A stretch of 64,000 bases of DNA, taken from the NCBI RefSeq assembly GCF_000407165.1, contig NZ_KE136479.1:1251464-1315463 (forward strand), written 5' to 3'. Positions 1 to 64,000 of this stretch are shown in pieces. The notes beneath the pieces were generated by a model. It saw only the letters and a program-made list of their open reading frames with translations, was not told the origin of the DNA and ran no database searches. The position numbers and the translations under genes are program-made. Source of the stretch: Enterococcus haemoperoxidus ATCC BAA-382 (GTDB lineage: Bacteria; Bacillota; Bacilli; Lactobacillales; Enterococcaceae). The number at the start of each line of letters is the position of its first letter. Position 1 is the stretch's first letter.

Positions 1-389
1 TTGGTAAAGGGGATAAAGAACGGATCATTCCCTTAGGTGATTACGCGATTCAATGGATTGAAAAATACCTAGAAGAAGCACGGCCTGTTTTGATCAAAAA
101 AAATCAAAGTGAGACACATTTGTTTGTAAATCATCATGGTAAGCCGTTATCACGCCAAGGAGTTTGGAAAAATTTAAAACAAATCGTCCGAGAAGCAGGG
201 ATCAATAAGAATATAACGCCACATACATTGCGACATAGCTTTGCGACACATTTATTGGAAAATGGTGCGGATTTGAGAATTGTACAAGAACTACTCGGAC
301 ACGCAGATATTTCTACAACTCAAATTTATACCCATATTACAAAACAGCGGATGGCAGATGTTTACAAACAACACTTCCCAAGAGCTTAA
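1..389 (+). CDS. xerD: Tyrosine recombinase XerD, C-terminal part (cut by window edge)
   Basis: Partial gene: the reading frame is already open at base 3 and ends at a TAA, so only the last ~128 residues are present. It holds the second half of the tyrosine-recombinase catalytic domain: the GKGDKER beta-hairpin lysine, the [10 protein letters not shown] box (His-x-x-Arg), the [15 protein letters not shown] segment (His and the nucleophilic Tyr) and the short C-terminal tail typical of XerD. XerD acts with XerC at dif to resolve chromosome dimers. The following genes (ribT, scpA, scpB, rluB) match the low-GC Gram-positive order downstream of xerD. XerC or an integrase would share these motifs; the context favours XerD. 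Confidence 0.88.
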
Positions 390-416
390 AGAATAAAAAA
401 GAGAGAAGGTGAGATC

Positions 417-779
417 ATGTTAACTTATTATCGAAAAGAGCAGCGTAAAATTGCGATGGGTTTATTAAGTTTTCATCAAAAATTAACAGAGTACCATTCA
501 CTGCTAAAAGAATTAGACATGTATGAAACAGAAGATAACTTGCATTTACTTTTTTGGACACCAGTTGGGGAACAAAACATTCAAGGAATCGTAGGAATAG
601 AAGTAGAAACGTCTGAAGCGATGATTTTACATGATATATCGATCAACCCTTCTTTTAGAGGAGAGAAGCTTGGGTTTGACTTACTAAATGAAGTTAGGGA
701 GTTGTATCCTGAGACAAAAATTTATGGCACATTAGCCACATCCGCTTATTTATCTAAGTGGAAAGAACACAATGCTTGA
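417..779 (+). CDS. ribT: RibT-like GNAT-fold acetyltransferase
   Basis: 120-residue protein with the N-terminal KIAMGLLSF signature of RibT, the small GNAT-like protein encoded at the end of the B. subtilis riboflavin operon. The central strand-turn IVGIEVE plus ISINPSFRGEKLG resembles the acetyl-CoA binding loop of the GNAT fold. The RBS (GAGAAGGTGAG) sits just before the ATG. Substrate is unknown. Here the gene is separated from any rib biosynthetic genes and lies between xerD and scpA. The ScpA gene follows within 40 bases, so the two are probably co-transcribed. Confidence 0.75.
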   Translation: MLTYYRKEQRKIAMGLLSFHQKLTEYHSLLKELDMYETEDNLHLLFWTPVGEQNIQGIVGIEVETSEAMILHDISINPSFRGEKLGFDLLNEVRELYPETKIYGTLATSAYLSKWKEHNA

Positions 780-817
780 ATTTTATGGTAAACTAAAGAG
801 TTGAAAAAGAAAGTTGG

Positions 818-1603
818 ATGATCTTGCAGGAAATTAATGTGAAATTGGATGTATTTGAAGGACCACTCGATCTTCTTTTACATTTGATTCAAAAATTGGA
901 AATCGATATTTATGACATTCCGATTGCTGCAGTAACGGAACAGTATATGAACTATATCCATACAATGAAAACGTTGGAGTTAGAAATTGCTGGGGAATAT
1001 CTAGTGATGGCAGCAACATTGATGGCAATCAAAAGTAAGATGCTTTTGCCCAAACAAGAGTTGGAAATGACAGAAGACGATGAAATCTTAGATGGTGAAG
1101 ACCCACGAGATGCGTTGGTTGCTCAATTATTAGAATATCGTAAATTTAAATATGCAGCGGGTCTTTTGCATGAAAAAGAATCTGAAAGAAGTCTTTATTA
1201 TACAAAAGAACCCATGGACATAGATGAATATAAAGAAGACAATCCTTTATTGGAACCGAATCAACTGAATACAATCGATCTTTTTCTAGCTTTTCATGCA
1301 ATGCTAGAAAAGAAAAAAAGTCGTCAGCCAGTCGAAACAACGGTTACTGGAGATGATGTATCGATTGAAGAAAAGATTGCAACAATCACGCAAAAAATGT
1401 GTCAGATCGATCGGAATACACCGATAAACTTTGAGTCTTTTTTTACGAACTATTCTAAACAAGAAGTTGTTACGACCTTTATGGCTTTGTTGGAATTGAT
1501 GAAAAAAGGGGTCGTTCATGTAGAACAAGAGGACAATTATAGTACCATTTTACTCTATAATACATCCGAAGAGATTGAAACAAGTACGGAGGAAACAGCG
1601 TGA
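818..1603 (+). CDS. scpA: Segregation and condensation protein A
   Basis: 261 residues, the kleisin subunit that bridges the SMC dimer with ScpB for chromosome condensation and segregation. The N-terminal block VFEGPLDLLLHLIQKLEIDI is the hallmark kleisin motif, followed by an acidic linker (about residues 85-95) and a C-terminal winged-helix region that contacts the SMC head. The reading frame ends in GTGA, overlapping the scpB start by four bases, so translational coupling is likely. Confidence 0.96.
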   Translation: MILQEINVKLDVFEGPLDLLLHLIQKLEIDIYDIPIAAVTEQYMNYIHTMKTLELEIAGEYLVMAATLMAIKSKMLLPKQELEMTEDDEILDGEDPRDALVAQLLEYRKFKYAAGLLHEKESERSLYYTKEPMDIDEYKEDNPLLEPNQLNTIDLFLAFHAMLEKKKSRQPVETTVTGDDVSIEEKIATITQKMCQIDRNTPINFESFFTNYSKQEVVTTFMALLELMKKGVVHVEQEDNYSTILLYNTSEEIETSTEETA

Positions 1604-2217
1604 CCACAGTTAGTCAAATCGAAGCGATTTTATTTGTTGTTGGTGAAGAAGGAATTGGTTTAGAAGAATTGTCTTATTTATTAGGACTATCTACCGCCAA
1701 AACATATGAAGCATTGACCGCTTTAAAAGAGCGCTATGAATCAGATGAACAAACCGCATTAAATATTTTAGAAGTTGGAAATCACTTTATATTATCTACG
1801 AAAAAAAACTTTGCGCCGTTATTAAAAAAATATGCACAATCACCTATCTCGAATTCTTTGTCCCAAGCAGCCCTTGAGACATTGTCGATCGTTGCTTACA
1901 AGCAGCCAATTTCAAGAGTAGAAGTAGATGAGATTAGAGGTGTTCAGTCAGCAGGGTCTATGCAAAAATTAGTTGCTCGCCAACTGATTGAAGAAAAAGG
2001 ACGGGTGGACGGACCTGGTCGAGCTATTTTATATGGTACCACTGCTTATTTCATGGATTATTTTGGTTTGAGATCCTTAGAAGAGTTACCAGATATCCAT
2101 CAAATGGAAGAAGAAATCGCTGAAGAGTTACCTTTAGACCTCTTTTTCGACCGTTACAAAGAATTAAATGAAGATCCGCCAACAACGGACATAAATGAAT
2201 CGGAGGAAGAAAACTAA
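1600..2217 (+). CDS. scpB: Segregation and condensation protein B
   Basis: 205 residues with a GTG start inside the scpA stop region and a GGAGGA RBS within scpA. It contains the tandem winged-helix fold of ScpB: IEAILFVVGEEGIGLEEL near the start and the conserved ALETLSIVAYKQPISR and RGVQSAGSMQKL blocks. It dimerises and binds ScpA in the SMC complex. The C-terminus is acidic (ESEEEN). Its TAA overlaps nothing, but the rluB ATG follows immediately, consistent with an scpA-scpB-rluB operon. Confidence 0.96.
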   Translation: MTTVSQIEAILFVVGEEGIGLEELSYLLGLSTAKTYEALTALKERYESDEQTALNILEVGNHFILSTKKNFAPLLKKYAQSPISNSLSQAALETLSIVAYKQPISRVEVDEIRGVQSAGSMQKLVARQLIEEKGRVDGPGRAILYGTTAYFMDYFGLRSLEELPDIHQMEEEIAEELPLDLFFDRYKELNEDPPTTDINESEEEN

Positions 2218-2934
2218 ATGGAAAGACTTCAAAAAGTAATTGCGCATGCAGGAATTGCATCACGTAGAAAAGCAGAAGAATATATTGTCAACGGACGTGT
2301 AAAAGTAAATGGGAAAATCATTCGAGAATTAGGAACGCAAGTAGGGAAAAATGATAAGGTTGAAGTAGATGATGTGCCAATTTACAAAGAAGAATATGGT
2401 TATTATCTTTTCTACAAACCAAAAGGCGTCATCTCCGCTGTTTCGGATGATAAAGGTCGAAAAGTTGTTACAGACTTTTTCTCTCACATCAAAGAACGAA
2501 TTTATCCTGTTGGACGATTGGATTATGATACCTCTGGATTATTACTATTAACGAACGATGGTGAGTTTTCTCAAAAATTGACTCACCCAAGTCATGAAAT
2601 CGATAAAGTTTATGTGGCAAAAGTAAAAGGATTAGCTAAAAAACATGATTTGCTTCCACTGACTAAGGGAATGAAAATCGAAGGGTACAAAACTGCGCCA
2701 GCTGCTTTTGAAATCATATCTGTCGATCTTAAAACAAACACGAGCATTGTTGAATTGACGATTCATGAAGGTCGTAATCACCAAGTGAAAAAAATGCTTC
2801 AGGCAGTAGGTTATCCAGTTCAGAAATTAAAAAGAGAAAAATACGGTGATTTGACCTTAAAAGGACTACGTCCAGGTGAATACCGCAACTTAAATAAAAA
2901 AGAAATTAGTGTTTTAATGAATCAATCAAAATAA
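2218..2934 (+). CDS. rluB: 23S rRNA pseudouridine synthase RluB-type
   Basis: 238 residues. An N-terminal S4 RNA-binding domain (MERLQKVIAHAGIASRRKAE) is followed by the RsuA/RluB catalytic domain with the PVGRLDYDTSGLLLLTNDG motif carrying the catalytic Asp. HEGRNHQVKKML matches the family substrate loop. In B. subtilis the gene downstream of scpAB is the 23S synthase RluB, so position supports RluB rather than RsuA. The start directly abuts the scpB stop; a strong terminator follows. Confidence 0.92.
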   Translation: MERLQKVIAHAGIASRRKAEEYIVNGRVKVNGKIIRELGTQVGKNDKVEVDDVPIYKEEYGYYLFYKPKGVISAVSDDKGRKVVTDFFSHIKERIYPVGRLDYDTSGLLLLTNDGEFSQKLTHPSHEIDKVYVAKVKGLAKKHDLLPLTKGMKIEGYKTAPAAFEIISVDLKTNTSIVELTIHEGRNHQVKKMLQAVGYPVQKLKREKYGDLTLKGLRPGEYRNLNKKEISVLMNQSK

Positions 2935-2963
2935 TCTTTTTAGAGAAGTTAGAAAAAAAAGCG

Positions 2964-2998
2964 CGTAGCTCCGATAAATAAAAGGAGCTACGTTTTTT
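2964..2998 (+). terminator. Intrinsic terminator after rluB
   Basis: Nine-base perfect arms CGTAGCTCC/GGAGCTACG around an 11-base loop, followed by six T. It ends the xerD/ribT-scpA-scpB-rluB transcript. Confidence 0.85.
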
Positions 2999-3093
2999 CG
3001 CCGTTTATTCGGATATAATGCGGAGTAAAACCGATTTTTAGAAATACTCCGACTCTATTCAATTCCACATATGTGACACAATGAACATAAATA

Positions 3094-3121
3094 TTGCTTT
3101 TTTCTAGAAAGAATGTATACT
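3094..3121 (+). promoter_or_regulatory. Promoter of the ribU riboswitch transcript
   Basis: TTGCTT (-35) and TATACT (-10) separated by 16 bases, placed about 25 bases before the FMN aptamer. Seen in sequence only. Confidence 0.6.
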
Positions 3122-3144
3122 GTAGTTGTACAAAAAATTAATAA

Positions 3145-3270
3145 AGGTTCGTCTTCAGGGGCAGGGTGAAATTCCCGACCGGTGGTTATAGTCCACGACC
3201 TACTTCATTTGAAGTGGCTGAATTGGTGAAATTCCAATACCGACAGTAAAGTCTGGATAAAGAAGATAGG
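3145..3270 (+). ncRNA. FMN riboswitch (RFN element)
   Basis: Contains the conserved RFN blocks in order: GTCTTCAGGGGCAGGGTG, AATTCCCGACCGG, the GGTGGTTATAGTCCACGAC segment, a variable stem, then GGTGAAATTCCAATACCGAC and AGTCTGGAT. These match the FMN-binding aptamer found before riboflavin synthesis or uptake genes. A terminator hairpin follows, as expected for transcriptional control, and the next gene is the riboflavin transporter ribU. Confidence 0.95.
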
Positions 3271-3309
3271 GCTTATTTGAATTGGCATTTTTCAGATAAG
3301 ATAACTCTA

Positions 3310-3341
3310 CTCTATTTTCCCTGCTGGAAAATAGAGTTTTT
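3310..3341 (+). terminator. Riboswitch expression-platform terminator
   Basis: Eleven-base perfect arms CTCTATTTTCC/GGAAAATAGAG with a 5-base loop and a T run. It lies 40 bases after the FMN aptamer, so FMN binding would favour this stop and switch off ribU. Confidence 0.88.
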
Positions 3342-3503
3342 GCTGTATATTTCTGATAGTCACTACCATTAGACAAAGGATAAAGTAGATGATGAACAAT
3401 ACGTGGCAAGAAAAGTGAGATATGTTACCATCTGCTGTAACACTGTACTTAATTAAAAATTAAATATGAGTGGATCACTTCTCGCAGTGTGTTAGAGGAT
3501 TGT

Positions 3504-3617
3504 ATGACAATAATGAGACCATTGATACATACAAGACTAAGTGACATCTTACAACAAATCAAGAGCAATCAATGGAAAAGTCAATTTAGAAAAGTTCGTT
3601 TGAAGATGGGTCCTTAA
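3504..3617 (+). CDS. Possible 37-residue basic leader ORF before ribU
   Basis: ATG preceded by AGAGGA at about five bases and an open frame of 37 codons ending at TAA, 16 bases before the ribU start. The peptide is rich in Arg and Lys (for example QFRKVRLKMGP at its end). No family recognised. It lies in an unusually long (about 290 base) leader between the riboswitch terminator and ribU. It could be chance; codon use is not decisive. Confidence 0.3.
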   Translation: MTIMRPLIHTRLSDILQQIKSNQWKSQFRKVRLKMGP

Positions 3618-3632
3618 ACAGGAGGATTTCAT

Positions 3633-4241
3633 ATGCGAAACAACAAGGTACAAAAAATGGTAAGTGTAGCAATGTTAGCAGCAATAGGTGTGGTTTTACA
3701 ATTTGTAGCGTTCCCGATCATACCATCATTAAGTTTTTTAAAAATCGATTTCAGTGACATTCCCGTTATGATCAGTATGTTTTTATTTGGTCCGTTAGCT
3801 GGTATAAGTACCGCGTTCATAAGATCAGTATTGCATCTGTTTACGACAGGAGCATCACCGCAAAATTTAGTGGGGGATGTAGCTAGCTTTTTTGCAACAA
3901 CTGTTTTCACTTTACCAATGTATTATTTTTTCAAGCGAGGAAGCGACAAGCTTTCAAACAAAATTTTAGGAGTCTCTACAGGGATAATTGCTCTAACTGT
4001 TTTCATGGGTGTAGCAAATTATTTTGTGATTACACCAATTTATTTGCAACTATTCGGCGTATCAGCGGGGCAATTTTTAGGAATGTCACTAGCGAAATAT
4101 GTTACGATTGGAATTATTCCATTCAACTTGATTAAAGGCACAATTGTAAGTGCTGTTTTCTTAGTACTTCATGCAAAACTTTTGCCGTGGTTATCCAGAA
4201 AACAATATCAGTTGGGGCATAAAAAGACAATAACAAAATAA
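3633..4241 (+). CDS. ribU: Riboflavin ECF transporter substrate-binding subunit RibU
   Basis: 202 residues, an integral membrane S component that binds riboflavin and works with the energy-coupling EcfAA'T module encoded elsewhere. Several hydrophobic helices are visible, with the family signature FPIIPSLSFLKIDFSDIP after the first helix and FGPLAGISTAFIRSVLH. The AAACAGGAGG RBS sits before the ATG. Control by the upstream FMN riboswitch fits a riboflavin importer. A basic tail (GHKKTITK) ends the protein. Confidence 0.95.
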   Translation: MRNNKVQKMVSVAMLAAIGVVLQFVAFPIIPSLSFLKIDFSDIPVMISMFLFGPLAGISTAFIRSVLHLFTTGASPQNLVGDVASFFATTVFTLPMYYFFKRGSDKLSNKILGVSTGIIALTVFMGVANYFVITPIYLQLFGVSAGQFLGMSLAKYVTIGIIPFNLIKGTIVSAVFLVLHAKLLPWLSRKQYQLGHKKTITK

Positions 4242-4262
4242 ACAATTGATATAAATAGCTGA

Positions 4263-4302
4263 AACATAGAGTAGAACACGTCATTTTGCTCTGTGTTTTT
4301 TT
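4263..4302 (+). terminator. Terminator after ribU
   Basis: Arms AACATAGAG/CTCTGTGTT (one G-U pair) followed by a run of T. Confidence 0.7.
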
Positions 4303-4380
4303 GATTGTCAATACAAATTATTCTAGTTACAAGTCGATTTCTGCTAAAATAGAAATGATAAGAACGAGAGGAGAACGAAC

Positions 4381-5103
4381 ATGAAAAAATGGCAAAAACG
4401 ATTACTTTGGTTTATAGGAGTACTTGCAACAGTGATTTTGGTCGGTTTATTTTATATAAAAACTATTACCTATACCCCGACGACAATGGCTTTGGAAGTA
4501 TCTCAAAAAGCACATGATGAAAATGGAGTGTTATTTTTTAAAGGAAACGAAGAGAAACCGGCACTTATTTTTTATCAAGGAGCTTTAGTTGAAAATGCTA
4601 GTTATAGTGTTTGGGCTGAGAAAGTAGCAGAGGCTGGATTTTCAGTTTATCTCGTAAAACAGCCCTTAAATCTAGCTGTTTTAGGCCAAAATAAAGCGGA
4701 GCAAGTCATTCACTCTAATAATCTAAAAAATTATGTGATCGGTGGGCATTCACTAGGAGGAGTTATGGCTAGTCGTTTTGCTGCTGAACAAGATAATAAT
4801 GCATTAAAAGGTGTATTTTTCCTAGCAAGTTACCCTGACGAAAAAGGGAGTCTTTCAAAGTTTAAAGGACAAGTACTCTCATTGACAGGCTCTGAAGATG
4901 GTGTTTTAAATTGGCAAGCATATGGTCAAGCCAAAAAATATTTACCTAAACAAACTGTTTTTGAAAAAATCAAAGGTGGAAACCACGCCGGATTTGGTAG
5001 TTATGGTGAACAAAAAGGAGATAAACCTGCTCTAATTAACAATGACGAACAACAAGAAGAAGTCGCTAATCAGCTAATTGATTGGTTAAAGACAATCAAC
5101 TAA
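4381..5103 (+). CDS. Membrane-anchored alpha/beta hydrolase
   Basis: 240 residues starting after GAGAGGAGAACGAAC. Residues about 8-27 form a single transmembrane or signal-anchor segment, so the catalytic domain should face outside. The nucleophile elbow is GGHSLGG; SLTGSEDGVL carries a plausible acid and GGNHAGFG the catalytic His, giving the Ser-Asp-His triad of the alpha/beta-hydrolase fold (Abhydrolase_5 type). Substrate cannot be inferred. It is a single-gene unit flanked by terminators. Confidence 0.8.
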   Translation: MKKWQKRLLWFIGVLATVILVGLFYIKTITYTPTTMALEVSQKAHDENGVLFFKGNEEKPALIFYQGALVENASYSVWAEKVAEAGFSVYLVKQPLNLAVLGQNKAEQVIHSNNLKNYVIGGHSLGGVMASRFAAEQDNNALKGVFFLASYPDEKGSLSKFKGQVLSLTGSEDGVLNWQAYGQAKKYLPKQTVFEKIKGGNHAGFGSYGEQKGDKPALINNDEQQEEVANQLIDWLKTIN

Positions 5104-5104
5104 A

Positions 5105-5155
5105 TAATAAAAGGAGAAAATACCGTTTTTTGACAAGTATTTTCTCCTTTTATTA
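5105..5155. terminator. Bidirectional terminator between the hydrolase and ferredoxin genes
   Basis: Nineteen-base perfect arms with A/T-rich flanks on both sides, lying between two convergent genes. Confidence 0.9.
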
Positions 5156-5169
5156 TGAAGCTAATTTCA

Positions 5170-5382
5170 TTATTTTTCTATGATCTCTATTGCACGAACA
5201 GGACATTTGCGGTACGCTATTAACGCATTGTCCTGTTCATTTCTAGAAACAAATTCTTGAAGGGCCTCGCGATCATTTTTAAAAATGACGATCCCATCGT
5301 CATTATAATCAAAAATTTCTGGTGCATAGACTTGGCACAACCCGCAAGCAATGCACTTTTCAGGAATTATTTTACATAACAT
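5170..5382 (-). CDS. fer: Ferredoxin, single [4Fe-4S] type
   Basis: 70 residues, small electron carrier. Cys10, Cys13 and Cys16 form the C-x2-C-x2-C motif (KCIACGLC) and Cys60 lies in the KCPVRAI motif, giving four ligands for one cubane cluster. YAPEIFDYNDDG matches the Bacillus Fer family. It is divergent from ypbB-recQ with only 39 bases between starts, the same neighbourhood as fer-ypbB-recQ in B. subtilis. Physiological partner unknown. Confidence 0.93.
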   Translation of the reverse strand: MLCKIIPEKCIACGLCQVYAPEIFDYNDDGIVIFKNDREALQEFVSRNEQDNALIAYRKCPVRAIEIIEK

Positions 5383-5421
5383 AAGAGCACATCCTATTCT
5401 ATCATTGAAAGAGGTGTAAAT

Positions 5422-6453
5422 ATGGAACCTTCCTTTATTTTAGCTTTATTTCAGCATGGATACAAGGTACGCACTTCAACTTTGTATCATCTTTTAAAAG
5501 GCAAGCGGACAAGTTCTGTATTGCTATATGGTTTTTTATATGAAAACTTACGATTTTTCCAGCTATTTCCATTATTATCTGACAAACAATTTCATACTAT
5601 AATAAAAGAATTAGGTAAACAAGACTTATTGAATCTGACATCTGATGGCGAAGCTCAGATAACGTCTAAAGGTATACAGGTCGCAGTTTATGATGTCCAT
5701 CATTTTTCTTGGATCAACAATTATCGATTTGGGAAAACAGATGAAACGATTTGGCGTTTATTACAATTTACGGTGCAAGTTGTTTCTAATTTATCTTATA
5801 CGAATAAACATTACGTTCCATTAGAACAATCGCCATTGTATCAAAAACAAGTGAAAATGTATATAAAATCAATGCCTAAAGCGCAGTTGATCGAAACAGT
5901 CAAGAAAGAATGGACGCTGTTATTTTCTCATCTAACGAACGATGAAGCAAATTTTTTTGCTCAACAATTTTCGGGCTATCAACAAATCGGTAAAACATCG
6001 TTTCAATTAATGAAGGATGATGATAACACCTTTGAGCGACAGTTATATAAAAAAGAAAAACTCCATCATCTACTGGATACGATTTGTCTAATGCCAGATG
6101 GTAGTTTCTTAAAAAAGTTGGTTCTTCCTTTAGTGAAACAAAATGAAAATAAAAGTATGAGTGAAACAAGTTCATATATGAAAACGCAGCTTCCGATAGA
6201 AGCGTTAGCTCAGAAAAGAAGGGTCAAAATAAGCACAATCAAAGATCATCTTATGGAATTAGCCTTAACTAAGGATTTTCCGTTTGAACGCTTTATATCC
6301 AAAGAAACAGAACAATTCTTATTTGAATACCCTAAACCATATCAAGAATGGACATATCGGTCAGTCAAACAAAACAGTCCTGAACTGGACTACTTTGAGT
6401 TTCGTTTATACCAAATTCAAAAAATTAGAGAAGAAAGAGAATCACGCCAATGA
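5422..6453 (+). CDS. ypbB: YpbB-like helix-turn-helix protein paired with RecQ
   Basis: 343 residues. The protein resembles B. subtilis YpbB, whose gene sits directly before recQ. The C-terminal part (about 250-310), with LPIEALAQKRRVKISTIKDH, looks like the HTH_40 (helix-turn-helix) domain of the family; the N-terminal 240 residues are mostly helical. Function is not established. Its stop overlaps the recQ start as ATGA, so the two are translationally coupled and probably work together on DNA. Confidence 0.82.
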   Translation: MEPSFILALFQHGYKVRTSTLYHLLKGKRTSSVLLYGFLYENLRFFQLFPLLSDKQFHTIIKELGKQDLLNLTSDGEAQITSKGIQVAVYDVHHFSWINNYRFGKTDETIWRLLQFTVQVVSNLSYTNKHYVPLEQSPLYQKQVKMYIKSMPKAQLIETVKKEWTLLFSHLTNDEANFFAQQFSGYQQIGKTSFQLMKDDDNTFERQLYKKEKLHHLLDTICLMPDGSFLKKLVLPLVKQNENKSMSETSSYMKTQLPIEALAQKRRVKISTIKDHLMELALTKDFPFERFISKETEQFLFEYPKPYQEWTYRSVKQNSPELDYFEFRLYQIQKIREERESRQ

Positions 6454-7892
6454 GAGTGGATTTAGAACATGTATTACAAGATAAATTTGGCTTCAGTACA
6501 TTTAAACCAGGGCAAAAAGAAGTAATTGAGCAGCTGATAAAGAAGCAAGATACATTAGCTGTCTTGCCAACAGGTACTGGAAAATCCTTGTGTTACCAGC
6601 TAGTTGGACAATTAGTTAAAGGGAATGTGATTATAGTTTCACCACTTCTATCTTTAATGGAAGATCAAGTGATTCAGCTTCAAAAAAAGGGGGAAGCAAG
6701 TGTTATTGCTCTAAATAGCAGTTTGTCTTTTATTGAAAAGCACTATGTATTAAATCATTTAAGTCACTATAAATATATTTTGATCAGCCCAGAAACATTA
6801 ACTCAAAAAGATGTTCGAAAAAGAATAGCTGAATTAACAATTGCTTTATTTGTAGTAGATGAAGCCCATTGTGTTTCTCAGTGGGGCGTTGATTTTAGAC
6901 CAGAATATACCAAGCTAGCTAAAATCCAAGCAGAATGCGGTTATCCATTGACTTTGGCATTAACAGCCACAGCAACTCCAGCTGTAAAAAAAGAGATTAT
7001 TAAGCAATTATTTTCTCATCGCAAAACAATTTCGGAAGTTATTTTTTCTGTGAACCGACCAAATATTGGTTTAATTGTCAATCAAACAACTGAAAAAAGT
7101 GATACATTAATTTCTTATCTGACAGAATTAAAAAACAGAGGAATCGTGTATTGTGCAACTAGAAAAACAGCAGAGAGAATCAATCGATTAATCAATGCAC
7201 AGACGAATTTAAAATCAGCATTTTATCACGGGGGTCTGACTGCCAATGAGCGTAGTTTGTTGCAACAACAGTTTGTTTCAAATCAATTAGATGTTCTATG
7301 TGCGACAAATGCTTTTGGCATGGGGATCGATAAGCCGGATGTACGCTTTGTTATTCACTATGATTGCCCGGATAGTTTAGAAAATTATGTTCAAGAAATT
7401 GGCCGGGCAGGTCGTGATGGGCAGGCTAGTGTAGCGATTTTACTCTATCAACAAGGTGATGAATCTATTCACCATTATTTTCAATCTGAAAGTCGGCTTG
7501 ATCGAGAACTTTTAAATGAACTAGCTGAAATCCAAACTGAAGATCAAGAAACCATTTTACCTACACTAAATGAAATTCAACAAAAATGGCTGCAAGGATA
7601 TTTTGAAAAGGAGTACACAATCGAAGAATTAGAACAAAGATTATTAAGAAAAGAGAAAGAACGTCAACAACAGTTAAATGTTATGTTAAACTATATCAAT
7701 GAAGAAAAATGCCGTCGGGTGTTCATTCAGCAGTATTTTTCAGAAACAATCACAAAATCAACACAAGAAAATTGTTGTGATTGTTGCGGCTTATCCTTTG
7801 ACAACTATAAAGGGCAAATAGTACAATCACCAGAAGAAAAGGAAATCTCCGAACAGTGGGAGGACATTTTAATAAGATTATTTAAAGAATGA
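6450..7892 (+). CDS. recQ: ATP-dependent DNA helicase RecQ (short form)
   Basis: 480 residues, a superfamily 2 helicase that unwinds DNA 3' to 5' in recombination and repair. Visible motifs: LPTGTGKSLCYQL (Walker A), DEAHC (motif II), ALTATATPAV (motif III), FGMGIDKPDVRFVIH (motif V) and QEIGRAGRDG (motif VI). Cysteines near the end (CRRVF...NCCDCCG) form the RecQ zinc site. Length matches the short RecS-type protein next to YpbB in B. subtilis, with no HRDC domain. A terminator hairpin overlaps its last codons. Confidence 0.95.
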   Translation: MRVDLEHVLQDKFGFSTFKPGQKEVIEQLIKKQDTLAVLPTGTGKSLCYQLVGQLVKGNVIIVSPLLSLMEDQVIQLQKKGEASVIALNSSLSFIEKHYVLNHLSHYKYILISPETLTQKDVRKRIAELTIALFVVDEAHCVSQWGVDFRPEYTKLAKIQAECGYPLTLALTATATPAVKKEIIKQLFSHRKTISEVIFSVNRPNIGLIVNQTTEKSDTLISYLTELKNRGIVYCATRKTAERINRLINAQTNLKSAFYHGGLTANERSLLQQQFVSNQLDVLCATNAFGMGIDKPDVRFVIHYDCPDSLENYVQEIGRAGRDGQASVAILLYQQGDESIHHYFQSESRLDRELLNELAEIQTEDQETILPTLNEIQQKWLQGYFEKEYTIEELEQRLLRKEKERQQQLNVMLNYINEEKCRRVFIQQYFSETITKSTQENCCDCCGLSFDNYKGQIVQSPEEKEISEQWEDILIRLFKE

Positions 7893-7907
7893 AAATAATC
7901 TTATTTT
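7871..7907 (+). terminator. Terminator overlapping the recQ stop
   Basis: Thirteen-base perfect arms AATAAGATTATTT/AAATAATCTTATT. The 5' arm lies in recQ coding sequence and the stop codon lies in the loop. Confidence 0.65.
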
Positions 7908-7930
7908 AGGCTACAGTTGACAAAAAGCTG

Positions 7931-7939
7931 TGGTATAAT
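7931..7939 (+). promoter_or_regulatory. Extended -10 promoter of the LysM gene
   Basis: TGGTATAAT is an extended -10 element 33 bases before the GTG start. A perfect TTGACA occurs at 7917-7922, but the 11-base spacing is too short for it to be the -35. Confidence 0.55.
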
Positions 7940-7971
7940 AGCAAACGAGATAATTTTAGGAGGAACGATAC

Positions 7972-8514
7972 GTGAGTAAAAAAGATAAGAAAAAACCATC
8001 AGGTGCACGTGAACCTTGGGAGCAGTCAATTTATGATACGGATAAGAATGCTGGGGGCTCTCGCTCAGAAAAACGTCAACAAAAAAAGGGCAATACGGTC
8101 TTTCTAACAATTTTAGTTATTCTATTATTATTGATTATTACTTTACCAGTTGGAACCTATCTTTATGTTATGAGAGATAAATCTGACAATAAAGAGGCTA
8201 GCCAACCATCATCATCTGTAGTTGTTCAATCATCGACAAAAAACAGTTCAACTCAGCCATCCTCTTCAAGTGCTAGTTCTTCGCAAGAGCAACCGGCATC
8301 GTCTTCAGAAGTAGCAGGCGAAAGTAGTGCACCACAAGAAACCACGCCGACAAGTGCACCACAAGAAGCAGCTGTATATACTGAAGTGCTTAATGGAGAA
8401 GGACCAAATCAAGTTGCCACAAGAAATGGGATAACAACAGATGAGCTATTACAATTAAATGGCTTAACTTTGAATTCTGTTTTACAACCTGGACAATCAT
8501 TACGTGTAAAATAG
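7972..8514 (+). CDS. Membrane-anchored LysM protein (YpbE-like)
   Basis: 180 residues with a GTG start after TTAGGAGGAACGATAC. A basic cytoplasmic segment (1-40) precedes one membrane helix (about 42-66), a long Ser/Pro/Gln/Glu-rich spacer (75-135) and a C-terminal LysM domain (ITTDELLQLNGL ... LQPGQSLRVK) that should bind peptidoglycan. Position after ypbB-recQ matches B. subtilis ypbE, which also encodes a LysM protein. The low-complexity spacer implies a wall-spanning linker. Role unknown. Confidence 0.82.
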   Translation: MSKKDKKKPSGAREPWEQSIYDTDKNAGGSRSEKRQQKKGNTVFLTILVILLLLIITLPVGTYLYVMRDKSDNKEASQPSSSVVVQSSTKNSSTQPSSSSASSSQEQPASSSEVAGESSAPQETTPTSAPQEAAVYTEVLNGEGPNQVATRNGITTDELLQLNGLTLNSVLQPGQSLRVK

Positions 8515-8524
8515 CAACAAAATT

Positions 8525-8565
8525 GGGAGAAAAGTAACGACTGCTTAATGCAGTTGCTTTTTCCC
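8525..8565 (+). terminator. Imperfect hairpin after the LysM gene
   Basis: GGGAGAAAAG...CTTTTTCCC with an inner GACTGC/GCAGTT stem. Likely terminator. Confidence 0.55.
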
Positions 8566-8575
8566 ATTATTAAGG

Positions 8576-8616
8576 GTCTGAAACAAAACAATTTATGTTT
8601 TGTACCAGACTCTTTT
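8576..8616 (+). terminator. GTCTG...CAGAC hairpin terminator
   Basis: GTCTGAAACAAAAC pairs with GTTTTGTACCAGAC (two mismatches), followed by TCTTTT. It resembles the hairpin at 19095-19142. Confidence 0.65.
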
Positions 8617-8643
8617 ACTATGTGATAAACAAAGGAGTTCACT

Positions 8644-9312
8644 ATGAAAAAGATAAGCATCGCAATCGATGGACCAGCGTCTTCTGGTAAAAGTACAGTT
8701 GCTAAGATTTTAGCAAAAAAATTAAATTATATTTATTGCGATACAGGAGCTATGTATCGGGCTTTGACCTACTTAGCAATTAAAAAAGGTATTGATTTTG
8801 AGAATGAACAAGGCTTAGTTGACTTGTGTCTTAACCACACTATTTCATTTAAACAGACTGAAAAAGAGCAGTTAGTTTTTGTTGATGGAAGCGAAGTAAC
8901 TGAAGAAATCAGACAACCTAATGTAACAAATGCTGTTTCGATTGTGGCAAAACATGGAGCGGTTCGACAAAAAATGGTAGAGCTTCAGCAAGAGATTGGA
9001 CGTTTAGGCGGTGTTGTCATGGATGGACGAGATATTGGAACAGCTGTGTTGCCTGATGCAGAAGTTAAAATCTTTTTGGTTGCTAGTGTGGAAGAACGCG
9101 CTGAAAGACGTTATAAAGAAAACCAAGAAAAAGGTATTACGACTGATTTTGATACGTTGAAAAAAGAAATCGAGCATCGGGATCATCTTGATTCAACAAG
9201 AGCAGTGTCTCCTTTAAAACAAGCAGTAGATGCAGTTAAAATTGACACAACTGGAATGAATATAGAAGAAGTGGTCAAAGAGATCGAAGAGATTATCATA
9301 GCTAAAAGTTAA
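8644..9312 (+). CDS. cmk: Cytidylate kinase
   Basis: 222 residues, phosphorylates CMP/dCMP using ATP. Walker A is [14 protein letters not shown] near the N-terminus, followed by [15 protein letters not shown], the family CMP-binding motif, and [28 protein letters not shown] forms the lid region. Length is normal. The RBS AAAGGAG precedes the ATG. Together with the following rpsA this gives the cmk-rpsA pairing common in bacteria, although a hairpin and 212 bases separate them. Confidence 0.97.
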
Positions 9313-9341
9313 GGCTTCGTATTTTGTAATAAAATAGCTAG

Positions 9342-9378
9342 AAAGAAAGTATGACTGCGTAAAAGTTATACTTTCTTT
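9342..9378 (+). terminator. Hairpin after cmk
   Basis: Eleven-base perfect arms AAAGAAAGTAT/ATACTTTCTTT; only a weak T tract follows, so termination may be partial. Confidence 0.5.
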
Positions 9379-9524
9379 GTCCTAAAGCAAGAAAATTTCT
9401 TCTTATCTCAAATAAAAAAAAGAAAATGAGAGAAATCGCTTTATTTTTTCAGTAAAATCCCTTACTATTAAAGGAGTAGGTCAGTTTTTACGAATTTTTT
9501 GGTGGCATAGGAGGATAAGTATTC

Positions 9525-10736
9525 ATGACAGAAGACAAAAAAGTGGAAATCAGCAATGAAACAATGGAAGACGCAATGAACAGTTTTCAAGAAGTGAGTG
9601 TTGGCGACATCGTTAAAGGTGAAGTGCTGGCAGTCGAGGACAAACAAGTAATTGTTGGTATTGAAGGTGCCGGCGTTGAAGGCGTGGTACCAGCAAAAGA
9701 ATTATCTACGACACAAGTAGAGGATATCAATGAATTAGTAAGTGTTGGCGATATCTTAGATTTAGTTGTCATCACATCAATCGGCAAAGATAAAGAAAAT
9801 GGTAGTTATTTACTTTCTAAACGTCGTTTGGATGCTAAAAAAGTTTGGGAAGAAATCGAACAAGATTTTAAAGCAGGTAAAATTATCGAAGCTCCAGTTA
9901 CAAATGTTGTAAAAGGCGGTTTAGTGGTTGACGTTGGTGTTCGTGGATTTGTTCCAGCATCAATGGTAGAAGATCATTTTGTCGATGACTTTTCTGCATA
10001 TAAAGGCCAAACATTGACATTCAAAATCATTGAAATTGAGCCTTCAGAAAATCGTTTGATTTTATCTCACAAAGCGGTTGTTGCAGCAGAGAAAAATTCT
10101 AAGAAAAAAGATGTTTTGGCGACCCTTCATGATGGAGATATCGTTGAAGGTAAAGTGGCTCGTTTAACTGATTTTGGTGCGTTTATTGATTTAGGTGGTA
10201 TTGATGGATTAGTTCACGTTTCTGAAATTGCTCACCAACATGTTGCGAAACCAAGCGATGTGTTAACAGTAGGCGATAACGTAAAAGTTAAGATCCTTTC
10301 AATCAATCCAGAAGAAGAACGTGTGTCACTATCAATTAAAGAAACATTAGCTGGACCTTGGGAAGACATCGAAAACAAAGCAGCAGTTGGTTCAGTTCTT
10401 GATGGAACTGTTAAACGTTTGACTAGCTTTGGTGCATTTGTTGAAGTATTTCCTGGCGTTGAAGGATTAGTTCACATTTCTCAAATTTCACATAAACATA
10501 TTGCAACACCTCACGAAGTATTACAAGAAGGTGAAGCAGTTCAAGTGAAAGTATTGGAAGTTAATCCTGAAGAACACCGTATTGCATTAAGTATCAAAGC
10601 ATTAGAAGCAAAACCTGAATCTCAGGAAGAACCAAAAGATGTCCAAGAATATGAACTGCCAGAAGAAAATACTGGTTTCACAATGGGCGATATCCTAGGG
10701 GATGCTTTGAAATCACAAGATACCGATTCTGAATAA
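9525..10736 (+). CDS. rpsA: Ribosomal protein S1 (four-S1-domain form)
   Basis: 403 residues. Four S1 RNA-binding domains are readable: about 24-95 (VGDIVKGEVLAVEDK), 112-180 (APVTNVVKGGLVVDVGVRGF), 200-270 (GDIVEGKVARLTDFGAFIDL) and 285-355 (GSVLDGTVKRLTSFGAFVEV). The four-domain architecture is typical of Firmicutes and shorter than the six-domain E. coli S1. The acidic tail is also typical. It helps mRNA engagement by the 30S subunit. Start chosen after CATAGGAGGATAAGTATTC. Confidence 0.95.
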   Translation: MTEDKKVEISNETMEDAMNSFQEVSVGDIVKGEVLAVEDKQVIVGIEGAGVEGVVPAKELSTTQVEDINELVSVGDILDLVVITSIGKDKENGSYLLSKRRLDAKKVWEEIEQDFKAGKIIEAPVTNVVKGGLVVDVGVRGFVPASMVEDHFVDDFSAYKGQTLTFKIIEIEPSENRLILSHKAVVAAEKNSKKKDVLATLHDGDIVEGKVARLTDFGAFIDLGGIDGLVHVSEIAHQHVAKPSDVLTVGDNVKVKILSINPEEERVSLSIKETLAGPWEDIENKAAVGSVLDGTVKRLTSFGAFVEVFPGVEGLVHISQISHKHIATPHEVLQEGEAVQVKVLEVNPEEHRIALSIKALEAKPESQEEPKDVQEYELPEENTGFTMGDILGDALKSQDTDSE

Positions 10737-10748
10737 TTTTTCAATTCG

Positions 10749-10775
10749 AGCGGAGGGGAACCTTCGCTTTTTTTG
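10749..10775 (+). terminator. rpsA terminator
   Basis: AGCGGAGG/CCTTCGCT stem (one G-U), GGAA loop, then a T run. Confidence 0.88.
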
Positions 10776-10786
10776 TCTAAGAAACT

Positions 10787-10828
10787 AAAAATAGCATTAA
10801 CTAAAGTGTATTTAGTTAATGCTATTTT
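10787..10828 (-). terminator. Terminator of the AraC-type regulator gene
   Basis: Eighteen-base perfect inverted repeat with AAAATAGCATTAACTAAA as left arm; T-rich on the minus-strand exit side. May also act as a backup for rpsA. Confidence 0.8.
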
Positions 10829-10840
10829 GGGATTAGATCC

Positions 10841-11617
10841 TCAATTATAAATTACTCGTAAATCTGCGGGTGTATGTTCCCCGCGATATTGCTTACGGAA
10901 TTGGTGAGGAGATTGGCCTACTTTTTTCTTGAATAACTTGCTAAAGTAAGTAGAATCAATATAGCCAACGGTTCCAGAAATTTCTGTGATGGATTCTTCT
11001 GTTTTCATCAATAATTGTTTGGCTTTTTCTACGCGATAAGCAGTTAAGTAATCAATAAAGTTCATGCCAACGGCTTCTTTAAAAAAGCGACTGACATAAT
11101 GACGATTCAAGTGCATGATATCAGCTAAAGTAGTTAAGTTGATTTCTTCATTGTAGTGGTCATGAATGTAATCCAAAATAGTATTGATTTGTTCTTTTGC
11201 TAAAATAGTTGGTTTATTATTCAATACATCCATCAGAGAAACTTGGTTGAGTGATTTAACGCAGCGATCGATAGCAAATTTTAATTCATTAAAATCAACG
11301 GGTGTCAATAAGTAATCGATTACACCACATCGCAAGGCTTGATGAATACTTTCAAAATTATCTCGTTCAGTCAAAATAATCACTTTGATATTTGGAAGCT
11401 GTCGAACTATTTTGCGTTTAACAATAAAACCATCAATATCTAAATGGTCGATTGCTATCAAAAGAATTTCTGGAAGCAACTTTTCAGCAATTGTTAAAGC
11501 TTCTTGCTCCGTTTCAGCAGGAGGTAACACTTTTATATTCATAAATGAGTCGTTGATAGATTGTTGAAGTGTTCGTTGCTCTTTTACATCATTACTGACA
11601 ATCATTAATCGGCACAT
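10841..11617 (-). CDS. Response-regulator-like protein with AraC DNA-binding domain
   Basis: 258 residues. Residues 1-115 have a CheY-like receiver fold with a candidate phospho-acceptor Asp57 (LLIAIDHLD) and Thr83, but the usual acidic pair is SN (IVSND) and the invariant Lys of the K-P motif is Thr105 (YLLTPVD). Residues 145-245 form two AraC helix-turn-helix motifs (TTLADIMHLNRHYVSRFFKE and ITEISGTVGYIDSTYFSKLF). No histidine kinase gene is adjacent. It diverges from an aldehyde dehydrogenase gene and probably regulates it. The degenerate receiver suggests phosphorylation-independent control. Confidence 0.85.
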   Translation of the reverse strand: MCRLMIVSNDVKEQRTLQQSINDSFMNIKVLPPAETEQEALTIAEKLLPEILLIAIDHLDIDGFIVKRKIVRQLPNIKVIILTERDNFESIHQALRCGVIDYLLTPVDFNELKFAIDRCVKSLNQVSLMDVLNNKPTILAKEQINTILDYIHDHYNEEINLTTLADIMHLNRHYVSRFFKEAVGMNFIDYLTAYRVEKAKQLLMKTEESITEISGTVGYIDSTYFSKLFKKKVGQSPHQFRKQYRGEHTPADLRVIYN

Positions 11618-11656
11618 AAGTAAAACCCTCTTTTCTTTGATGAGATAATAGTTCTT

Positions 11657-11732
11657 TTGTTTGTGAAAATTTCTTTACTACTACATAATACCTTGAATAA
11701 ATTCAGCTTTCAAGTGCAATTGTTTGTGAAAA
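11657..11732. promoter_or_regulatory. Pair of 13-base direct repeats in the divergent intergenic region
   Basis: TTGTTTGTGAAAA occurs perfectly at 11657-11669 and 11720-11732, start-to-start distance 63 bases (six helical turns). It lies between the AraC-type regulator and the aldehyde dehydrogenase. The core TTGTGAA also resembles a Rex half-site. Candidate operator; inference. Confidence 0.5.
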
Positions 11733-11780
11733 AGATACACGAATAGGTTAATAATGTCCATAATCTTCTTAAAATATTCC

Positions 11781-11828
11781 CTAACAAATTGAAAAAAATA
11801 GATTAAAATCAATTTGTAAGCGTTTAAA
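11781..11828 (+). promoter_or_regulatory. Candidate promoter and cre site of the aldehyde dehydrogenase gene
   Basis: CTAACA and TAAAAT (11804-11809) at 17-base spacing, then TTGTAAGCGTTTAAA at 11814-11828, which matches the CcpA cre consensus WTGNAANCGNWNNCW at all but one fixed position. A cre just downstream of the -10 would repress in glucose. Confidence 0.5.
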
Positions 11829-11847
11829 AAAGAAGGAGTGTTCAAAT

Positions 11848-13188
11848 ATGACTGAAGTAATTAAAGTAAAAGAAATTGAAACATTAGTCGAAACCGCAAA
11901 GAAAGCTCAAGCAAAGTATGAAAATTATACGCAAGAGCAAGTAGATGCTATCGTAAAAAATGTATATCAAAAAACACTTGATAACGCAGAAAAATTAGCT
12001 ATTTCAGCAAATGAAGAAACTGGATTTGGAAAAGTTTCCGATAAAATAATCAAAAACACTTTTGCCAGTGAGCAAGTTTATGAAAGTATCAAAGATTTAC
12101 CGACTGTCGGCGTAATTAACCGTCGTAAAGAAGACAAAATTATAGAAATTGGTATTCCTTTAGGTGTTGTCGCAGGTCTGATTCCTTCAACAAATCCGAC
12201 CGCAACAGTGATCTTCAAATCGTTAATTGCGTTGAAAACTAGAAATGCAATCGTTTTTTCACCACATCCAAAGGCTTTAAAATCAATCTTAATGGCTGTT
12301 GAAATCATTGAAAAAGCAGCTGTTGAAGCTGGAGCGCCTGCTGGTTTGGTTCAAGTAATCCAAGAGCCAACATTAGATGCGACTAGTGCTTTGATGAAGC
12401 ATGCAGATGTATCACTGATTCTGGCGACGGGTGGTAAAGCAATGGTGCAAGCAGCCTACAGTTCTGGAAATCCAGCCATTGGGGTAGGTCCTGGAAATGT
12501 TCCTGTATTGATTGATGCAACTGCTGATATCCCACATGCAATTGATTGTGTTATCAGTAGTAAAACGTTTGATAACGGAATCATTTGTGCATCAGAGCAA
12601 GCGCTGGTTGTAGATAAGACAGTGAAAGAAGCAGTTATCGAGCAATTGAAAGCTAAAAAGGCTTATTTTATGAACGAAGAAGAATCAGCGAAAGTTAGTC
12701 AATTTATTTTGAGAGAAACAGGAACTTTGAATCCAGATATCGTTGGAAAAAGTGCTTCAGATGTTGCAAAATTAGTGGGTATCTCTGTTCCAGAAGAAAC
12801 GTCTATCTTAATTTCAGAGCAAACAGAAATCGGTCACCACAATCCTTATTCAAGAGAAAAATTAACACCGATTTTAGGATTATTTACAGTTGATTCCTTT
12901 GAAAATGGCGTAGAAACATGTAGAGCGTTACTTGCTAATGAGGGAACAGGTCACACTGCAGTGATTCATACAACAACGGATGCTAATGCAGAAATATTTG
13001 GCTTAGAAATGAGAGCATCGCGTATTTTAGTGAATACATTAGGAGCATTAGGAGCAATTGGTGCAACAACAAAATTAGCACCGTCAATGACGTTAGGTTG
13101 TGGTGCAATGGGCGGAAGCAGCACTACGGATAATGTAACAGCTCATCATTTAATGAATGTAAAACGCATCGCATATGGTGTTGAATAG
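11848..13188 (+). CDS. CoA-acylating (acetaldehyde-type) aldehyde dehydrogenase
   Basis: 446 residues homologous to the N-terminal half of AdhE and to EutE/PduP-like enzymes that interconvert an aldehyde plus CoA and acyl-CoA with NAD. The catalytic Cys is in FDNGIICASEQ; NAD-fold motifs include IPLGVVAGLIPSTNPTATVI and GVGPGNVPVLID. There is no iron alcohol dehydrogenase domain and no microcompartment targeting peptide is apparent. Single gene, divergent from an AraC-type regulator, with a cre candidate upstream. Substrate (acetaldehyde or a longer aldehyde) is not decided by sequence. Confidence 0.88.
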   Translation: MTEVIKVKEIETLVETAKKAQAKYENYTQEQVDAIVKNVYQKTLDNAEKLAISANEETGFGKVSDKIIKNTFASEQVYESIKDLPTVGVINRRKEDKIIEIGIPLGVVAGLIPSTNPTATVIFKSLIALKTRNAIVFSPHPKALKSILMAVEIIEKAAVEAGAPAGLVQVIQEPTLDATSALMKHADVSLILATGGKAMVQAAYSSGNPAIGVGPGNVPVLIDATADIPHAIDCVISSKTFDNGIICASEQALVVDKTVKEAVIEQLKAKKAYFMNEEESAKVSQFILRETGTLNPDIVGKSASDVAKLVGISVPEETSILISEQTEIGHHNPYSREKLTPILGLFTVDSFENGVETCRALLANEGTGHTAVIHTTTDANAEIFGLEMRASRILVNTLGALGAIGATTKLAPSMTLGCGAMGGSSTTDNVTAHHLMNVKRIAYGVE

Positions 13189-13208
13189 TAATAAATGATA
13201 AAATAGAA

Positions 13209-13256
13209 ATCCTGTAATTGCGAGTTAAGCTATTCTGCAATTACAGGATATTTTTT
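13209..13256 (+). terminator. Terminator of the aldehyde dehydrogenase gene
   Basis: Thirteen-base perfect arms ATCCTGTAATTGC/GCAATTACAGGAT followed by A and six T. Confidence 0.9.
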
Positions 13257-13295
13257 ATGTTCAGCGGTTTAATTCACTTATTTCACTAGTTTTTC

Positions 13296-13324
13296 TTGCA
13301 TCTTAGACAAGCTTTAGGTAAACT
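13296..13324 (+). promoter_or_regulatory. der promoter
   Basis: TTGCAT, 17-base spacer, TAAACT, about 37 bases before the ATG. Confidence 0.6.
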
Positions 13325-13360
13325 AGTAAAGATTGAAAACTTGTCAAGGAGGTAATTTGA

Positions 13361-14671
13361 ATGGCAAATCCAACAATTGCAATTGTCGGGCGCCCGAATG
13401 TAGGGAAATCGACGATTTTTAACCGTATAGCTGGTGAAAGAATTTCTATTGTAGAAGACACACCAGGTGTAACAAGAGACCGTATTTATGCCACAGGAGA
13501 GTGGCTAGGACGTGAGTTTAGCATTATTGATACAGGTGGTATCGATCTAAGTGACGAACCCTTTATGGATCAAATCAAGCATCAAGCTGAAATCGCTATT
13601 GAAGAAGCGGATGTCATTGTTTTTGTCGCAAGCGGCAGAGAAGGTGTGACAGATGCAGATGAACTAGTTGCGAGAATTTTATACCGCAGCAATAAACCAG
13701 TCATTTTGGCTGTAAATAAAGTTGATAACCCTGAAATGCGAAATGATATTTATGAGTTTTATTCTTTAGGTTTAGGGGATCCATTTCCTATTTCTGGAAG
13801 TCATGGTTTAGGTATTGGAGATGTTTTAGATGAAGCAGTCAAACATTTTTCAACTGAAATCGAAGAGGAAGATGAAGACACAATCAAATTTAGTTTGATT
13901 GGACGTCCGAATGTTGGTAAATCATCATTGATCAACGCGATTCTTGGTGAAGACCGTGTGATCGTTTCTGAAATTGAAGGAACAACCCGGGATGCGATCG
14001 ATACGCATTTTGAATCGGAAGATGGACAAAAATTCTTGATGATCGACACAGCAGGTATGCGTAAGCGCGGCAAAGTGTATGAATCGACTGAAAAATACAG
14101 CGTGATGCGTGCAATGCGTGCAATTGAGCGCTCAGACATTGTTTTAATGGTTTTGAACGCTGAAGAAGGTATTCGTGAACAAGATAAGAAAGTTGCTGGA
14201 TATGCTCATGAAGCAGGACGTGGCATTATTATCGTCGTGAATAAGTGGGATACTGTTGAAAAAGAAACGAATACGATGCGCGACTTTGAAGAAGAGATTC
14301 GTGAAGAATTTCGATACCTCGACTACGCACCGATCATCTTTGTTTCTGCACTTACGAAACAACGCTTAAACAAATTACCAGAATTGATTGAACTTGTTAG
14401 TATGAATCAAAATCTACGTATCCCATCTGCGTTGTTGAATGATGTAGTAATGGATGCCATCGCCATCAATCCGACCCCAACAGATAAAGGCAAACGATTG
14501 AAAGTCTTTTACGGCACACAAGTGGCAATCAAACCGCCAACATTTGTTATTTTTGTAAATGAAGAAGAATTAATGCACTTTTCTTATGCACGATTCCTAG
14601 AAAATCAAATTCGTAAAGCTTTTACATTTGAAGGAACACCAATCAAAATTATTCCAAGAAGGCGGAAGTAA
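13361..14671 (+). CDS. der: Ribosome-assembly GTPase Der (EngA)
   Basis: 436 residues with two consecutive GTPase domains, unique to Der, and a C-terminal KH-like domain. First P-loop [12 protein letters not shown] with DTPGVTRDR and NKVD; second P-loop [12 protein letters not shown] with [10 protein letters not shown] and NKWD. It binds the 50S subunit and is essential for its maturation. The C-terminus ends in the usual basic patch IIPRRRK. RBS CAAGGAGG is strong. Placement just before hup is common in Gram-positives. Confidence 0.98.
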
Positions 14672-14842
14672 CGCATTTTACCACACTTTTTTCAATTGTA
14701 CAAATAAATTCATTGAGTTATAAAAAAAAATGATAGTTTTAGAAAAAACTGGTTAAAACGCATCAAAAACCTTGCTATTACAAGCTTCCTATGATATCGT
14801 GATAACAGAATATTGATCCAATTCAATATTTGTACGTCATTT

Positions 14843-14870
14843 TTGGACCACTCAAAAATAAACGTAAATT
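14843..14870 (+). promoter_or_regulatory. Candidate hup promoter
   Basis: TTGGAC and TAAATT with 16-base spacing, about 48 bases before the HU start. Upstream lies the perfect inverted repeat AATATTGA/TCAATATT. Confidence 0.45.
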
Positions 14871-14918
14871 AGATATCTTTTAGATATCCTATCCCTTGTG
14901 GAGGAGGTGAAATAATCC

Positions 14919-15194
14919 ATGGCAAATAAAGCAGAATTAATCGAAAACGTTGCATCTTCAACTGGTTTAACTAAAAAAGACGCAACTGCAGCAGTGGATG
15001 CTGTATTTTCAACAATCCAAGAATCTCTTGCTAAAGGTGAAAAAGTTCAATTAATCGGTTTTGGTAACTTTGAAGTTCGTGAACGTGCGGCTCGTAAAGG
15101 ACGTAACCCACAAACTGGTAAAGAAATTCAAATCGCTGCAAGCAAAGTACCTGCGTTCAAACCAGGTAAAGCGTTGAAAGATGCTGTTAAATAA
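14919..15194 (+). CDS. hup: DNA-binding protein HU
   Basis: 91 residues, the nucleoid-associated histone-like protein. [20 protein letters not shown] begins the helical dimerisation part; [20 protein letters not shown] is the DNA-binding arm with the Asn-Pro tip, and [13 protein letters not shown] ends it. Codon use is strongly biased as for a highly expressed gene. The RBS GGAGGAGGTG is near perfect. Monocistronic, with its own terminator. Confidence 0.98.
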
Positions 15195-15204
15195 GACAGT
15201 TCTT

Positions 15205-15236
15205 AGAACCCTTGATTATTCAAGGGTTCTTTCTTT
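15205..15236 (+). terminator. hup terminator
   Basis: AGAACCCTTGA/TCAAGGGTTCT perfect arms with a 4-base loop and T-rich tail. Confidence 0.9.
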
Positions 15237-15444
15237 ATATTCTAGAAATAGTAAAAGTAAAGAGATCAAAGTAGTTCAAATTATAGTTTGACTAAGGAAT
15301 AAAAATAGGACTTTTTGAATGTTGGAAGTTTTTTTTATCAATCGTACATTTTTCCATAGTTGTCAAAATAAGTCTAAAATACGCTTATTTAAAGTACTCA
15401 AATTAAAAACATAGTAAAAATTCATAAAATAGATTTGAAAAAAA

Positions 15445-15789
15445 GTGGAAGACACGATAATCTACTTCAAACAAAATCAAGAAAGTGGACATAACAATTA
15501 TTTCGTGTATCATAAAGTTATGGAAACTCACACAGGATTATTAACCCATATCAAGGTATTCAAAGAAAAGCCGTATGCTATAACTGGAATGTTAATTTGG
15601 GAAAATGATGTCTGTATTAATTGTGTCATCAAAAACAGACCGTTTGCCAGGTATGTACTATCGTTACCGATGCATCAATATGAAATTGAGGTAAAAGGAA
15701 ACTATAATAGTAGAGGGCAATTTGATGTAAAACATATGCGCATCGTTAACATAGATAGCTATATTGCTTTGATCGGAACACCTGAATGA
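15445..15789 (+). CDS. Small protein of unknown function, possibly OB-fold
   Basis: 114 residues if the GTG is used; an in-frame stop lies two codons upstream, so no earlier start exists, but the RBS is weak (GAAAAAAA). No family recognised. The segment from GMLIWENDVCINCVIKN through VKGNYNSRGQFDVKHMRI has the alternating pattern of a small beta-barrel such as an OB fold, which is inference only. It lies between HU and the AroB-like gene and ends in a terminator whose arm closely resembles the HU terminator. Confidence 0.6.
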   Translation: MEDTIIYFKQNQESGHNNYFVYHKVMETHTGLLTHIKVFKEKPYAITGMLIWENDVCINCVIKNRPFARYVLSLPMHQYEIEVKGNYNSRGQFDVKHMRIVNIDSYIALIGTPE

Positions 15790-15818
15790 AAGAACCCTCG
15801 ACTCGTCAAGGGTTCTTT
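15787..15818 (+). terminator. Terminator after the unknown small gene
   Basis: GAAAGAACCCT/AGGGTTCTTTC perfect arms; the AGGGTTCTTTC arm is shared with the hup terminator. Confidence 0.85.
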
Positions 15819-16236
15819 CGTTATTTCCTATAAAAAATTCAAAAAGCCAATCGTTCTGATTGGTTTTAAGGATATAGAATAATCAGCTATGTCTAAAAAC
15901 TAATTGTTTAACTATGAACATTGCAAAGTGCTAATTATCCAAATCAGACTGAATCACTATGTTTCTTCAAAACAGCAATCGTTTAAGAAGTGCGCTATTT
16001 TTCCTAAAAGTTAACTGTTTTTCGAAACAAGTTAAGTATAAAGTGCAATTAAGAATTTTATTCATAGATAAATAGAATATCTATATCAAAATAATGAATC
16101 AATAATGTCTGTTCTTTAAGAAATTCAAAAGAACAATCGTCCTCTAAAGAAGGATCGTGTGTTTTCAAAAATAAAAATCATCCCTCTTCCTGTTTTGCGA
16201 CAACTAATGGTAAAATGTAGAAGAGGGGTGTTATCG
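15819..16236. other. Gene-free A/T-rich stretch before the AroB-like gene
   Basis: About 400 bases without a convincing ORF. A small hairpin AAGCCAATC-GTTCT-GATTGGTTT lies near 15843-15867, and a TAAAAT box at 16211-16216 could be the -10 of the next gene. No known RNA family recognised. Confidence 0.4.
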
Positions 16237-17283
16237 ATGGAATTAGTATATACGAAAAATCAGCTGCAAACGACGATTATCTATGGTGAAACCTTTGCCT
16301 CACAGATTAAATCAGCTTCATTTGAGTCGAGACATCTTTTCTTGATCACTAATCAACGGTATTATGATTTATTTTCGGAAAAACTAATTCAGCTTTTTGA
16401 TGACAAACAGGAATTAGATTGGTATATTTGTAAGAATGACTCGCATTGTAATAACATGAACGAGTTGGAAAGCTTATTGGCATTTTTGGCAGATTTTGAT
16501 CAACAACAAAAATTTCTTTTTTTAGGCGTTGGAAATGAGGGTGTTGTTCAATTGACCAGTTTTCTGCACAAAACCTCTGTACTAACTTCGGATTGTTGGC
16601 TGTTGCCATTATCAATTCAATCACTAAGTAGAAGCTTGATTGATGAAGTTCAAATAGAATTGAAAAATCGTCCTGTTTTAAAGAGTTTGATGCTAGCAGA
16701 TAAGATACTCTATGATCGTACTTTAACAACGGATCATGGGGATGGAAAATTAGTTGATTTTCTTGTTTTTATTCGTTGTGGATTGGTTTGTAGTCATGAT
16801 TTTTTACGAATGCTGTTTAAAAACTATAGCGATGCAACAAGATTGAATCAACAATCTTTCAATGGTATGTTGGATGAAATGATTCGCTATTATGAAAAAG
16901 ATGGTCACATAATCGACCAATTTGGTCAACTGTTTGAACAAGGTTTTTTAGAAACAGCCAATGGTCATTTGTTGTCCAGTCATATGAAACGATTTTTAGG
17001 CTGCTTATTGCAGCTGCTTTGGTCCCAAGAGGTGAATCAATTTCCTTTTCATTATAAGAATTTTATAATATGGTTGATTCGTTTAGGTTTCCCTGTTGCG
17101 TTTCCTGAACAAATTTTAGTCAGTGATTACGTGGAAGGTGTTTTAAAATGTGTAGAACGTGGGGGGAGAGCTGCCCTTTTAAAAGAAGTAGGAGAGCTTG
17201 ATTCTATACAAAAACCTAACACAGAGGACTTATTAGTAACGGTAGAAAAATATAAAACTATTTTAAAAGAAATTAGAGGGTAA
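16237..17283 (+). CDS. Degenerate 3-dehydroquinate synthase (AroB) paralogue
   Basis: 348 residues from ATG 16237, chosen because GAGGGG lies eight bases upstream; an in-frame GTG at 16159 would add 26 unlikely residues. The protein can be laid end to end on AroB (27331-28392, 353 residues): LFLITNQRYYDLF matches the first strand, FLFLGVGNEGVVQLTSFL the GGGVVGDLAGFVA nucleotide loop, LLPLSIQSLSRSLI the VPTTLLAQVDSSIGG loop, and the CVERGGRAALL end the KTRGGKINIILL end. The metal and catalytic motifs are lost: REGIAEIIK becomes LVDFLVFIR and GHTIGH becomes HMKRFL. Probably non-enzymatic. Next gene starts 3 bases after its stop. Confidence 0.7.
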   Translation: MELVYTKNQLQTTIIYGETFASQIKSASFESRHLFLITNQRYYDLFSEKLIQLFDDKQELDWYICKNDSHCNNMNELESLLAFLADFDQQQKFLFLGVGNEGVVQLTSFLHKTSVLTSDCWLLPLSIQSLSRSLIDEVQIELKNRPVLKSLMLADKILYDRTLTTDHGDGKLVDFLVFIRCGLVCSHDFLRMLFKNYSDATRLNQQSFNGMLDEMIRYYEKDGHIIDQFGQLFEQGFLETANGHLLSSHMKRFLGCLLQLLWSQEVNQFPFHYKNFIIWLIRLGFPVAFPEQILVSDYVEGVLKCVERGGRAALLKEVGELDSIQKPNTEDLLVTVEKYKTILKEIRG

Positions 17284-17286
17284 AAG

Positions 17287-18546
17287 ATGACAACGTATAG
17301 TGAAAAAATGCTTGAAGCATTACATGAAGAAGATTTGGCGCAAGCACAATTAATGCTGGCGGAAGCAATTAGAAAAGATGACGATGATACACTTGCTGAT
17401 CTAGGAGAAGAATTATTGTCACTTGGTTTTTTAGAAGAAGCAAAATTAATTTTTGACCATTTATTAAAGGTTTTTCCTGATGCTGATGGGCTGAATATTC
17501 CGTTAGCAGAGATTGCCATTGAAAATAATTTGATCGACGATGCATTTGTTTACTTGGAAAAAGTAGGGAAAGACAGCGATAGTTATGTTCAAAGCCTACT
17601 TGTAACCGCAGATTTATATCAAGTGATCGGCATTCCAGAAGTAAGTGAAGCAAAATTAAAAGAAGCACAACGATTAATGCCGGATGAACCATTGATTTTA
17701 TTTGCTTTAGGTGAGTTGTACTTTTCTAATGGTCAGTTTCAAGAAGCTTCTGCAGCTTACCAGAAGCTGCTAGAAGCACAAGTTACAGAAATCTCCAATG
17801 TCTCGATCAATGAACGCTTAGGAAGCAGTCAGAGCATGTCTGGGGATTTTGAAGAAGCAATCCCATTTTTAGAAAAAGCACTAGAAGAAGGTCAGACGGA
17901 TGATCGTTTATTCCAATTAGCGTTCACTTACTTACAACTACATGAAAATCAAAAAGCAATTGCACTTTTACAGCAACTAAGAGCATTGAATCCACACTAT
18001 CAATCTCTGTATTTGTCTTTAGGAGAGGCGTTACAGGAAGAAGAACAATTAGAAGAAGCACGAACTGTTTTAGCAGAAGGGATTAAAGAGAATCCTTTCC
18101 AAGTAGATCTATATCAATTAGCATCTGAAAATGCTTATCGACTACACGATACTGAAAAAGCTGAATCTCTATTAAAACAAGCTTTAGAACTTGGTGAAAA
18201 GACAGATGAAACAAGGCTTACATTAAGCAATTTGTATTTGAACGAAAATCGCTTTGATGAAGTAATTGAAGTTGTGCAGCAAATGGAAGAACAAGGTCAT
18301 CCCTATGGCGAATGGAATTTAGCTCATGCATATAATGAGTTGGAGGAGTTTGCTTTAGCAAAAGTACACTATGAACAAGCGTATCAAGAACTATCGCATG
18401 AACCTGAATTCTTAAAAGAATATGCAGTCTTTCTTCGTGAAGAAGGACAGTTGGAAAAAGCGAAGGAACTTTTACAACACTATCTTCAACACGAACCTGG
18501 TGATAATGAGGCAGTATCACTGTTAGAAGATATTGAAGAAAGATAG
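17287..18546 (+). CDS. ypiA: Tetratricopeptide repeat protein (YpiA-like)
   Basis: 419 residues made almost entirely of helical TPR pairs of about 34 residues, for example EPLILFALGELYFSNGQFQE and DRLFQLAFTYLQLHENQKA. Such solenoids act as protein-interaction scaffolds. It is followed by the YpiB-family gene, the same pair as ypiA-ypiB near the aro cluster of B. subtilis. It starts three bases after the AroB-like gene and is likely co-transcribed. No signal peptide. Partner unknown. Confidence 0.8.
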   Translation: MTTYSEKMLEALHEEDLAQAQLMLAEAIRKDDDDTLADLGEELLSLGFLEEAKLIFDHLLKVFPDADGLNIPLAEIAIENNLIDDAFVYLEKVGKDSDSYVQSLLVTADLYQVIGIPEVSEAKLKEAQRLMPDEPLILFALGELYFSNGQFQEASAAYQKLLEAQVTEISNVSINERLGSSQSMSGDFEEAIPFLEKALEEGQTDDRLFQLAFTYLQLHENQKAIALLQQLRALNPHYQSLYLSLGEALQEEEQLEEARTVLAEGIKENPFQVDLYQLASENAYRLHDTEKAESLLKQALELGEKTDETRLTLSNLYLNENRFDEVIEVVQQMEEQGHPYGEWNLAHAYNELEEFALAKVHYEQAYQELSHEPEFLKEYAVFLREEGQLEKAKELLQHYLQHEPGDNEAVSLLEDIEER

Positions 18547-18554
18547 GTGATTAG

Positions 18555-19091
18555 ATGTTTGTCAATGTCGCAGATAAAAAGGAATTTTTAGTTTGGCTGG
18601 TCAATAATATTTCATTTACTCAAAGAGAAGTTTTATGGATTTTAAACTATTTAATCAATCACGAAGCTATTTTGAATAACGTGCATTTTGTCGAGCAATC
18701 AGACAAAGCAATTCGTGGCATAAAAGTCACCTCAAGAGAAATGGAAGATGAGCCAATTCGATTGTTTTTATCAGGCAAAGAATTTACGGATACTGATCAG
18801 ATTTTTCATGAAATTCGTATGAATTGGAAAGAAGCTCTATATGTGGAATGTATCTTTGATGGCTCATGGCAGAATAGCCAATATTTATCCATTTTAGAAG
18901 ATAATCCATATGCTCGTTGGAATGAACAGGTCAGTGAAGAAGTAATTGAAAGTATTAATGTTTTTTTTGCTCATGAAGAAAAACAAGCAAAAATTGATTT
19001 GTTATACAATCAAATCGACTTAGCTTTAGAAGATAATAACTACGAAGCATTTTTAGAGTTGACAGATGAATTGAATCGTTTGAAAAAATAA
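18555..19091 (+). CDS. ypiB: YpiB/UPF0302 family protein
   Basis: 178 residues. The N-terminal half ([47 protein letters not shown]) matches UPF0302, and the C-terminal helix ([20 protein letters not shown] ... [10 protein letters not shown]) matches the small IDEAL-type C-terminal motif seen in YpiB proteins. Cytoplasmic, biochemical role not established. It is eight bases after ypiA and closed by an 18-base-pair hairpin. Confidence 0.85.
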
Positions 19092-19094
19092 TAA

Positions 19095-19142
19095 ATAGCC
19101 TGAGACAAAACTAAACTAAACACCAGTTTTGTCTCAGGCTAT
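19095..19142. terminator. 18-bp hairpin with CTGAGACAAAACT arm
   Basis: Perfect arms from ATAGCCTGAGACAAAACT with a 12-base loop. No T run directly follows, but the stem itself ends the ypiA-ypiB unit. The arm resembles the hairpin at 8576-8616 (GTCTGAAACAAAAC). Confidence 0.7.
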
Positions 19143-19227
19143 AAATCCGTATAAACGGTGAAAAAAAGTAGCTCTTTCGTCTTATTTCTCGGATCTAAAC
19201 GCTTTTGTAGCGATCTCTTTCCTTGTT

Positions 19228-20121
19228 TTAATTGAATTGATTTTTCCTTTTAAATAGCATTTTTGTAGGTTTGGAATAAGTAAATCCTTCCCCAATTGCT
19301 TCATGTACGTTGATCACTGAAATAAATGCTTTGGCATCCAATTCGTGGACAATACGTTTGATTTCCATGATTTCACTAGGGCTAACAACGACATAAAGAA
19401 CTTTCTTATCAACTTGAGAATAACCACCTTGACCATCTAAATAAGTAACACCACGTTCGAGTAGAGCCATAATGACTTCCCCGATATCTTCAGAATGATC
19501 CGAAATCACTAAGATACCTTTGGCAGCATAAGCACCATCCAAAACAGAATCAACAACCTTACTGAAAACAAAAGAAACAATCAAGGTGTACATCATTCTT
19601 TTGACATCAATATAGCTTAAAGAAAGAATCAATACTAAAATGTCAAAAATCAGAAGTGAACGGCCCATACTGATCCCATAATTTTTTTCCAAAATTCGAG
19701 CGACCACATCTGTTCCACCAGTCGTTCCGCCCACGCGATAAACGAATCCGCTACCGATACCTGCAGCAAGTCCAGCCAGTAAAGATGCGATCAATAAATC
19801 ATGATCTAAATTGACTTCTATAGGGAATCGTTGCCACAGCCACAAAAATACTGATAAAGACACAGTTCCTAAAATTGTATAATAAAATGAGTGCTTACCT
19901 AAAATTTTTCCCCCAATCAGGATCAGCGGAATATTGATAATCAAGGTTGAATAGGCCGGATCGATATAAAAAAGTGCACGCAAAATCAACGTAATCCCTG
20001 TTACTCCGCCCTCTGCTAAATCATTTGCGATATTAAATGTTACTAAACCAAACGCATAAAGACATGTGCCAGCTAAAATCAGCAAAACGTCCTTAATATA
20101 AAATCTTTTTTCCTCAATCAT
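19228..20121 (-). CDS. YitT family membrane protein
   Basis: 297 residues from the ATG at 20121, chosen because TAGGAG lies eight bases upstream; a longer frame would add 33 residues with no RBS. Five or six hydrophobic segments in residues 10-190 (for example DVLLILAGTCLYAFGLVTFN, GGVTGITLIL, GSGFVYRVGGTTGGTDVVAR) are followed by a cytoplasmic DUF2179 domain (about 195-285, GVTYLDGQGGYSQVDKKVLY). Transport substrate unknown. Single gene, convergent with ypiB. Confidence 0.88.
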   Translation of the reverse strand: MIEEKRFYIKDVLLILAGTCLYAFGLVTFNIANDLAEGGVTGITLILRALFYIDPAYSTLIINIPLILIGGKILGKHSFYYTILGTVSLSVFLWLWQRFPIEVNLDHDLLIASLLAGLAAGIGSGFVYRVGGTTGGTDVVARILEKNYGISMGRSLLIFDILVLILSLSYIDVKRMMYTLIVSFVFSKVVDSVLDGAYAAKGILVISDHSEDIGEVIMALLERGVTYLDGQGGYSQVDKKVLYVVVSPSEIMEIKRIVHELDAKAFISVINVHEAIGEGFTYSKPTKMLFKRKNQFN

Positions 20122-20281
20122 AATGATCACTCCTAACACATATTGTGCGATACTGTATAGGATCATACCCAAAAAACCTCGTTCAGTACTCACTTTATCA
20201 TTCTCATTATAAAACAACAAGTAGAACCTTTTCAGATGACGTACTTTTTGATAAGATGAGTAGTAGAAAGGTTGGGGTAAA

Positions 20282-20629
20282 ATGAATGATGAAAATCGAT
20301 CTTTGCATTCTATGCAAGAAGAAGTGGATACTTATATCCAGCAATTTAAAACGGGTTATTTTTCTCCATTAAGCCAAATGGCACGATTAACAGAAGAAGT
20401 AGGTGAATTAGCGAGAGAAATCAATCATTATTATGGTGAAAAACCTAAGAAAACAAATGAAAAGCCAAAAACAGTTTCCGAAGAATTGGGCGATGTATTA
20501 TTTGTTACAATGATTATGGCTAATTCGTTAGATATAGATTTAACTGAGGCGTTCCAAAAAAATATGGAAAAATTCAATCAACGGGATAAATATCGTTTTG
20601 AACGAAAGGATGGTCAAACAAATGATTAA
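20282..20629 (+). CDS. ypjD: MazG-type nucleotide pyrophosphohydrolase YpjD
   Basis: 115 residues, a single all-alpha MazG domain. The metal-binding pairs are [12 protein letters not shown] and [12 protein letters not shown] (the ExxE and ExxD motifs). It should hydrolyse a non-canonical or damaged NTP to NMP and pyrophosphate. It precedes dapB, exactly as ypjD does in B. subtilis, and its end overlaps the dapB start by eight bases. Confidence 0.9.
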
Positions 20630-21410
20630 AATTGTAGTTGCAGGCTTTAAAGGGAAGATGGGTTCGACCGCAACCAAAATGGTTTTGAATCATGAAGCTT
20701 TTGAATTAGTGGGTGTTTTAGATCCTTTTGAAGAAAAGAACAACCTTAAAGAATTGGCAGACTATCCATTGATCAATATACCGATTTTTAAAACGAAAGA
20801 AGACGTTCTTTCTGTCCAGCCAGATGTTTGGATCGATTTCACTATTCCCAAAGTTGCATACGAAAATACACGTTTTGCGATTGAACATAAAATCGCGCCG
20901 GTTGTCGGCACAACTGGTTTAACCGAAGAGCAATTAACTGAATTGATTGATCGTTCAGAAAGATTAAAAGTAGGTGGTTTGATTGCACCTAATTTTGCTG
21001 TAGGTGCTGTTTTAATGATGCAGTTTGCTCAAAAAGCTGCTGAGTATTTCCCAGATGTTGAAATTATTGAGTTACATCATGACAATAAATTAGATGCACC
21101 AAGCGGAACAGCTATCAAAACTGCTGAGATGATGAGTGAGGTGCGTTCAAGAAAAGAACAAGGTCATACAGAAGAAAAAGAATTGATGAAAGGTGCGCGC
21201 GGTGCTGATTTTGAAGGAATGAAAATCCATAGTGTTCGCTTACCAGGGATGATTGCGCATCAGCAAGTCCAATTTGGCGGTGTTGGAGAAGGGTTGACAA
21301 TCAGGCATGATTCATATGACCGCAGTTCATTTATGACAGGCGTCGCATTAGGATGCGAAAAAGTCGTTCACTTAGAAAAATTAGTGTACGGATTGGAAAA
21401 TTTATTATGA
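20622..21410 (+). CDS. dapB: 4-hydroxy-tetrahydrodipicolinate reductase
   Basis: 262 residues from ATG 20622, which gives the canonical start [15 protein letters not shown] and has AAAGGA upstream. DapB reduces the dihydrodipicolinate precursor with NAD(P)H on the way to meso-diaminopimelate and lysine. The dinucleotide loop GFKGKMGS, the [15 protein letters not shown] active-site motif with the His-His and Lys, and the [11 protein letters not shown] segment are all present. Stop overlaps the next gene as ATGA. Confidence 0.96.
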
Positions 21411-22618
21411 AATTAGACACAATACCAGATGAGTTTACTAGAGCAACAAGTGTGTTGAAGGACATTCAATCCCATGGGTTTGAAGCATATTTTGTTGGGG
21501 GCAGTGTTCGTGATGCATTATTGAAACAACCCATCCATGATGTTGATATTGCCACCAGCGCATACCCAGAAGAGATCAAACAAATTTTCCCTAGAACAGT
21601 CGATGTCGGAATCGATCATGGGACAGTTCTGGTTTTAATAGGTGAAGAGCAGTATGAAATCACTACTTTCAGAACGGAATCAACGTATCAAGATTTCAGA
21701 CGCCCAGATGCAGTGACGTTTGTACGCTCGTTAAAAGAGGATTTAAAACGTCGAGATTTTACGATCAATGCATTAGCGATGAATGTTGAAGGTTCTATCA
21801 TAGATTTATTTGATGGTATGGACGATTTAGAACAGCGAATCATTCGAGCGGTGGGGGATCCTAAAGAACGGTTTCATGAAGATGCATTACGGATGATGAG
21901 AGGACTACGTTTTGCTAGCCAATTGGATTTTAAAATTGAAACAAATACATTAGCAGCCATCGAAGAATTTCATCCGCTTTTAGAAAAAATTTCTGTCGAA
22001 CGAATTGCTATGGAGTTTATCAAACTTTTACTAGGAAAAAACAGAAAAACTGCGTTGTTGCCTTTTATCGAGACTGAGTGTTATCAATATTGTCCAGAGT
22101 TAAAGAATCATGCTGAAGCACTGTTTAGATTTTCTGATCTCCCAGATAAACAGATTGAAACAGAAAATCAAGCGTGGACTTTACTGGTCCATACCTTGGA
22201 ACTAAAAGACAATGAGATCCGCAATTTTTTAAAATCATGGAAACAGTCCAATCAAATGATTCATGAAGTGCAACAACTGATTTATGGATTGAATAAGCGA
22301 CTTTTGGAAGAATGGCAAGTCATGGATTTATATAATTTAGGATTAGATGCTGCAATATCTACAGAAAAGCTATTGTTTTATTATGGACGAAATAGTAAAC
22401 TTGAAGAAGTGAAAGACCGTTATTTATCTTTGCCCATTCATGACAGAAAAGAACTTGCGCTTACTGGCAATGATTTACTTGCTTATTTTGATAAAAAACC
22501 AGGTAAATGGTTAGGCGAGATGATTGAAATGATTGAAACTGCTGTTGTGAAAGGTCAAATAGTGAATAACAAAGAAGTGTTGCTTGCATTTGTGAACGAT
22601 AAGATCAATGAGGAGTGA
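21407..22618 (+). CDS. cca: CCA tRNA nucleotidyltransferase
   Basis: 403 residues from ATG 21407 (ATGA overlap with dapB); an earlier in-frame start would lie deep inside dapB. It adds CCA to tRNA 3' ends. Class II features: [20 protein letters not shown] with the GS and DxD metal motif, [32 protein letters not shown] and the following [11 protein letters not shown] motif. Length and order ypjD-dapB-cca match Bacillus-type chromosomes. Confidence 0.96.
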
Positions 22619-22623
22619 TAAGC

Positions 22624-22995
22624 ATGGAAGAGTTTTCTAAAACGTTTGTTGTTGGTTCAAAGGATACTGCAAAAGAAATGGGATCGGGTGATCTTGATGT
22701 ACTAGCGACTCCAGTAATGATTGCAATGGTTGAGAATACTGCAAAAGAATATTTGCATAAAGAGTTGGCATCAGAAGAAACAAGTGTAGGAACAGTAATA
22801 AATGCAAAACACTTACGTCCGTCTAAAGTGGGGGCCAATATTCTGGTCAAGGTAAAAGTTGACTCTCAGGAGACATCAAAGATAAATTTTTCTTTCGATG
22901 TATTTGATAACGAGGAATTAGTTGCAACTGGAATCCATCAAAGAGCTGTTATCTTAACGGATGTTTTTTTGGATAAATTAGCACTTCGTAAGTGA
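22624..22995 (+). CDS. FlK-like hot-dog thioesterase
   Basis: 123 residues. ATG 22624 is preferred over the GTG at 22615 because GAGGAG is eight bases upstream. A hot-dog fold is indicated by LATPVMIAMVENTAKEYL, carrying the Thr and Glu, and GTVINAKHLRPSKVG with the His, matching the Thr-Glu-His arrangement of fluoroacetyl-CoA thioesterase FlK. The natural substrate is probably a different acyl-CoA. Six bases after cca, so probably the last gene of that operon. Confidence 0.78.
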   Translation: MEEFSKTFVVGSKDTAKEMGSGDLDVLATPVMIAMVENTAKEYLHKELASEETSVGTVINAKHLRPSKVGANILVKVKVDSQETSKINFSFDVFDNEELVATGIHQRAVILTDVFLDKLALRK

Positions 22996-23077
22996 TAAGG
23001 CGAATGGTGTGACCTAGCCAGAAAGTTATGCTAAACTTAACTTTGTAGAAATTATTTTAGATAAGGGGACTTACATT

Positions 23078-23530
23078 ATGAGTAGAGAAATGACAGGATT
23101 AAAGTTTTATTTTAGAAATGGTGAAACTTGGACGATCGGTCGCCGTTTTATCGGAGATTTATGGATCAAACAAATTTCAACTAGTTTTGGCCGCATCCAT
23201 GGAAGTGAATTTATGGAAATTCACCCATGTGAAGGATTTAAAATCGAAATCTTCCAAGAAGGCGATCATGTTCAAACTCATGATATCAATCTTGGTGGAT
23301 TAGAATTAGGAATGTTTGCCCGTGCTTTAAAATATGAAGATATCGAACGTATGGAAATTTTATATAAAACTGGTACGCCAGATTTAGTTTACTTCCCATA
23401 CAAGGATAAAACTGACGAAGGTTTAGATAATGTTTATCAATCTACTAAAGTCAGTGAAAAAACGAAAAGTTTATATATCGTGATTGATCCAACCCAAACA
23501 GTTGATGATGTGTACGGTGAAGAACTTTAA
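23078..23530 (+). CDS. Conserved-looking cytoplasmic protein of unknown function
   Basis: 150 residues with a clean start (AAGGGGACTTACATT before ATG), no signal peptide or membrane segment, and an own terminator. I do not recognise a family. It is rich in aromatic residues and has short beta-prone stretches (WTIGRRFIGDLWIKQISTSF, FMEIHPCEGFKIEIF). The C-terminal third is acidic. Codon use looks like a well expressed core gene. Function unknown. Confidence 0.75.
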   Translation: MSREMTGLKFYFRNGETWTIGRRFIGDLWIKQISTSFGRIHGSEFMEIHPCEGFKIEIFQEGDHVQTHDINLGGLELGMFARALKYEDIERMEILYKTGTPDLVYFPYKDKTDEGLDNVYQSTKVSEKTKSLYIVIDPTQTVDDVYGEEL

Positions 23531-23545
23531 TAAATAGTTGATTTG

Positions 23546-23583
23546 ACCGTAGATTTCTTTTGGGAGATTCTACGGTTTTTTTA
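23546..23583 (+). terminator. Terminator after the unknown 150-residue gene
   Basis: ACCGTAGA/TCTACGGT arms followed by a run of seven or more T. Confidence 0.88.
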
Positions 23584-23604
23584 TTAAAACGGTGAGGTGT
23601 AAAA

Positions 23605-24585
23605 ATGAGAGCTATAGAATTATCATATAAGAATAGTCAACCTATTTTAAAACTAACACAAAATGCTGTATTACCTAAAAGAAATGAGAAGCAGCTATTG
23701 ATTAAAGTTGAAGCTGCAGCGATCAACCGCACCGATTTAGTTGCAATAGAAACGGGAAGACTTCCAAAAGGCAATATGATTTTAGGAGTTGAAGTTTCTG
23801 GAACAGTAATAGAAAGTGATTCAGAGCTATTTCCATGTGGTAGTCGAGTGATGGGGCTTGTGAATGGTGGCGGGTATTCTGAGTACGCTGTGATGAACAT
23901 AGGTAATGCAATGCTTTTATCTGAGCAATTGACGTTTGAAGAAGGTGCGGCAATTCCAGAAGTGTTTTTAACAGCGTATCAAACGCTGTTTTGGCTTGGT
24001 AATCTAGATTCTAATGCATCAGTTTTGATACACGCTGGTGCTAGTGGTGTAGGGACGGCTGCAATCCAGTTAGCGAAAGGATTAACGTCAGCTAAAATTT
24101 TTGTTACAGCAGGCTCTTCTGAAAAACTGGATCTATGTCGATCATTGGGCGCAGACGTTCTGATTAATTACCACGACGAAAATTTTAGTGAGCGAATTCT
24201 CCAAGAAACTAAAGGGCGCGGTGTGGATATTATTTTAGATTTTATTGGTGCATCCTATTGGAAACAAAATGTTGCGAGTATCGCCTATGATGGTCGTTTG
24301 ATTCTTATTGGTATTTTAGGTGGTGCAGTAATTGAAGAACTCAATTTAATGGATTTACTTGAAAAAAGAATCACAATAAAAGGGACATTGCTGACACCGA
24401 GAAGTGATGCCTACAAAGCAGAGCTGACTGAAGAGTTTTCAACTAAAACGAAAAAGTTGTTTGAAGAAGGGTTGCTAAAACCCGTTGTAGATACAGTATT
24501 TTCGCTGGAAGAAGTGGAAAAAGCCCATCAATATATGAGGAGCAACAAAAATAAAGGGAAAATCATTTTAAAAATCAATGATTGA
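23605..24585 (+). CDS. NAD(P)H quinone oxidoreductase, PIG3-like MDR family
   Basis: 326 residues, a medium-chain dehydrogenase/reductase without the zinc ligands of alcohol dehydrogenases. KVEAAAINRTDLVAIETGRL and GVEVSGTVIESDS form the GroES-like domain; HAGASGVGTAAIQLAKG is the Rossmann nucleotide loop and GRGVDIILDFIGASYW matches the family. It probably reduces quinones or enones with NADPH. The YgbA-like gene follows after 16 bases, so the two are likely co-transcribed. Confidence 0.88.
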   Translation: MRAIELSYKNSQPILKLTQNAVLPKRNEKQLLIKVEAAAINRTDLVAIETGRLPKGNMILGVEVSGTVIESDSELFPCGSRVMGLVNGGGYSEYAVMNIGNAMLLSEQLTFEEGAAIPEVFLTAYQTLFWLGNLDSNASVLIHAGASGVGTAAIQLAKGLTSAKIFVTAGSSEKLDLCRSLGADVLINYHDENFSERILQETKGRGVDIILDFIGASYWKQNVASIAYDGRLILIGILGGAVIEELNLMDLLEKRITIKGTLLTPRSDAYKAELTEEFSTKTKKLFEEGLLKPVVDTVFSLEEVEKAHQYMRSNKNKGKIILKIND

Positions 24586-24601
24586 ATAATGAGTGATAAA
24601 A

Positions 24602-24928
24602 ATGGTGAAAAAAAATAATGGACCAAAAATACAAGAAGAAAAGCGAACCATCATTGCAATGATCGATATCTATTATAAAAAACATAAAGAACCTGCAATC
24701 GATAAACAAACGTTGTTGTCTTACTCACAGCTTCGATTGGATGTTTGTCGGTTTGGGGAGGAAAAGCCCACTTGTAAACAGTGTCCGGTACATTGTTATC
24801 GCCCCGATTACAAAGAACAAATGAAACAAGTGATGAGATACTCCGGACCAAGAATGTTACTTTATCATCCTATTTTAGCTGTAAAACATCTTTTAAAAGA
24901 AAATAAAAGTAAAAAAATTAAAGTATGA
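24602..24928 (+). CDS. YgbA-like (nitrous oxide-stimulated promoter) family protein
   Basis: 108 residues from ATG 24602; a GTG at 24593 is an alternative. Conserved features: RTIIAMIDIYYKKH, a cysteine cluster CRFGEEKPTCKQCPVHCY, and MRYSGPRMLLYHPILAVKH. These match the small YgbA family first noted for a gene with a nitrous-oxide/NO-responsive promoter. The five cysteines suggest a metal or redox role, which is inference. Located immediately before the aromatic operon promoter. Confidence 0.8.
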   Translation: MVKKNNGPKIQEEKRTIIAMIDIYYKKHKEPAIDKQTLLSYSQLRLDVCRFGEEKPTCKQCPVHCYRPDYKEQMKQVMRYSGPRMLLYHPILAVKHLLKENKSKKIKV

Positions 24929-24999
24929 TGAACACGCATAATTACTAGTTTTTATTTTAAAAAAACTAGAAAAAATAAAAGAATAAGTAACAAAATAGG

Positions 25000-25028
25000 T
25001 TGACACGTCGTTGGCCTAGGTATATACT
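25000..25028 (+). promoter_or_regulatory. Promoter of the aromatic amino acid operon
   Basis: Perfect TTGACA, 17-base spacer, TATACT. It precedes the aromatic-rich leader peptide by 41 bases, the strongest sigma-A promoter seen in the window. Confidence 0.85.
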
Positions 25029-25068
25029 GAGAACAATTCTTAAATAAATCAGTTACGGAGTGATTCAT

Positions 25069-25131
25069 ATGACAACCATGAAGCATAACCAATTACAACT
25101 GAATAATTATTACTTTAGCTATTTTAGATGA
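25069..25131 (+). CDS. Tyr/Phe-rich leader peptide of the aro operon
   Basis: 20-codon ORF with a well spaced GGAG (eight bases) behind a strong promoter. The peptide ends NNYYFSYFR: five of six consecutive residues (YYFSYF) are Tyr or Phe. Two terminator-type hairpins lie between it and aroE, the first gene of a complete aromatic amino acid operon. This is the arrangement expected when ribosome stalling at Tyr/Phe codons controls transcription attenuation. The peptide itself would have no other function. Confidence 0.75.
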   Translation: MTTMKHNQLQLNNYYFSYFR

Positions 25132-25174
25132 GTTTGTATTCATAACATTATGGATGCAGACTAGCAAGTTTGTA

Positions 25175-25243
25175 TCTATGATGGCTAGGGGATTTCGAGA
25201 TGACTTTCAGCCGCGTAGATGAGAAAATCTATAGTGGCTTTTA
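25175..25243 (+). promoter_or_regulatory. First attenuator hairpin with alternative pairing
   Basis: AGCCGCGTAGAT (25209-25220) pairs with ATCTATAGTGGCT (25227-25239), followed by four T. An upstream near-copy of the right arm, TCTATGATGGCT (25175-25186), can pair with the same left arm, giving mutually exclusive structures. Confidence 0.55.
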
Positions 25244-25261
25244 TATTACCTATTTTTTGTG

Positions 25262-25309
25262 AGGTGTTCACTGTAGATTTTTCTGAAAATTTACGTGAAT
25301 ACCTTTTTT
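25262..25309 (+). terminator. Strong attenuator terminator before aroE
   Basis: AGGTGTTCAC/GTGAATACCT plus inner GTAGATTTT/AAAATTTAC (19 pairs, two G-U, one bulge) and a run of six T, all 35 bases before the aroE ATG. A terminator between the promoter and the first gene implies regulated readthrough. Confidence 0.85.
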
Positions 25310-25343
25310 GTTTGAGAAAAATCGCTTTTGAGGAGGAACTAGG

Positions 25344-26213
25344 ATGGAAAATACGATTACAGGACACACAAGATTAGCTGCATTATTTGCAACACCGATT
25401 CGTCACAGTGTTTCACCAATGATCCATAATACAGCTTTTCAAGCATTAGGAATCGACGCGGTATATTTGGCTTTTGAAGTAGGGACAGATGGGTTAGAGC
25501 GAGCGATTGATTCAATCAAAAATTTGGAAATGATCGGTGCAAATTTGTCGATGCCCAATAAAATTTTGGCTGTCGAATATATGGATGAATTAAGTGAAGC
25601 GGCTCGTTTGATTGGTGCGGTTAACACTATCACCAACGATCAGGGGAAATTAACCGGACATAATACTGATGGAACTGGCTTTATGAGAAGTTTGCAAGAT
25701 ATCGATGTTGACATTATTGGTAAAAAAATAACAATTATCGGAGCAGGTGGTGCAGCTACAGCGATTATTGTTCAAGCGGCTTTAGATGGGGTCAAAGAAA
25801 TCACGGTTTACAATCGTAAAGATGATTTTTACGACAAAATCAAAGCAAAGCTAGCTTATATTTCTGAAAATACAAACTGTGCCATTACCTTGTATGATTT
25901 ATCTGATGAAAATCGCCTATCTAAAGATGTGGCAGAAAGTACGTTATTATTAAATGCAACTGGTGTTGGAATGAAGCCATTAGAAGGACAGACACCAATA
26001 CAAGATTTTTCTATCATTCGTCCAGATCTCGCTGTCTGTGACGTCATCTATACACCAAGAGAAACTGAATTTCTTAAACAAGCTCGTATACGTGGCGCTA
26101 AAACCAATAACGGCTTGGGTATGTTGCTTTATCAAGGTGCTGCAGCGTTTGAAAAGTGGACAGGACAAGAAATGCCAATAGAAATCGTAAAACCAATTAT
26201 AGAAAATAACTAA
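25344..26213 (+). CDS. aroE: Shikimate dehydrogenase
   Basis: 289 residues, reduces 3-dehydroshikimate to shikimate with NADPH. ATPIRHSVSPMIHNTAFQAL is the substrate-binding motif; NLSMPNKI carries a Met where many enzymes have NVTVPHK-type sequence, but the Lys (MPNK) is in register. HNTDGTGF binds shikimate and GAGGAATAIIVQAA is the dinucleotide loop; NNGLGMLLYQGAAAFE ends it. First gene of the eight-gene aro operon, directly downstream of the attenuator. Confidence 0.95.
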   Translation: MENTITGHTRLAALFATPIRHSVSPMIHNTAFQALGIDAVYLAFEVGTDGLERAIDSIKNLEMIGANLSMPNKILAVEYMDELSEAARLIGAVNTITNDQGKLTGHNTDGTGFMRSLQDIDVDIIGKKITIIGAGGAATAIIVQAALDGVKEITVYNRKDDFYDKIKAKLAYISENTNCAITLYDLSDENRLSKDVAESTLLLNATGVGMKPLEGQTPIQDFSIIRPDLAVCDVIYTPRETEFLKQARIRGAKTNNGLGMLLYQGAAAFEKWTGQEMPIEIVKPIIENN

Positions 26214-26240
26214 ATTAAATTGACTGAAGGAGAGAACAAC

Positions 26241-27263
26241 ATGATCGTAATTATGAAATCAGAAGCAACGAAAGCACAAATCAAATCGGTGATCGAACGA
26301 GTGAAAAAAGAGGGACTAGAAGTTCATCTAAGCGAAGGGAAAGAACAAACAATCATTGGCTTGGTTGGTGACACAAGAAAAATGCAAGATGTGGCATTTA
26401 ATAGTTACGATGGTGTTGAAAATGCAGTTAGAATATCGTTGACATACAAACTGACAAGTCGTGAGTTTCATCCAGAAAATACGATTGTTGATGTTGATGG
26501 TGTAAAAATCGGTGATGGTAGTATGACGATGATGGCAGGCCCATGTTCAATCGAAAGTTTAGACCAAATTCGAGAATGTGCGAGAATTGCTAAAGCAGGC
26601 GGTGCAACTATTTTGCGAGGCGGCGCTTTTAAACCAAGAACATCACCCTATGCTTTTCAAGGATTAGAAGAAGAAGGTCTAAAATACATTCGCCAAGCAG
26701 CAGATGAATTTGATATGAAAGTTATTACAGAAGTTATGGATGAAGCACACATCGATATGATTGCCCAATACAGTGATATTTTACAAATTGGTGCTAGAAA
26801 TATGCAAAACTTCAAATTGTTACAAGCTGTCGGGAAAACGGGGAAACCAATTGGCTTAAAACGTGGTATTTCTGGTACAATTGATGAGTGGTTAAATGCT
26901 GCAGAGTACATCGCTGCCCAAGGAAACTTCAATGTTATTTTTATCGAGCGTGGTATTCGGACTTACGAAACCGCAACTCGTAATACACTTGATTTGAGCG
27001 CAGTTCCATTAATTAAAAAATTAAGCCATTTTCCAATTATTGTTGATCCAAGTCACGGTGTAGGAATTTGGGATCTTGTACCATCAATGGCACGTGCAGG
27101 TATTGCAGCAGGGGCTGATGGTTTGATTGTTGAGATTCATCCAGATCCAATCAACGCTTGGTCTGACGGTCCACAATCATTAAACGAAAAAACATACATG
27201 CGTATGATGGAAGAAGTTCATATCATTGAAAAAGCTATGAAAGAAATTAACGCGTTAGGGTAA
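26241..27263 (+). CDS. aroF: 3-deoxy-7-phosphoheptulonate (DAHP) synthase, type I beta
   Basis: 340 residues from ATG 26241, with GAAGGAGAG upstream; a TTG at 26220 is a poorer start. First committed step: PEP plus erythrose 4-phosphate to DAHP. Residues 1-70 are a ferredoxin-like regulatory domain of the kind fused to Thermotoga-type enzymes; the barrel carries MMAGPCSIES, FKPRTSPYAFQG, QIGARNMQNF and VDPSHGVG (metal and substrate residues). The regulatory domain implies feedback control by Tyr or Phe. Symbol follows the type-I-beta naming (also called aroA(f)). Confidence 0.94.
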   Translation: MIVIMKSEATKAQIKSVIERVKKEGLEVHLSEGKEQTIIGLVGDTRKMQDVAFNSYDGVENAVRISLTYKLTSREFHPENTIVDVDGVKIGDGSMTMMAGPCSIESLDQIRECARIAKAGGATILRGGAFKPRTSPYAFQGLEEEGLKYIRQAADEFDMKVITEVMDEAHIDMIAQYSDILQIGARNMQNFKLLQAVGKTGKPIGLKRGISGTIDEWLNAAEYIAAQGNFNVIFIERGIRTYETATRNTLDLSAVPLIKKLSHFPIIVDPSHGVGIWDLVPSMARAGIAAGADGLIVEIHPDPINAWSDGPQSLNEKTYMRMMEEVHIIEKAMKEINALG

Positions 27264-27330
27264 AGAATGAAGTAATCTGGGTAGTAACGGAAGGTTATTG
27301 TTTTCTCATAAAAAAAAGGAGTTGAAGTAA

Positions 27331-28392
27331 TTGAAACTGACGGTAAATTTACCAAATCACTCTTATGATCTAGTCATTGAAAATGGTTTGTTAAAAAATA
27401 TTGGCTCTTGGGCAAAAGAACTGTGGTCACCCCAAAAGATCGTAATCATAACAGATACAAACGTTCGTCCTTTGTACGGTGATCAAGTTTACAAAAGTTT
27501 GAAAGAAGCAGGATTTGAGCCGTCAACATTTGTAATTGATGCTGGTGAGCAAAGTAAAAGTTTGTCTGTAGCTGCTGAAATTTATGATTTTCTAGCAGAT
27601 GAAGGAATGACTAGAAGCGATGGAATTATTGCTTTAGGTGGTGGAGTTGTTGGAGATTTGGCTGGTTTTGTCGCTTCAACATATATGCGAGGTCTTCATT
27701 TTTTACAAGTTCCAACCACATTATTGGCTCAAGTGGATAGTAGTATTGGCGGGAAAACTGCTGTTAATACAACCAAAGCAAAAAATTTAGTAGGTACATT
27801 TGCTCAACCAGATGGTGTTTTGATTGATCCTGATACCTTGAATACGTTGGAAGTAAGACGTATTCGAGAAGGAATCGCTGAAATTATCAAATCTGCCGCT
27901 ATCGCAGATGAGAGCTTATGGCAAAAGTTAGGTGCACTAACTGATGAGAATGATCTAAGAGCACATGCAACAGAAATTATTGCATCTTGTTGTAAAATAA
28001 AGCGAAGTGTTGTGGAAGAAGATGAACTTGACAACGGAGTACGTTTACTTCTCAATTTTGGTCATACAATCGGTCATGCACTGGAAAATACCGCTGGATA
28101 TGGTAATTTAACTCATGGTGAAGGCGTCGCAATCGGGATGAGTCAAATCACAAAAGTTGCCGAACAGAAAAATTTGACTCCAGTTGGTACAACAGAACAA
28201 TTAAATAAAATGATTCAAAAATTTCATCTACCTGTGACATCGAATCATTGGAATCAAGAGCAATTGTATACTGCATTGACTCATGATAAGAAGACACGTG
28301 GCGGAAAAATCAATATTATTTTATTGGAGTCAATCGGTAAAGCAAAAATCGTTCGGATTCCAATCGAAGAAATGAAGAGTTATTTAAATTAG
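27331..28392 (+). CDS. aroB: 3-dehydroquinate synthase
   Basis: 353 residues, TTG start after AAAGGAGTTGAAGTAA. Converts DAHP to 3-dehydroquinate using NAD and a divalent metal. ALGGGVVGDLAGFVA is the NAD loop, VPTTLLAQVDSSIGGKTAVN the phosphate site, REGIAEIIK the metal Glu and LNFGHTIGHALE plus LTHGEGVAIGM the metal His residues. All catalytic motifs are intact, in contrast to the paralogue at 16237-17283. Confidence 0.97.
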   Translation: MKLTVNLPNHSYDLVIENGLLKNIGSWAKELWSPQKIVIITDTNVRPLYGDQVYKSLKEAGFEPSTFVIDAGEQSKSLSVAAEIYDFLADEGMTRSDGIIALGGGVVGDLAGFVASTYMRGLHFLQVPTTLLAQVDSSIGGKTAVNTTKAKNLVGTFAQPDGVLIDPDTLNTLEVRRIREGIAEIIKSAAIADESLWQKLGALTDENDLRAHATEIIASCCKIKRSVVEEDELDNGVRLLLNFGHTIGHALENTAGYGNLTHGEGVAIGMSQITKVAEQKNLTPVGTTEQLNKMIQKFHLPVTSNHWNQEQLYTALTHDKKTRGGKINIILLESIGKAKIVRIPIEEMKSYLN

Positions 28393-28583
28393 CTAGCTAC
28401 AAGGGCTAGCACCACGCTCTGCTTTGATCGCAACAATTTCTATGAGCTACAGCCCTTAGGATTGAAGGTCTTAAGAAAAAAGACAAAAATTGAATGTGAC
28501 AAAAAGCATTACGTTCAACTTCGACTATTTTTCTGTCAGAGCTGGACAAAGCCGTTACGCTTTTAAATTTAGGAGGAAATCAT
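28393..28583 (+). other. Structured 190-base spacer between aroB and aroC
   Basis: Unusually long gap inside an otherwise tight operon. Two exclusive stems are possible: GCTAGC-N7-GCTAGC, or AAGGGCT with AGCCCTT about 45 bases later; a third stem TTGAATGT/ACGTTCAA lies further down. No run of T follows. No known RNA family recognised. An ORF crossing it is out of frame with aroC and not credible. Confidence 0.45.
28558..28576 (+). repeat. 19-base ribosome-binding repeat, copy 1 (aroC)
   Basis: CGCTTTTAAATTTAGGAGG, identical to 30907-30925 before aroA; contains the Shine-Dalgarno sequence. Confidence 0.85.
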
Positions 28584-29750
28584 ATGCGTTTTATTACAGC
28601 GGGAGAATCACATGGACCAGAATTAACAGCAATAATAGAAGGCTTACCAGCTGGGTTGCCGTTATCGCCAGAAGATATTAATTTAGAGTTAGCTAGAAGA
28701 CAAGGTGGATATGGCCGTGGCGGCAGAATGTTGATTGAAAAAGATCAAGTAAGAATCACTTCCGGTATTCGTCACGGCAAAACACTAGGATCACCGGTCA
28801 CACTTGTCGTTGAAAATAAAGATTGGAAAAATTGGACTTCTGTCATGTCAATTGATGAAGTTTCTGAGAAAGAAAAAAAAATCCGACGAGTAAATAAACC
28901 ACGCCCAGGACATGCAGATCTTGTCGGTGGTATCAAATACCAGCATGATGATCTTAGAAATGTACTAGAACGTTCATCAGCGCGTGAAACAACGATGCGA
29001 GTTGCAATAGGAGCAATCGCTAAAAAGTTACTGAAGGAACTGGATATTGAAGTAGCAGGACATGTTGCGATCTTAGGTGGTATCAAAGCTGAAATCCCAG
29101 ATAACTTAACGGTCAAAGAAATTCAAGAACGCTCAGAAAATTCAGATGTGCGTGTTCTTGATTCATCAGTCGAACAAGAAATTCGCGACTTAATTGATAA
29201 GACAAAGAAAAATGGTGATACGATCGGTGGCGTAGTAGAAGTCGTGGTTGGTGGTGTACCAATTGGTTTAGGTAGCTATGTTCAGTGGGATCGCAAATTA
29301 GATGCCAGAATTGCCCAAGCGGTTACGAGTATCAATGCATTTAAGGGCGTTGAGTTTGGGATTGGATTTGAAATGGGCTTTAAACCAGGTAGCCAAGTCA
29401 TGGACGAAATTGTTTGGGATAAAGCAACTGGGTATACAAGAACATCGAACAATCTTGGCGGTTTTGAAGGTGGTATGACAAATGGAATGCCAATTGTTGT
29501 TAGAGGTGTTATGAAGCCTATTCCAACGTTATATAAGCCATTACAAAGTGTCAACATTGATACAAAAGAACCTTATAAAGCAAGTGTTGAGCGGTCGGAT
29601 AGCACGGCTGTTCCGGCTGCAAGTGTCGTTTGTGAAGCTGTGGTCGCAACAGAAGTTGCCCAAGCAATGTTGGAAAAATTTGGCAGTGATTCATTTGAAC
29701 AAATGAAAGAAGAAGTTGAATCTTATCGCCGTTATACTCAAACGTTTTAA
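28584..29750 (+). CDS. aroC: Chorismate synthase
   Basis: 388 residues; trans-eliminates phosphate from EPSP to give chorismate with reduced FMN. Signatures [52 protein letters not shown] and the C-terminal [15 protein letters not shown] are all present. Full length. The RBS AGGAGG lies in a 19-base sequence repeated before aroA. Confidence 0.98.
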
Positions 29751-29780
29751 CTAAAACAAAAAAATGGAGAGTGAAGCGGA

Positions 29781-30878
29781 ATGGATAAAAAAGTTTTGAT
29801 TATCGGTCTAGGTTTGATAGGTAGTTCATTAGCATTATGTATAAAAAAAGAACATCCATTTACAACGGTTATTGGAATAGATAATCAAGTAACTTCAGAA
29901 GAATTTGCTTTAAAAAGAAACATTATCGATCAAATAGGCAGTTCTTTGGAAACAGAAGCTGTGCAAGCAGACATCATTTTCCTGTGCACACCTGTTAAAA
30001 GCATGTTGAAACAATTAAACGTTTTAGGTACTTTATCGTTAAAACAAGATGTGATTATTTCTGACGTAGGTAGTACGAAACGAGAGATTGTTCAAGTAGC
30101 TAAAAAGTCTGGATTAAAAACATTTATTGGTGGACATCCAATGGCTGGATCACATAAATCAGGTGTGACCGCAGCTGATGAAAATTTATTTGAGAATGCT
30201 TATTATATTTTAGCTTCCTCAGAAGTAGAGAAACAAAGTCAAATCAAAGAATTACAAACCTTGTTACAAGGAACACGAGCAAAATTTGTTGTTCTTACAG
30301 CTGAAGAACATGATCAGATTACAGGAATGCTCAGTCATTTACCTCATATTATCGCAGCTGGATTGGTAAATCAAAGTAAGATCTTTAATGATGAGCACCC
30401 CCGATCACGACAATTAGCGGCTGGTGGTTTTCGAGATATCACAAGAATTGCTTCATCTGATCCGCAAATGTGGACGGATATTCTACTAAGTAATAAAGAG
30501 AGCTTGCTAACGTTAATGAACGCGTGGCAAGCTGAAATGGACCAAGTTTCAACTTGGATTCAAACCGAAAATAAAGAGGCTATTTTTCAATTTTTTTATG
30601 AAGCAAAAGAGACGAGAAATCAAATGCCTGTTCACAAAGAAGGTGCAATTCCGGCATTCCATGATTTATTTGTGGATGTTCCTGATGTTCCAGGGGTCAT
30701 TGCGGAGATCACAGGGTTACTTGGCAAAGCAAAACTATCCTTGATTAATTTGAAAATTCTTGAAACGAGAGAAGATATCTATGGTATCTTACAATTAACG
30801 TTTAAACGTCAAGAAGATTTGGAAAAAGCAAAGGATTGCATTAAAAAGCAAACGAATTATTTATGCTATGAAAAATGA
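29781..30878 (+). CDS. tyrA: Prephenate dehydrogenase
   Basis: 365 residues; NAD-dependent oxidative decarboxylation of prephenate to 4-hydroxyphenylpyruvate for tyrosine. N-terminal Rossmann loop IIGLGLIGSSLAL, active-site IGGHPMAGSHKSGV and MLSHLPHIIAAGL. The C-terminal ~70 residues (PDVPGVIAEITGLLGKAKLS) form an ACT domain, suggesting Tyr feedback. Lies between aroC and aroA in the operon. Confidence 0.96.
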   Translation: MDKKVLIIGLGLIGSSLALCIKKEHPFTTVIGIDNQVTSEEFALKRNIIDQIGSSLETEAVQADIIFLCTPVKSMLKQLNVLGTLSLKQDVIISDVGSTKREIVQVAKKSGLKTFIGGHPMAGSHKSGVTAADENLFENAYYILASSEVEKQSQIKELQTLLQGTRAKFVVLTAEEHDQITGMLSHLPHIIAAGLVNQSKIFNDEHPRSRQLAAGGFRDITRIASSDPQMWTDILLSNKESLLTLMNAWQAEMDQVSTWIQTENKEAIFQFFYEAKETRNQMPVHKEGAIPAFHDLFVDVPDVPGVIAEITGLLGKAKLSLINLKILETREDIYGILQLTFKRQEDLEKAKDCIKKQTNYLCYEK

Positions 30879-30895
30879 GTAAGGACAAAAATTAA

Positions 30896-32215
<1,320 letters not shown>

Positions 32216-32227
32216 ACGGAGGAACGA

Positions 32228-32731
32228 ATGATGAAGGGGATTATTTTAATTGGTTTTATGGGAGCCGGGAAAACAACAGTCGGGAAACTTCTTTCAGAAA
32301 AAACAGGGATGGAACATATCGATTTTGATGATAAAATCGTTGAAGAAATTGGTATGACAATTCAAGAATATTTTGATTTACATGGTGAAGATGCATTTAG
32401 AGAAAGAGAAACAAATGTTTTAAAACGTTATTTAGACCATGATCAAGTAGTATCAACTGGTGGCGGAATCGTAATGAGGTCTGAGAATCGAGAACTTTTA
32501 AAACAAATGGCACCCGTTATTTATTTACAAACCAAACCAGAAGTATTCATTCCAAGGTTAAAACACGATCATACGACTGTTAGACCTTTAGTTGTATCAA
32601 AATCACCAGAAGAAATCAAACAAGTTTTTGAGCCAAGGATTCCGTTTTATGAAGAAAGTGCCAGCTTAGTGGTTGCCACTGATAATCGTACACCTGAGGA
32701 AATCGTCCATGAAATTTTAAAAAATATATAA
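32228..32731 (+). CDS. aroK: Shikimate kinase
   Basis: 167 residues (166 if the second ATG at 32231 is used). ATP-dependent phosphorylation of shikimate. Walker A GFMGAGKTTVGKLL, the DFDDKIVEEIGMTIQEYFD shikimate site, FRERETNVLKR and STGGGIVM are all present, and the lid region contains TVRPLV. It sits twelve bases after aroA and twelve before pheA, so the three are tightly coupled. Confidence 0.96.
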   Translation: MMKGIILIGFMGAGKTTVGKLLSEKTGMEHIDFDDKIVEEIGMTIQEYFDLHGEDAFRERETNVLKRYLDHDQVVSTGGGIVMRSENRELLKQMAPVIYLQTKPEVFIPRLKHDHTTVRPLVVSKSPEEIKQVFEPRIPFYEESASLVVATDNRTPEEIVHEILKNI

Positions 32732-32743
32732 GTAGGTGAGCAA

Positions 32744-33592
32744 ATGAAAGTCGGTTTTTTAGGTCCAGAAGCTTCTTTTACTCATAACGCAACAAAAACT
32801 GCTTTTCCAAATGAAGAATTGATTTCTTATCATTCGATTCCAGCTTGTATTAAAGGAGTTGAGTTTGGCGAGGTTGATTTAGGGGTTGTTCCAATTGAAA
32901 ATACGATAGAAGGGTCTGTTAATACTACAGTAGACTATCTTTTTCATCAAACAACAATTCCAGTAGGGGCGGAAATCGTTCTGCCAATCTATCAACAATT
33001 GATGGTAGCAAAAGAAAACAAGGGAGCCTGGCAAGAAACAAGCAAAATTTTGTCTCATCCTCAAGCTTTAGCACAATCTCAGGAATTTATCCGTACCTAT
33101 TTTCCAATGGCTGAACTTGAAGCAACACCATCTACTGCCTATGCTGCAAGTTTTGTGGCGAGTCATCCAGATCAAAAAATCGCGGCTATTGCACCAAAAC
33201 TTTCCGCTGAAAAATATGATCTTGAAATTGTTGGCAAAGACATTCAGGATGTAGCAATTAATCAGACTAGGTTTTGGGTCATAGGATCTGAAAAAGTCGA
33301 AGTACCAATCGAATCTACCAACCAAAAACTAACGATTGCATTAACGATGCCAAATAACATGCCAGGAGCATTACACAAAGCGTTATCGGCCTTCAGTTGG
33401 CGAGAAATTGATTTAAGTAAAATTGAATCACGACCATTAAAAACAACTTTAGGTGAATATTTCTTTTTAATTGATATTAATGTTCAAAAACCGCAACGAT
33501 TACTAGAGAATGCTTTAGAAGAAATACGTTTAATGGGCGGATCAGTGAAAATATTCGGAAATTATGCAATTCACCCAATCGACGGAGTATAA
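32744..33592 (+). CDS. pheA: Prephenate dehydratase
   Basis: 282 residues; converts prephenate to phenylpyruvate for phenylalanine. The N-terminal periplasmic-binding-like catalytic fold contains VPIENTIEGSVNTTVDYLF and NQTRFWVIG (the TRF motif). The C-terminal ACT domain (NNMPGALHKALSAFSWREID, IESRPLKTTLGEYFFLIDI) carries the ESRP signature for Phe allostery. No chorismate mutase domain is fused, and none of the aro-operon genes looks like a separate one. Last gene of the aro operon. Confidence 0.96.
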   Translation: MKVGFLGPEASFTHNATKTAFPNEELISYHSIPACIKGVEFGEVDLGVVPIENTIEGSVNTTVDYLFHQTTIPVGAEIVLPIYQQLMVAKENKGAWQETSKILSHPQALAQSQEFIRTYFPMAELEATPSTAYAASFVASHPDQKIAAIAPKLSAEKYDLEIVGKDIQDVAINQTRFWVIGSEKVEVPIESTNQKLTIALTMPNNMPGALHKALSAFSWREIDLSKIESRPLKTTLGEYFFLIDINVQKPQRLLENALEEIRLMGGSVKIFGNYAIHPIDGV

Positions 33593-33620
33593 AGATCTGA
33601 AAAGGTCTTTTTATTTTTTG
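33591..33620 (+). terminator. Short hairpin at the end of the aro operon
   Basis: AAAGATC-TGAAAA-GGTCTTT stem with a T-rich tail; weak stem, so some readthrough to the LCP gene is possible. Confidence 0.55.
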
Positions 33621-33701
33621 TTAAATTTTGTCTATCTAATAGGAATTTTTAGCAAAATAAGGTATGCTTATAACTGTTGTTAATTGAAGTGAGGTGGAAA
33701 T

Positions 33702-34829
33702 ATGAGCCGTGTAGATCGCTATAAACACATACATGATAAATCAAAACCAGTAGAAGAAAAGAATGGCTTTAATCCAAGGAAAGAAAAAAATTATACTGAA
33801 GAACCTAGAAATAGCTATTATCAAGAACAAGAACCATTGGATCAACCAAATCAACATTTAGGACAAACGTATACAACTGACAAGTCAAAAAATGTTTCAA
33901 AAAAAGATAAAAAACCGAAAAAACCAAAAAGAAAGAGACGATTTAGTTGGCCTAAAAGAATTTTTTTATTTTTAGTCTTGTTAATTGTATTAGCAGTTGG
34001 GTTCTTTTTCAAAGGAAAATCTTATGCTGAAAATGATAATTCTTTACCTAAAGAGGCAATCGAGACGTTCAATGGAGTAAAAAGTGCGAACGGTGCGAAT
34101 AATATCTTGATCTTAGGTAGTGATACAAGAGGAGAAGATTCTGGCCGAGCGGATACTATTATGGTGTTGCAGTTGGACGGTCCTTCTAAAAAGCCTAAAT
34201 TGATTTCCTTTATGCGAGATACATTTGTAGATATTCCGGGTTATGATGCCAATAAGATCAATGCAGCTTACGCGTTAGGTGGAGCTGATTTAGTTCGTCA
34301 AACTTTAGCAGAAAATTTTAATATTCAGACTAGGTACTACGCAAAAGTGGACTTTCAATCATTCGAAAAAATTATAGACTCAATGTTTCCAAGTGGTGTT
34401 AAAATCGATGCTGAAAAAGATCTGAATCTAGATGGTGTTGATATTTTTAAAGGTAGTCAGAAAATGGATGGCCATAAACTTTTGCAATATGCACGTTTTA
34501 GAAAAGATGAAGAAGGCGATTTCGGTCGTGTTCGTCGTCAACAGCAAGTGATGACAGCGGTTATGGGACAATTAAAGAATCCTTTAGCGTTGCTCCGTAC
34601 ACCAGAATCGTTAGGTCGTTTAGTAGGGTATATGTCAACCGATGTTCCTACATCATTTATGCTTAAAAACGGTCCATCCTTGATGCTAAAAGGCGGTGGC
34701 GGAATCGAGCGCTTAACTGTTCCAGTTGAAGGTTCTTGGAGTAATTTAGATATTGATTATGCCGGCAGCGTCCTTCAAATCGATTTGGATACGAATAAAG
34801 CAGCGGTTCAAAGTTTTCTTGATCAATAA
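33702..34829 (+). CDS. psr: LytR-CpsA-Psr family wall-polymer ligase
   Basis: 375 residues. A long, very basic cytoplasmic N-terminus (1-85, KPKKPKRKRRF) precedes one transmembrane helix (about 86-105); the rest is extracellular. The LCP catalytic domain has LGSDTRGEDSGRADTIMV, SFMRDTFVDIPGYDANKIN and the arginine-rich FRKDEEGDFGRVRRQQQVM. LCP enzymes attach teichoic acid or other glycopolymers to peptidoglycan. An LCP/psr-type gene downstream of pheA is also my recollection of the E. faecalis order. Symbol is by homology and not specific. Confidence 0.88.
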   Translation: MSRVDRYKHIHDKSKPVEEKNGFNPRKEKNYTEEPRNSYYQEQEPLDQPNQHLGQTYTTDKSKNVSKKDKKPKKPKRKRRFSWPKRIFLFLVLLIVLAVGFFFKGKSYAENDNSLPKEAIETFNGVKSANGANNILILGSDTRGEDSGRADTIMVLQLDGPSKKPKLISFMRDTFVDIPGYDANKINAAYALGGADLVRQTLAENFNIQTRYYAKVDFQSFEKIIDSMFPSGVKIDAEKDLNLDGVDIFKGSQKMDGHKLLQYARFRKDEEGDFGRVRRQQQVMTAVMGQLKNPLALLRTPESLGRLVGYMSTDVPTSFMLKNGPSLMLKGGGGIERLTVPVEGSWSNLDIDYAGSVLQIDLDTNKAAVQSFLDQ

Positions 34830-34904
34830 GTATTTTATTTAATTATGAACTGATTTATGCTATATTTATAATACCGTGTAAATTTAGTGAAACGAGGTTA
34901 CAAA

Positions 34905-35753
34905 ATGAAAATTGCTATTGTGACAGATAGTACAGCTTATTTACCTGAGCGAATTAAGAACTCACCCAATCTATTTGTTATTCCCATCCCTGTTATTTTA
35001 GATGGTAAGATATATAACGAAGGAATCGACATTGAAGCCGATGAATATTATAGCTTATTGAATAATAGTAATGAGTTTCCAACGACCTCTCAGCCTGCAT
35101 TAGGTGAAGTTATTGAACTGTACAAAGAAATTGCTGCCAAAGGATATGATACGATTATCAGTATTCATCTTTCATCGGGTATCTCTGGTTTTGTTAATAC
35201 ATTATTTTCATTAACGGATTCGATCGAAGGTATTACGCTTTATCCTTATGATTCTAAGATTACAAGTGTACCAATGGGACATATGGTAGAAGCGGCTTTG
35301 GATTTAGTGAAAGAAAATGCTAGCTTAGAAGAGATATTTACTAAATTAGACATTATTAGAGATAATACTTATGCGTATTTGATTGTTGACGATTTGAACA
35401 ATCTTGTACGTGGCGGACGCTTAACGAATGGGGCTGCTTTGATTGCTGGACTATTGAAAATCAAGCCGATTTTAACATTCGAAGATGGTAAAATCGTTTT
35501 ATTTGAAAAAATCCGTTCGACGAAAAAAGCTTTTGCTCGTGCAGAAAAGATTATTGGCAAACGAGACAAAGAGATCAACCGACCAGTGAAATTATATGTG
35601 ATTCATGCAAATAATTTAGCGGTTGCTGAAGAAGAAAAAGCAAAGCTTCAAAAGCAATACCCAAATGCAATTATTGAAATTGGTCATTTTGGCCCAGTTA
35701 TCGGAACACATTTAGGCGAGAAAGCAATCGGAATCTGTATCTCGGCTCAATAA
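34905..35753 (+). CDS. DegV family fatty-acid-binding protein
   Basis: 282 residues from ATG 34905 (RBS ACGAGG); an upstream GTG at 34887 is less likely. IVTDSTAYLP opens the DegV fold, with EFPTTSQPALGEV carrying the typical TSQP motif and SIHLSSGISGFVNT the lipid head-group serine loop. Proteins of this family bind fatty acids, and some serve as FakB subunits for a fatty-acid kinase; no fakA is adjacent, so the exact role is open. Confidence 0.88.
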   Translation: MKIAIVTDSTAYLPERIKNSPNLFVIPIPVILDGKIYNEGIDIEADEYYSLLNNSNEFPTTSQPALGEVIELYKEIAAKGYDTIISIHLSSGISGFVNTLFSLTDSIEGITLYPYDSKITSVPMGHMVEAALDLVKENASLEEIFTKLDIIRDNTYAYLIVDDLNNLVRGGRLTNGAALIAGLLKIKPILTFEDGKIVLFEKIRSTKKAFARAEKIIGKRDKEINRPVKLYVIHANNLAVAEEEKAKLQKQYPNAIIEIGHFGPVIGTHLGEKAIGICISAQ

Positions 35754-35756
35754 ATG

Positions 35757-35806
35757 AAAAGATGAAACAAGGCTGTTTTTCAGTTTTTGTTTCATCTTTA
35801 TTTTTT
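35757..35806 (+). terminator. Terminator after the degV-like gene
   Basis: Thirteen-base perfect arms AAAGATGAAACAA/TTGTTTCATCTTT followed by A and six T. Confidence 0.9.
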
Positions 35807-36001
35807 ACGGGTACCATTCTTTAGGAAGGCATATGTCGCTCAAACTAGTTGTCATCCTTAAAATAGAAAAAAATAAACTGTATGAACCTGTTCGTATAGC
35901 TCAACGAAAAAGAAATAGTATGTTACAATAAAAAATAACGATTCAATAGTCATTTTCCTTTAAAAGTAAGGTATACTTAAATAAAAAAGGAGGGCGAGTG
36001 G

Positions 36002-36193
36002 ATGAATCTAATTGAAGAACGTTTGCAAAAAGAAAAAATGAAACAAGTTCAACTACTCGCTGCATATTATCAGGTGGTCAATCGTTTACCGCTTGGCGAT
36101 AAGAGAGATCAGATGATTCGTGATATATTAGCTTGTAAGGATAAAATAAAAAAAATCAATCAGCAATTGACAGAATTAAATAAAAAAGCGTAA
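36002..36193 (+). CDS. Small helical protein, unknown
   Basis: 63 residues after AAAGGAGGGCGAGTGG. Almost entirely charged and helical (NLIEERLQKEKMKQVQLLAA, ACKDKIKKINQQLTELNKKA), so a short coiled coil is likely. TATACT at 35971-35976 may be its -10. No family recognised. Probably in one unit with the following membrane protein. Confidence 0.65.
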   Translation: MNLIEERLQKEKMKQVQLLAAYYQVVNRLPLGDKRDQMIRDILACKDKIKKINQQLTELNKKA

Positions 36194-36222
36194 TACTATT
36201 TCGGTTATAAAAGGAGCGTATT

Positions 36223-36705
36223 TTGGGTATAGAATTTTTTACATTGCTACTTGTAGCTTTTGTCGTAATCTTGTATGTTTATTTGATTTTAGTAAGAAAA
36301 AGTATCCTGATCAAAAGCATTAAAAGAAAACTTGTTTATGTTTTGGTGATTGGGTTTAGTTTGCTTATCTTACTCCTTACTTTAACCACTGAACAAACTA
36401 CCGATCAAAGAATTCGTGGCTTTCTATCGGTTTTGCTTGTTTTAAGTTTTTTACTAGATACAAAAGGACTTTCAGATGATCGGATTATTTTAGGACCTTT
36501 TGATAAAAATGGTATCTTGTATCAGGACGTTGAGAAAATGGCGTTATTGGTCAAAAAAAAAGAAATTCGCTTAAATTACTTTAAAAATGACCGGCGTGGT
36601 CCGATGATGAAATTTTCTATTCCATTGGAAGAGTTACTAGCATTTTTTTCAGAACGATTGAATGAAGATGCTGAAATCAGTATTTTAGTAGATGAGGATA
36701 AATAA
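36223..36705 (+). CDS. Two-helix membrane protein with cytoplasmic domain, unknown
   Basis: 160 residues with a TTG start after AAAGGAGCG. Hydrophobic helices at about 5-25 and 40-58 with a third, weaker one near 68-80, then a ~75-residue hydrophilic domain (ILGPFDKNGILYQDVEKMAL ... RLNYFKNDRRGPMMKF) with the beta pattern of a small PH-like or DUF-type domain. Family not recognised. Follows the helical gene after 29 bases. Confidence 0.65.
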   Translation: MGIEFFTLLLVAFVVILYVYLILVRKSILIKSIKRKLVYVLVIGFSLLILLLTLTTEQTTDQRIRGFLSVLLVLSFLLDTKGLSDDRIILGPFDKNGILYQDVEKMALLVKKKEIRLNYFKNDRRGPMMKFSIPLEELLAFFSERLNEDAEISILVDEDK

Positions 36706-36752
36706 CCGATAAATATAGGAGGAAATCGTCGTTATTTTCTTCTGTTATTGAA

Positions 36753-36767
36753 ATGTAAGCGTTAGAA
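36753..36767 (+). promoter_or_regulatory. Candidate cre site
   Basis: ATGTAAGCGTTAGAA matches the CcpA operator consensus except at one fixed base. Located about 65 bases upstream of the -10 at 36833. Confidence 0.4.
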
Positions 36768-36829
36768 AATCTATTCAAAAAGTTTTTTTAAAAGAATAGT
36801 TAATTTTAGTAGGTATTTCTTTAACTGTT

Positions 36830-36838
36830 TGCTATAAT
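36830..36838 (+). promoter_or_regulatory. Extended -10 promoter
   Basis: TGCTATAAT, an extended -10, about 32 bases before the GTG of the small gene preceding the antiporter gene. Confidence 0.55.
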
Positions 36839-36869
36839 GTGCAGAGAAATTCTGAAAGGAAGTATTGTT

Positions 36870-37148
36870 GTGAGTAAAGAAATAGAGCAACGAATTGCTG
36901 AATTACGCGAAAAATATAAAGAGTTACCTCCAGAAAAAAAAGCTGAGTGGGAACGTCATATTAAAAAAAGAAATTTTTTAAACTATAAAAAAATTGAATT
37001 AATCAAATCCGAGTTACTTCGATTAGAAGCGCGCCGTGCGCAACTAGAACTCTGCGATAAAGAAAAAGAGCTTGGACTTATAGAGAAAAAAATTACCTGT
37101 AAGAAAGAAAAATTATTACGGTATTTAGGAAAACAACTCAATCATTAA
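36870..37148 (+). CDS. Small charged coiled-coil protein, unknown
   Basis: 92 residues from GTG 36870, chosen because AAAGGAAG lies about seven bases upstream; the ATG at 36837 overlaps the promoter. Highly charged, helical throughout (EIEQRIAELREKYKELPPE, LLRLEARRAQLELCDKEKEL), two cysteines. No family recognised. 19 bases before the antiporter gene, so probably co-transcribed with it. Confidence 0.6.
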   Translation: MSKEIEQRIAELREKYKELPPEKKAEWERHIKKRNFLNYKKIELIKSELLRLEARRAQLELCDKEKELGLIEKKITCKKEKLLRYLGKQLNH

Positions 37149-37167
37149 TTAATAAGGGGGATACAAG

Positions 37168-39231
37168 ATGGGGTTTGTTTATTTAATTATTGTATTTGCT
37201 TTTGCCATCACATTTTCAAACGTCTTTAATCGAATTGTTCCGATTATTCCATTACCAATTGTCCAAATAATCGTAGGGGTTTTAATCGGACTGACAGATA
37301 TCGGTCGTGAAATTGTATTTGAACCAGAAATATTTTTAGTGATGATTATTGCACCTTTATTGTTTCGCGAAGGGGAACGAAATGATATTTCTGCAACGAT
37401 GAAAAATTTTAGTGTCATTTTATTTTTAGCATTTATTGGCGTATTGATCACACTTGTTAGTGTGGGTTGGGCTTTACATATGGTTATTCCTGCTTTGCCG
37501 ATTGCAGCTTGTTTTGCTTTAGGTGCAGCACTTGGACCTACAGATGCAGTAGCTGTAGGTTCTTTATCTGGAAAAATTCAGATACCGCCCAAAGCAATGC
37601 ATATTTTGGAAGGTGAAGGTCTGATTAACGATGCGTCTGGCGTTACGGCTTTTCAATTTGCGCTTGCAGCGTTGTTGACTGGTAGTTTCTCAGCAGCAGA
37701 TGCGGGAATTACGTTGGTTGTCTCTAGTATTGGTGGTGCCATTGTAGGAGCTGTTTTAGTCATGATCAAACGTCAAGTTGTTATGATCTTAGAAAAAGCT
37801 TCAGCAAGAGATGTAACCGGTTATTTATTATTAGAGTTATTGTTGCCATTCTTAGCCTATATGGTCGCTGAACTGTTCGATGTTTCGGGGATTATTGCGG
37901 CAGTGGTAGCAGGAGTTATGCAAGCTGCCAGTTTTAAAAAGATTTCATTGTTTGAAGCAGAACTTTCAAGTGTTTCAGAAAGTACTTGGGGTACTATTAC
38001 GTTTATGTTGAATGCATTAGTTTTCCTTTTCTTGGGAATCGAGTTATCACAGGTCTTTTCACCAATTTGGAATAGCGAGACATACTCTAATAGTTTCTTG
38101 ATGGTGGTTATTTTGATTTTAAGTGTTACATTGTTTGTTGCGCGTTTTTTCTCTATTTTTTTGATTTACAGTGTGAAAAACGGATTAAAGAATGTATGGC
38201 AGTCGATGAATGAAATGCTGATTCTAACTTTTGGCGGGGTCAAGGGAACTGTCAGTTTAGCTACGATTTTTATTTTACCGTTAACTTTAAATGGACAAGC
38301 TTTTCCAGAACGATCATTATTGTTATTTATTACGGCTTGTGTAATTTTGGTTACCTTAGTAGGTGGCATTCTTGTTCTACCATTTTTGACAGAATCAGAT
38401 GAGATCGAAAGTACCAATGTTCAGGGAATTACGTTATTACAAGATGTCATTGAAAGACTTAAAAAAATTAATCAAGACGATCCCCATGTTGAAATGAACG
38501 TTGTGATTGAAAATTATCAAGATCGTGTCAAAGAATTATATACAGAGCAATTGCCCTCAGATCAACGACAAGAGGTGCAAGAGTTAAGGGCGTTAATCGT
38601 TTCGATAGAAAGAGATGGTTTAGAAGAGAGTTTCCGTCAAAAAGAGATCGGTATTGAAGGATATCGACTTTATGAACGCCTAATTTCTAGAATGGAACGC
38701 TCTATTGCTAGACAACTACTTTCGATTATTGGTTTTTGGCTACTTTTTGTTCGTCAAATTATTGCTTTTTTTGTGCATCCTAATATGTTATTCGGCAAAA
38801 AGGATGAAGAAAATCGACGGGAGTTTCAAAAGGAAGAATTGGAAAATGTTCGTCAAGTCTTTTTACAAAATACTGAAGTCATTTTGAAAAGTTTGGATAA
38901 CTTAAAAGGTGTTTATGATGAAGAAATTATTCAATTCTTTATAGATGGACGTCTTCAATTTGCTCATAGGCTAGAAGATGGAACGTTTATTGATTCTTTT
39001 ATTGTTCGTTCGCAGTCTAATTATGCTAAAGAACTCTTGATCGGATACCAAGAAGAACGAAGAGTAATCGATGAATATGAACTTTCTGAAAAGATTTCTT
39101 CTTTTGAAGCAAATGAATATCGCAAAAATGTTAATCTGTTAGAATCGTATTCAATTAATGACGTTTCTAATACTATTCCGCTTAGAAAATTGACAAGAGA
39201 ATTAAAAAAAGAAGCAGACCAAGAAAACTAG
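37168..39231 (+). CDS. Na+/H+ antiporter, CPA1 (NhaP) family
   Basis: 687 residues. About twelve membrane helices in residues 1-415 carry the CPA1 motifs ALGAALGPTDAVAVGSLSG and EGEGLINDASGVTAFQFALA (the ND pair), and NALVFLFLGIELSQ. Residues 420-687 are a long hydrophilic, charged, helical cytoplasmic domain that may regulate activity. It exchanges Na+ or K+ for H+ across the plasma membrane. RBS AAGGGGG. Confidence 0.9.
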   Translation: MGFVYLIIVFAFAITFSNVFNRIVPIIPLPIVQIIVGVLIGLTDIGREIVFEPEIFLVMIIAPLLFREGERNDISATMKNFSVILFLAFIGVLITLVSVGWALHMVIPALPIAACFALGAALGPTDAVAVGSLSGKIQIPPKAMHILEGEGLINDASGVTAFQFALAALLTGSFSAADAGITLVVSSIGGAIVGAVLVMIKRQVVMILEKASARDVTGYLLLELLLPFLAYMVAELFDVSGIIAAVVAGVMQAASFKKISLFEAELSSVSESTWGTITFMLNALVFLFLGIELSQVFSPIWNSETYSNSFLMVVILILSVTLFVARFFSIFLIYSVKNGLKNVWQSMNEMLILTFGGVKGTVSLATIFILPLTLNGQAFPERSLLLFITACVILVTLVGGILVLPFLTESDEIESTNVQGITLLQDVIERLKKINQDDPHVEMNVVIENYQDRVKELYTEQLPSDQRQEVQELRALIVSIERDGLEESFRQKEIGIEGYRLYERLISRMERSIARQLLSIIGFWLLFVRQIIAFFVHPNMLFGKKDEENRREFQKEELENVRQVFLQNTEVILKSLDNLKGVYDEEIIQFFIDGRLQFAHRLEDGTFIDSFIVRSQSNYAKELLIGYQEERRVIDEYELSEKISSFEANEYRKNVNLLESYSINDVSNTIPLRKLTRELKKEADQEN

Positions 39232-39287
39232 CTTCTTTTTTTTACTTTTTTTTGTTACAATAAGCAGGATGAAAAGGGCGTGAGCAT

Positions 39288-41174
39288 ATGAATGAATTAA
39301 AAGTAAATGAATTGACTAAAACATATGGAGAGAAAACATTGTTTGATCATATTTCTTTCCATATTCATGATAAAGACCGAATCGGATTGATTGGTACAAA
39401 TGGTACTGGTAAAACTAGTTTATTGAATATCCTCGCTGGTATTGATAGCGGTGATGGGGATGTCGGAGCAATTCAGCAGCCAAATGATTATCAAATAGGC
39501 TATCTTTCTCAAGACAAAGAGTTCGATCCTGATTTAACAGTTGTAGAGGCTGTTTTTCAAGGGGAGACTCCGATTATTCAAGCGGTAAAAAATTACGAGT
39601 TAGCATTACTTGCATTAGCTACCGATGGCCTTAGTGAAAAGGCTCAAAAGCAATATGCTCAAGCGGAAGAACGAATGAATAAAGAAGATGCTTGGACGGC
39701 GGATACTGATGCCAAAATAATTTTGCAGAAATTAGGTATTGAAACCTTGCATAAGAAAATTGGCGAATTGTCTGGTGGGCAAAAAAAGCGTGTTAGTTTA
39801 GCGCAAGTATTGATAGAATCGCCAGATTTATTATTGCTAGATGAACCGACAAACCATTTAGATTATGAAGCAATCAGTTGGTTGGAAAGCTTTTTAAATG
39901 GATACCGTGGGGCAATTTTAATGGTAACACATGATCGTTATTTTTTAGATCGTGTAACGAATCGGATTTTTGAATTATCCTTTGGGAAATTATATGAATA
40001 TAAAGGAAATTATGAAGCCTATATTATTTCAAAAGCAGAACGAGAACGAGTTGGTGTAGAACAAGAAGAAAAAAGAAAGCAGCTTTACAAACAAGAGCTT
40101 GAGTGGATGCGTGCTGGAGTAAAAGCACGTGGTACAAAACAACAAGCCCGACAAGATCGATTCCATGATCTTAAAGAAAACCTTCATCAAGTCAATCAAA
40201 AAGGGCAATTGGAAATTGATGTAGCCACGAAAAGACTAGGAAAAAAAGTTTTAGAAATCAAAGATGGACAGTATGAAATCGAACATAAAACAATTCTAAA
40301 ACAATTTGATCTACTTATTCAGGCGAAAGATCGTATTGGAATTACTGGAAAAAATGGTGCAGGAAAATCGACATTGTTAAATATTTTGGCTGGTCGTTTG
40401 GATTTAGATAGTGGAATGTACTCAATTGGAGAAACGGTAAACCTAGCTTATTATACGCAGCAAAATGAAGCAATGGATCCAAATCAACGTATGATTTCTT
40501 ACTTACAAGAAGCGGCAGAACAAGTTCAACGAACAGATGGAACGAACATAGGTGTTGCTGAACTATTGGAAAGATTTTTATTTCCTCGCTTTATGCACGG
40601 GACAGTTATTGGTAAACTATCTGGTGGTGAAAAACGTCGACTGTATTTGTTAAAACTATTGATCGGGCAACCTAATGTGCTATTATTGGACGAACCAACA
40701 AATGATTTGGATATTGACACTTTAACGATATTAGAAGATTATATTCAAACCTTTAAAGGTGCTGTAATTGCAGTTTCTCATGACCGTTACTTCCTAGATA
40801 AAACAATGGAGAAATTACTTGTTTTTCAAGGAGAAGGTGAAATTACAACTTATTTCGGTTCTATGAGTGAATATTTAACTGTAAATAAAGAGCAGTCAAA
40901 AAAGGCAATCAAGTCTGAAACAAAACCGACAAAAGAAACCGAAAAGAAAGAAAAAACAAAATTGACCTACATGGAACAAAAAGAGTGGGAAACAATCGAA
41001 ACAGATATCGCCCAACTGGAAGAACGTACAGCACAACTGAGTGAAGAGATGAATCATCAAGGAGATGATTTTACAAAGCTACAACAACTTCAAACAGAGC
41101 TGTCCACAGTGGAACGAGAGCTTGAAGCGAAAATGGAACGCTGGGAATATTTAAGTGAATTTGCAGAAAATTAG
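39288..41174 (+). CDS. ABC-F family ATPase, Uup/YfmR-like
   Basis: 628 residues with two ABC ATPase domains and no membrane segment. Walker A GTNGTGKTSLLNIL and GKNGAGKSTLLNIL, signature LSGGQKKRVSLAQ and LSGGEKRRLYLLK, and Walker B LLLLDEPTNHLD and LLLLDEPTNDLD. The ~80-residue linker between domains is charged, and the last 90 residues (EQKEWETIETDIAQLEERTA) form a coiled coil as in Uup/YfmR. ABC-F proteins act at the ribosome. No resistance phenotype can be read from sequence. Confidence 0.9.
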   Translation: MNELKVNELTKTYGEKTLFDHISFHIHDKDRIGLIGTNGTGKTSLLNILAGIDSGDGDVGAIQQPNDYQIGYLSQDKEFDPDLTVVEAVFQGETPIIQAVKNYELALLALATDGLSEKAQKQYAQAEERMNKEDAWTADTDAKIILQKLGIETLHKKIGELSGGQKKRVSLAQVLIESPDLLLLDEPTNHLDYEAISWLESFLNGYRGAILMVTHDRYFLDRVTNRIFELSFGKLYEYKGNYEAYIISKAERERVGVEQEEKRKQLYKQELEWMRAGVKARGTKQQARQDRFHDLKENLHQVNQKGQLEIDVATKRLGKKVLEIKDGQYEIEHKTILKQFDLLIQAKDRIGITGKNGAGKSTLLNILAGRLDLDSGMYSIGETVNLAYYTQQNEAMDPNQRMISYLQEAAEQVQRTDGTNIGVAELLERFLFPRFMHGTVIGKLSGGEKRRLYLLKLLIGQPNVLLLDEPTNDLDIDTLTILEDYIQTFKGAVIAVSHDRYFLDKTMEKLLVFQGEGEITTYFGSMSEYLTVNKEQSKKAIKSETKPTKETEKKEKTKLTYMEQKEWETIETDIAQLEERTAQLSEEMNHQGDDFTKLQQLQTELSTVERELEAKMERWEYLSEFAEN

Positions 41175-41186
41175 GAGGCATAAACT

Positions 41187-42134
41187 ATGGAAGAAGCATA
41201 TTTAGCATTAGGCCGTAAAATTTTAGAGGAAGGTCACCTTAAAGAAGATCGAACTGGTACAGGTACCAGAAGTATTTTTGGTCATCAAATGCGTTTCGAT
41301 TTGTCCAAAGGCTTCCCTTTACTAACGACAAAACGAGTACCGTTTGGCTTAATTAAAAGCGAACTTTTATGGTTTTTAAATGGTGATACGAACATTCGCT
41401 ATCTACTGCAACACAACAATCATATCTGGGATGAATGGGCTTTTGAACGCTACATCAAAAGTGAAGATTATAAAGGTCCTGATATGACTGATTTTGGCCG
41501 TCGGGTACTGACGGATGAGGCTTTTAAGGAAAGTTATGAAAAAGAGCATAAAAATTTTTGCGAAAATATTTTATCGGATGATGCTTTTGCGGAGAAGTAT
41601 GGTGAATTAGGCAATATTTACGGTGCTCAATGGCGGCATTGGGAAACCAAAGACGGCAGCTTTATTGATCAAGTAAAAAATGTTATTGAAATGATCAAAA
41701 AAACACCAGACTCCAGACGTTTGATCGTATCAGCGTGGAATCCAGAAGATGTTCCATCAATGGCTTTACCACCATGCCACACCATGTTTCAATTTTATGT
41801 AAATGACGGGAAATTAAGTTGTCAGCTTTACCAACGTAGCGGAGATGTTTTTCTTGGTGTTCCGTTTAATATTGCGAGTTATGCCTTGTTGACTCATTTG
41901 ATTGCTCATGAAACAGGTTTAGAGGTAGGTGATTTCGTCCATACATTAGGCGATGCTCATTTGTATACGAATCATATTGATCAAATGAATGAACAGCTGT
42001 CTCGAGAGATTCGATTGTTTCCTACACTAAAACTAAATCAAGAAAAAAAATCAGTTTTTGATTTTGAAATGAAAGATATTGTTATCGAAGGATATGATCC
42101 ACATCCTGCAATCAAGGCGCCAATTGCCGTTTAA
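41187..42134 (+). CDS. thyA: Thymidylate synthase (ThyA)
   Basis: 315 residues, methylates dUMP to dTMP with methylene-tetrahydrofolate. [19 protein letters not shown], the catalytic [13 protein letters not shown] and [20 protein letters not shown] are conserved. The enzyme is of the longer form with an insertion of about 50 residues after the first third ([20 protein letters not shown]), as in lactic acid bacteria. dfrA follows after 18 bases, so folate recycling is coupled. Confidence 0.97.
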
Positions 42135-42152
42135 TTTGAAAGGAGACTCCTT

Positions 42153-42653
42153 ATGTTAGCAGCTATATGGGCCCAAGATGAACAAGGGACGATTGGCAAA
42201 GAAAATCGTTTACCTTGGCATTTGCCGAATGATTTGAAATTTTTTAAACAAATGACAGAAAACAATACTATTGTTATGGGGAGAAAAACCTTTGAAGGTA
42301 TGGGGAGTCGCCCGTTACCGAATCGTCAAACGATCGTTTTAACTACAGACAAAGAGTATCATGCAGATGGTGTTCTAGTTTACCATACCGTATCAGACGT
42401 TCTTGACTATGCAAAAACTTTTTCAGGGATTACATTTATTGCGGGTGGTTCAGCAGTTTACGAGAATTTTTTACCGCATTGTGATGTATTGTACCGTACA
42501 GTTATTCATCACTCATTTGAAGGTGATACGAAATTTCCGCCTGTTAATTGGAATGATTGGACCTTGATCAATTTAAGTGAAGGGGTACAAGATGAAGAGA
42601 ATAGCTACGCGCATCAATTTGAAACCTATCAACGTAAAGTGTCTGTAGATTAA
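42153..42653 (+). CDS. dfrA: Dihydrofolate reductase
   Basis: 166 residues, NADPH-dependent reduction of dihydrofolate. MLAAIWAQDEQGTIGKENRL, PWHLPNDLKFFKQMT (with the active-site Asp) and VMGRKTFEGMGSRPLPNRQT are typical; GGSAVYENFLPHCDVLYRT follows. RBS AAAGGAGA. Chromosomal housekeeping type paired with thyA; I see no feature that would mark a plasmid-borne trimethoprim-resistant form. Confidence 0.96.
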   Translation: MLAAIWAQDEQGTIGKENRLPWHLPNDLKFFKQMTENNTIVMGRKTFEGMGSRPLPNRQTIVLTTDKEYHADGVLVYHTVSDVLDYAKTFSGITFIAGGSAVYENFLPHCDVLYRTVIHHSFEGDTKFPPVNWNDWTLINLSEGVQDEENSYAHQFETYQRKVSVD

Positions 42654-42679
42654 ATTATTTTTCTATAATTTAACTGATT

Positions 42680-42725
42680 AGATAACAAAAAAACATACTT
42701 TTGAAAGTATGTTTTTTTGTTATCT
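42680..42725. terminator. Bidirectional terminator between dfrA and lexA
   Basis: Twenty-two-base perfect arms around TG, with A7/T7 tracts; it overlaps the lexA stop and serves both convergent genes. Confidence 0.92.
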
Positions 42726-43341
42726 AAATATGATTGCGGTATAATCCGACAACTTTTCCTAAAATACTTACATTATCTAAAATAATAGGATCTAAAGCAT
42801 CGTTTTCTGGTTGTAAGCGAATATGATCTGTTTCTTTAAAAAATCGTTTGCAAGTAGCTTCATCTTCATCGGTCATCGCAATAACGATATCGCCATTAGA
42901 TGCAGCGCTTTGCTTACGGACAATTACTTGGTCGCCATCTAATATACCTGCATTGATCATGCTTTCTCCTCTAATAGTTAGCATAAATAACGCATTTTCT
43001 TCTGCTTTTAAATCAGGAGGAAGAGGGAAAAAGTCAGAAGCTTCTTCTACAGCTAAGATAGGTTCACCAGCGGTAACAACACCTAACATTGGGATGACTG
43101 TAGGTCTTACACCTATTCTTTCTAAACCATCTGCAGTCAATTCGATTGCTCTTGGCTTTGTAGGGTCTCGTAAAATCATTCCTTTTTTCTCTAAACGTGC
43201 TAAATGTCCATGTACAGTAGAAGTTGAAGAAAGGTCCACTGCTTTTCCGATTTCTCTTACGGTCGGGGGATAGCCCTTAAGTTCAACTTGTTCGTATATA
43301 TATTTTAATACTTCGATTTGTCTTGTGTCTGTACGTTTCAC
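42724..43341 (-). CDS. lexA: SOS repressor LexA
   Basis: 205 residues from the GTG at 43341 (a TTG one codon earlier is possible; the longer open frame is not conserved). The N-terminal winged helix ([20 protein letters not shown]) binds DNA; Ala91-Gly92 (VTAGEP) is the self-cleavage site, with Ser127 (RGESMINAG) and Lys165 (ATCKRFF) as the catalytic dyad. It represses SOS genes until RecA stimulates autocleavage. Its own promoter carries a SOS box. Confidence 0.96.
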
Positions 43342-43374
43342 CAAAACCCGCACCTTCTTTCGATTTATATTTTT

Positions 43375-43414
43375 AGTGTACCATAGTTTTATACAGGAAT
43401 CAAACAAGCGTTCG
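43375..43414 (-). promoter_or_regulatory. lexA promoter with SOS box
   Basis: On the minus strand, TTGATT and TACACT at 17-base spacing, with CGAACGCTTGTTTG (43401-43414) overlapping the -35. This matches the Gram-positive SOS box CGAAC-N4-GTTCG at all but one base, implying autoregulation. Confidence 0.8.
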
Positions 43415-43574
43415 TGTTTTTTTGAAAAAGTCATTTTAGGATATTTTGAAAAAAACGTAATGGTGATTCATAGCCCATACCAGAAACAAACAGAGCTCTT
43501 TCCCTTTTTTATTAATAATATAGTTGTATTTTTTGTGTGCATCTTATAAGATAGACATGGAAAGTAAACTTGTA

Positions 43575-43580
43575 TAATAT
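43575..43580 (+). promoter_or_regulatory. Candidate -10 of the ynzC gene
   Basis: TATAAT preceded by TAGACA at a short 15-base spacing. It would give a leader of about 150 bases holding the imperfect palindrome TGAACGAGCTTGTTCA. Confidence 0.35.
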
Positions 43581-43734
43581 TCATTATGTATTTTTAAGCT
43601 ATCGAGCTTTACAGGCTAGCCTTTTGAAAAAAGAAATAGGGTTGTGGCCAAAAATGCTATCTTCAGTTTTTCCTATTTTATTATTAAGGTTGAACGAGCT
43701 TGTTCAGTTTTTAAAATTAAGGAGGCAACGATAC

Positions 43735-43977
43735 ATGTTATCATCAGAAAAAATGAACCGAATCAACGAACTTGCTAAAATGGCAAAAGAAAATGAGTTG
43801 ACTGAGAAAGAAAAAGCAGAACAAAAAGTACTTCGTCAAGAATACCTAGCTGCTTTTCGTGGTGGTATGCGTCATCATATAGAGGGGATGAAAGTTGTTG
43901 ATCCTAAAGGAAATGATGTTACGCCTGATAAATTGAAAGAGATTCAAAAAGCAAAAGGATTGCATAACAGAAAATAA
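43735..43977 (+). CDS. ynzC: DUF896 / YnzC family small protein
   Basis: 80 residues from ATG 43735, selected by TTAAGGAGGCAACGATAC; the longer frame has no RBS. KMNRINELAKMAKENELTEK and RQEYLAAFRGGMRHHIEGMK are the DUF896 signature, a helical hairpin. Function unknown. It lies between divergent lexA and tkt as in B. subtilis (yneB-ynzC-tkt), but no yneA-like cell-division inhibitor is visible here. Confidence 0.88.
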   Translation: MLSSEKMNRINELAKMAKENELTEKEKAEQKVLRQEYLAAFRGGMRHHIEGMKVVDPKGNDVTPDKLKEIQKAKGLHNRK

Positions 43978-44002
43978 TTTTAGTTCTTTTTACTAAAAGT
44001 AA

Positions 44003-44031
44003 TTGCTTTCATAAACAAAATACGATAAAAT
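44003..44031 (+). promoter_or_regulatory. tkt promoter
   Basis: TTGCTT, 17-base spacer, TAAAAT, 45 bases before the start codon. Confidence 0.65.
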
Positions 44032-44075
44032 ATAGTTAATAAAGGTAAAAAAAACCTAAATAGGAGATGATTTTT

Positions 44076-46070
44076 TTGTTCGACAACACTGATCAGTTAG
44101 GCGTCAATACAATTCGTACATTGAGTATCGAAGCGGTACAAAAAGCAAACTCAGGACATCCAGGATTACCAATGGGTGCTGCACCTATGGCTTACGCGCT
44201 TTGGACAAAACATTTGAAGGTAAACCCGAAAACATCAAGAAACTGGGTAGATAGAGACCGCTTTATTCTTTCTGCTGGTCATGGTTCTGCAATGCTTTAT
44301 AGTTTACTTCACTTAGCAGGATACGGTGTAACGATGGACGATCTAAAAAATTTCCGTCAATGGGGGAGTAAAACACCGGGACATCCAGAAGTACATCATA
44401 CAGATGGTGTTGAAGCAACGACTGGTCCTTTAGGTCAAGGAATCGCAATGGCTGTGGGGATGGCAATGGCTGAGGCACACACTGCAGCGACTTATAATCG
44501 CGATAGTTTCCCTGTAATCGATCATTACACCTACGCATTATGTGGTGATGGTGATTTGATGGAAGGTGTTTCCCAAGAAGCAAGCTCTATGGCTGGACAC
44601 ATGAAATTAGGCAAACTGATCGTGTTATACGATTCAAATGATATCTCTTTAGACGGCCCAACATCAAAAGCTTTCACTGAAAATGTTGGAGCTCGCTATG
44701 AAGCTTACGGTTGGCAGCATATCCTAGTGAAAGACGGGAATGATTTAGAAGAGATTTCTAACGCAATCGAAGCCGCAAAAGCTGAGTCAGATAAACCAAC
44801 ATTGATCGAAGTTAAAACAGTTATCGGTTATGGCGCTCCAAAAGAAGGAACTTCTTCTGTTCATGGCGCACCAATCGGAGCAGAAGGAATTACTGCCGCA
44901 AAAGCTGTTTACGGTTGGGAATATCCTGATTTTACGGTTCCAGAAGAAGTAGCTGCGCGCTTTAAAGAAACAATGGTAGAAGAAGGCGAAAAAGCTGAAG
45001 ATAAATGGAATACTATGTTCGAAAACTATACGAAAGAACATCCTGAGTTAGCGAAGCAATTTAAACAAGCTTTCGCTGATGAACTTCCTGAAAATTGGGA
45101 TAGCGAATTGCCAACTTATGAAGTGGGATCAAGTGCAGCTAGCCGTGTAACTAGCAAAGAAACGATTCAAGCGATTTCTAAATCTGTACCTGGATTCTGG
45201 GGAGGTTCAGCTGATTTATCTGCTTCAAATAATACAATGGTTGCAGCAGAAAAAGATTTTGAACCTGGACAATACGAAGGCCGTAATATTTGGTTTGGTG
45301 TTCGTGAGTTTGCTATGGCAGCCGCAATGAATGGGATTCAATTACACGGAGGAAGCCGTATTTATGGTGGAACATTCTTTGTTTTTACTGACTATTTACG
45401 TCCCGCGGTCCGTTTAGCAGCAATTCAAAACACTCCAGTCACATATGTATTGACACATGATTCTGTAGCGGTTGGTGAAGATGGGCCAACACATGAGCCT
45501 GTTGAGCAATTAGCAAGCATTCGCTGCATGCCTGGTGTACAAGTAATTCGTCCAGCTGACGGGAATGAAACTGTTGCCGCATGGAAAATTGCCATGACAA
45601 CAAAAGATGCGCCGACGATTTTAGTTCTAAGTCGTCAAAACTTACCAGTTATTGAAGGCACTAAAGAAAACGCTGGAGAACTAGTTCAAAAAGGTGCGTA
45701 TGTGATTTCTAAACAAAAAGGTGAAAAACCAGAAGGTATCTTGATTGCAACTGGTTCAGAAGTTAATTTAGCAATCGAAGCTCAAAAAGCATTAGCTGAA
45801 CAAGGAAAAGATGTTTCAGTTGTTTCAATGCCAAGTTTTGATTTGTTTGAAAAACAAACAGCAGACTACAAAGATTCTGTCCTGCCCAAAGATGTAACGA
45901 AACGTGTAGCAATTGAAGCTGCTTCACCATTTGGTTGGGAACGTTACGTTGGAACTGCTGGTACAACCGTAACCATCAATCATTTTGGGGCCTCTGCTCC
46001 AGGAGATTTAGTCTTGAAAGAATTTGGTTTTACAGTTGAAAATGTTGTTTCAAAATATGATAGTTTATAA
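44076..46070 (+). CDS. tkt: Transketolase
   Basis: 664 residues from TTG 44076; the ATG at 44067 overlaps the AGGAG RBS and cannot be used well. Thiamine-diphosphate enzyme of the pentose phosphate pathway that also supplies erythrose 4-phosphate for the aro operon. [35 protein letters not shown], the ThDP motif [19 protein letters not shown] and the C-terminal [20 protein letters not shown] are conserved. Monocistronic. Confidence 0.97.
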
Positions 46071-46091
46071 TTAATTGCTATTAATATATAT

Positions 46092-46137
46092 AAAAAGCAG
46101 AAATTCACGAAATGTGAGTCTCTGCTTTTTCTTTTTT
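46092..46137 (+). terminator. tkt terminator
   Basis: AAAAAGCAGA/TCTGCTTTTT arms with a second inner stem and a following C and six T. Confidence 0.9.
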
Positions 46138-46238
46138 ATAATAAAATTGGAATCAAATTTTTAAATATACATTACTATGCTTTGAAGGAAAAAGAGTAGC
46201 AACTTTAGAAAAGGATGTTATATGAGATGCATTCAGCT

Positions 46239-46312
46239 CATACATTAACAATTTTCCGGATTGAAACATTAACGTTACTTATGTAACGTTAATGAAATGT
46301 ATGGTAATTTTT
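46239..46312. promoter_or_regulatory. Perfect palindrome with outer stem and T8
   Basis: CATTAACGTTAC-TTAT-GTAACGTTAATG is a perfect 12-base inverted repeat nested in outer arms CATACATT/AATGTATG, followed soon by eight T. It lies in a 480-base gap between tkt and a wall hydrolase gene. Could be a terminator of an unseen RNA or an operator. Confidence 0.45.
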
Positions 46313-46486
46313 TTTATTTATTAAAAAAAAATCCATAAATTAAGAGTAGAGGTATTTGTGTCAAAAAAATCAATTGAATCACATACACAATGTAAAATCA
46401 ATAAAACAATTATAAAGCGATAAACAAAACAAAAATTTCAAAGGGATTACATGCATTTTAAAAATTCAAAATTCAAGAGTAAATAA

Positions 46487-46515
46487 TTGTTTATAAAAAA
46501 TTCTCCGAGTAGAAT
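46487..46515 (+). promoter_or_regulatory. Promoter of the glucosaminidase gene
   Basis: TTGTTT, 17-base spacer, TAGAAT, about 35 bases before the ATG. Confidence 0.6.
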
Positions 46516-46550
46516 AAGCTTATGATGTTCTATTGAGGAGGAACAAATGA

Positions 46551-47408
46551 ATGGACGAGATTAAAACAAGAAGTAGTAGGCACCAGCAACAAAATCTTAA
46601 AAAAAACCGTAAAAGGGTTGCATCTGTGATAGGAACTTCATTAGTATTTCTTCCAATCGCAGGAAATTTATTACCTCTAGGTGTTCAAGCGACAGAAGTG
46701 GAAACACAAGGAGCAATTTCACAACAAGCATTTATTGATTCAATTGGATATTCGGCTGCTTCAGTAGCGGACGTTAATGATTTATATGCGTCTGTCATGA
46801 TCGCACAAGCATTATTAGAGAGTAGTTATGGTACTTCAGGTTTAGCGGCAGCGCCTAATTATAACTTATTTGGAGTAAAAGGAAGCTATGGCGGACAAAG
46901 TGTATACATGCCTACTTCAGAATACCTGAATGGTGAATGGGTAACGGTCACAGAACCTTTTAGAAGCTACCCTTCATACGCAGAATCGTTTCAAGATCAT
47001 GCTAATGTTCTTAAAACGACTTTAGCTTCAAGCGGCAACTATCATTACTCAGGAGTTTGGAAAAGCAATACATCTAGTTATATGGATGCTACGGCAGCCT
47101 TAGCTGGGCGCTATGCGACAGATCCTAATTACGCAAGTAAATTAAATTGGTTGATTGAAGCATACGGTTTAACTGCCTACGACAGTGGAATTACTCAGTC
47201 AACAGTAACAAGTGATAATGCAGCCTCAACTCAATCAACGATTGGACAAAGTAGCGCTACGAATACTGTATCAACATACACCGTAGCATCAGGAGATACA
47301 CTTTGGGGGATTTCTGAAAAATTCGGAATTTCAGTTGATCAGCTTATGGCTTCAAACGGCATAACAGCTGAATTGATTACAGTAGGTCAAGTACTACAAA
47401 TTGCATAA
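46551..47408 (+). CDS. Secreted glucosaminidase (GH73) with LysM domain
   Basis: 285 residues. A long basic n-region and hydrophobic core (about 23-42) precede a signal cleavage near VQATEV. The GH73 domain spans about 60-205, with FIDSIGYSAASVADVNDLYA, MIAQALLESSYGTSGLAAAP (catalytic Glu) and NYNLFGVKGSYGGQSVYM. A Ser/Thr spacer leads to one C-terminal LysM (STYTVASGDTLWGISEKFGI). It should cut GlcNAc bonds in peptidoglycan; one LysM against several in the major AtlA-like autolysin suggests a minor hydrolase. Confidence 0.9.
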   Translation: MDEIKTRSSRHQQQNLKKNRKRVASVIGTSLVFLPIAGNLLPLGVQATEVETQGAISQQAFIDSIGYSAASVADVNDLYASVMIAQALLESSYGTSGLAAAPNYNLFGVKGSYGGQSVYMPTSEYLNGEWVTVTEPFRSYPSYAESFQDHANVLKTTLASSGNYHYSGVWKSNTSSYMDATAALAGRYATDPNYASKLNWLIEAYGLTAYDSGITQSTVTSDNAASTQSTIGQSSATNTVSTYTVASGDTLWGISEKFGISVDQLMASNGITAELITVGQVLQIA

Positions 47409-47409
47409 G

Positions 47410-47466
47410 AAAAAGCTATCAACAAACAGTCATTCTAGTGACAGTTGTTGATAGCTTTATTTTTAT
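47410..47466. terminator. Bidirectional terminator between glucosaminidase and ispH genes
   Basis: Thirteen-base perfect arms AAAGCTATCAACA/TGTTGATAGCTTT, flanked by A- and T-rich tracts. Confidence 0.88.
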
Positions 47467-48458
47467 CTTTTTCCCAAACGTAATTCTTCTAATCGTCTGT
47501 TACGATTTTTAGTTAGATCTTTAATTCTTGGTCTAGGCAGAATTGCTTCAGATGTTGTTGTTGAATCTCTTGTATGCGTTACTGGATCATTTAGGTCAAA
47601 CTGTTGTAAATAGTCGATAACTTCACGAACAATTTGAGTTGGAGTAGAGGCGCCAGCCGTTACTGCTACTTGTTCAACGTCCACCAGCCAATTAGGATCA
47701 ATTTGTGAAACATCAGAAATCCGATGAGCAGGAACACCTGCTTGCTCAATAGAAACCTGTGCTAAACGATTACTATTATTACTTTTTGGATCACCTACAA
47801 CAATTGTTAAATCGCATCCTTGTGCTTGATTTACAACTGCTTCTTGGCGAACTTGAGTAGCCTTGCAGATGTCTTTATGAATGAGAACTTGAGGATATTT
47901 TTCCTGAATTGAATCCATTAGATCGCTTACATCCCATTGGCTCATGGTTGTTTGGTTGGTTACGAAAATTTTATCAGTGCTTAACGATAGACTGTCGATA
48001 TCAGCCTGATTTGCAACTAAATGGACATGTTCTGGTGAAACACCTTGTGCTCCTTCTGGTTCAGGATGATTTTTTTTGCCGATATAAATAATTTCAAAGC
48101 CGTCCGTTACTTTTTCTGCAATCAGTTCGTGTGTAATCGTCACGTCAGGACAAGTTGCATCGATAACAGTTAACCCTTTTTCAATCGCTAATTTTTTCAC
48201 TTTTGGTGAAGTTCCGTGTGCTGTAAAAATAACAGTTCCGTGATCTACTTGAGCTAAAATTTCTTCTCGATTTTCTCCATATAAAGTGTGGATTCCGATG
48301 CTTTCAAATGCATCTGTGACATGTTTATTATGAACGATCATTCCCAAAATGTAGATGGGACGTGGTAAATTCTCATCTAAAGATGCATTTCTGGCGATGA
48401 CCATTGCATCAACAACACCATAACAATAGCCACGCGGACTAATATTTATAATTTTCAT
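47463..48458 (-). CDS. ispH: 4-hydroxy-3-methylbut-2-enyl diphosphate reductase homologue (IspH/LytB)
   Basis: 331 residues from ATG 48458, giving [15 protein letters not shown], which aligns with B. subtilis IspH; a TTG just before it is an alternative. Three conserved cysteines (Cys12, Cys103 in DATCPD, Cys198 in KDICKATQ) can hold the Fe-S cluster. HNKHV, TAHG and HPEPEG supply the substrate residues and [11 protein letters not shown] is diagnostic. The C-terminus has a basic extension. IspH is the last step of the MEP isoprenoid route, yet enterococci are known to use the mevalonate pathway. Confidence 0.92.
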
Positions 48459-48649
48459 CAATAAATTAACTCCTATTTTTTCTGAATTTTATAGTCTTCT
48501 CTACTATACAGTATTTTTGTTAAATTTGTTTAAAGAGTGCGTATCAATTGATTAACAATAGCAAAATGATAGCCAGATAAGTTGATATAAGCTATTATAA
48601 TTACAAGAAAGTTTTTACTTATAAGAATACTAAAATGGAGGAATGGATC

Positions 48650-49579
48650 ATGACTCAAATTTTTAATTCAGTTACCGAATTGATAGGTAAGACACCAATT
48701 GTGAAACTAGGTCGTATTGTGCCGGATGGAGCAGCTGATGTTTTTGTAAAACTTGAATTTTTCAATCCAGGCGGAAGCGTTAAAGATCGAATCGCGTTAA
48801 GTATGATTGAAAAAGCTGAAAAAAATGGACAACTTAAAGCTGGTGATACGATTGTTGAACCAACGAGCGGAAATACCGGGATTGGTTTAGCAATGGTTGG
48901 TGCTGCAAAAGGCTACAAGGTTATTATAGTCATGCCGGATACAATGAGTATTGAACGCCGAAAACTAATGCAAGCATATGGTGCTGAATTGTTATTAACG
49001 CCAGGGACTGATGGAATGAAAGGTGCAATTGCCAAAGCTTCAGAACTATCAGAAAAAGACGGTTACTTTATGCCTATGCAGTTTGATAATCCTGCTAATC
49101 CTGAAGTACATGAAAAAACTACTGGAAAAGAAATTCAAGATGTTTTTGGTCCAGCTGGGTTGGATGCTTTTATTGCTGGAGTTGGAACTGGCGGAACAAT
49201 AACCGGTGTTGGTAAAGAATTAAAAAGAGTTTATCCGAAAATTTCAATCGTTGCCGTTGAACCAACCGAATCACCAGTTTTAGAAGGTGGAACCCCAGGA
49301 CCTCATAAAATCCAAGGAATCGGTGCTGGTTTTATTCCAAAGGTTTTAGATACTGAAGTATATGGGAAAGTCATTGCAGTACCTAGTGAAGATGCAATGG
49401 AAACGGCTCGACAATTAGCTGTAAAAGAGGGCTTATTGGTAGGGATATCTGCAGGTGCAGCAGTAGATGCTGCTATTCAAGTAGCTAAAGAGCTGGGTGC
49501 TGGGAAAAAAGTATTAACTGTTATTCCTGATAACGGTGAGAGATACCTTTCTACAGCCCTCTATAATTTTTCTGAATAA
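48650..49579 (+). CDS. cysK: Cysteine synthase A
   Basis: 309 residues from ATG 48650 (GGAGG eight bases upstream). PLP enzyme making cysteine from O-acetylserine and sulfide. [20 protein letters not shown] has the PLP Lys, [19 protein letters not shown] the substrate Asn loop, and [14 protein letters not shown] the phosphate-binding loop. Monocistronic with its own terminator. Confidence 0.96.
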
Positions 49580-49585
49580 TTCATC

Positions 49586-49626
49586 ACTAAAAAAGGAAGC
49601 GCGGATTTGCGACTTCCTTTTTTAGT
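49586..49626 (+). terminator. cysK terminator
   Basis: Fourteen-base perfect arms ACTAAAAAAGGAAG/CTTCCTTTTTTAGT with an inner CGC/GCG. Confidence 0.9.
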
Positions 49627-49776
49627 ACACTAATTGACCAAAAAGTATGTAATAGTTTGAATGATTGCAGAAAATTGAGATAAACCCGATATTTCCTACG
49701 CTATTTATACAATTATTCTTGTCAAGATAGATTAGAAATAGTATCATTTAAGAAAGAAGACTGGGAGGGGAACCAA

Positions 49777-50214
49777 ATGGACAATATATTGGTAAAAAAT
49801 GCACTTGAAGAATTAAAAGAAGCCAATATTCGTATTACTCCTCAAAGATATGCGATTTTAGAATATCTAATTGAGAATCATAGCCATCCAACAGCAGATG
49901 AAATTTATCGTTCATTAGAAGATCGTTTTCCAAATATGAGTGTTGCGACTGTTTATAATAATTTACGTTTGTTTACTGACATTGGTTTTGTTCAAGAGAT
50001 GAATTATGGCGACGCATCTAGTCGTTTTGATTTCAGTTCAAAAAAACATTATCATGCTATCTGTCAAAATTGTGGTAAAATCGTTGATTTCCATTATCCA
50101 GGGCTAGAGGATGTAGAGATGGCGGCAAGTAAATTGACTGGCTTCGAAATTAATGAACATAGATTAGAATTATATGGTTTGTGTCCGGATTGTCAAAAAT
50201 CAAAAAAAGAGTGA
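49777..50214 (+). CDS. perR: Peroxide-responsive repressor PerR
   Basis: 145 residues of the Fur family. RITPQRYAILEYL and NMSVATVYNNLRLF form the winged helix. His37, Asp85, His91, His93 and Asp104 fall at exactly the B. subtilis PerR metal-site numbers, and CQNCG with CPDC forms the structural zinc site. Asp85 and Asp104 favour PerR over Fur or Zur. Peroxide oxidises the Fe-bound histidines and releases DNA. The next gene starts within 15 bases. Confidence 0.95.
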   Translation: MDNILVKNALEELKEANIRITPQRYAILEYLIENHSHPTADEIYRSLEDRFPNMSVATVYNNLRLFTDIGFVQEMNYGDASSRFDFSSKKHYHAICQNCGKIVDFHYPGLEDVEMAASKLTGFEINEHRLELYGLCPDCQKSKKE

Positions 50215-50227
50215 AATGAGGGATAAA

Positions 50228-50608
50228 ATGAAATCAATCCAAACAGATAAAGCGCCAAAAGCGATTGGACCATATGTACAAGGGAACATTGTTAATGGTT
50301 TATTATTTGCTTCAGGTCAAGTTCCTTTATGTCCTGAAACTGGAGAAGTTGTCGGTACTACAATAGAAGAACAAGCAGAACAAGTTCTTAAAAATATTGC
50401 AGCGATTTTAGAAGAAGTTGGAAGTGATTTTGATCATGTTGTCAAAACAACTTGCTTTTTAAAGAATATGAATGATTTTTCAACTTTTAATGAAGTTTAT
50501 GCAAGAGCATTTACGAATCAATTGCCAGCTCGTTCGGCTGTAGAAGTAGCCCGTTTACCTAAAGATGTTCTTATTGAAATAGAAATTATTGCTGCAGTAA
50601 ATGAATAG
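50228..50608 (+). CDS. ridA: RidA/YjgF family enamine deaminase
   Basis: 126 residues from ATG 50228 (GAGGG five bases upstream). RidA hydrolyses reactive enamine/imine intermediates of threonine and serine dehydration. FASGQVPLCPETGEVV and the PARSAVEVARLPKDVLIEIE end carry the substrate-binding Arg and Glu. It starts 14 bases after perR and is co-transcribed with it. Confidence 0.92.
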   Translation: MKSIQTDKAPKAIGPYVQGNIVNGLLFASGQVPLCPETGEVVGTTIEEQAEQVLKNIAAILEEVGSDFDHVVKTTCFLKNMNDFSTFNEVYARAFTNQLPARSAVEVARLPKDVLIEIEIIAAVNE

Positions 50609-50625
50609 CAATTTATTTTCACAAG

Positions 50626-50655
50626 CTGAGAAATTAACGTTTCTCAGTTTTTTTT
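50626..50655 (+). terminator. perR-ridA terminator
   Basis: CTGAGAAA-TTAACG-TTTCTCAG followed by eight T. Confidence 0.93.
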
Positions 50656-50725
50656 GCTTTAAAAACAGTTTTTTGATTCTTTTTGAAAGATGATCAGATG
50701 AAAAAAAGGTTAAAAATGGAAAAGT

Positions 50726-50754
50726 TTGTGAAAAAATAAGTTTATAGTTCACAA
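50726..50754 (+). promoter_or_regulatory. Rex-type inverted half-sites upstream of nox
   Basis: TTGTGAA-N15-TTCACAA. The half-sites are those of the NADH-sensing repressor Rex, but the spacer is 15 rather than the usual 4 bases (one extra helical turn). Candidate operator of nox. Confidence 0.45.
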
Positions 50755-50862
50755 GCAAAGAACTCGAATATGCCTTTCTACTTTGTTATATTTTTAGTAT
50801 ACCAATAGATTCATAATCGATTTATTGGTGAAAAATTTAACTTGAAAGAAGGGATTTACAAA

Positions 50863-52212
50863 ATGAAAGTCGTAGTCGTAGGATGTACGCATGCAGGAAC
50901 AGCTGCAGTCAAAAGTATTTTAACAAATCACCCAAACGCGGAGGTAACCGTTTATGAACGAAATGATAATGTATCGTTTCTATCTTGCGGTATTGCTTTA
51001 TACGTTGGAGGAGTAGTGAAGGAGGCTGACAGTTTATTCTATTCAAGTCCTGAAGAACTAGCGTCTCTAGGTGCTACAGTTAAAATGGAACATGAAGTCG
51101 AAACAATCGATGTTGATCATAAAACAGTTACTGCAAAAGATTTACACACAGGTATTGAAGAAACCGTTTCATATGATAAATTAGTGATGACCACGGGTTC
51201 TTGGCCAATCGTTCCTCCAATTAAAGGAATCGAAGCTGAAAACATTTTATTATGTAAAAACTTTAATCAAGCTAATGTAATCATTGAACGTGCTAAAGAT
51301 GCGAAAAAAGTCGTAGTTGTAGGTGGAGGATACATTGGTATCGAGTTAGTAGAAGCCTTCGTGGAATCTGGTAAAGAAGTTACGTTGATCGATGGGTTAG
51401 ACCGTATTTTAAATAAATATTTAGATAAACCATTCACGGATGTTTTAGAAAAAGAACTTGTAGATCGCGGAGTGACGCTAGCTTTAGGTGAAAACGTACA
51501 AGAATTCCAAGCTGACGCAAGCGGACATGTGAATAAAGTAATTACTCCTAGCCAAGAATTCAAAGCAGACATGGTAATCATGTGCGTTGGTTTCAGTCCG
51601 AATACTACTCTACTCAAAGATAAGGTTGATATGCTTCCAAATGGCGCTATAGTAGTAGATAAGTTTATGAGATCAAGTATCCCTGATATTCTTGCTGCTG
51701 GAGATAGTGCGGTTGTACACTATAATCCAAGCAATACAACAAATTATATTCCATTAGCAACAAATGCAGTTCGACAAGGAATGCTAGTTGGTTATAATTT
51801 ATCGGAACCAAAATTAGCCTATCGCGGAACACAAGGAACTTCTGGGCTTTATCTATTTGGGTGGAAAATTGGATCAACAGGTGTAACATTAGAAAGTGCA
51901 AAAATGAACAACTTAGATGTGGCTGCAACCAATTTTGAAGACAATTATCGTCCGGAATTCATGCCAACGACTGAAAATGTTATGATGGAATTAGTCTACG
52001 AAAAAGGAACTAATCGTATCGTTGGTGGACAATTGATGTCTAAATATGACATTACTCAATCTGCTAATACTTTATCATTGGCTGTTCAAAATGAAATGAC
52101 CGTTGAAGATCTTGCGTTATCGGATTTCTTCTTCCAACCACATTTTGATCGCCCTTGGAACTACTTAAACTTATTAGCACAAGCTGCATTGAAAGACATC
52201 GCCAAAAAATAA
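50863..52212 (+). CDS. nox: NADH oxidase, water-forming
   Basis: 449 residues from ATG 50863 (GAAGGG upstream). Flavoprotein reducing O2 to water with NADH. The N-terminal FAD loop VVGCTHAGTAAV, the redox Cys42 (SFLSCGIALYVGG) and the NAD loop VVVVGGGYIGIELVEAF are present; the C-terminal dimerisation domain ends in FFFQPHFDRPWNYLNLLAQA. It closely resembles the enterococcal Nox rather than NADH peroxidase. It regenerates NAD and lowers oxygen. Confidence 0.95.
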   Translation: MKVVVVGCTHAGTAAVKSILTNHPNAEVTVYERNDNVSFLSCGIALYVGGVVKEADSLFYSSPEELASLGATVKMEHEVETIDVDHKTVTAKDLHTGIEETVSYDKLVMTTGSWPIVPPIKGIEAENILLCKNFNQANVIIERAKDAKKVVVVGGGYIGIELVEAFVESGKEVTLIDGLDRILNKYLDKPFTDVLEKELVDRGVTLALGENVQEFQADASGHVNKVITPSQEFKADMVIMCVGFSPNTTLLKDKVDMLPNGAIVVDKFMRSSIPDILAAGDSAVVHYNPSNTTNYIPLATNAVRQGMLVGYNLSEPKLAYRGTQGTSGLYLFGWKIGSTGVTLESAKMNNLDVAATNFEDNYRPEFMPTTENVMMELVYEKGTNRIVGGQLMSKYDITQSANTLSLAVQNEMTVEDLALSDFFFQPHFDRPWNYLNLLAQAALKDIAKK

Positions 52213-52219
52213 TGAATAC

Positions 52220-52256
52220 AAACTAGAGTTGAGTGTAAATTCAGCTCTAGTTTTTT
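52220..52256 (+). terminator. nox terminator
   Basis: AAACTAGAGTTGA/TCAGCTCTAGTTT arms (one mismatch) followed by T6. Confidence 0.88.
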
Positions 52257-52336
52257 AGCGTAAAAAGTGTAATTTTTTGCCTTTTTTGCATTTTTTTGAG
52301 ATGCTTAATACGTTAGATTAGATGAGGGGTTAGAAA

Positions 52337-52984
52337 ATGAAGAATAGAAATATAAAAGAATTGATGATTCGTTCCTTATATGCCTTAATTGGAGTAGCAA
52401 TTTTAGCTTTTGGTGCTGCAACATTACGAATAGGTCAAGTAGGATTGGATCCTTATACGGCAGCAAATATTGGTATTGGTGGTGTCTTAGGCCTTTCATT
52501 AGGGGTATATCAGCTGATTATCAATATTATTATCTTAGGATTAGTCTTTATTTTTGGAAGAAAGTACATCGGGATTGGAACGGTGATCAATATGGTTCTT
52601 ACAGGTTTCTTTATTGATTTTTATACGTGGATCTATACCACATTTTTCACAATCAAAATCAATCTGTTTTCTCAAGCTGTTCTACTTATTCTAGGTGTAG
52701 TCATCTTTACTTTCGGTGCCTCCTTTTATATGTCGGCTAAATTAGGAAACGCTCCATATGATGCCATCGCTCCGATCATTGTTGAACATACTAAAGCTCA
52801 ATATCGTACGGTAAGAGTAATACAAGATGTCTTTTTTGTGATTTTAGCTTTTATTTTTGGTGGACCAGTTGGTATTGGTACTGTAATCAACGCGTTTTTC
52901 ACAGGACCATTAATTGATTTTTGGAATAACAAAGTTAGTGAGCCAATAATCGAAAAAAGTGTTAAAATAAAATTGGGTCAATAA
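52337..52984 (+). CDS. YczE/YyaS family membrane protein
   Basis: 215 residues with five or six hydrophobic segments. Two internal halves share motifs: GQVGLDPYTAANIGIGGVLG then GIGTVINMVLTGFFIDFYTW, and LGNAPYDAIAPI then GIGTVINAFFTGPLIDFW. The internal duplication and these motifs are those of the YczE/YitT-like family. Transport substrate unknown. Own terminator follows. Confidence 0.82.
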   Translation: MKNRNIKELMIRSLYALIGVAILAFGAATLRIGQVGLDPYTAANIGIGGVLGLSLGVYQLIINIIILGLVFIFGRKYIGIGTVINMVLTGFFIDFYTWIYTTFFTIKINLFSQAVLLILGVVIFTFGASFYMSAKLGNAPYDAIAPIIVEHTKAQYRTVRVIQDVFFVILAFIFGGPVGIGTVINAFFTGPLIDFWNNKVSEPIIEKSVKIKLGQ

Positions 52985-53007
52985 GAATGAATTGAAAAGA
53001 TATATAT

Positions 53008-53039
53008 AAAACAAAGCAATCAGATTGCTTTGTTTTTTT
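53008..53039 (+). terminator. Terminator after the YczE-like gene
   Basis: AAACAAAGCAATC-A-GATTGCTTTGTTT followed by T run. Confidence 0.88.
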
Positions 53040-53083
53040 ATTTGCTTTCGAAAGCCTATTTAAGGAAGTGAATTAATAAAAAA

Positions 53084-53098
53084 ATGATAACGCTTACT
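53084..53098 (+). promoter_or_regulatory. Candidate cre site upstream of the surface protein gene
   Basis: ATGATAACGCTTACT matches WTGNAANCGNWNNCW except at one A. It lies in a 410-base A/T-rich gap (52985-53450) that holds no other gene. Confidence 0.4.
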
Positions 53099-53450
53099 TA
53101 ATCTGTTGTTATGTTTTGAGTATTATTTAAATAATATGTGTAATGTAAAGATTCTCATTTTTATTTAAAAATACTTATTATAAAATTTAGTTTTAAATGC
53201 TGTTGCAAAGGGTTTTTAGTGCTTTTTTTCTTGGGAAATTGATTGGTGTTTTTATATTTTTAAAAAATAATGAGTATTTTCGATTCGTATTATTTCCAAA
53301 AATATTATAAAGGTTATAAAATCCATAGGTAGAAGCTTAATTAATTTTATGTTGCTCACGTTTTAAGAAAGGAGAGTGTCTATTTAGTTTTTGCGAGCTT
53401 CTAAGTTGTTCGTTGTGTGGTATCAGTTTGATTGCAAGAGGAGGATAATC

Positions 53451-56400
53451 ATGAAAGATGATAAGAAAAAAAAGAAAAGCACTAGTAAGTCGAAGAAACA
53501 GAATAAATATCGTGCATTATCATTAGTGTTAACAAGTAGTCTAGTTATTGCACCATTGACTGTTCCCCTATCATTTTACTTACCAGGAGGAATTATTGCT
53601 TCCGCTGCTATATTAGATGCAGAAATTTTATCTAATATAACTAGTTCCAATGACAGTGGAACAACTACTGCAAATCGTTTAGCTGCAGACGGAGCTTCAA
53701 AAAATGTCAATTTTTCAATTTCTGGAAGTGAGCTAGTTGGTGGGTCTGTTATCACAAGCGGAACAAAGCAAGCAGTTTTAACTATTCCAAACGAATTAAA
53801 TGGGCGCGTATCTACAAACGGAGAGGCACAAATCAATACAAATATTACACTAACGGTTGGAGATTTAACATTTCTTACTGGTACATTAAATGCAGTTAAC
53901 AACTTATCTGATTTGTTAACTAATATTGTCGGGGGCTCCTTAGGAAGTTTAACTGGGGTTACACTAAATTTAACGGAAGTTAATCAAAAAATTGATGCTT
54001 TAAACAATCTTGAAAATTTTGGTAGCGCTGAATTCAATTCTACTGCAGTTCTTTCCCCTGATGGTAAGTATATTCAGGCTAATATAGATGATGGATTAGG
54101 ATTAGTCTTAGCACAAAATGTTTCAACTTTGTTGCAAGATTTAAAAGCAGCGGTAGACGCATTAAATGCAACTGGTAGCGGAATCGCAAGTAATATTGTT
54201 GCAGCTGCAATTAATACAGCTTTACTTCCGGTCAAAGGAACAGTAGACACTGCCATTAATTTAGCGCTTCCTCTTGTTGATCTAGGCGGTGCAGGTGTCA
54301 ATCAATTGGCTGATGCTTCAGTATTAGGGTCTACAACAATTAATATTCCGACAACGATCGTTAGCCCAACAAACTTATCGCAAAATCTAGATGCTAGATT
54401 TGTTGGTACAGTTGTAAAAGCAGATGCAATTGATGTAAGTTTGATCAATACTGCTAATGGAGTTTCTGATATTTATTACGCTGGAAGTGCAGTTATTGTA
54501 GCACCACCAGTCGTAACGAATACAACTGGAACTTCTGCAACGGGATACACTGTATTTGGGACAGCGACAGCAGGTGATACGATTACGATTAAAAATGCTA
54601 GTGGAACAACGATTGCATCAGGACCAGCAACTGGTGGGAATTTTGAAATCAGTATTCCACAAGGTTCTGCAACTGCAAATGAAGCATTGACAGCTACAGC
54701 ATCCAATGGGGGTATTGATAGTACGCCAACAGCATTTACGACACCCGCAGATGCGGTAGTTGTAGCACCACCAGTCGTAACGAATACAACTGGAACTTCA
54801 ACAACAGGTTATACTGTAACGGGTACAGCAACAGCAGGAAACACAGTTGATATTCGTAATAGTGGAGGGGCTGTTATTGGAACTGGAACCGTTGATGGTA
54901 GCGGTAATTTTAGTATCTCGATTCCACAAGGGCAAGCAACTGCAAATGAAAATTTAACTGCGATCGCTAAATCTGGTGTAGATGAGAGTACGCCGACAGC
55001 GTTTACAACACCAACAGATGCGATAGTCGTTGCACCACCAGTCGTAACGAATACAACTGGAACTTCAACAACAGGTTATACCGTAACGGGTACAGCAACA
55101 GCAGGAAATACTATTGATATTCGTAATGCTGGCGGAACCGTCATTGGAACAGGGACTGTGGATGGAACAGGAAATTTTAATATTACTATTCCACAGGGCC
55201 AAGCAACAGCTAGCGAACCATTAACTGCGATTGCGAAATCAGGATCAGACGAAAGTACTCCGACATCGTTTGTTACACCAGCAGATCCAATAGTCGTTGC
55301 AGCGCCAGTCGTAACAAACACAACTGGAACTTCAGCAATAGGACACACTGTAACCGGTACAGCAACAGCAGGAAACACAGTGGAAATTCGTAATACTGGT
55401 GGAACCACAATTGGTAGTGGAATTGCTGATGGTAGTGGTAACTTTACCATTGTGATTCCGCAAGGTTTGACGACTGCTAATGAATCATTGACTGCCGTGG
55501 CAAAAATCGGGGTAAACGAAAGTACACCTACACCGTTTACAACACCGGCAGATCCAGTGGTTATTGGCGCACCAACGGTTGACAATGTATCTGGTACCTC
55601 AACAACGGGCTATACCGTAACAGGTACAGCAACAGCGGGCAATACAGTTGAAGTTAAAAACACAGGTGGAACAGTGATTGGAACAGCAATCGCAGATCCA
55701 AGTGGGAACTATACAGTTACGATTCCAGTTGGCTCAGCAACGCCAAATCAACAATTGTCGGCAACAGCTAAAGATGCTGATGGAAATCAAAGTCCAGCAA
55801 CGCCGTTCACAACACCAGCAGATCCAGTAGTCGTTACAGCACCAACTGTGACCAACGTGACTGGTACATCGACAACAGGCTATACCGTAACGGGTACAGC
55901 CACAGCAGGAAATACAGTTGAAATCAAAAACACAGGTGGAACAGTGATTGGAACCGCAATCACAGATTCCAGTGGAAACTATACAGTGACAATTCCAGCT
56001 GGATTAGCAACGCCAAGCCAACAATTATCTGCAGTAGCCAAAGATCCTGATGGCAACCAAAGTTCAGCAACACCATTTACAACACCGGCAGATCAAGTAG
56101 TGGTTCAAGCACCGACTGTCGATAGTGTAACTGGAACCTCAACAACAGGTTATACAGTGACAGGTACAGCACCAGCAGGAAGCACTGTTGAAGTTAAGAA
56201 TACAGGTGGAACAGTGATTGGAACAGGTGTAGCAGATGGCAGTGGAAATTACACAGTGACAATTCCAGCTGGTTCAGCTACACCAAATGAACAATTAACT
56301 GCAACAGCTAAAGACTCTGATGGTAATACCAGTCCTGGAACATCTTTCACAACACCTACAGATCCAGTAGTTGTTACAGCACCAACAGTTGATAATGTGA

Positions 56401-59400
56401 CTGGTACATCCGCGACCGGCTATACAGCGACAGGTACAGCACCAGTAGGGAGTACAGTTGAAATTAAAAATACAGGTGGCACAGTGATTGGAACTACGAT
56501 TGCAGATCCGAGTGGAAACTATACAGTGACGATTCCAGCTGGATTAGCAACGCCAAACCAACAATTGTCGGCAACGGCTAAAGATGCGGATGGCAATCAA
56601 AGTCCAGCAACGCCGTTCACAACACCAGCAGATCCAGTAGTTGTTACAGCACCAACAGTTGATAATGTGACTGGTACATCCGCGACTGGCTATACAGTAA
56701 CGGGTACGGCGACAGCGGGTAATACAGTTGAAGTTAAAAATACAGGCGGCACGATTATTGGAACAGCAGTAGCAGACCCAAGTGGCAACTATTCAGTTGC
56801 GATCCCAATCGGATCTGCAACGCCAAGCCAACAATTATCTGCAGTAGCAAAAGATCCTGATGGCAACCAAAGTCCAGCAACACCATTTACAACACCAGCA
56901 GATCCAGTAATTGTTCAAGCGCCAACTGTAGACAATGTAACAGGTACATCAACATCAGGCTATACAGTGACAGGTACAGCGCCAGCAGGAAGTACTGTAG
57001 AAATCAAAAATACAGGTGGTACTGTAATTGGAACAGGTGTGGCCGATGGTAGTGGAAATTACACAGTTACGATTCCAGCTGGATCAGCATCATCAAGCGA
57101 ACAGTTAACTGCAACAGCCAAAGATGCAGATGGTAATACCAGTCCTGGGACAACGTTCACAACACCAGCGGATCCAGTGGCAGTTAGTGCACCAACAGTT
57201 GAAAACGTAACTGGAACTGGAGCAACAGGCTATACAGTAACAGGTAGTGCAACGGCAGGAAATACTATAGAAATCAAAAATACAGGCGGTACAATTATCG
57301 GAACCGCAATTGCAGATCCAAGTGGTAACTATACCGTTGTGATCCCAATTGGTTTAGCAACGCCAAGCCAACAATTATCTGCAGTAGCAAAAGACGCTGA
57401 CGGCAACCAAAGTCCAGCTACAGCATTTACAACACCAGCAGATCCGGTAGTAGTCACAGCACCAACAGTTGATAGTGTAACCGGAACTGGAGCAACAGGT
57501 TATACTGTGACCGGTACGGCAACAGCAGGAAATACTGTTGAAGTTAAAAACACTGGTGGAACAGTGATTGGAACTACGATTGCAGATCCAAGTGGTAACT
57601 ACATTGTTGTAATCCCGACTGGAGCGGCTACTCCAAATCAACAATTATCTGCAGTAGCTAAAGATGCAAACGGCAATCAAAGTCCAGCAACACCATTCAC
57701 AACACCAGCAGACCCAGTAGTCGTTAGTGCGCCAACAGTTGATACTGTAACAGGTACATCAACAACTGGTTATACGATAAACGGAACTGCAACAGCAGGT
57801 AACAGAGTTGATGTGAAAAATACAGGTGGCACGATAATTGGAACAGCTGTAGTAAATGGTAGTGGGAATTACACAATTACAATTCCAGTAGGATCAGCAC
57901 TACCGCTTCAACAATTCTCTGCTGTAGCTGTAGATGGAGATAATAATCAAAGTTCGGCAACACCATTTACAACACCGGCAGATCCAGTAATTGTTCAAGC
58001 ACCAACTGTAGATAATGTAACAGGTACCTCAACAACAGGCTATACAGTAACAGGTACAGCACCAGTAGGAAGTACTGTAGAAGTCAAAAATACAGGTGGA
58101 ACAGTGATTGGAACTGGTGTAGCAGATGGTAGTGGGAATTACACAGTTACGATTCCAGCTGGATCAGCAACACCGAATGAACAATTAACTGCAACAGCCA
58201 AAGATGCAGACGGAAACACAAGTCCTGGAACAGTCTTTACAACACCGTCAGATCCAGTAACGATTCAAGCACCTGTTGTTACTAGCGTAACTGGAACTTC
58301 TGCTACAGGCTATACGGTAGTTGGTACTGCAGTTGCAGGCGATACAGTTTCAATTAAAAAATTAAATGGCACAGTGATTGGTTCTGCTCAAGTAGATGGC
58401 AGCGGTAATTACTCTGTAGTGATTCCATCAGGATCAGCTAGTCAACTTGAACAATTGAGAGCAATCGATTCTGACGGTGCTGGGAATCAAAGCCCGGCAA
58501 CTCCTTTTGTTACACCAGCTGACCCAGTAGTGGTAGCTGCACCAGTTATCACAAGTGTACTGGGTGATTCTCAAACTGGCTACACAGTGAAAGGGACAGC
58601 AACAGCAAACAATTCAGTATCACTAAGAACGTTAAGCGGAACTGAGGTAGGCGCTGGAGAGGTTGATAGCAATGGTGTATTCTCTATTTCATTAGATGCT
58701 CAAGAAGTAGAGCAACTGCAACAATTAAATGCAGTAGCGATAGATGACGCACTTAACTCAAGTTTACCAACACTATTCACAATCCCAGCAGATCCGTCTT
58801 CAAATGTTGAAGCACCAATCATTAACAATGTAACTGGAACGTCAAAAACTGGTTATATTGTAACTGGTAAAGCTACAGCAGGTAATAAAGTTAAAATTCG
58901 TAACGCTGCAGGAAGAATTATTGGTTCAGGCGTAGCAGATTTAAATGTCGGACAACTTGCATTAGATGGTGAATTCGCGATTGCTTTACCTGTAGGTTCA
59001 GCAACTGAGAATGAAGGATTGACGGCAACTGCTGAAAATAGTATTGGAGATGTTAGTACAGCCACTCCATTTAAGACGCCAGCTGATCCAACGTTTTTTG
59101 TTGCAACGCCGATAATCAACAGTGTGACTGGTAGCTCAACCACAGGTTATACGATCAAAGGGATTGCAACACCAGGAAACAGTGTAGAACTTCATAATGT
59201 AGTAGGAGAAGTGCTAGGTGCTGCCACAGCAAGCGAAAATGGTGGATTTGTTATCGAAATCCCTATAGGTTTTGCTGAACCAAAAGAACTAGTTTCAGCA
59301 ATTGCAAAAGATAGCGATGGTAATCAAAGCGAACCAGCTAACTTCAAGCTTCCAGCTGACCCAGGCGACGGAAATGGGGGTAATAGCAATGGGACTGGTA

Positions 59401-59576
59401 ATAGCGGTAACTTAGGTAACAATGGCAGCTCTGGCTTGAAAAACCTAAGTAGTTCAAACAAAAACCTTCCTAATAACGGTGAAATTGTTAGTAATTGGGG
59501 AATGTTAGGTGCTTTACTACTAGGAGCTTTTGCTTTCTTCACCTTCAAACGTAAAACTAAAAAAGAAGAAGAATAA
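53451..59576 (+). CDS. Large cell-wall-anchored repeat adhesin
   Basis: 2041 residues from ATG 53451, with GAGGAGG upstream. A basic n-region (1-22) and hydrophobic stretch (23-45) make a long signal peptide without a YSIRK motif. Residues about 55-350 form a unique N-terminal domain rich in Leu/Asn/Thr repeats. Residues 351-1972 are 18 Ig-like (bacterial Big type) repeats of about 90 residues. A Gly/Asn/Ser spacer precedes the sorting signal: LPNNGE at 2006, a hydrophobic helix and KRKTKKEEE. It should be sortase-linked to peptidoglycan and project from the wall. Ligand unknown. Repeat number probably varies by recombination. Confidence 0.88.
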   Translation: MKDDKKKKKSTSKSKKQNKYRALSLVLTSSLVIAPLTVPLSFYLPGGIIASAAILDAEILSNITSSNDSGTTTANRLAADGASKNVNFSISGSELVGGSVITSGTKQAVLTIPNELNGRVSTNGEAQINTNITLTVGDLTFLTGTLNAVNNLSDLLTNIVGGSLGSLTGVTLNLTEVNQKIDALNNLENFGSAEFNSTAVLSPDGKYIQANIDDGLGLVLAQNVSTLLQDLKAAVDALNATGSGIASNIVAAAINTALLPVKGTVDTAINLALPLVDLGGAGVNQLADASVLGSTTINIPTTIVSPTNLSQNLDARFVGTVVKADAIDVSLINTANGVSDIYYAGSAVIVAPPVVTNTTGTSATGYTVFGTATAGDTITIKNASGTTIASGPATGGNFEISIPQGSATANEALTATASNGGIDSTPTAFTTPADAVVVAPPVVTNTTGTSTTGYTVTGTATAGNTVDIRNSGGAVIGTGTVDGSGNFSISIPQGQATANENLTAIAKSGVDESTPTAFTTPTDAIVVAPPVVTNTTGTSTTGYTVTGTATAGNTIDIRNAGGTVIGTGTVDGTGNFNITIPQGQATASEPLTAIAKSGSDESTPTSFVTPADPIVVAAPVVTNTTGTSAIGHTVTGTATAGNTVEIRNTGGTTIGSGIADGSGNFTIVIPQGLTTANESLTAVAKIGVNESTPTPFTTPADPVVIGAPTVDNVSGTSTTGYTVTGTATAGNTVEVKNTGGTVIGTAIADPSGNYTVTIPVGSATPNQQLSATAKDADGNQSPATPFTTPADPVVVTAPTVTNVTGTSTTGYTVTGTATAGNTVEIKNTGGTVIGTAITDSSGNYTVTIPAGLATPSQQLSAVAKDPDGNQSSATPFTTPADQVVVQAPTVDSVTGTSTTGYTVTGTAPAGSTVEVKNTGGTVIGTGVADGSGNYTVTIPAGSATPNEQLTATAKDSDGNTSPGTSFTTPTDPVVVTAPTVDNVTGTSATGYTATGTAPVGSTVEIKNTGGTVIGTTIADPSGNYTVTIPAGLATPNQQLSATAKDADGNQSPATPFTTPADPVVVTAPTVDNVTGTSATGYTVTGTATAGNTVEVKNTGGTIIGTAVADPSGNYSVAIPIGSATPSQQLSAVAKDPDGNQSPATPFTTPADPVIVQAPTVDNVTGTSTSGYTVTGTAPAGSTVEIKNTGGTVIGTGVADGSGNYTVTIPAGSASSSEQLTATAKDADGNTSPGTTFTTPADPVAVSAPTVENVTGTGATGYTVTGSATAGNTIEIKNTGGTIIGTAIADPSGNYTVVIPIGLATPSQQLSAVAKDADGNQSPATAFTTPADPVVVTAPTVDSVTGTGATGYTVTGTATAGNTVEVKNTGGTVIGTTIADPSGNYIVVIPTGAATPNQQLSAVAKDANGNQSPATPFTTPADPVVVSAPTVDTVTGTSTTGYTINGTATAGNRVDVKNTGGTIIGTAVVNGSGNYTITIPVGSALPLQQFSAVAVDGDNNQSSATPFTTPADPVIVQAPTVDNVTGTSTTGYTVTGTAPVGSTVEVKNTGGTVIGTGVADGSGNYTVTIPAGSATPNEQLTATAKDADGNTSPGTVFTTPSDPVTIQAPVVTSVTGTSATGYTVVGTAVAGDTVSIKKLNGTVIGSAQVDGSGNYSVVIPSGSASQLEQLRAIDSDGAGNQSPATPFVTPADPVVVAAPVITSVLGDSQTGYTVKGTATANNSVSLRTLSGTEVGAGEVDSNGVFSISLDAQEVEQLQQLNAVAIDDALNSSLPTLFTIPADPSSNVEAPIINNVTGTSKTGYIVTGKATAGNKVKIRNAAGRIIGSGVADLNVGQLALDGEFAIALPVGSATENEGLTATAENSIGDVSTATPFKTPADPTFFVATPIINSVTGSSTTGYTIKGIATPGNSVELHNVVGEVLGAATASENGGFVIEIPIGFAEPKELVSAIAKDSDGNQSEPANFKLPADPGDGNGGNSNGTGNSGNLGNNGSSGLKNLSSSNKNLPNNGEIVSNWGMLGALLLGAFAFFTFKRKTKKEEE
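54501..59367 (+). repeat. Eighteen tandem Ig-like repeats (mostly 270 bp)
   Basis: Units start at an AP/(T/Q/S)AP linker and run through TSTTGYTVTGTATAG and FTTPADPVVV. Units 5-15 (55566-58535) are exactly 270 bases each; units 1-4 are slightly shorter and 16-18 more diverged. Confidence 0.93.
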
Positions 59577-59611
59577 AGTAATGAATTAATGTGTTAACGT
59601 TCTATAAGTGA

Positions 59612-59652
59612 AAAACATGAGGTGGGGCAAGTGTCCTGTCTCATGTTTTTTT
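59612..59652 (+). terminator. Adhesin terminator
   Basis: AAACATGAG/CTCATGTTT arms and T7. Confidence 0.85.
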
Positions 59653-59774
59653 GGATAAAAATACTAATAGTAAATTTCTGAAAAAATAATTAGATTTTCC
59701 TAAGAAAGAATCTTCCTTTCTCTACTTATTTATCGTAAAATGAAATTAGACAAAATGAAAGGGAGGATATACGC

Positions 59775-60698
59775 ATGCCGATTCGTGTTCCAAAAGAATT
59801 ACCCGCTATTAAAGTATTAGAAAAAGAGAAAATTTTTGTAATGGATGAAGATCGCGCTATGCATCAAGATATTCGTCCGTTAGAAATTTTAATCTTAAAT
59901 TTGATGCCTAAAAAGGATGAAACAGAAGTCCAACTTTTGAGGTTACTTAGTAATACACCATTACAAATCAATGTTGAATTCTTGTATATGAGTAGTCATG
60001 AGGCGAAAAATACATCTAGTGATCATTTGAAACGTTTTTATTATCAATTTCAAGAAGTGAAAGAAAAGTTTTATGATGGTTTGATCATTACAGGAGCACC
60101 AATCGAGCAACTAGCATTTGAAGAAGTTGATTACTGGGAAGAATTGCAGGAAATTTTTAAGTGGTGTAAGTCACATGTGTTTTCAACATTTCATATTTGT
60201 TGGGGAGCGCAAGCCGGTCTTTATTATCATCATAATATTGATAAGTATTTACTAGAACAAAAATTAACAGGTGTATATGCTCATGATGTGTTGGCACCAA
60301 CATGGAGTATTCTAAAAGGATTTGATGATACATTCTTTGCTCCTCATTCACGCTATACCGGTGTTAAAAGATGTGATGTAGATAAGACTGAAGAGTTAGA
60401 GGTTTTAGTCGAATCAAAAGAAGCCGGTCTTTTTTTAATTGGAAACAAAAATAATCGAGCTTTTTATGCAACAGGACACTTAGAATACGATCGTGAGACC
60501 TTACAGAAAGAATTTGAGCGAGATCAATTAAAAGGCATAAAGCCAAGATTACCTCAAAATTACTATCCGAATGATAACACAAAAGAGTTGCCACAATTAC
60601 GTTGGCATATGGCTGCATCGTTGTTATTTTCTAATTGGTTAAACTATGCAGTTTATCAAAATACACCTTATGATTTATCTAAACTTCTTGAGGAATGA
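59775..60698 (+). CDS. metA: Homoserine O-acetyltransferase, MetA family
   Basis: 307 residues; activates homoserine for methionine synthesis. LILNLMPKKDETEVQLLRLL is typical; the acyl-enzyme Cys is Cys142 (STFHICWGAQAGLYY), with His235 and Glu237 (ATGHLEYD) completing the active site. Residue 111 is Glu (TGAPIEQLAF), the residue linked in the literature to acetyl-CoA rather than succinyl-CoA use, so this MetA is probably an acetyltransferase. No S-box or T-box is visible upstream. Confidence 0.93.
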   Translation: MPIRVPKELPAIKVLEKEKIFVMDEDRAMHQDIRPLEILILNLMPKKDETEVQLLRLLSNTPLQINVEFLYMSSHEAKNTSSDHLKRFYYQFQEVKEKFYDGLIITGAPIEQLAFEEVDYWEELQEIFKWCKSHVFSTFHICWGAQAGLYYHHNIDKYLLEQKLTGVYAHDVLAPTWSILKGFDDTFFAPHSRYTGVKRCDVDKTEELEVLVESKEAGLFLIGNKNNRAFYATGHLEYDRETLQKEFERDQLKGIKPRLPQNYYPNDNTKELPQLRWHMAASLLFSNWLNYAVYQNTPYDLSKLLEE

Positions 60699-60717
60699 AA
60701 ATAATAAATAGGGTACA

Positions 60718-60762
60718 GTTAAAACAAAGCGAAAATTTTGATTTGTTTTAACTATTTTTTTA
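60718..60762 (+). terminator. metA terminator
   Basis: GTTAAAACAAA/TTTGTTTTAAC perfect arms followed by T7. Confidence 0.88.
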
Positions 60763-60780
60763 AATACTTTCACCATTAAA

Positions 60781-60795
60781 ATGCAAACGTTCCCT
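60781..60795 (+). promoter_or_regulatory. cre site upstream of the permease-deaminase pair
   Basis: ATGCAAACGTTCCCT fits the CcpA consensus WTGNAANCGNWNNCW at every fixed position. A TATAAT at 60810-60815 may be the regulated -10. Confidence 0.6.
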
Positions 60796-60864
60796 TTTAA
60801 TTTCATTTCTATAATTTAGAGATGCATTCTTGTTCCTTTTTTTTACAAATAAACGTATTATAAG

Positions 60865-60966
60865 ATGAAGGAAGGAGATTTTACTAGGAAAAACAAAGTA
60901 GAAAAACGATTAAAGATTCTAGATCAACTGCAAATAATGAAGTTATTTAATCTCTGTATAAAATAA
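60865..60966 (+). other. Short ORF with misplaced Shine-Dalgarno (possible gene remnant)
   Basis: 33-codon frame starting at an ATG without RBS; a strong GGAAGGAG lies inside it, followed eight bases later by a non-start codon. If a start had existed there the peptide would read RKNKVEKRLKILDQLQ, regulator-like. Could be a decayed gene start or noise in the 425-base leader (60699-61123), which holds nothing else. Confidence 0.25.
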
Positions 60967-61123
60967 AAATAAATAACTTAGTTAATTGCATTTAAGATTT
61001 AAAGAAGCAACCATTTTGAAGGCGCTTTAGGATTGCAGGATAATTGTGAGTCAATCGTAAACCAGCAATTATTACTTAATTAAAATAAATAAGCGTTAAT
61101 TAACCATAGTTGGAGGAAAAATT

Positions 61124-62479
61124 ATGAAAATACCTAAAAGATTTTTGAGTGGCCTGCTACTTTCAATGCTATTTCTTTTTTCTTTTGTGCCTGCTTTTGC
61201 ACAGGAAATCGATGCAATTACTGCACCTACTGGAATAAAAGCAGTAATAGTAATCATTCCATTGATTTTAGTTTTAGTTTTATTATTTATGAAAGTGGAT
61301 ATGATCATTGCGGGATTTGTTGGTGGTGTTTTAGCGATGGTGATTGGTGGAATTGGTTTAGAGCAAGCCAACAAACAATTATTAGAAACAATCCCAATGA
61401 TGCTTGGTATCACTGTACCGATCATCAATTCGGCAGTTGCGATGGCTGTATTTAAATCGGGTGGTTACTCGGCAGCTTTAACCCTTGCCAAAAGAGGGAC
61501 AAAAGGAAAAGTTGAGTATGTTTCAGCATTTATCGTTATATTGTTAGCAGCAGCGACTTATATGTCTGGTATAGGTGGAGGTAGCGCTATGGTAATTGCC
61601 CCATTGGCATTTGTAGCAGTTGGTGCAGTCCCTGAGTTGATTGCAGCGATGTCACTTGCTGCAGCAGTTTCATTTACGACGTCACCAGCCTCGTTAGAAT
61701 CTAGTATTGTATCTAAATTAGGAGATTTTAGTGTTGCTAAATATGTTTCGGATATGCGTCCGATTTGGCTAGTTTTTTGTGCTTTAGCGATTATTTTAGC
61801 TTTTTGGGGAACAAAACGTCGGAATATCGGTTTTAAAGAAAATAGTGATGATGAATATGCATCAATGAGTAATAAAGCTTTATTTAAATTGACGTTACCT
61901 GCGATTTTTTTACTTTTCGCTGTGATTTTTGGTCCAGTAGTGAATGATCTTGTTGGATTCCCATTATTGACACCATTAGTTTACATGGTTTTGACACTAG
62001 CATTAATTTTTATTTGTTCAGATTTCACGTTGAATCAGTCAGTAGAAGCAATGGTGGATGGTTCTACCTACATTTTAACTCGACTGTTCCAAGTAGGGAT
62101 TTTTCTAGCGTTTATTAATATCATTGCTCAAACTGGAACCTTTGCTGTTATTGCAGGGATTGCTAGTTCCGCACCAACTTTGATCATGGTTCCTGTGGCA
62201 ATTTTAACTGGAATCTTGATCGGTGTGCCTGCTGGCGCATACGTAGGTTCCGTTTTAACACTCGTTCTGCCTGTGGCCGTGTCTTTAGGATTTTCTTCTA
62301 TCGAACTTGGTTTAGTAGCGGTTGGAGTAGGATTAGGCAGTCAAATGAGTTTTGTTAATATTACGATGCAAGCTCTATCCTCTGGCTTCCAAATTCCAAT
62401 TTTAGAGGTTGTAAAAGGAAATGTGAAATGGATCAGTATCGCTTCTGTTATATTGATCGGGATTGGTTTCTTTATATAG
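61124..62479 (+). CDS. Membrane permease, ion-transporter (CitMHS/GntP-like) superfamily
   Basis: 451 residues with a cleavable-looking signal sequence (FVPAFAQEIDA) and about eleven more hydrophobic segments. Small-residue loops such as MSGIGGGSAMVIAPLAFVAV, SFTTSPASLESSIVSKLG and GVPAGAYVGSVLTLVLPVAV resemble the paired substrate loops of IT-superfamily anion or organic-solute carriers. Substrate is probably the pyrimidine-like compound handled by the next gene; that is inference from context. RBS TGGAGG. Confidence 0.72.
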   Translation: MKIPKRFLSGLLLSMLFLFSFVPAFAQEIDAITAPTGIKAVIVIIPLILVLVLLFMKVDMIIAGFVGGVLAMVIGGIGLEQANKQLLETIPMMLGITVPIINSAVAMAVFKSGGYSAALTLAKRGTKGKVEYVSAFIVILLAAATYMSGIGGGSAMVIAPLAFVAVGAVPELIAAMSLAAAVSFTTSPASLESSIVSKLGDFSVAKYVSDMRPIWLVFCALAIILAFWGTKRRNIGFKENSDDEYASMSNKALFKLTLPAIFLLFAVIFGPVVNDLVGFPLLTPLVYMVLTLALIFICSDFTLNQSVEAMVDGSTYILTRLFQVGIFLAFINIIAQTGTFAVIAGIASSAPTLIMVPVAILTGILIGVPAGAYVGSVLTLVLPVAVSLGFSSIELGLVAVGVGLGSQMSFVNITMQALSSGFQIPILEVVKGNVKWISIASVILIGIGFFI

Positions 62480-62503
62480 ATTAAATTGAAAGGATGTTGA
62501 CAA

Positions 62504-63727
62504 ATGGATATTTTAATTAAGCAAGCAAGATTACGTGATGGAGAAGCGCTCCAAGATGTGGGGATTAAAGATGGTAAAATCATAGCTATTTCGGAGAATT
62601 TATCGGATAACGCGGTAAACGTAATCGAAGCACAAGGGCGTGTTTTGATTCCTGGTCTAGTTGAAAGTCATATTCATTTAGATAAGGCTTTAATCGCTGA
62701 CAGAAAACCAAATAAATCAGGGACTTTACAAGAAGCAATTAGCGTTACAGCTGAGTTAAAGCCAACTTTCACAGAAGAGGATATTTACCAAAGGGCAAAA
62801 AAAGCGTTGGAAATGATTATTGCTCACGGTGTCACAGCTGTTAGAACTCACGCAGAATTCGATCCAGCTCAAGGGTTCTCTGGTTTTAAAACGATCATGA
62901 AATTAAAAGAGGAGTATCGAGATTTGATCGATATGCAAATCGTTGCATTTCCGCAGGAAGGAATCTTTAAAGCACCTGGCACAGAAAGAATGATGTATGA
63001 AGCAATGGAGATGGGGGCAGACGTTGTAGGGGGTATTCCTTATAATGACGCACCGGCAGATAAGCATATTGATTTAGTTTTTGAAATTGCTAAAAAATAT
63101 GATAAAGACATTGATCTCCATCAAGATTTCAGCGATGAAGCAACTGACATTTCAATCGAATATTTATGTAAAAAGACGATCGCAGAAAATTATCATGGGA
63201 GAGTTTCAGTGGGACATTTAACTGCCCTTCACGCATTGGAACCTAAGCGATTAAATGAAATCCTAGCACTGATGTCTGAAGCACAAATCAATGTTATGGC
63301 TTTACCGGCAACAGATTTACATTTAGGTGCTAGAAATGACGTATACAATGTCAGAAGAGCAGTAACACCCATCAGAAAACTTCGAGATGCAGGAGTTAAT
63401 GTATGTCTCGCGACCAATAACATTCGTAATGCATTTACGCCATACGGAAATGGTGATTTAATGCAAATCGCAATGCTAGCAATTCCTGTAGGACATCTGG
63501 GTGGAGCAGATGATCTGCCAACTGTTTTGCCAATGATCACAGAAAATCCTGCAAAAGCATTGGCTCTTAAGGATTATGGGATACAAATTGGGAACAATGC
63601 TGACTTAGTTTTGCTTGATACGAAAGTAAAAGCAGACGCAATTATTGATATTCCCGAGAGAAATTATGTTATTAAAAATGGTAAAATTACAGTTGAAGTA
63701 AAAAAAGAAGTGATTATTTTTAAATAA
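62504..63727 (+). CDS. Cytosine-deaminase-like amidohydrolase
   Basis: 407 residues, amidohydrolase superfamily barrel. Metal motifs: VESHIHLDKAL (HxH), RTHAEFDP, DLHQDFSDEATDIS (His plus acidic residue), and GHLTALHA. In the place where CodA has the catalytic Asp (a DD pair) this protein reads LATNNIRNAFTPYGNGDL, so the metal Asp is Asn. N-terminal and C-terminal strands form the usual sandwich (KDYGIQIGNNADLVLLDTKV). Likely hydrolyses a cyclic amidine or amide, not certainly cytosine. It follows the permease by 24 bases. Confidence 0.75.
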   Translation: MDILIKQARLRDGEALQDVGIKDGKIIAISENLSDNAVNVIEAQGRVLIPGLVESHIHLDKALIADRKPNKSGTLQEAISVTAELKPTFTEEDIYQRAKKALEMIIAHGVTAVRTHAEFDPAQGFSGFKTIMKLKEEYRDLIDMQIVAFPQEGIFKAPGTERMMYEAMEMGADVVGGIPYNDAPADKHIDLVFEIAKKYDKDIDLHQDFSDEATDISIEYLCKKTIAENYHGRVSVGHLTALHALEPKRLNEILALMSEAQINVMALPATDLHLGARNDVYNVRRAVTPIRKLRDAGVNVCLATNNIRNAFTPYGNGDLMQIAMLAIPVGHLGGADDLPTVLPMITENPAKALALKDYGIQIGNNADLVLLDTKVKADAIIDIPERNYVIKNGKITVEVKKEVIIFK

Positions 63728-63735
63728 TTGAGTTG

Positions 63736-63778
63736 AAAAAACGACTATAACGTTTAAAACAGTTTATAGCCGTTTTTT
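63736..63778 (+). terminator. Terminator after the deaminase gene
   Basis: AAAAAACG-A-CTATAA / TTATAG-C-CGTTTTTT arms and continued T run. Confidence 0.88.
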
Positions 63779-63913
63779 TATATTCTACTAAATAAGTTCA
63801 TCATAATATTGTTATGTAAACTAAATGATGCCCATACTAGTATTGAAAAATGAGAATAAAGCAAAGTGAAGGAAATAAATAGTCATTATGTAATAACTAT
63901 CAACATTGAAACC

Positions 63914-63959
63914 ACCTTATCATTCTCAATTAAATATAAATAATTGAGAATGATAAGGT
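63914..63959. promoter_or_regulatory. Perfect 19-bp inverted repeat with Fur-box-like arms
   Basis: Arms starting ACCTTATCATTCTCAAT and ending ATTGAGAATGATAAGGT around AATATAAA. Each arm resembles half of a Fur box (TGAGAATGATAA). No T run follows, so an operator for an iron-regulated gene beyond the window edge is more likely than a terminator. Confidence 0.5.
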
Positions 63960-64000
63960 AAAACACTTGTTATTACATGTGTTTATATGATACTCTTTAT

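Follow-up and report, generated by a model that had tools for sequence, protein, structure and literature searches.

The window, a stretch of 64,000 nucleotides from Enterococcus haemoperoxidus ATCC BAA-382, carries on its forward strand an aromatic amino acid operon of eight genes (25344-33592). The first of these, aroE (25344..26213), is followed by aroF, aroB, aroC, tyrA, aroA, aroK, and pheA (26241..33592), and the Pfam families of the listed open reading frames (ORFs) are those expected for these names, with aroF encoding DAHP synthase. This agrees with an earlier note on this DNA, which had described a Phe/Tyr pathway operon beginning at aroE. The operon comprises the common aromatic pathway together with the Tyr and Phe branches, and genes of the Trp branch are absent. 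The same genome contains a second aroE-like gene (G000:C1:1207131-1207991) with 53% identity to the operon copy. The sole Rfam match at gathering within the window is an FMN riboswitch at 3147-3271 (101.5 bits).

The region preceding aroE opens with a sigma-70 type promoter, TTGACA-17-TATACT (25000..25028, forward strand), which matches 11 of 12 consensus positions and whose position is kept in relatives. Promoter-like sites of at least 9 of 12 matches number three, with 3.7 expected, and are weak evidence when taken alone; 105 of 108 non-redundant Tyr/Phe elements, however, have a site of at least 10 of 12 upstream, compared with 5.3% of two-base-block shuffles. Behind the promoter, a Shine-Dalgarno motif, GGAG (25057..25060, forward strand), precedes a leader ORF of 20 codons from ATG to TGA (25069..25131, forward strand; MTTMKHNQLQLNNYYFSYFR), which was recognized in the sequence, by pattern search, and in relatives, and in which Tyr and Phe codons occupy positions 14, 15, 16, 18, and 19. 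The consensus promoter and the 20-codon ORF with its ribosome binding site, both proposed in the earlier note, are thus present as described.

Eight RNA segments, all on the forward strand, were delimited from the last leader codons onward by folding and helix comparison. Segment A (25114..25131) consists of the last leader codons and pairs with B, A0 (25132..25145) is the left arm of a hairpin straight after the stop codon, and A1 (25148..25161) has either A0 or B as its partner. Segment B (25167..25189), also examined in the class test described below, can pair with A, A1, or C, while C (25208..25222) can pair with B or D. Segment D (25223..25240) pairs with C or, as an antiterminator, with E (25263..25284), and E pairs with D or, as a terminator, with F; both D and E were additionally identified by repeat search and covariation. 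Segment F (25287..25306), visible in the sequence itself, forms the 3' arm of an intrinsic terminator and is followed by a T run. B recurs as a direct repeat in D (ATCTATGATGGCT / ATCTATAGTGGCT), and 13 bases of D are complementary to E, a combination that constitutes a signature of alternative pairing.

The terminator hairpins that had been placed directly before aroE gained mixed support, as a simple terminator scan of 24700-25600 returned no site and folding sustained the claim. The transcript 25037-25343 folds at -87.9 kcal/mol, compared with a shuffle mean of -59.8 kcal/mol (z -6.3; none of 100 shuffles equal), and the arms 25263-25284 and 25287-25306 fold into a hairpin of 17 pairs, followed by a T run. 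Folding was also performed with a ribosome on the leader, its edge being assumed to lie 12 bases past the first base of the A site. Free RNA is predicted to adopt A:B, A0:A1, C:D, and E:F. With a ribosome at Tyr14, Tyr15, Phe16, or Tyr18, the predicted helices are A0:A1 and B:C, joined by D:E after E has been made, while a ribosome at Phe19 or at the stop codon yields A1:B, joined by C:D and E:F after F has been made; a stall at Phe19 should accordingly have the outcome of a ribosome at the stop codon. At the stage at which D has just been made, the stalled states also favor A1:B and C:D. Since the full-length minimum-energy fold holds the terminator at every ribosome position, the on state would have to be kinetic, as is usual in other attenuators.

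These predictions can be assembled into a mechanism. RNA polymerase would start at about 25035, and a ribosome would then begin the 20-codon leader. Under a shortage of Tyr-tRNA or Phe-tRNA, the ribosome would stall at codons 14-18, covering A and leaving the A0:A1 hairpin free, so that B:C and D:E would form, the E:F terminator would be prevented, and the Tyr/Phe pathway operon would be read. When charged tRNA is ample, the ribosome would reach the stop codon and cover A0, allowing A1:B, C:D, and E:F to form and transcription to be terminated before aroE. A leader bearing no ribosome would fold into A:B and A0:A1 and lead to termination as well. The element may therefore occupy three states, namely untranslated and off, stalled and on, and finished and off.

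Aromatic genes of Firmicutes are commonly governed by T-box or TRAP control. In Streptococcus suis, a T-box controls trpX (PMC9382623). Such control has a negligible probability at the window leader, where a T-box was rejected after Rfam T-box models gave no match up to E 10 in 24900-25420, consistent with the absence of a T-box motif stated in the earlier note.

Conservation of the leader ORF, which the earlier note had put forward as a point to be checked, is evident among relatives. A similarity search for aroE, which matched in 51 of 60 genomes, supplied 30 loci, and 28 of them contain the leader core; the two loci lacking it (L028 and L030) come from genomes carrying a second aroE, which has a pattern match upstream in G056 and a weak RF04312 match upstream in G052. 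A degenerate pattern built on the final seven codons was found in 177 of 395 Lactobacillales genomes, counted among the matches listed and with chance matches included, and a reversed control pattern also matched some genomes. From 215 distinct pattern matches, 167 with a downstream B motif were retained, and removal of two chance matches (L205 from Borreliella and L242 from Flavobacteriaceae) left 165 elements; the 48 matches set aside for want of B include some plain members, such as L025, and some chance matches. In eight elements, the B motif was first placed too early (4-10 bases past the stop), and subsequent tests began the search at 30 bases. The elements originate from Enterococcus, Streptococcus, Lactobacillus, Vagococcus, Tetragenococcus, Aerococcus, Aliicoccus, Terrisporobacter, Clostridium, and others, and S. 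pneumoniae 19F is among the carriers (L291).

An in-frame start with a Shine-Dalgarno-like motif was found for 143 of the 165 leaders, whereas the two alternative frames gave 0 and 5 of 165. The remaining 22, which lack a clear Shine-Dalgarno motif, are mostly streptococcal and have an ATG behind a weak AAGAAAGCAG. The leader N-terminus varies in sequence and in length (17-26 residues among leaders with a Shine-Dalgarno start), and the frame, the start, and the C-terminal codons are kept. In Lactobacillales the last seven residues are almost invariant, a feature that favors nascent-peptide arrest, in which the peptide YYFSYFR would block the ribosome on sensing a free amino acid and not through slow decoding. 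The constancy, however, holds at the DNA level (TTTAGCTAYTTTAGATAG) and is explained by A:B pairing, and the leaders of clostridia, described below, end in different residues (FYFSYFS, FYFSYYS, AYYLSYYR, and FFNNHFR), which makes arrest by the peptide very improbable.

The helices were compared across 51 aro-type and 45 transporter-type non-redundant elements, corresponding to 96 of 108 after nine elements were dropped at D, two at B, and one at the terminator. The helices A:B, A0:A1, A1:B, B:C, C:D, D:E, and E:F, several of which are mutually exclusive, have mean duplex energies of -12.0 to -22.8 kcal/mol, compared with -4.5 to -6.9 kcal/mol for shuffled partners. The control pairings A:C, B:D, A1:C, B:E, C:E, and D:F range from -2.6 to -8.8 kcal/mol, at or near the shuffled values, and C:F, which lies outside the model, is moderately above background, with own partners better than swapped ones. 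Own partners surpass swapped partners in both groups for A0:A1, D:E, and E:F (0 of 5000 permutations) and also for C:D (20 and 0 of 5000), although the positions of C and E were defined by pairing with D and F, which biases C:D and E:F but leaves D:E, B:C, and A:B unaffected. For A:B and A1:B, this advantage is confined to the transporter group. B:C is strong in both groups, yet swapping partners does not weaken it, since B hardly varies; A:B is itself invariant among aro-type elements, and therefore neither A:B nor B:C shows covariation inside the Tyr/Phe class.

The antiterminator was further examined in an alignment of 49 aro-type D-E stretches, in which D:E is paired in 93.4% of cells, compared with 34-55% when slid. 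Double changes affect 5 of 13 pairs and 10 cells, whereas shuffling gives 2.0 and 3.8 (1 and 0 of 500 shuffles as high). Adding four Tetragenococcus-type rows (L116, L120, L250, and L261) raises these counts to 6 pairs and 14 cells; the four rows, which the 49-row count omits, were added by hand after the rule had missed them and their compensating change had already been seen, and L042 and L225, not being aro-type, are left out of both counts. The conclusion that D:E covaries stands without the four hand-added rows.

Taken together, a conserved short ORF with a ribosome binding site follows the promoter, its codons fit the regulated genes, and the exclusive helices are kept. With a probability of roughly 0.9, the region is a ribosome-mediated transcription attenuator.

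Two RNA families already deposited in Rfam resemble this element. The first is sRNA_2410 (RF02863), whose whole model aligns inside the window element at 25115-25294 with 56.5 bits, below the cut-off of 61. The cut-off is reached by 8 of 16 scanned loci and by L213, a second copy of L180, and the members above it are Tyr/Phe leaders. The best match stands before a transporter gene, whereas the window element stands before aro genes: in Enterococcus lactis, a close relative of E. faecium, the model reaches 206.4 bits at the version preceding the transporter gene and 73.7 bits at that preceding aroF, which suggests that the sRNA_2410 of E. faecium is itself the transporter version. In E. faecium, sRNA_2410 appeared as two short transcripts on Northern blots (PMC5593968), as expected for terminated leaders. 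The passages of that report available here describe it as a small RNA and contain no mention of an ORF (PMC5593968), while the model starts inside the leader codons. Because it begins there, the annotated 5' end of sRNA_2410 may be a processing end or a ribosome-protected end and not a transcription start. A trans-acting small RNA, as first reported, would be the product of premature termination, and both the filing of RF02863 as an sRNA and the two short transcripts (PMC5593968) speak for it; the fixed site before aromatic genes, the conserved leader ORF, and the helices alternative to the terminator fit a cis role instead and leave the trans-acting reading a very slight chance; a second role in trans may exist beside the cis role.

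The second family is the trpB motif (RF04312), which a 2024 study in NAR described as a strong riboswitch candidate, counting more than 900 representatives and assigning no ligand (PMC11109978). According to the available text of that study, the riboswitch class was proposed from structure and gene context, an antiterminator shoulder was noted, Fusobacteria were named among the carriers, and a classic attenuator was not ruled out (PMC11109978). The window element scores 35.1 bits against RF04312, under the cut-off of 59, with a full-length alignment (1-107), and it shares with the motif the platform stem CATAGATACAA / TTGTATCTATG (A1:B) and the next hairpin, C:D, in matching order. The two differ in that the window element has Tyr/Phe codons and a separate E:F terminator, whereas C:D is the terminator in the trpB motif.

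The published motif omits an ORF, but a leader ORF precedes the motif in the Trp loci of Lactobacillales. The sample comprised 30 loci and the next 59 listed matches in rank order, taken without gaps. A leader ORF was found in 88 of these 89 loci, 87 of which have Trp codons, and 86 contain a Shine-Dalgarno-led ORF with W[QNRHK] in the last 12 residues, compared with 0.009 per locus in dinucleotide shuffles; at least two Trp codons occur in 62 of the 86 leaders. The three exceptions are L356, with a Trp ORF that lacks a clear Shine-Dalgarno motif, L358, with a Tyr/Phe leader, and L350, which is unrelated. Downstream of the 89 loci lie binding proteins resembling PF04392 (80), trpB (5), an intron-coded ORF (1, L061), an unrelated gene (1, L350), and no listed ORF (2). 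In L061, pieces of a group II intron (1688-2004) are found directly 3' of the Trp-type element. Several RF04312 matches were rejected as unrelated, all of them leaderless (L350, L360/L364, L361, L362, and L363). The Trp version is also present in the genome of the window (L076, G000:C1:1189380-1189489), with the leader MNRLSNPIKELNNSWQNWRR before a TrpX-type binding protein.

Phylum-wide draws yielded little outside Lactobacillales and clostridial groups (5 of 299 and 2 of 249 genomes). RF04312 matches, all below the cut-off, were detected in 42 of 71 Peptostreptococcaceae and 19 of 116 Clostridiaceae genomes. When the ORF with the strongest residue run was chosen as the leader, all 59 fetched clostridial loci contained one: 25 His, 20 Tyr/Phe, 7 Leu, and 7 Phe-rich with Asn. 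A control demanding a Shine-Dalgarno motif retained 58 of 59 loci (L388 missing), compared with 0.0099 per locus in dinucleotide shuffles. The His leaders precede HisS/HisZ-like proteins (19) or a polar amino acid binding protein (6), the Tyr/Phe leaders BrnQ-like (13) or sodium-dependent (7) transporters, all seven Leu leaders sodium-dependent transporters, and the Phe-rich leaders with Asn sodium-dependent transporters (4) or ABC permeases (3). NCBIfam names, obtained for one representative each, are hisS, sodium-dependent transporter, livcs, and lysine/arginine/ornithine-type binding protein, and the representative ABC permease received no NCBIfam name. In the seven leaders of the Phe-rich type (L401, L403, L404, L407, L414, L420, and L421), Phe is mixed with Asn and with His or Gln (FFNNHFR, FFFNSQFR).

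Pairing of the leader with the platform was compared among six leader classes, and in all of them the best partner of A is B from its own class or from a class with matching specificity; clostridial Tyr/Phe leaders pair slightly better with the B of Lactobacillales Tyr/Phe leaders (-14.6) than with their own (-14.0). Elements whose platform word could not be located (22 Trp, 13 Tyr/Phe, 3 Leu, and 1 His) are excluded from the comparison. The result indicates that the 3' part of B varies in concert with the leader codons. Very probably, the trpB riboswitch candidate, the sRNA_2410 family, and the aro leader of the window are one modular leader-peptide attenuator chassis, with a constant platform (A0/A1/B and C:D), exchangeable codons, and a 3' part of B that changes with them, occurring in at least five versions (Trp, Tyr/Phe, Phe-rich, His, and Leu) in Lactobacillales, Peptostreptococcaceae, and Clostridiaceae. 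Thus, the attenuator that the earlier note had placed in Enterococcus aro operons is supported by comparison, and the scope given to it was too narrow, as the element extends to other genera, to genes other than aro, and to Trp, His, Leu, and Phe versions. A metabolite riboswitch, in which the RNA would directly bind an aromatic amino acid, can draw on the classification of the related trpB motif as a strong candidate from structure and gene context (PMC11109978). It is highly improbable here, given that a single platform is combined with Trp, Tyr/Phe, Phe, His, or Leu codons, each matching the downstream gene, and that the authors of the motif themselves left room for a classic attenuator (PMC11109978).

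The match between codons and genes is also apparent within the Tyr/Phe class and in the proteins encoded downstream. The first gene after the 165 Tyr/Phe elements encodes a substrate-binding protein of the PF04392 type in 84 cases, a family assigned by Pfam to one representative and to the others by similarity, followed by aroE (63), aroF (8), aroB (5), and aroC (1); another amino acid ABC binding protein, a BrnQ-like protein, a sodium-dependent transporter, and a transposase ORF occur once each. Downstream of Tyr/Phe leaders, trp genes are never found, nor are aro genes downstream of Trp leaders. In L116, a short ORF, judged by eye to be an IS200-type transposase, lies between the Tyr/Phe element and the next feature.

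In a FastTree phylogeny of 163 substrate-binding proteins, in which long branches were flagged, the leader type switches once, compared with a shuffled mean of 54.7 (0 of 500). Solved structures provide a reason for this split in a pocket residue: SP1069 of S. pneumoniae (3LFT) holds Trp with Gln284, and CD0873 of Clostridioides difficile (6HNI) holds Tyr with Tyr279 at the matching place (PMC6816091). Among the proteins reaching this column, Tyr is found in 60 of 60 of the Tyr/Phe type and Gln in 24 of 24 of the Trp type, the other 79 of the 163 being short or gapped there. The simple rule breaks down at a second pocket column (SP1069 Ala268 / CD0873 Glu263), where the Trp type has Val (23) and Ala (2) and the Tyr/Phe type has Ser (49), Phe (5), Asp (3), Ala (2), and Glu (1). 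The sequence of 3LFT scores 319.6 bits with a Trp-type protein and 194.6 bits with a Tyr/Phe-type protein, 6HNI scores 202.6 and 221.5 bits, respectively, and the Phe-bound 3LKV does not discriminate (195.8 and 199.1 bits). Two Trp-type proteins pass the NCBI TrpX model (469 and 442.8, cut-off 390), and one Tyr/Phe-type protein fails it (304.2).

The logic of the element has precedents. The enterobacterial his attenuator follows a six-segment logic in which A:B, C:D, and E:F alternate with B:C and D:E, and the pheA leader is rich in Phe. The window element resembles the former in its segments and the latter in its codons, and it differs from both in sequence, as neither was matched when the window was scanned against Rfam at gathering. 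To our knowledge, an extra A0:A1 hairpin past the stop codon has no counterpart in the enterobacterial his and pheA attenuators. Aromatic regulation in Gram-positive bacteria was reportedly treated by Panina et al. in 2003. Leader-peptide attenuation has been described in Firmicutes for the ilv-leu operon of Staphylococcus aureus (PMC5794164), for his operons (PMC9413887), and for hisS and hisZ of bacilli. The S. aureus leader is rich in Leu and is supported by mutants (PMC5794164); it concerns another amino acid and another operon, and what it shares with the window element is leader-peptide attenuation in a Firmicute. In Peptostreptococcaceae, His-rich leaders with a terminator and an antiterminator were reported before his genes (PMC9413887), and the His loci found there in the present analysis share the chassis with the window element. 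The available text of that report deals with his genes only, without connecting them to the trpB motif or to leaders with Trp, Tyr/Phe, or Leu codons (PMC9413887). Searches of the open-licence literature, from which subscription papers are mostly absent, returned no description of the Tyr/Phe leader or of a leader peptide for the trpB motif. As far as these searches show, three things are new: the Tyr/Phe leader, the presence of a leader ORF ahead of the trpB motif, and the grouping of all these elements into a single re-codable chassis.

Under this reading, one mechanism would account both for the orphan riboswitch candidate, of which more than 900 representatives were reported, and for an RNA that has been catalogued as a small RNA. 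Leader-peptide attenuation may then be a shared, re-codable module of Firmicutes, in a role comparable to that of the T-box specifier. If the chassis reading is true, the leader codons would label the substrate of otherwise unassigned transporters, and they would predict transporter cargo, as TrpX-like proteins split by leader into a Trp and a Tyr/Phe group in agreement with the solved structures.
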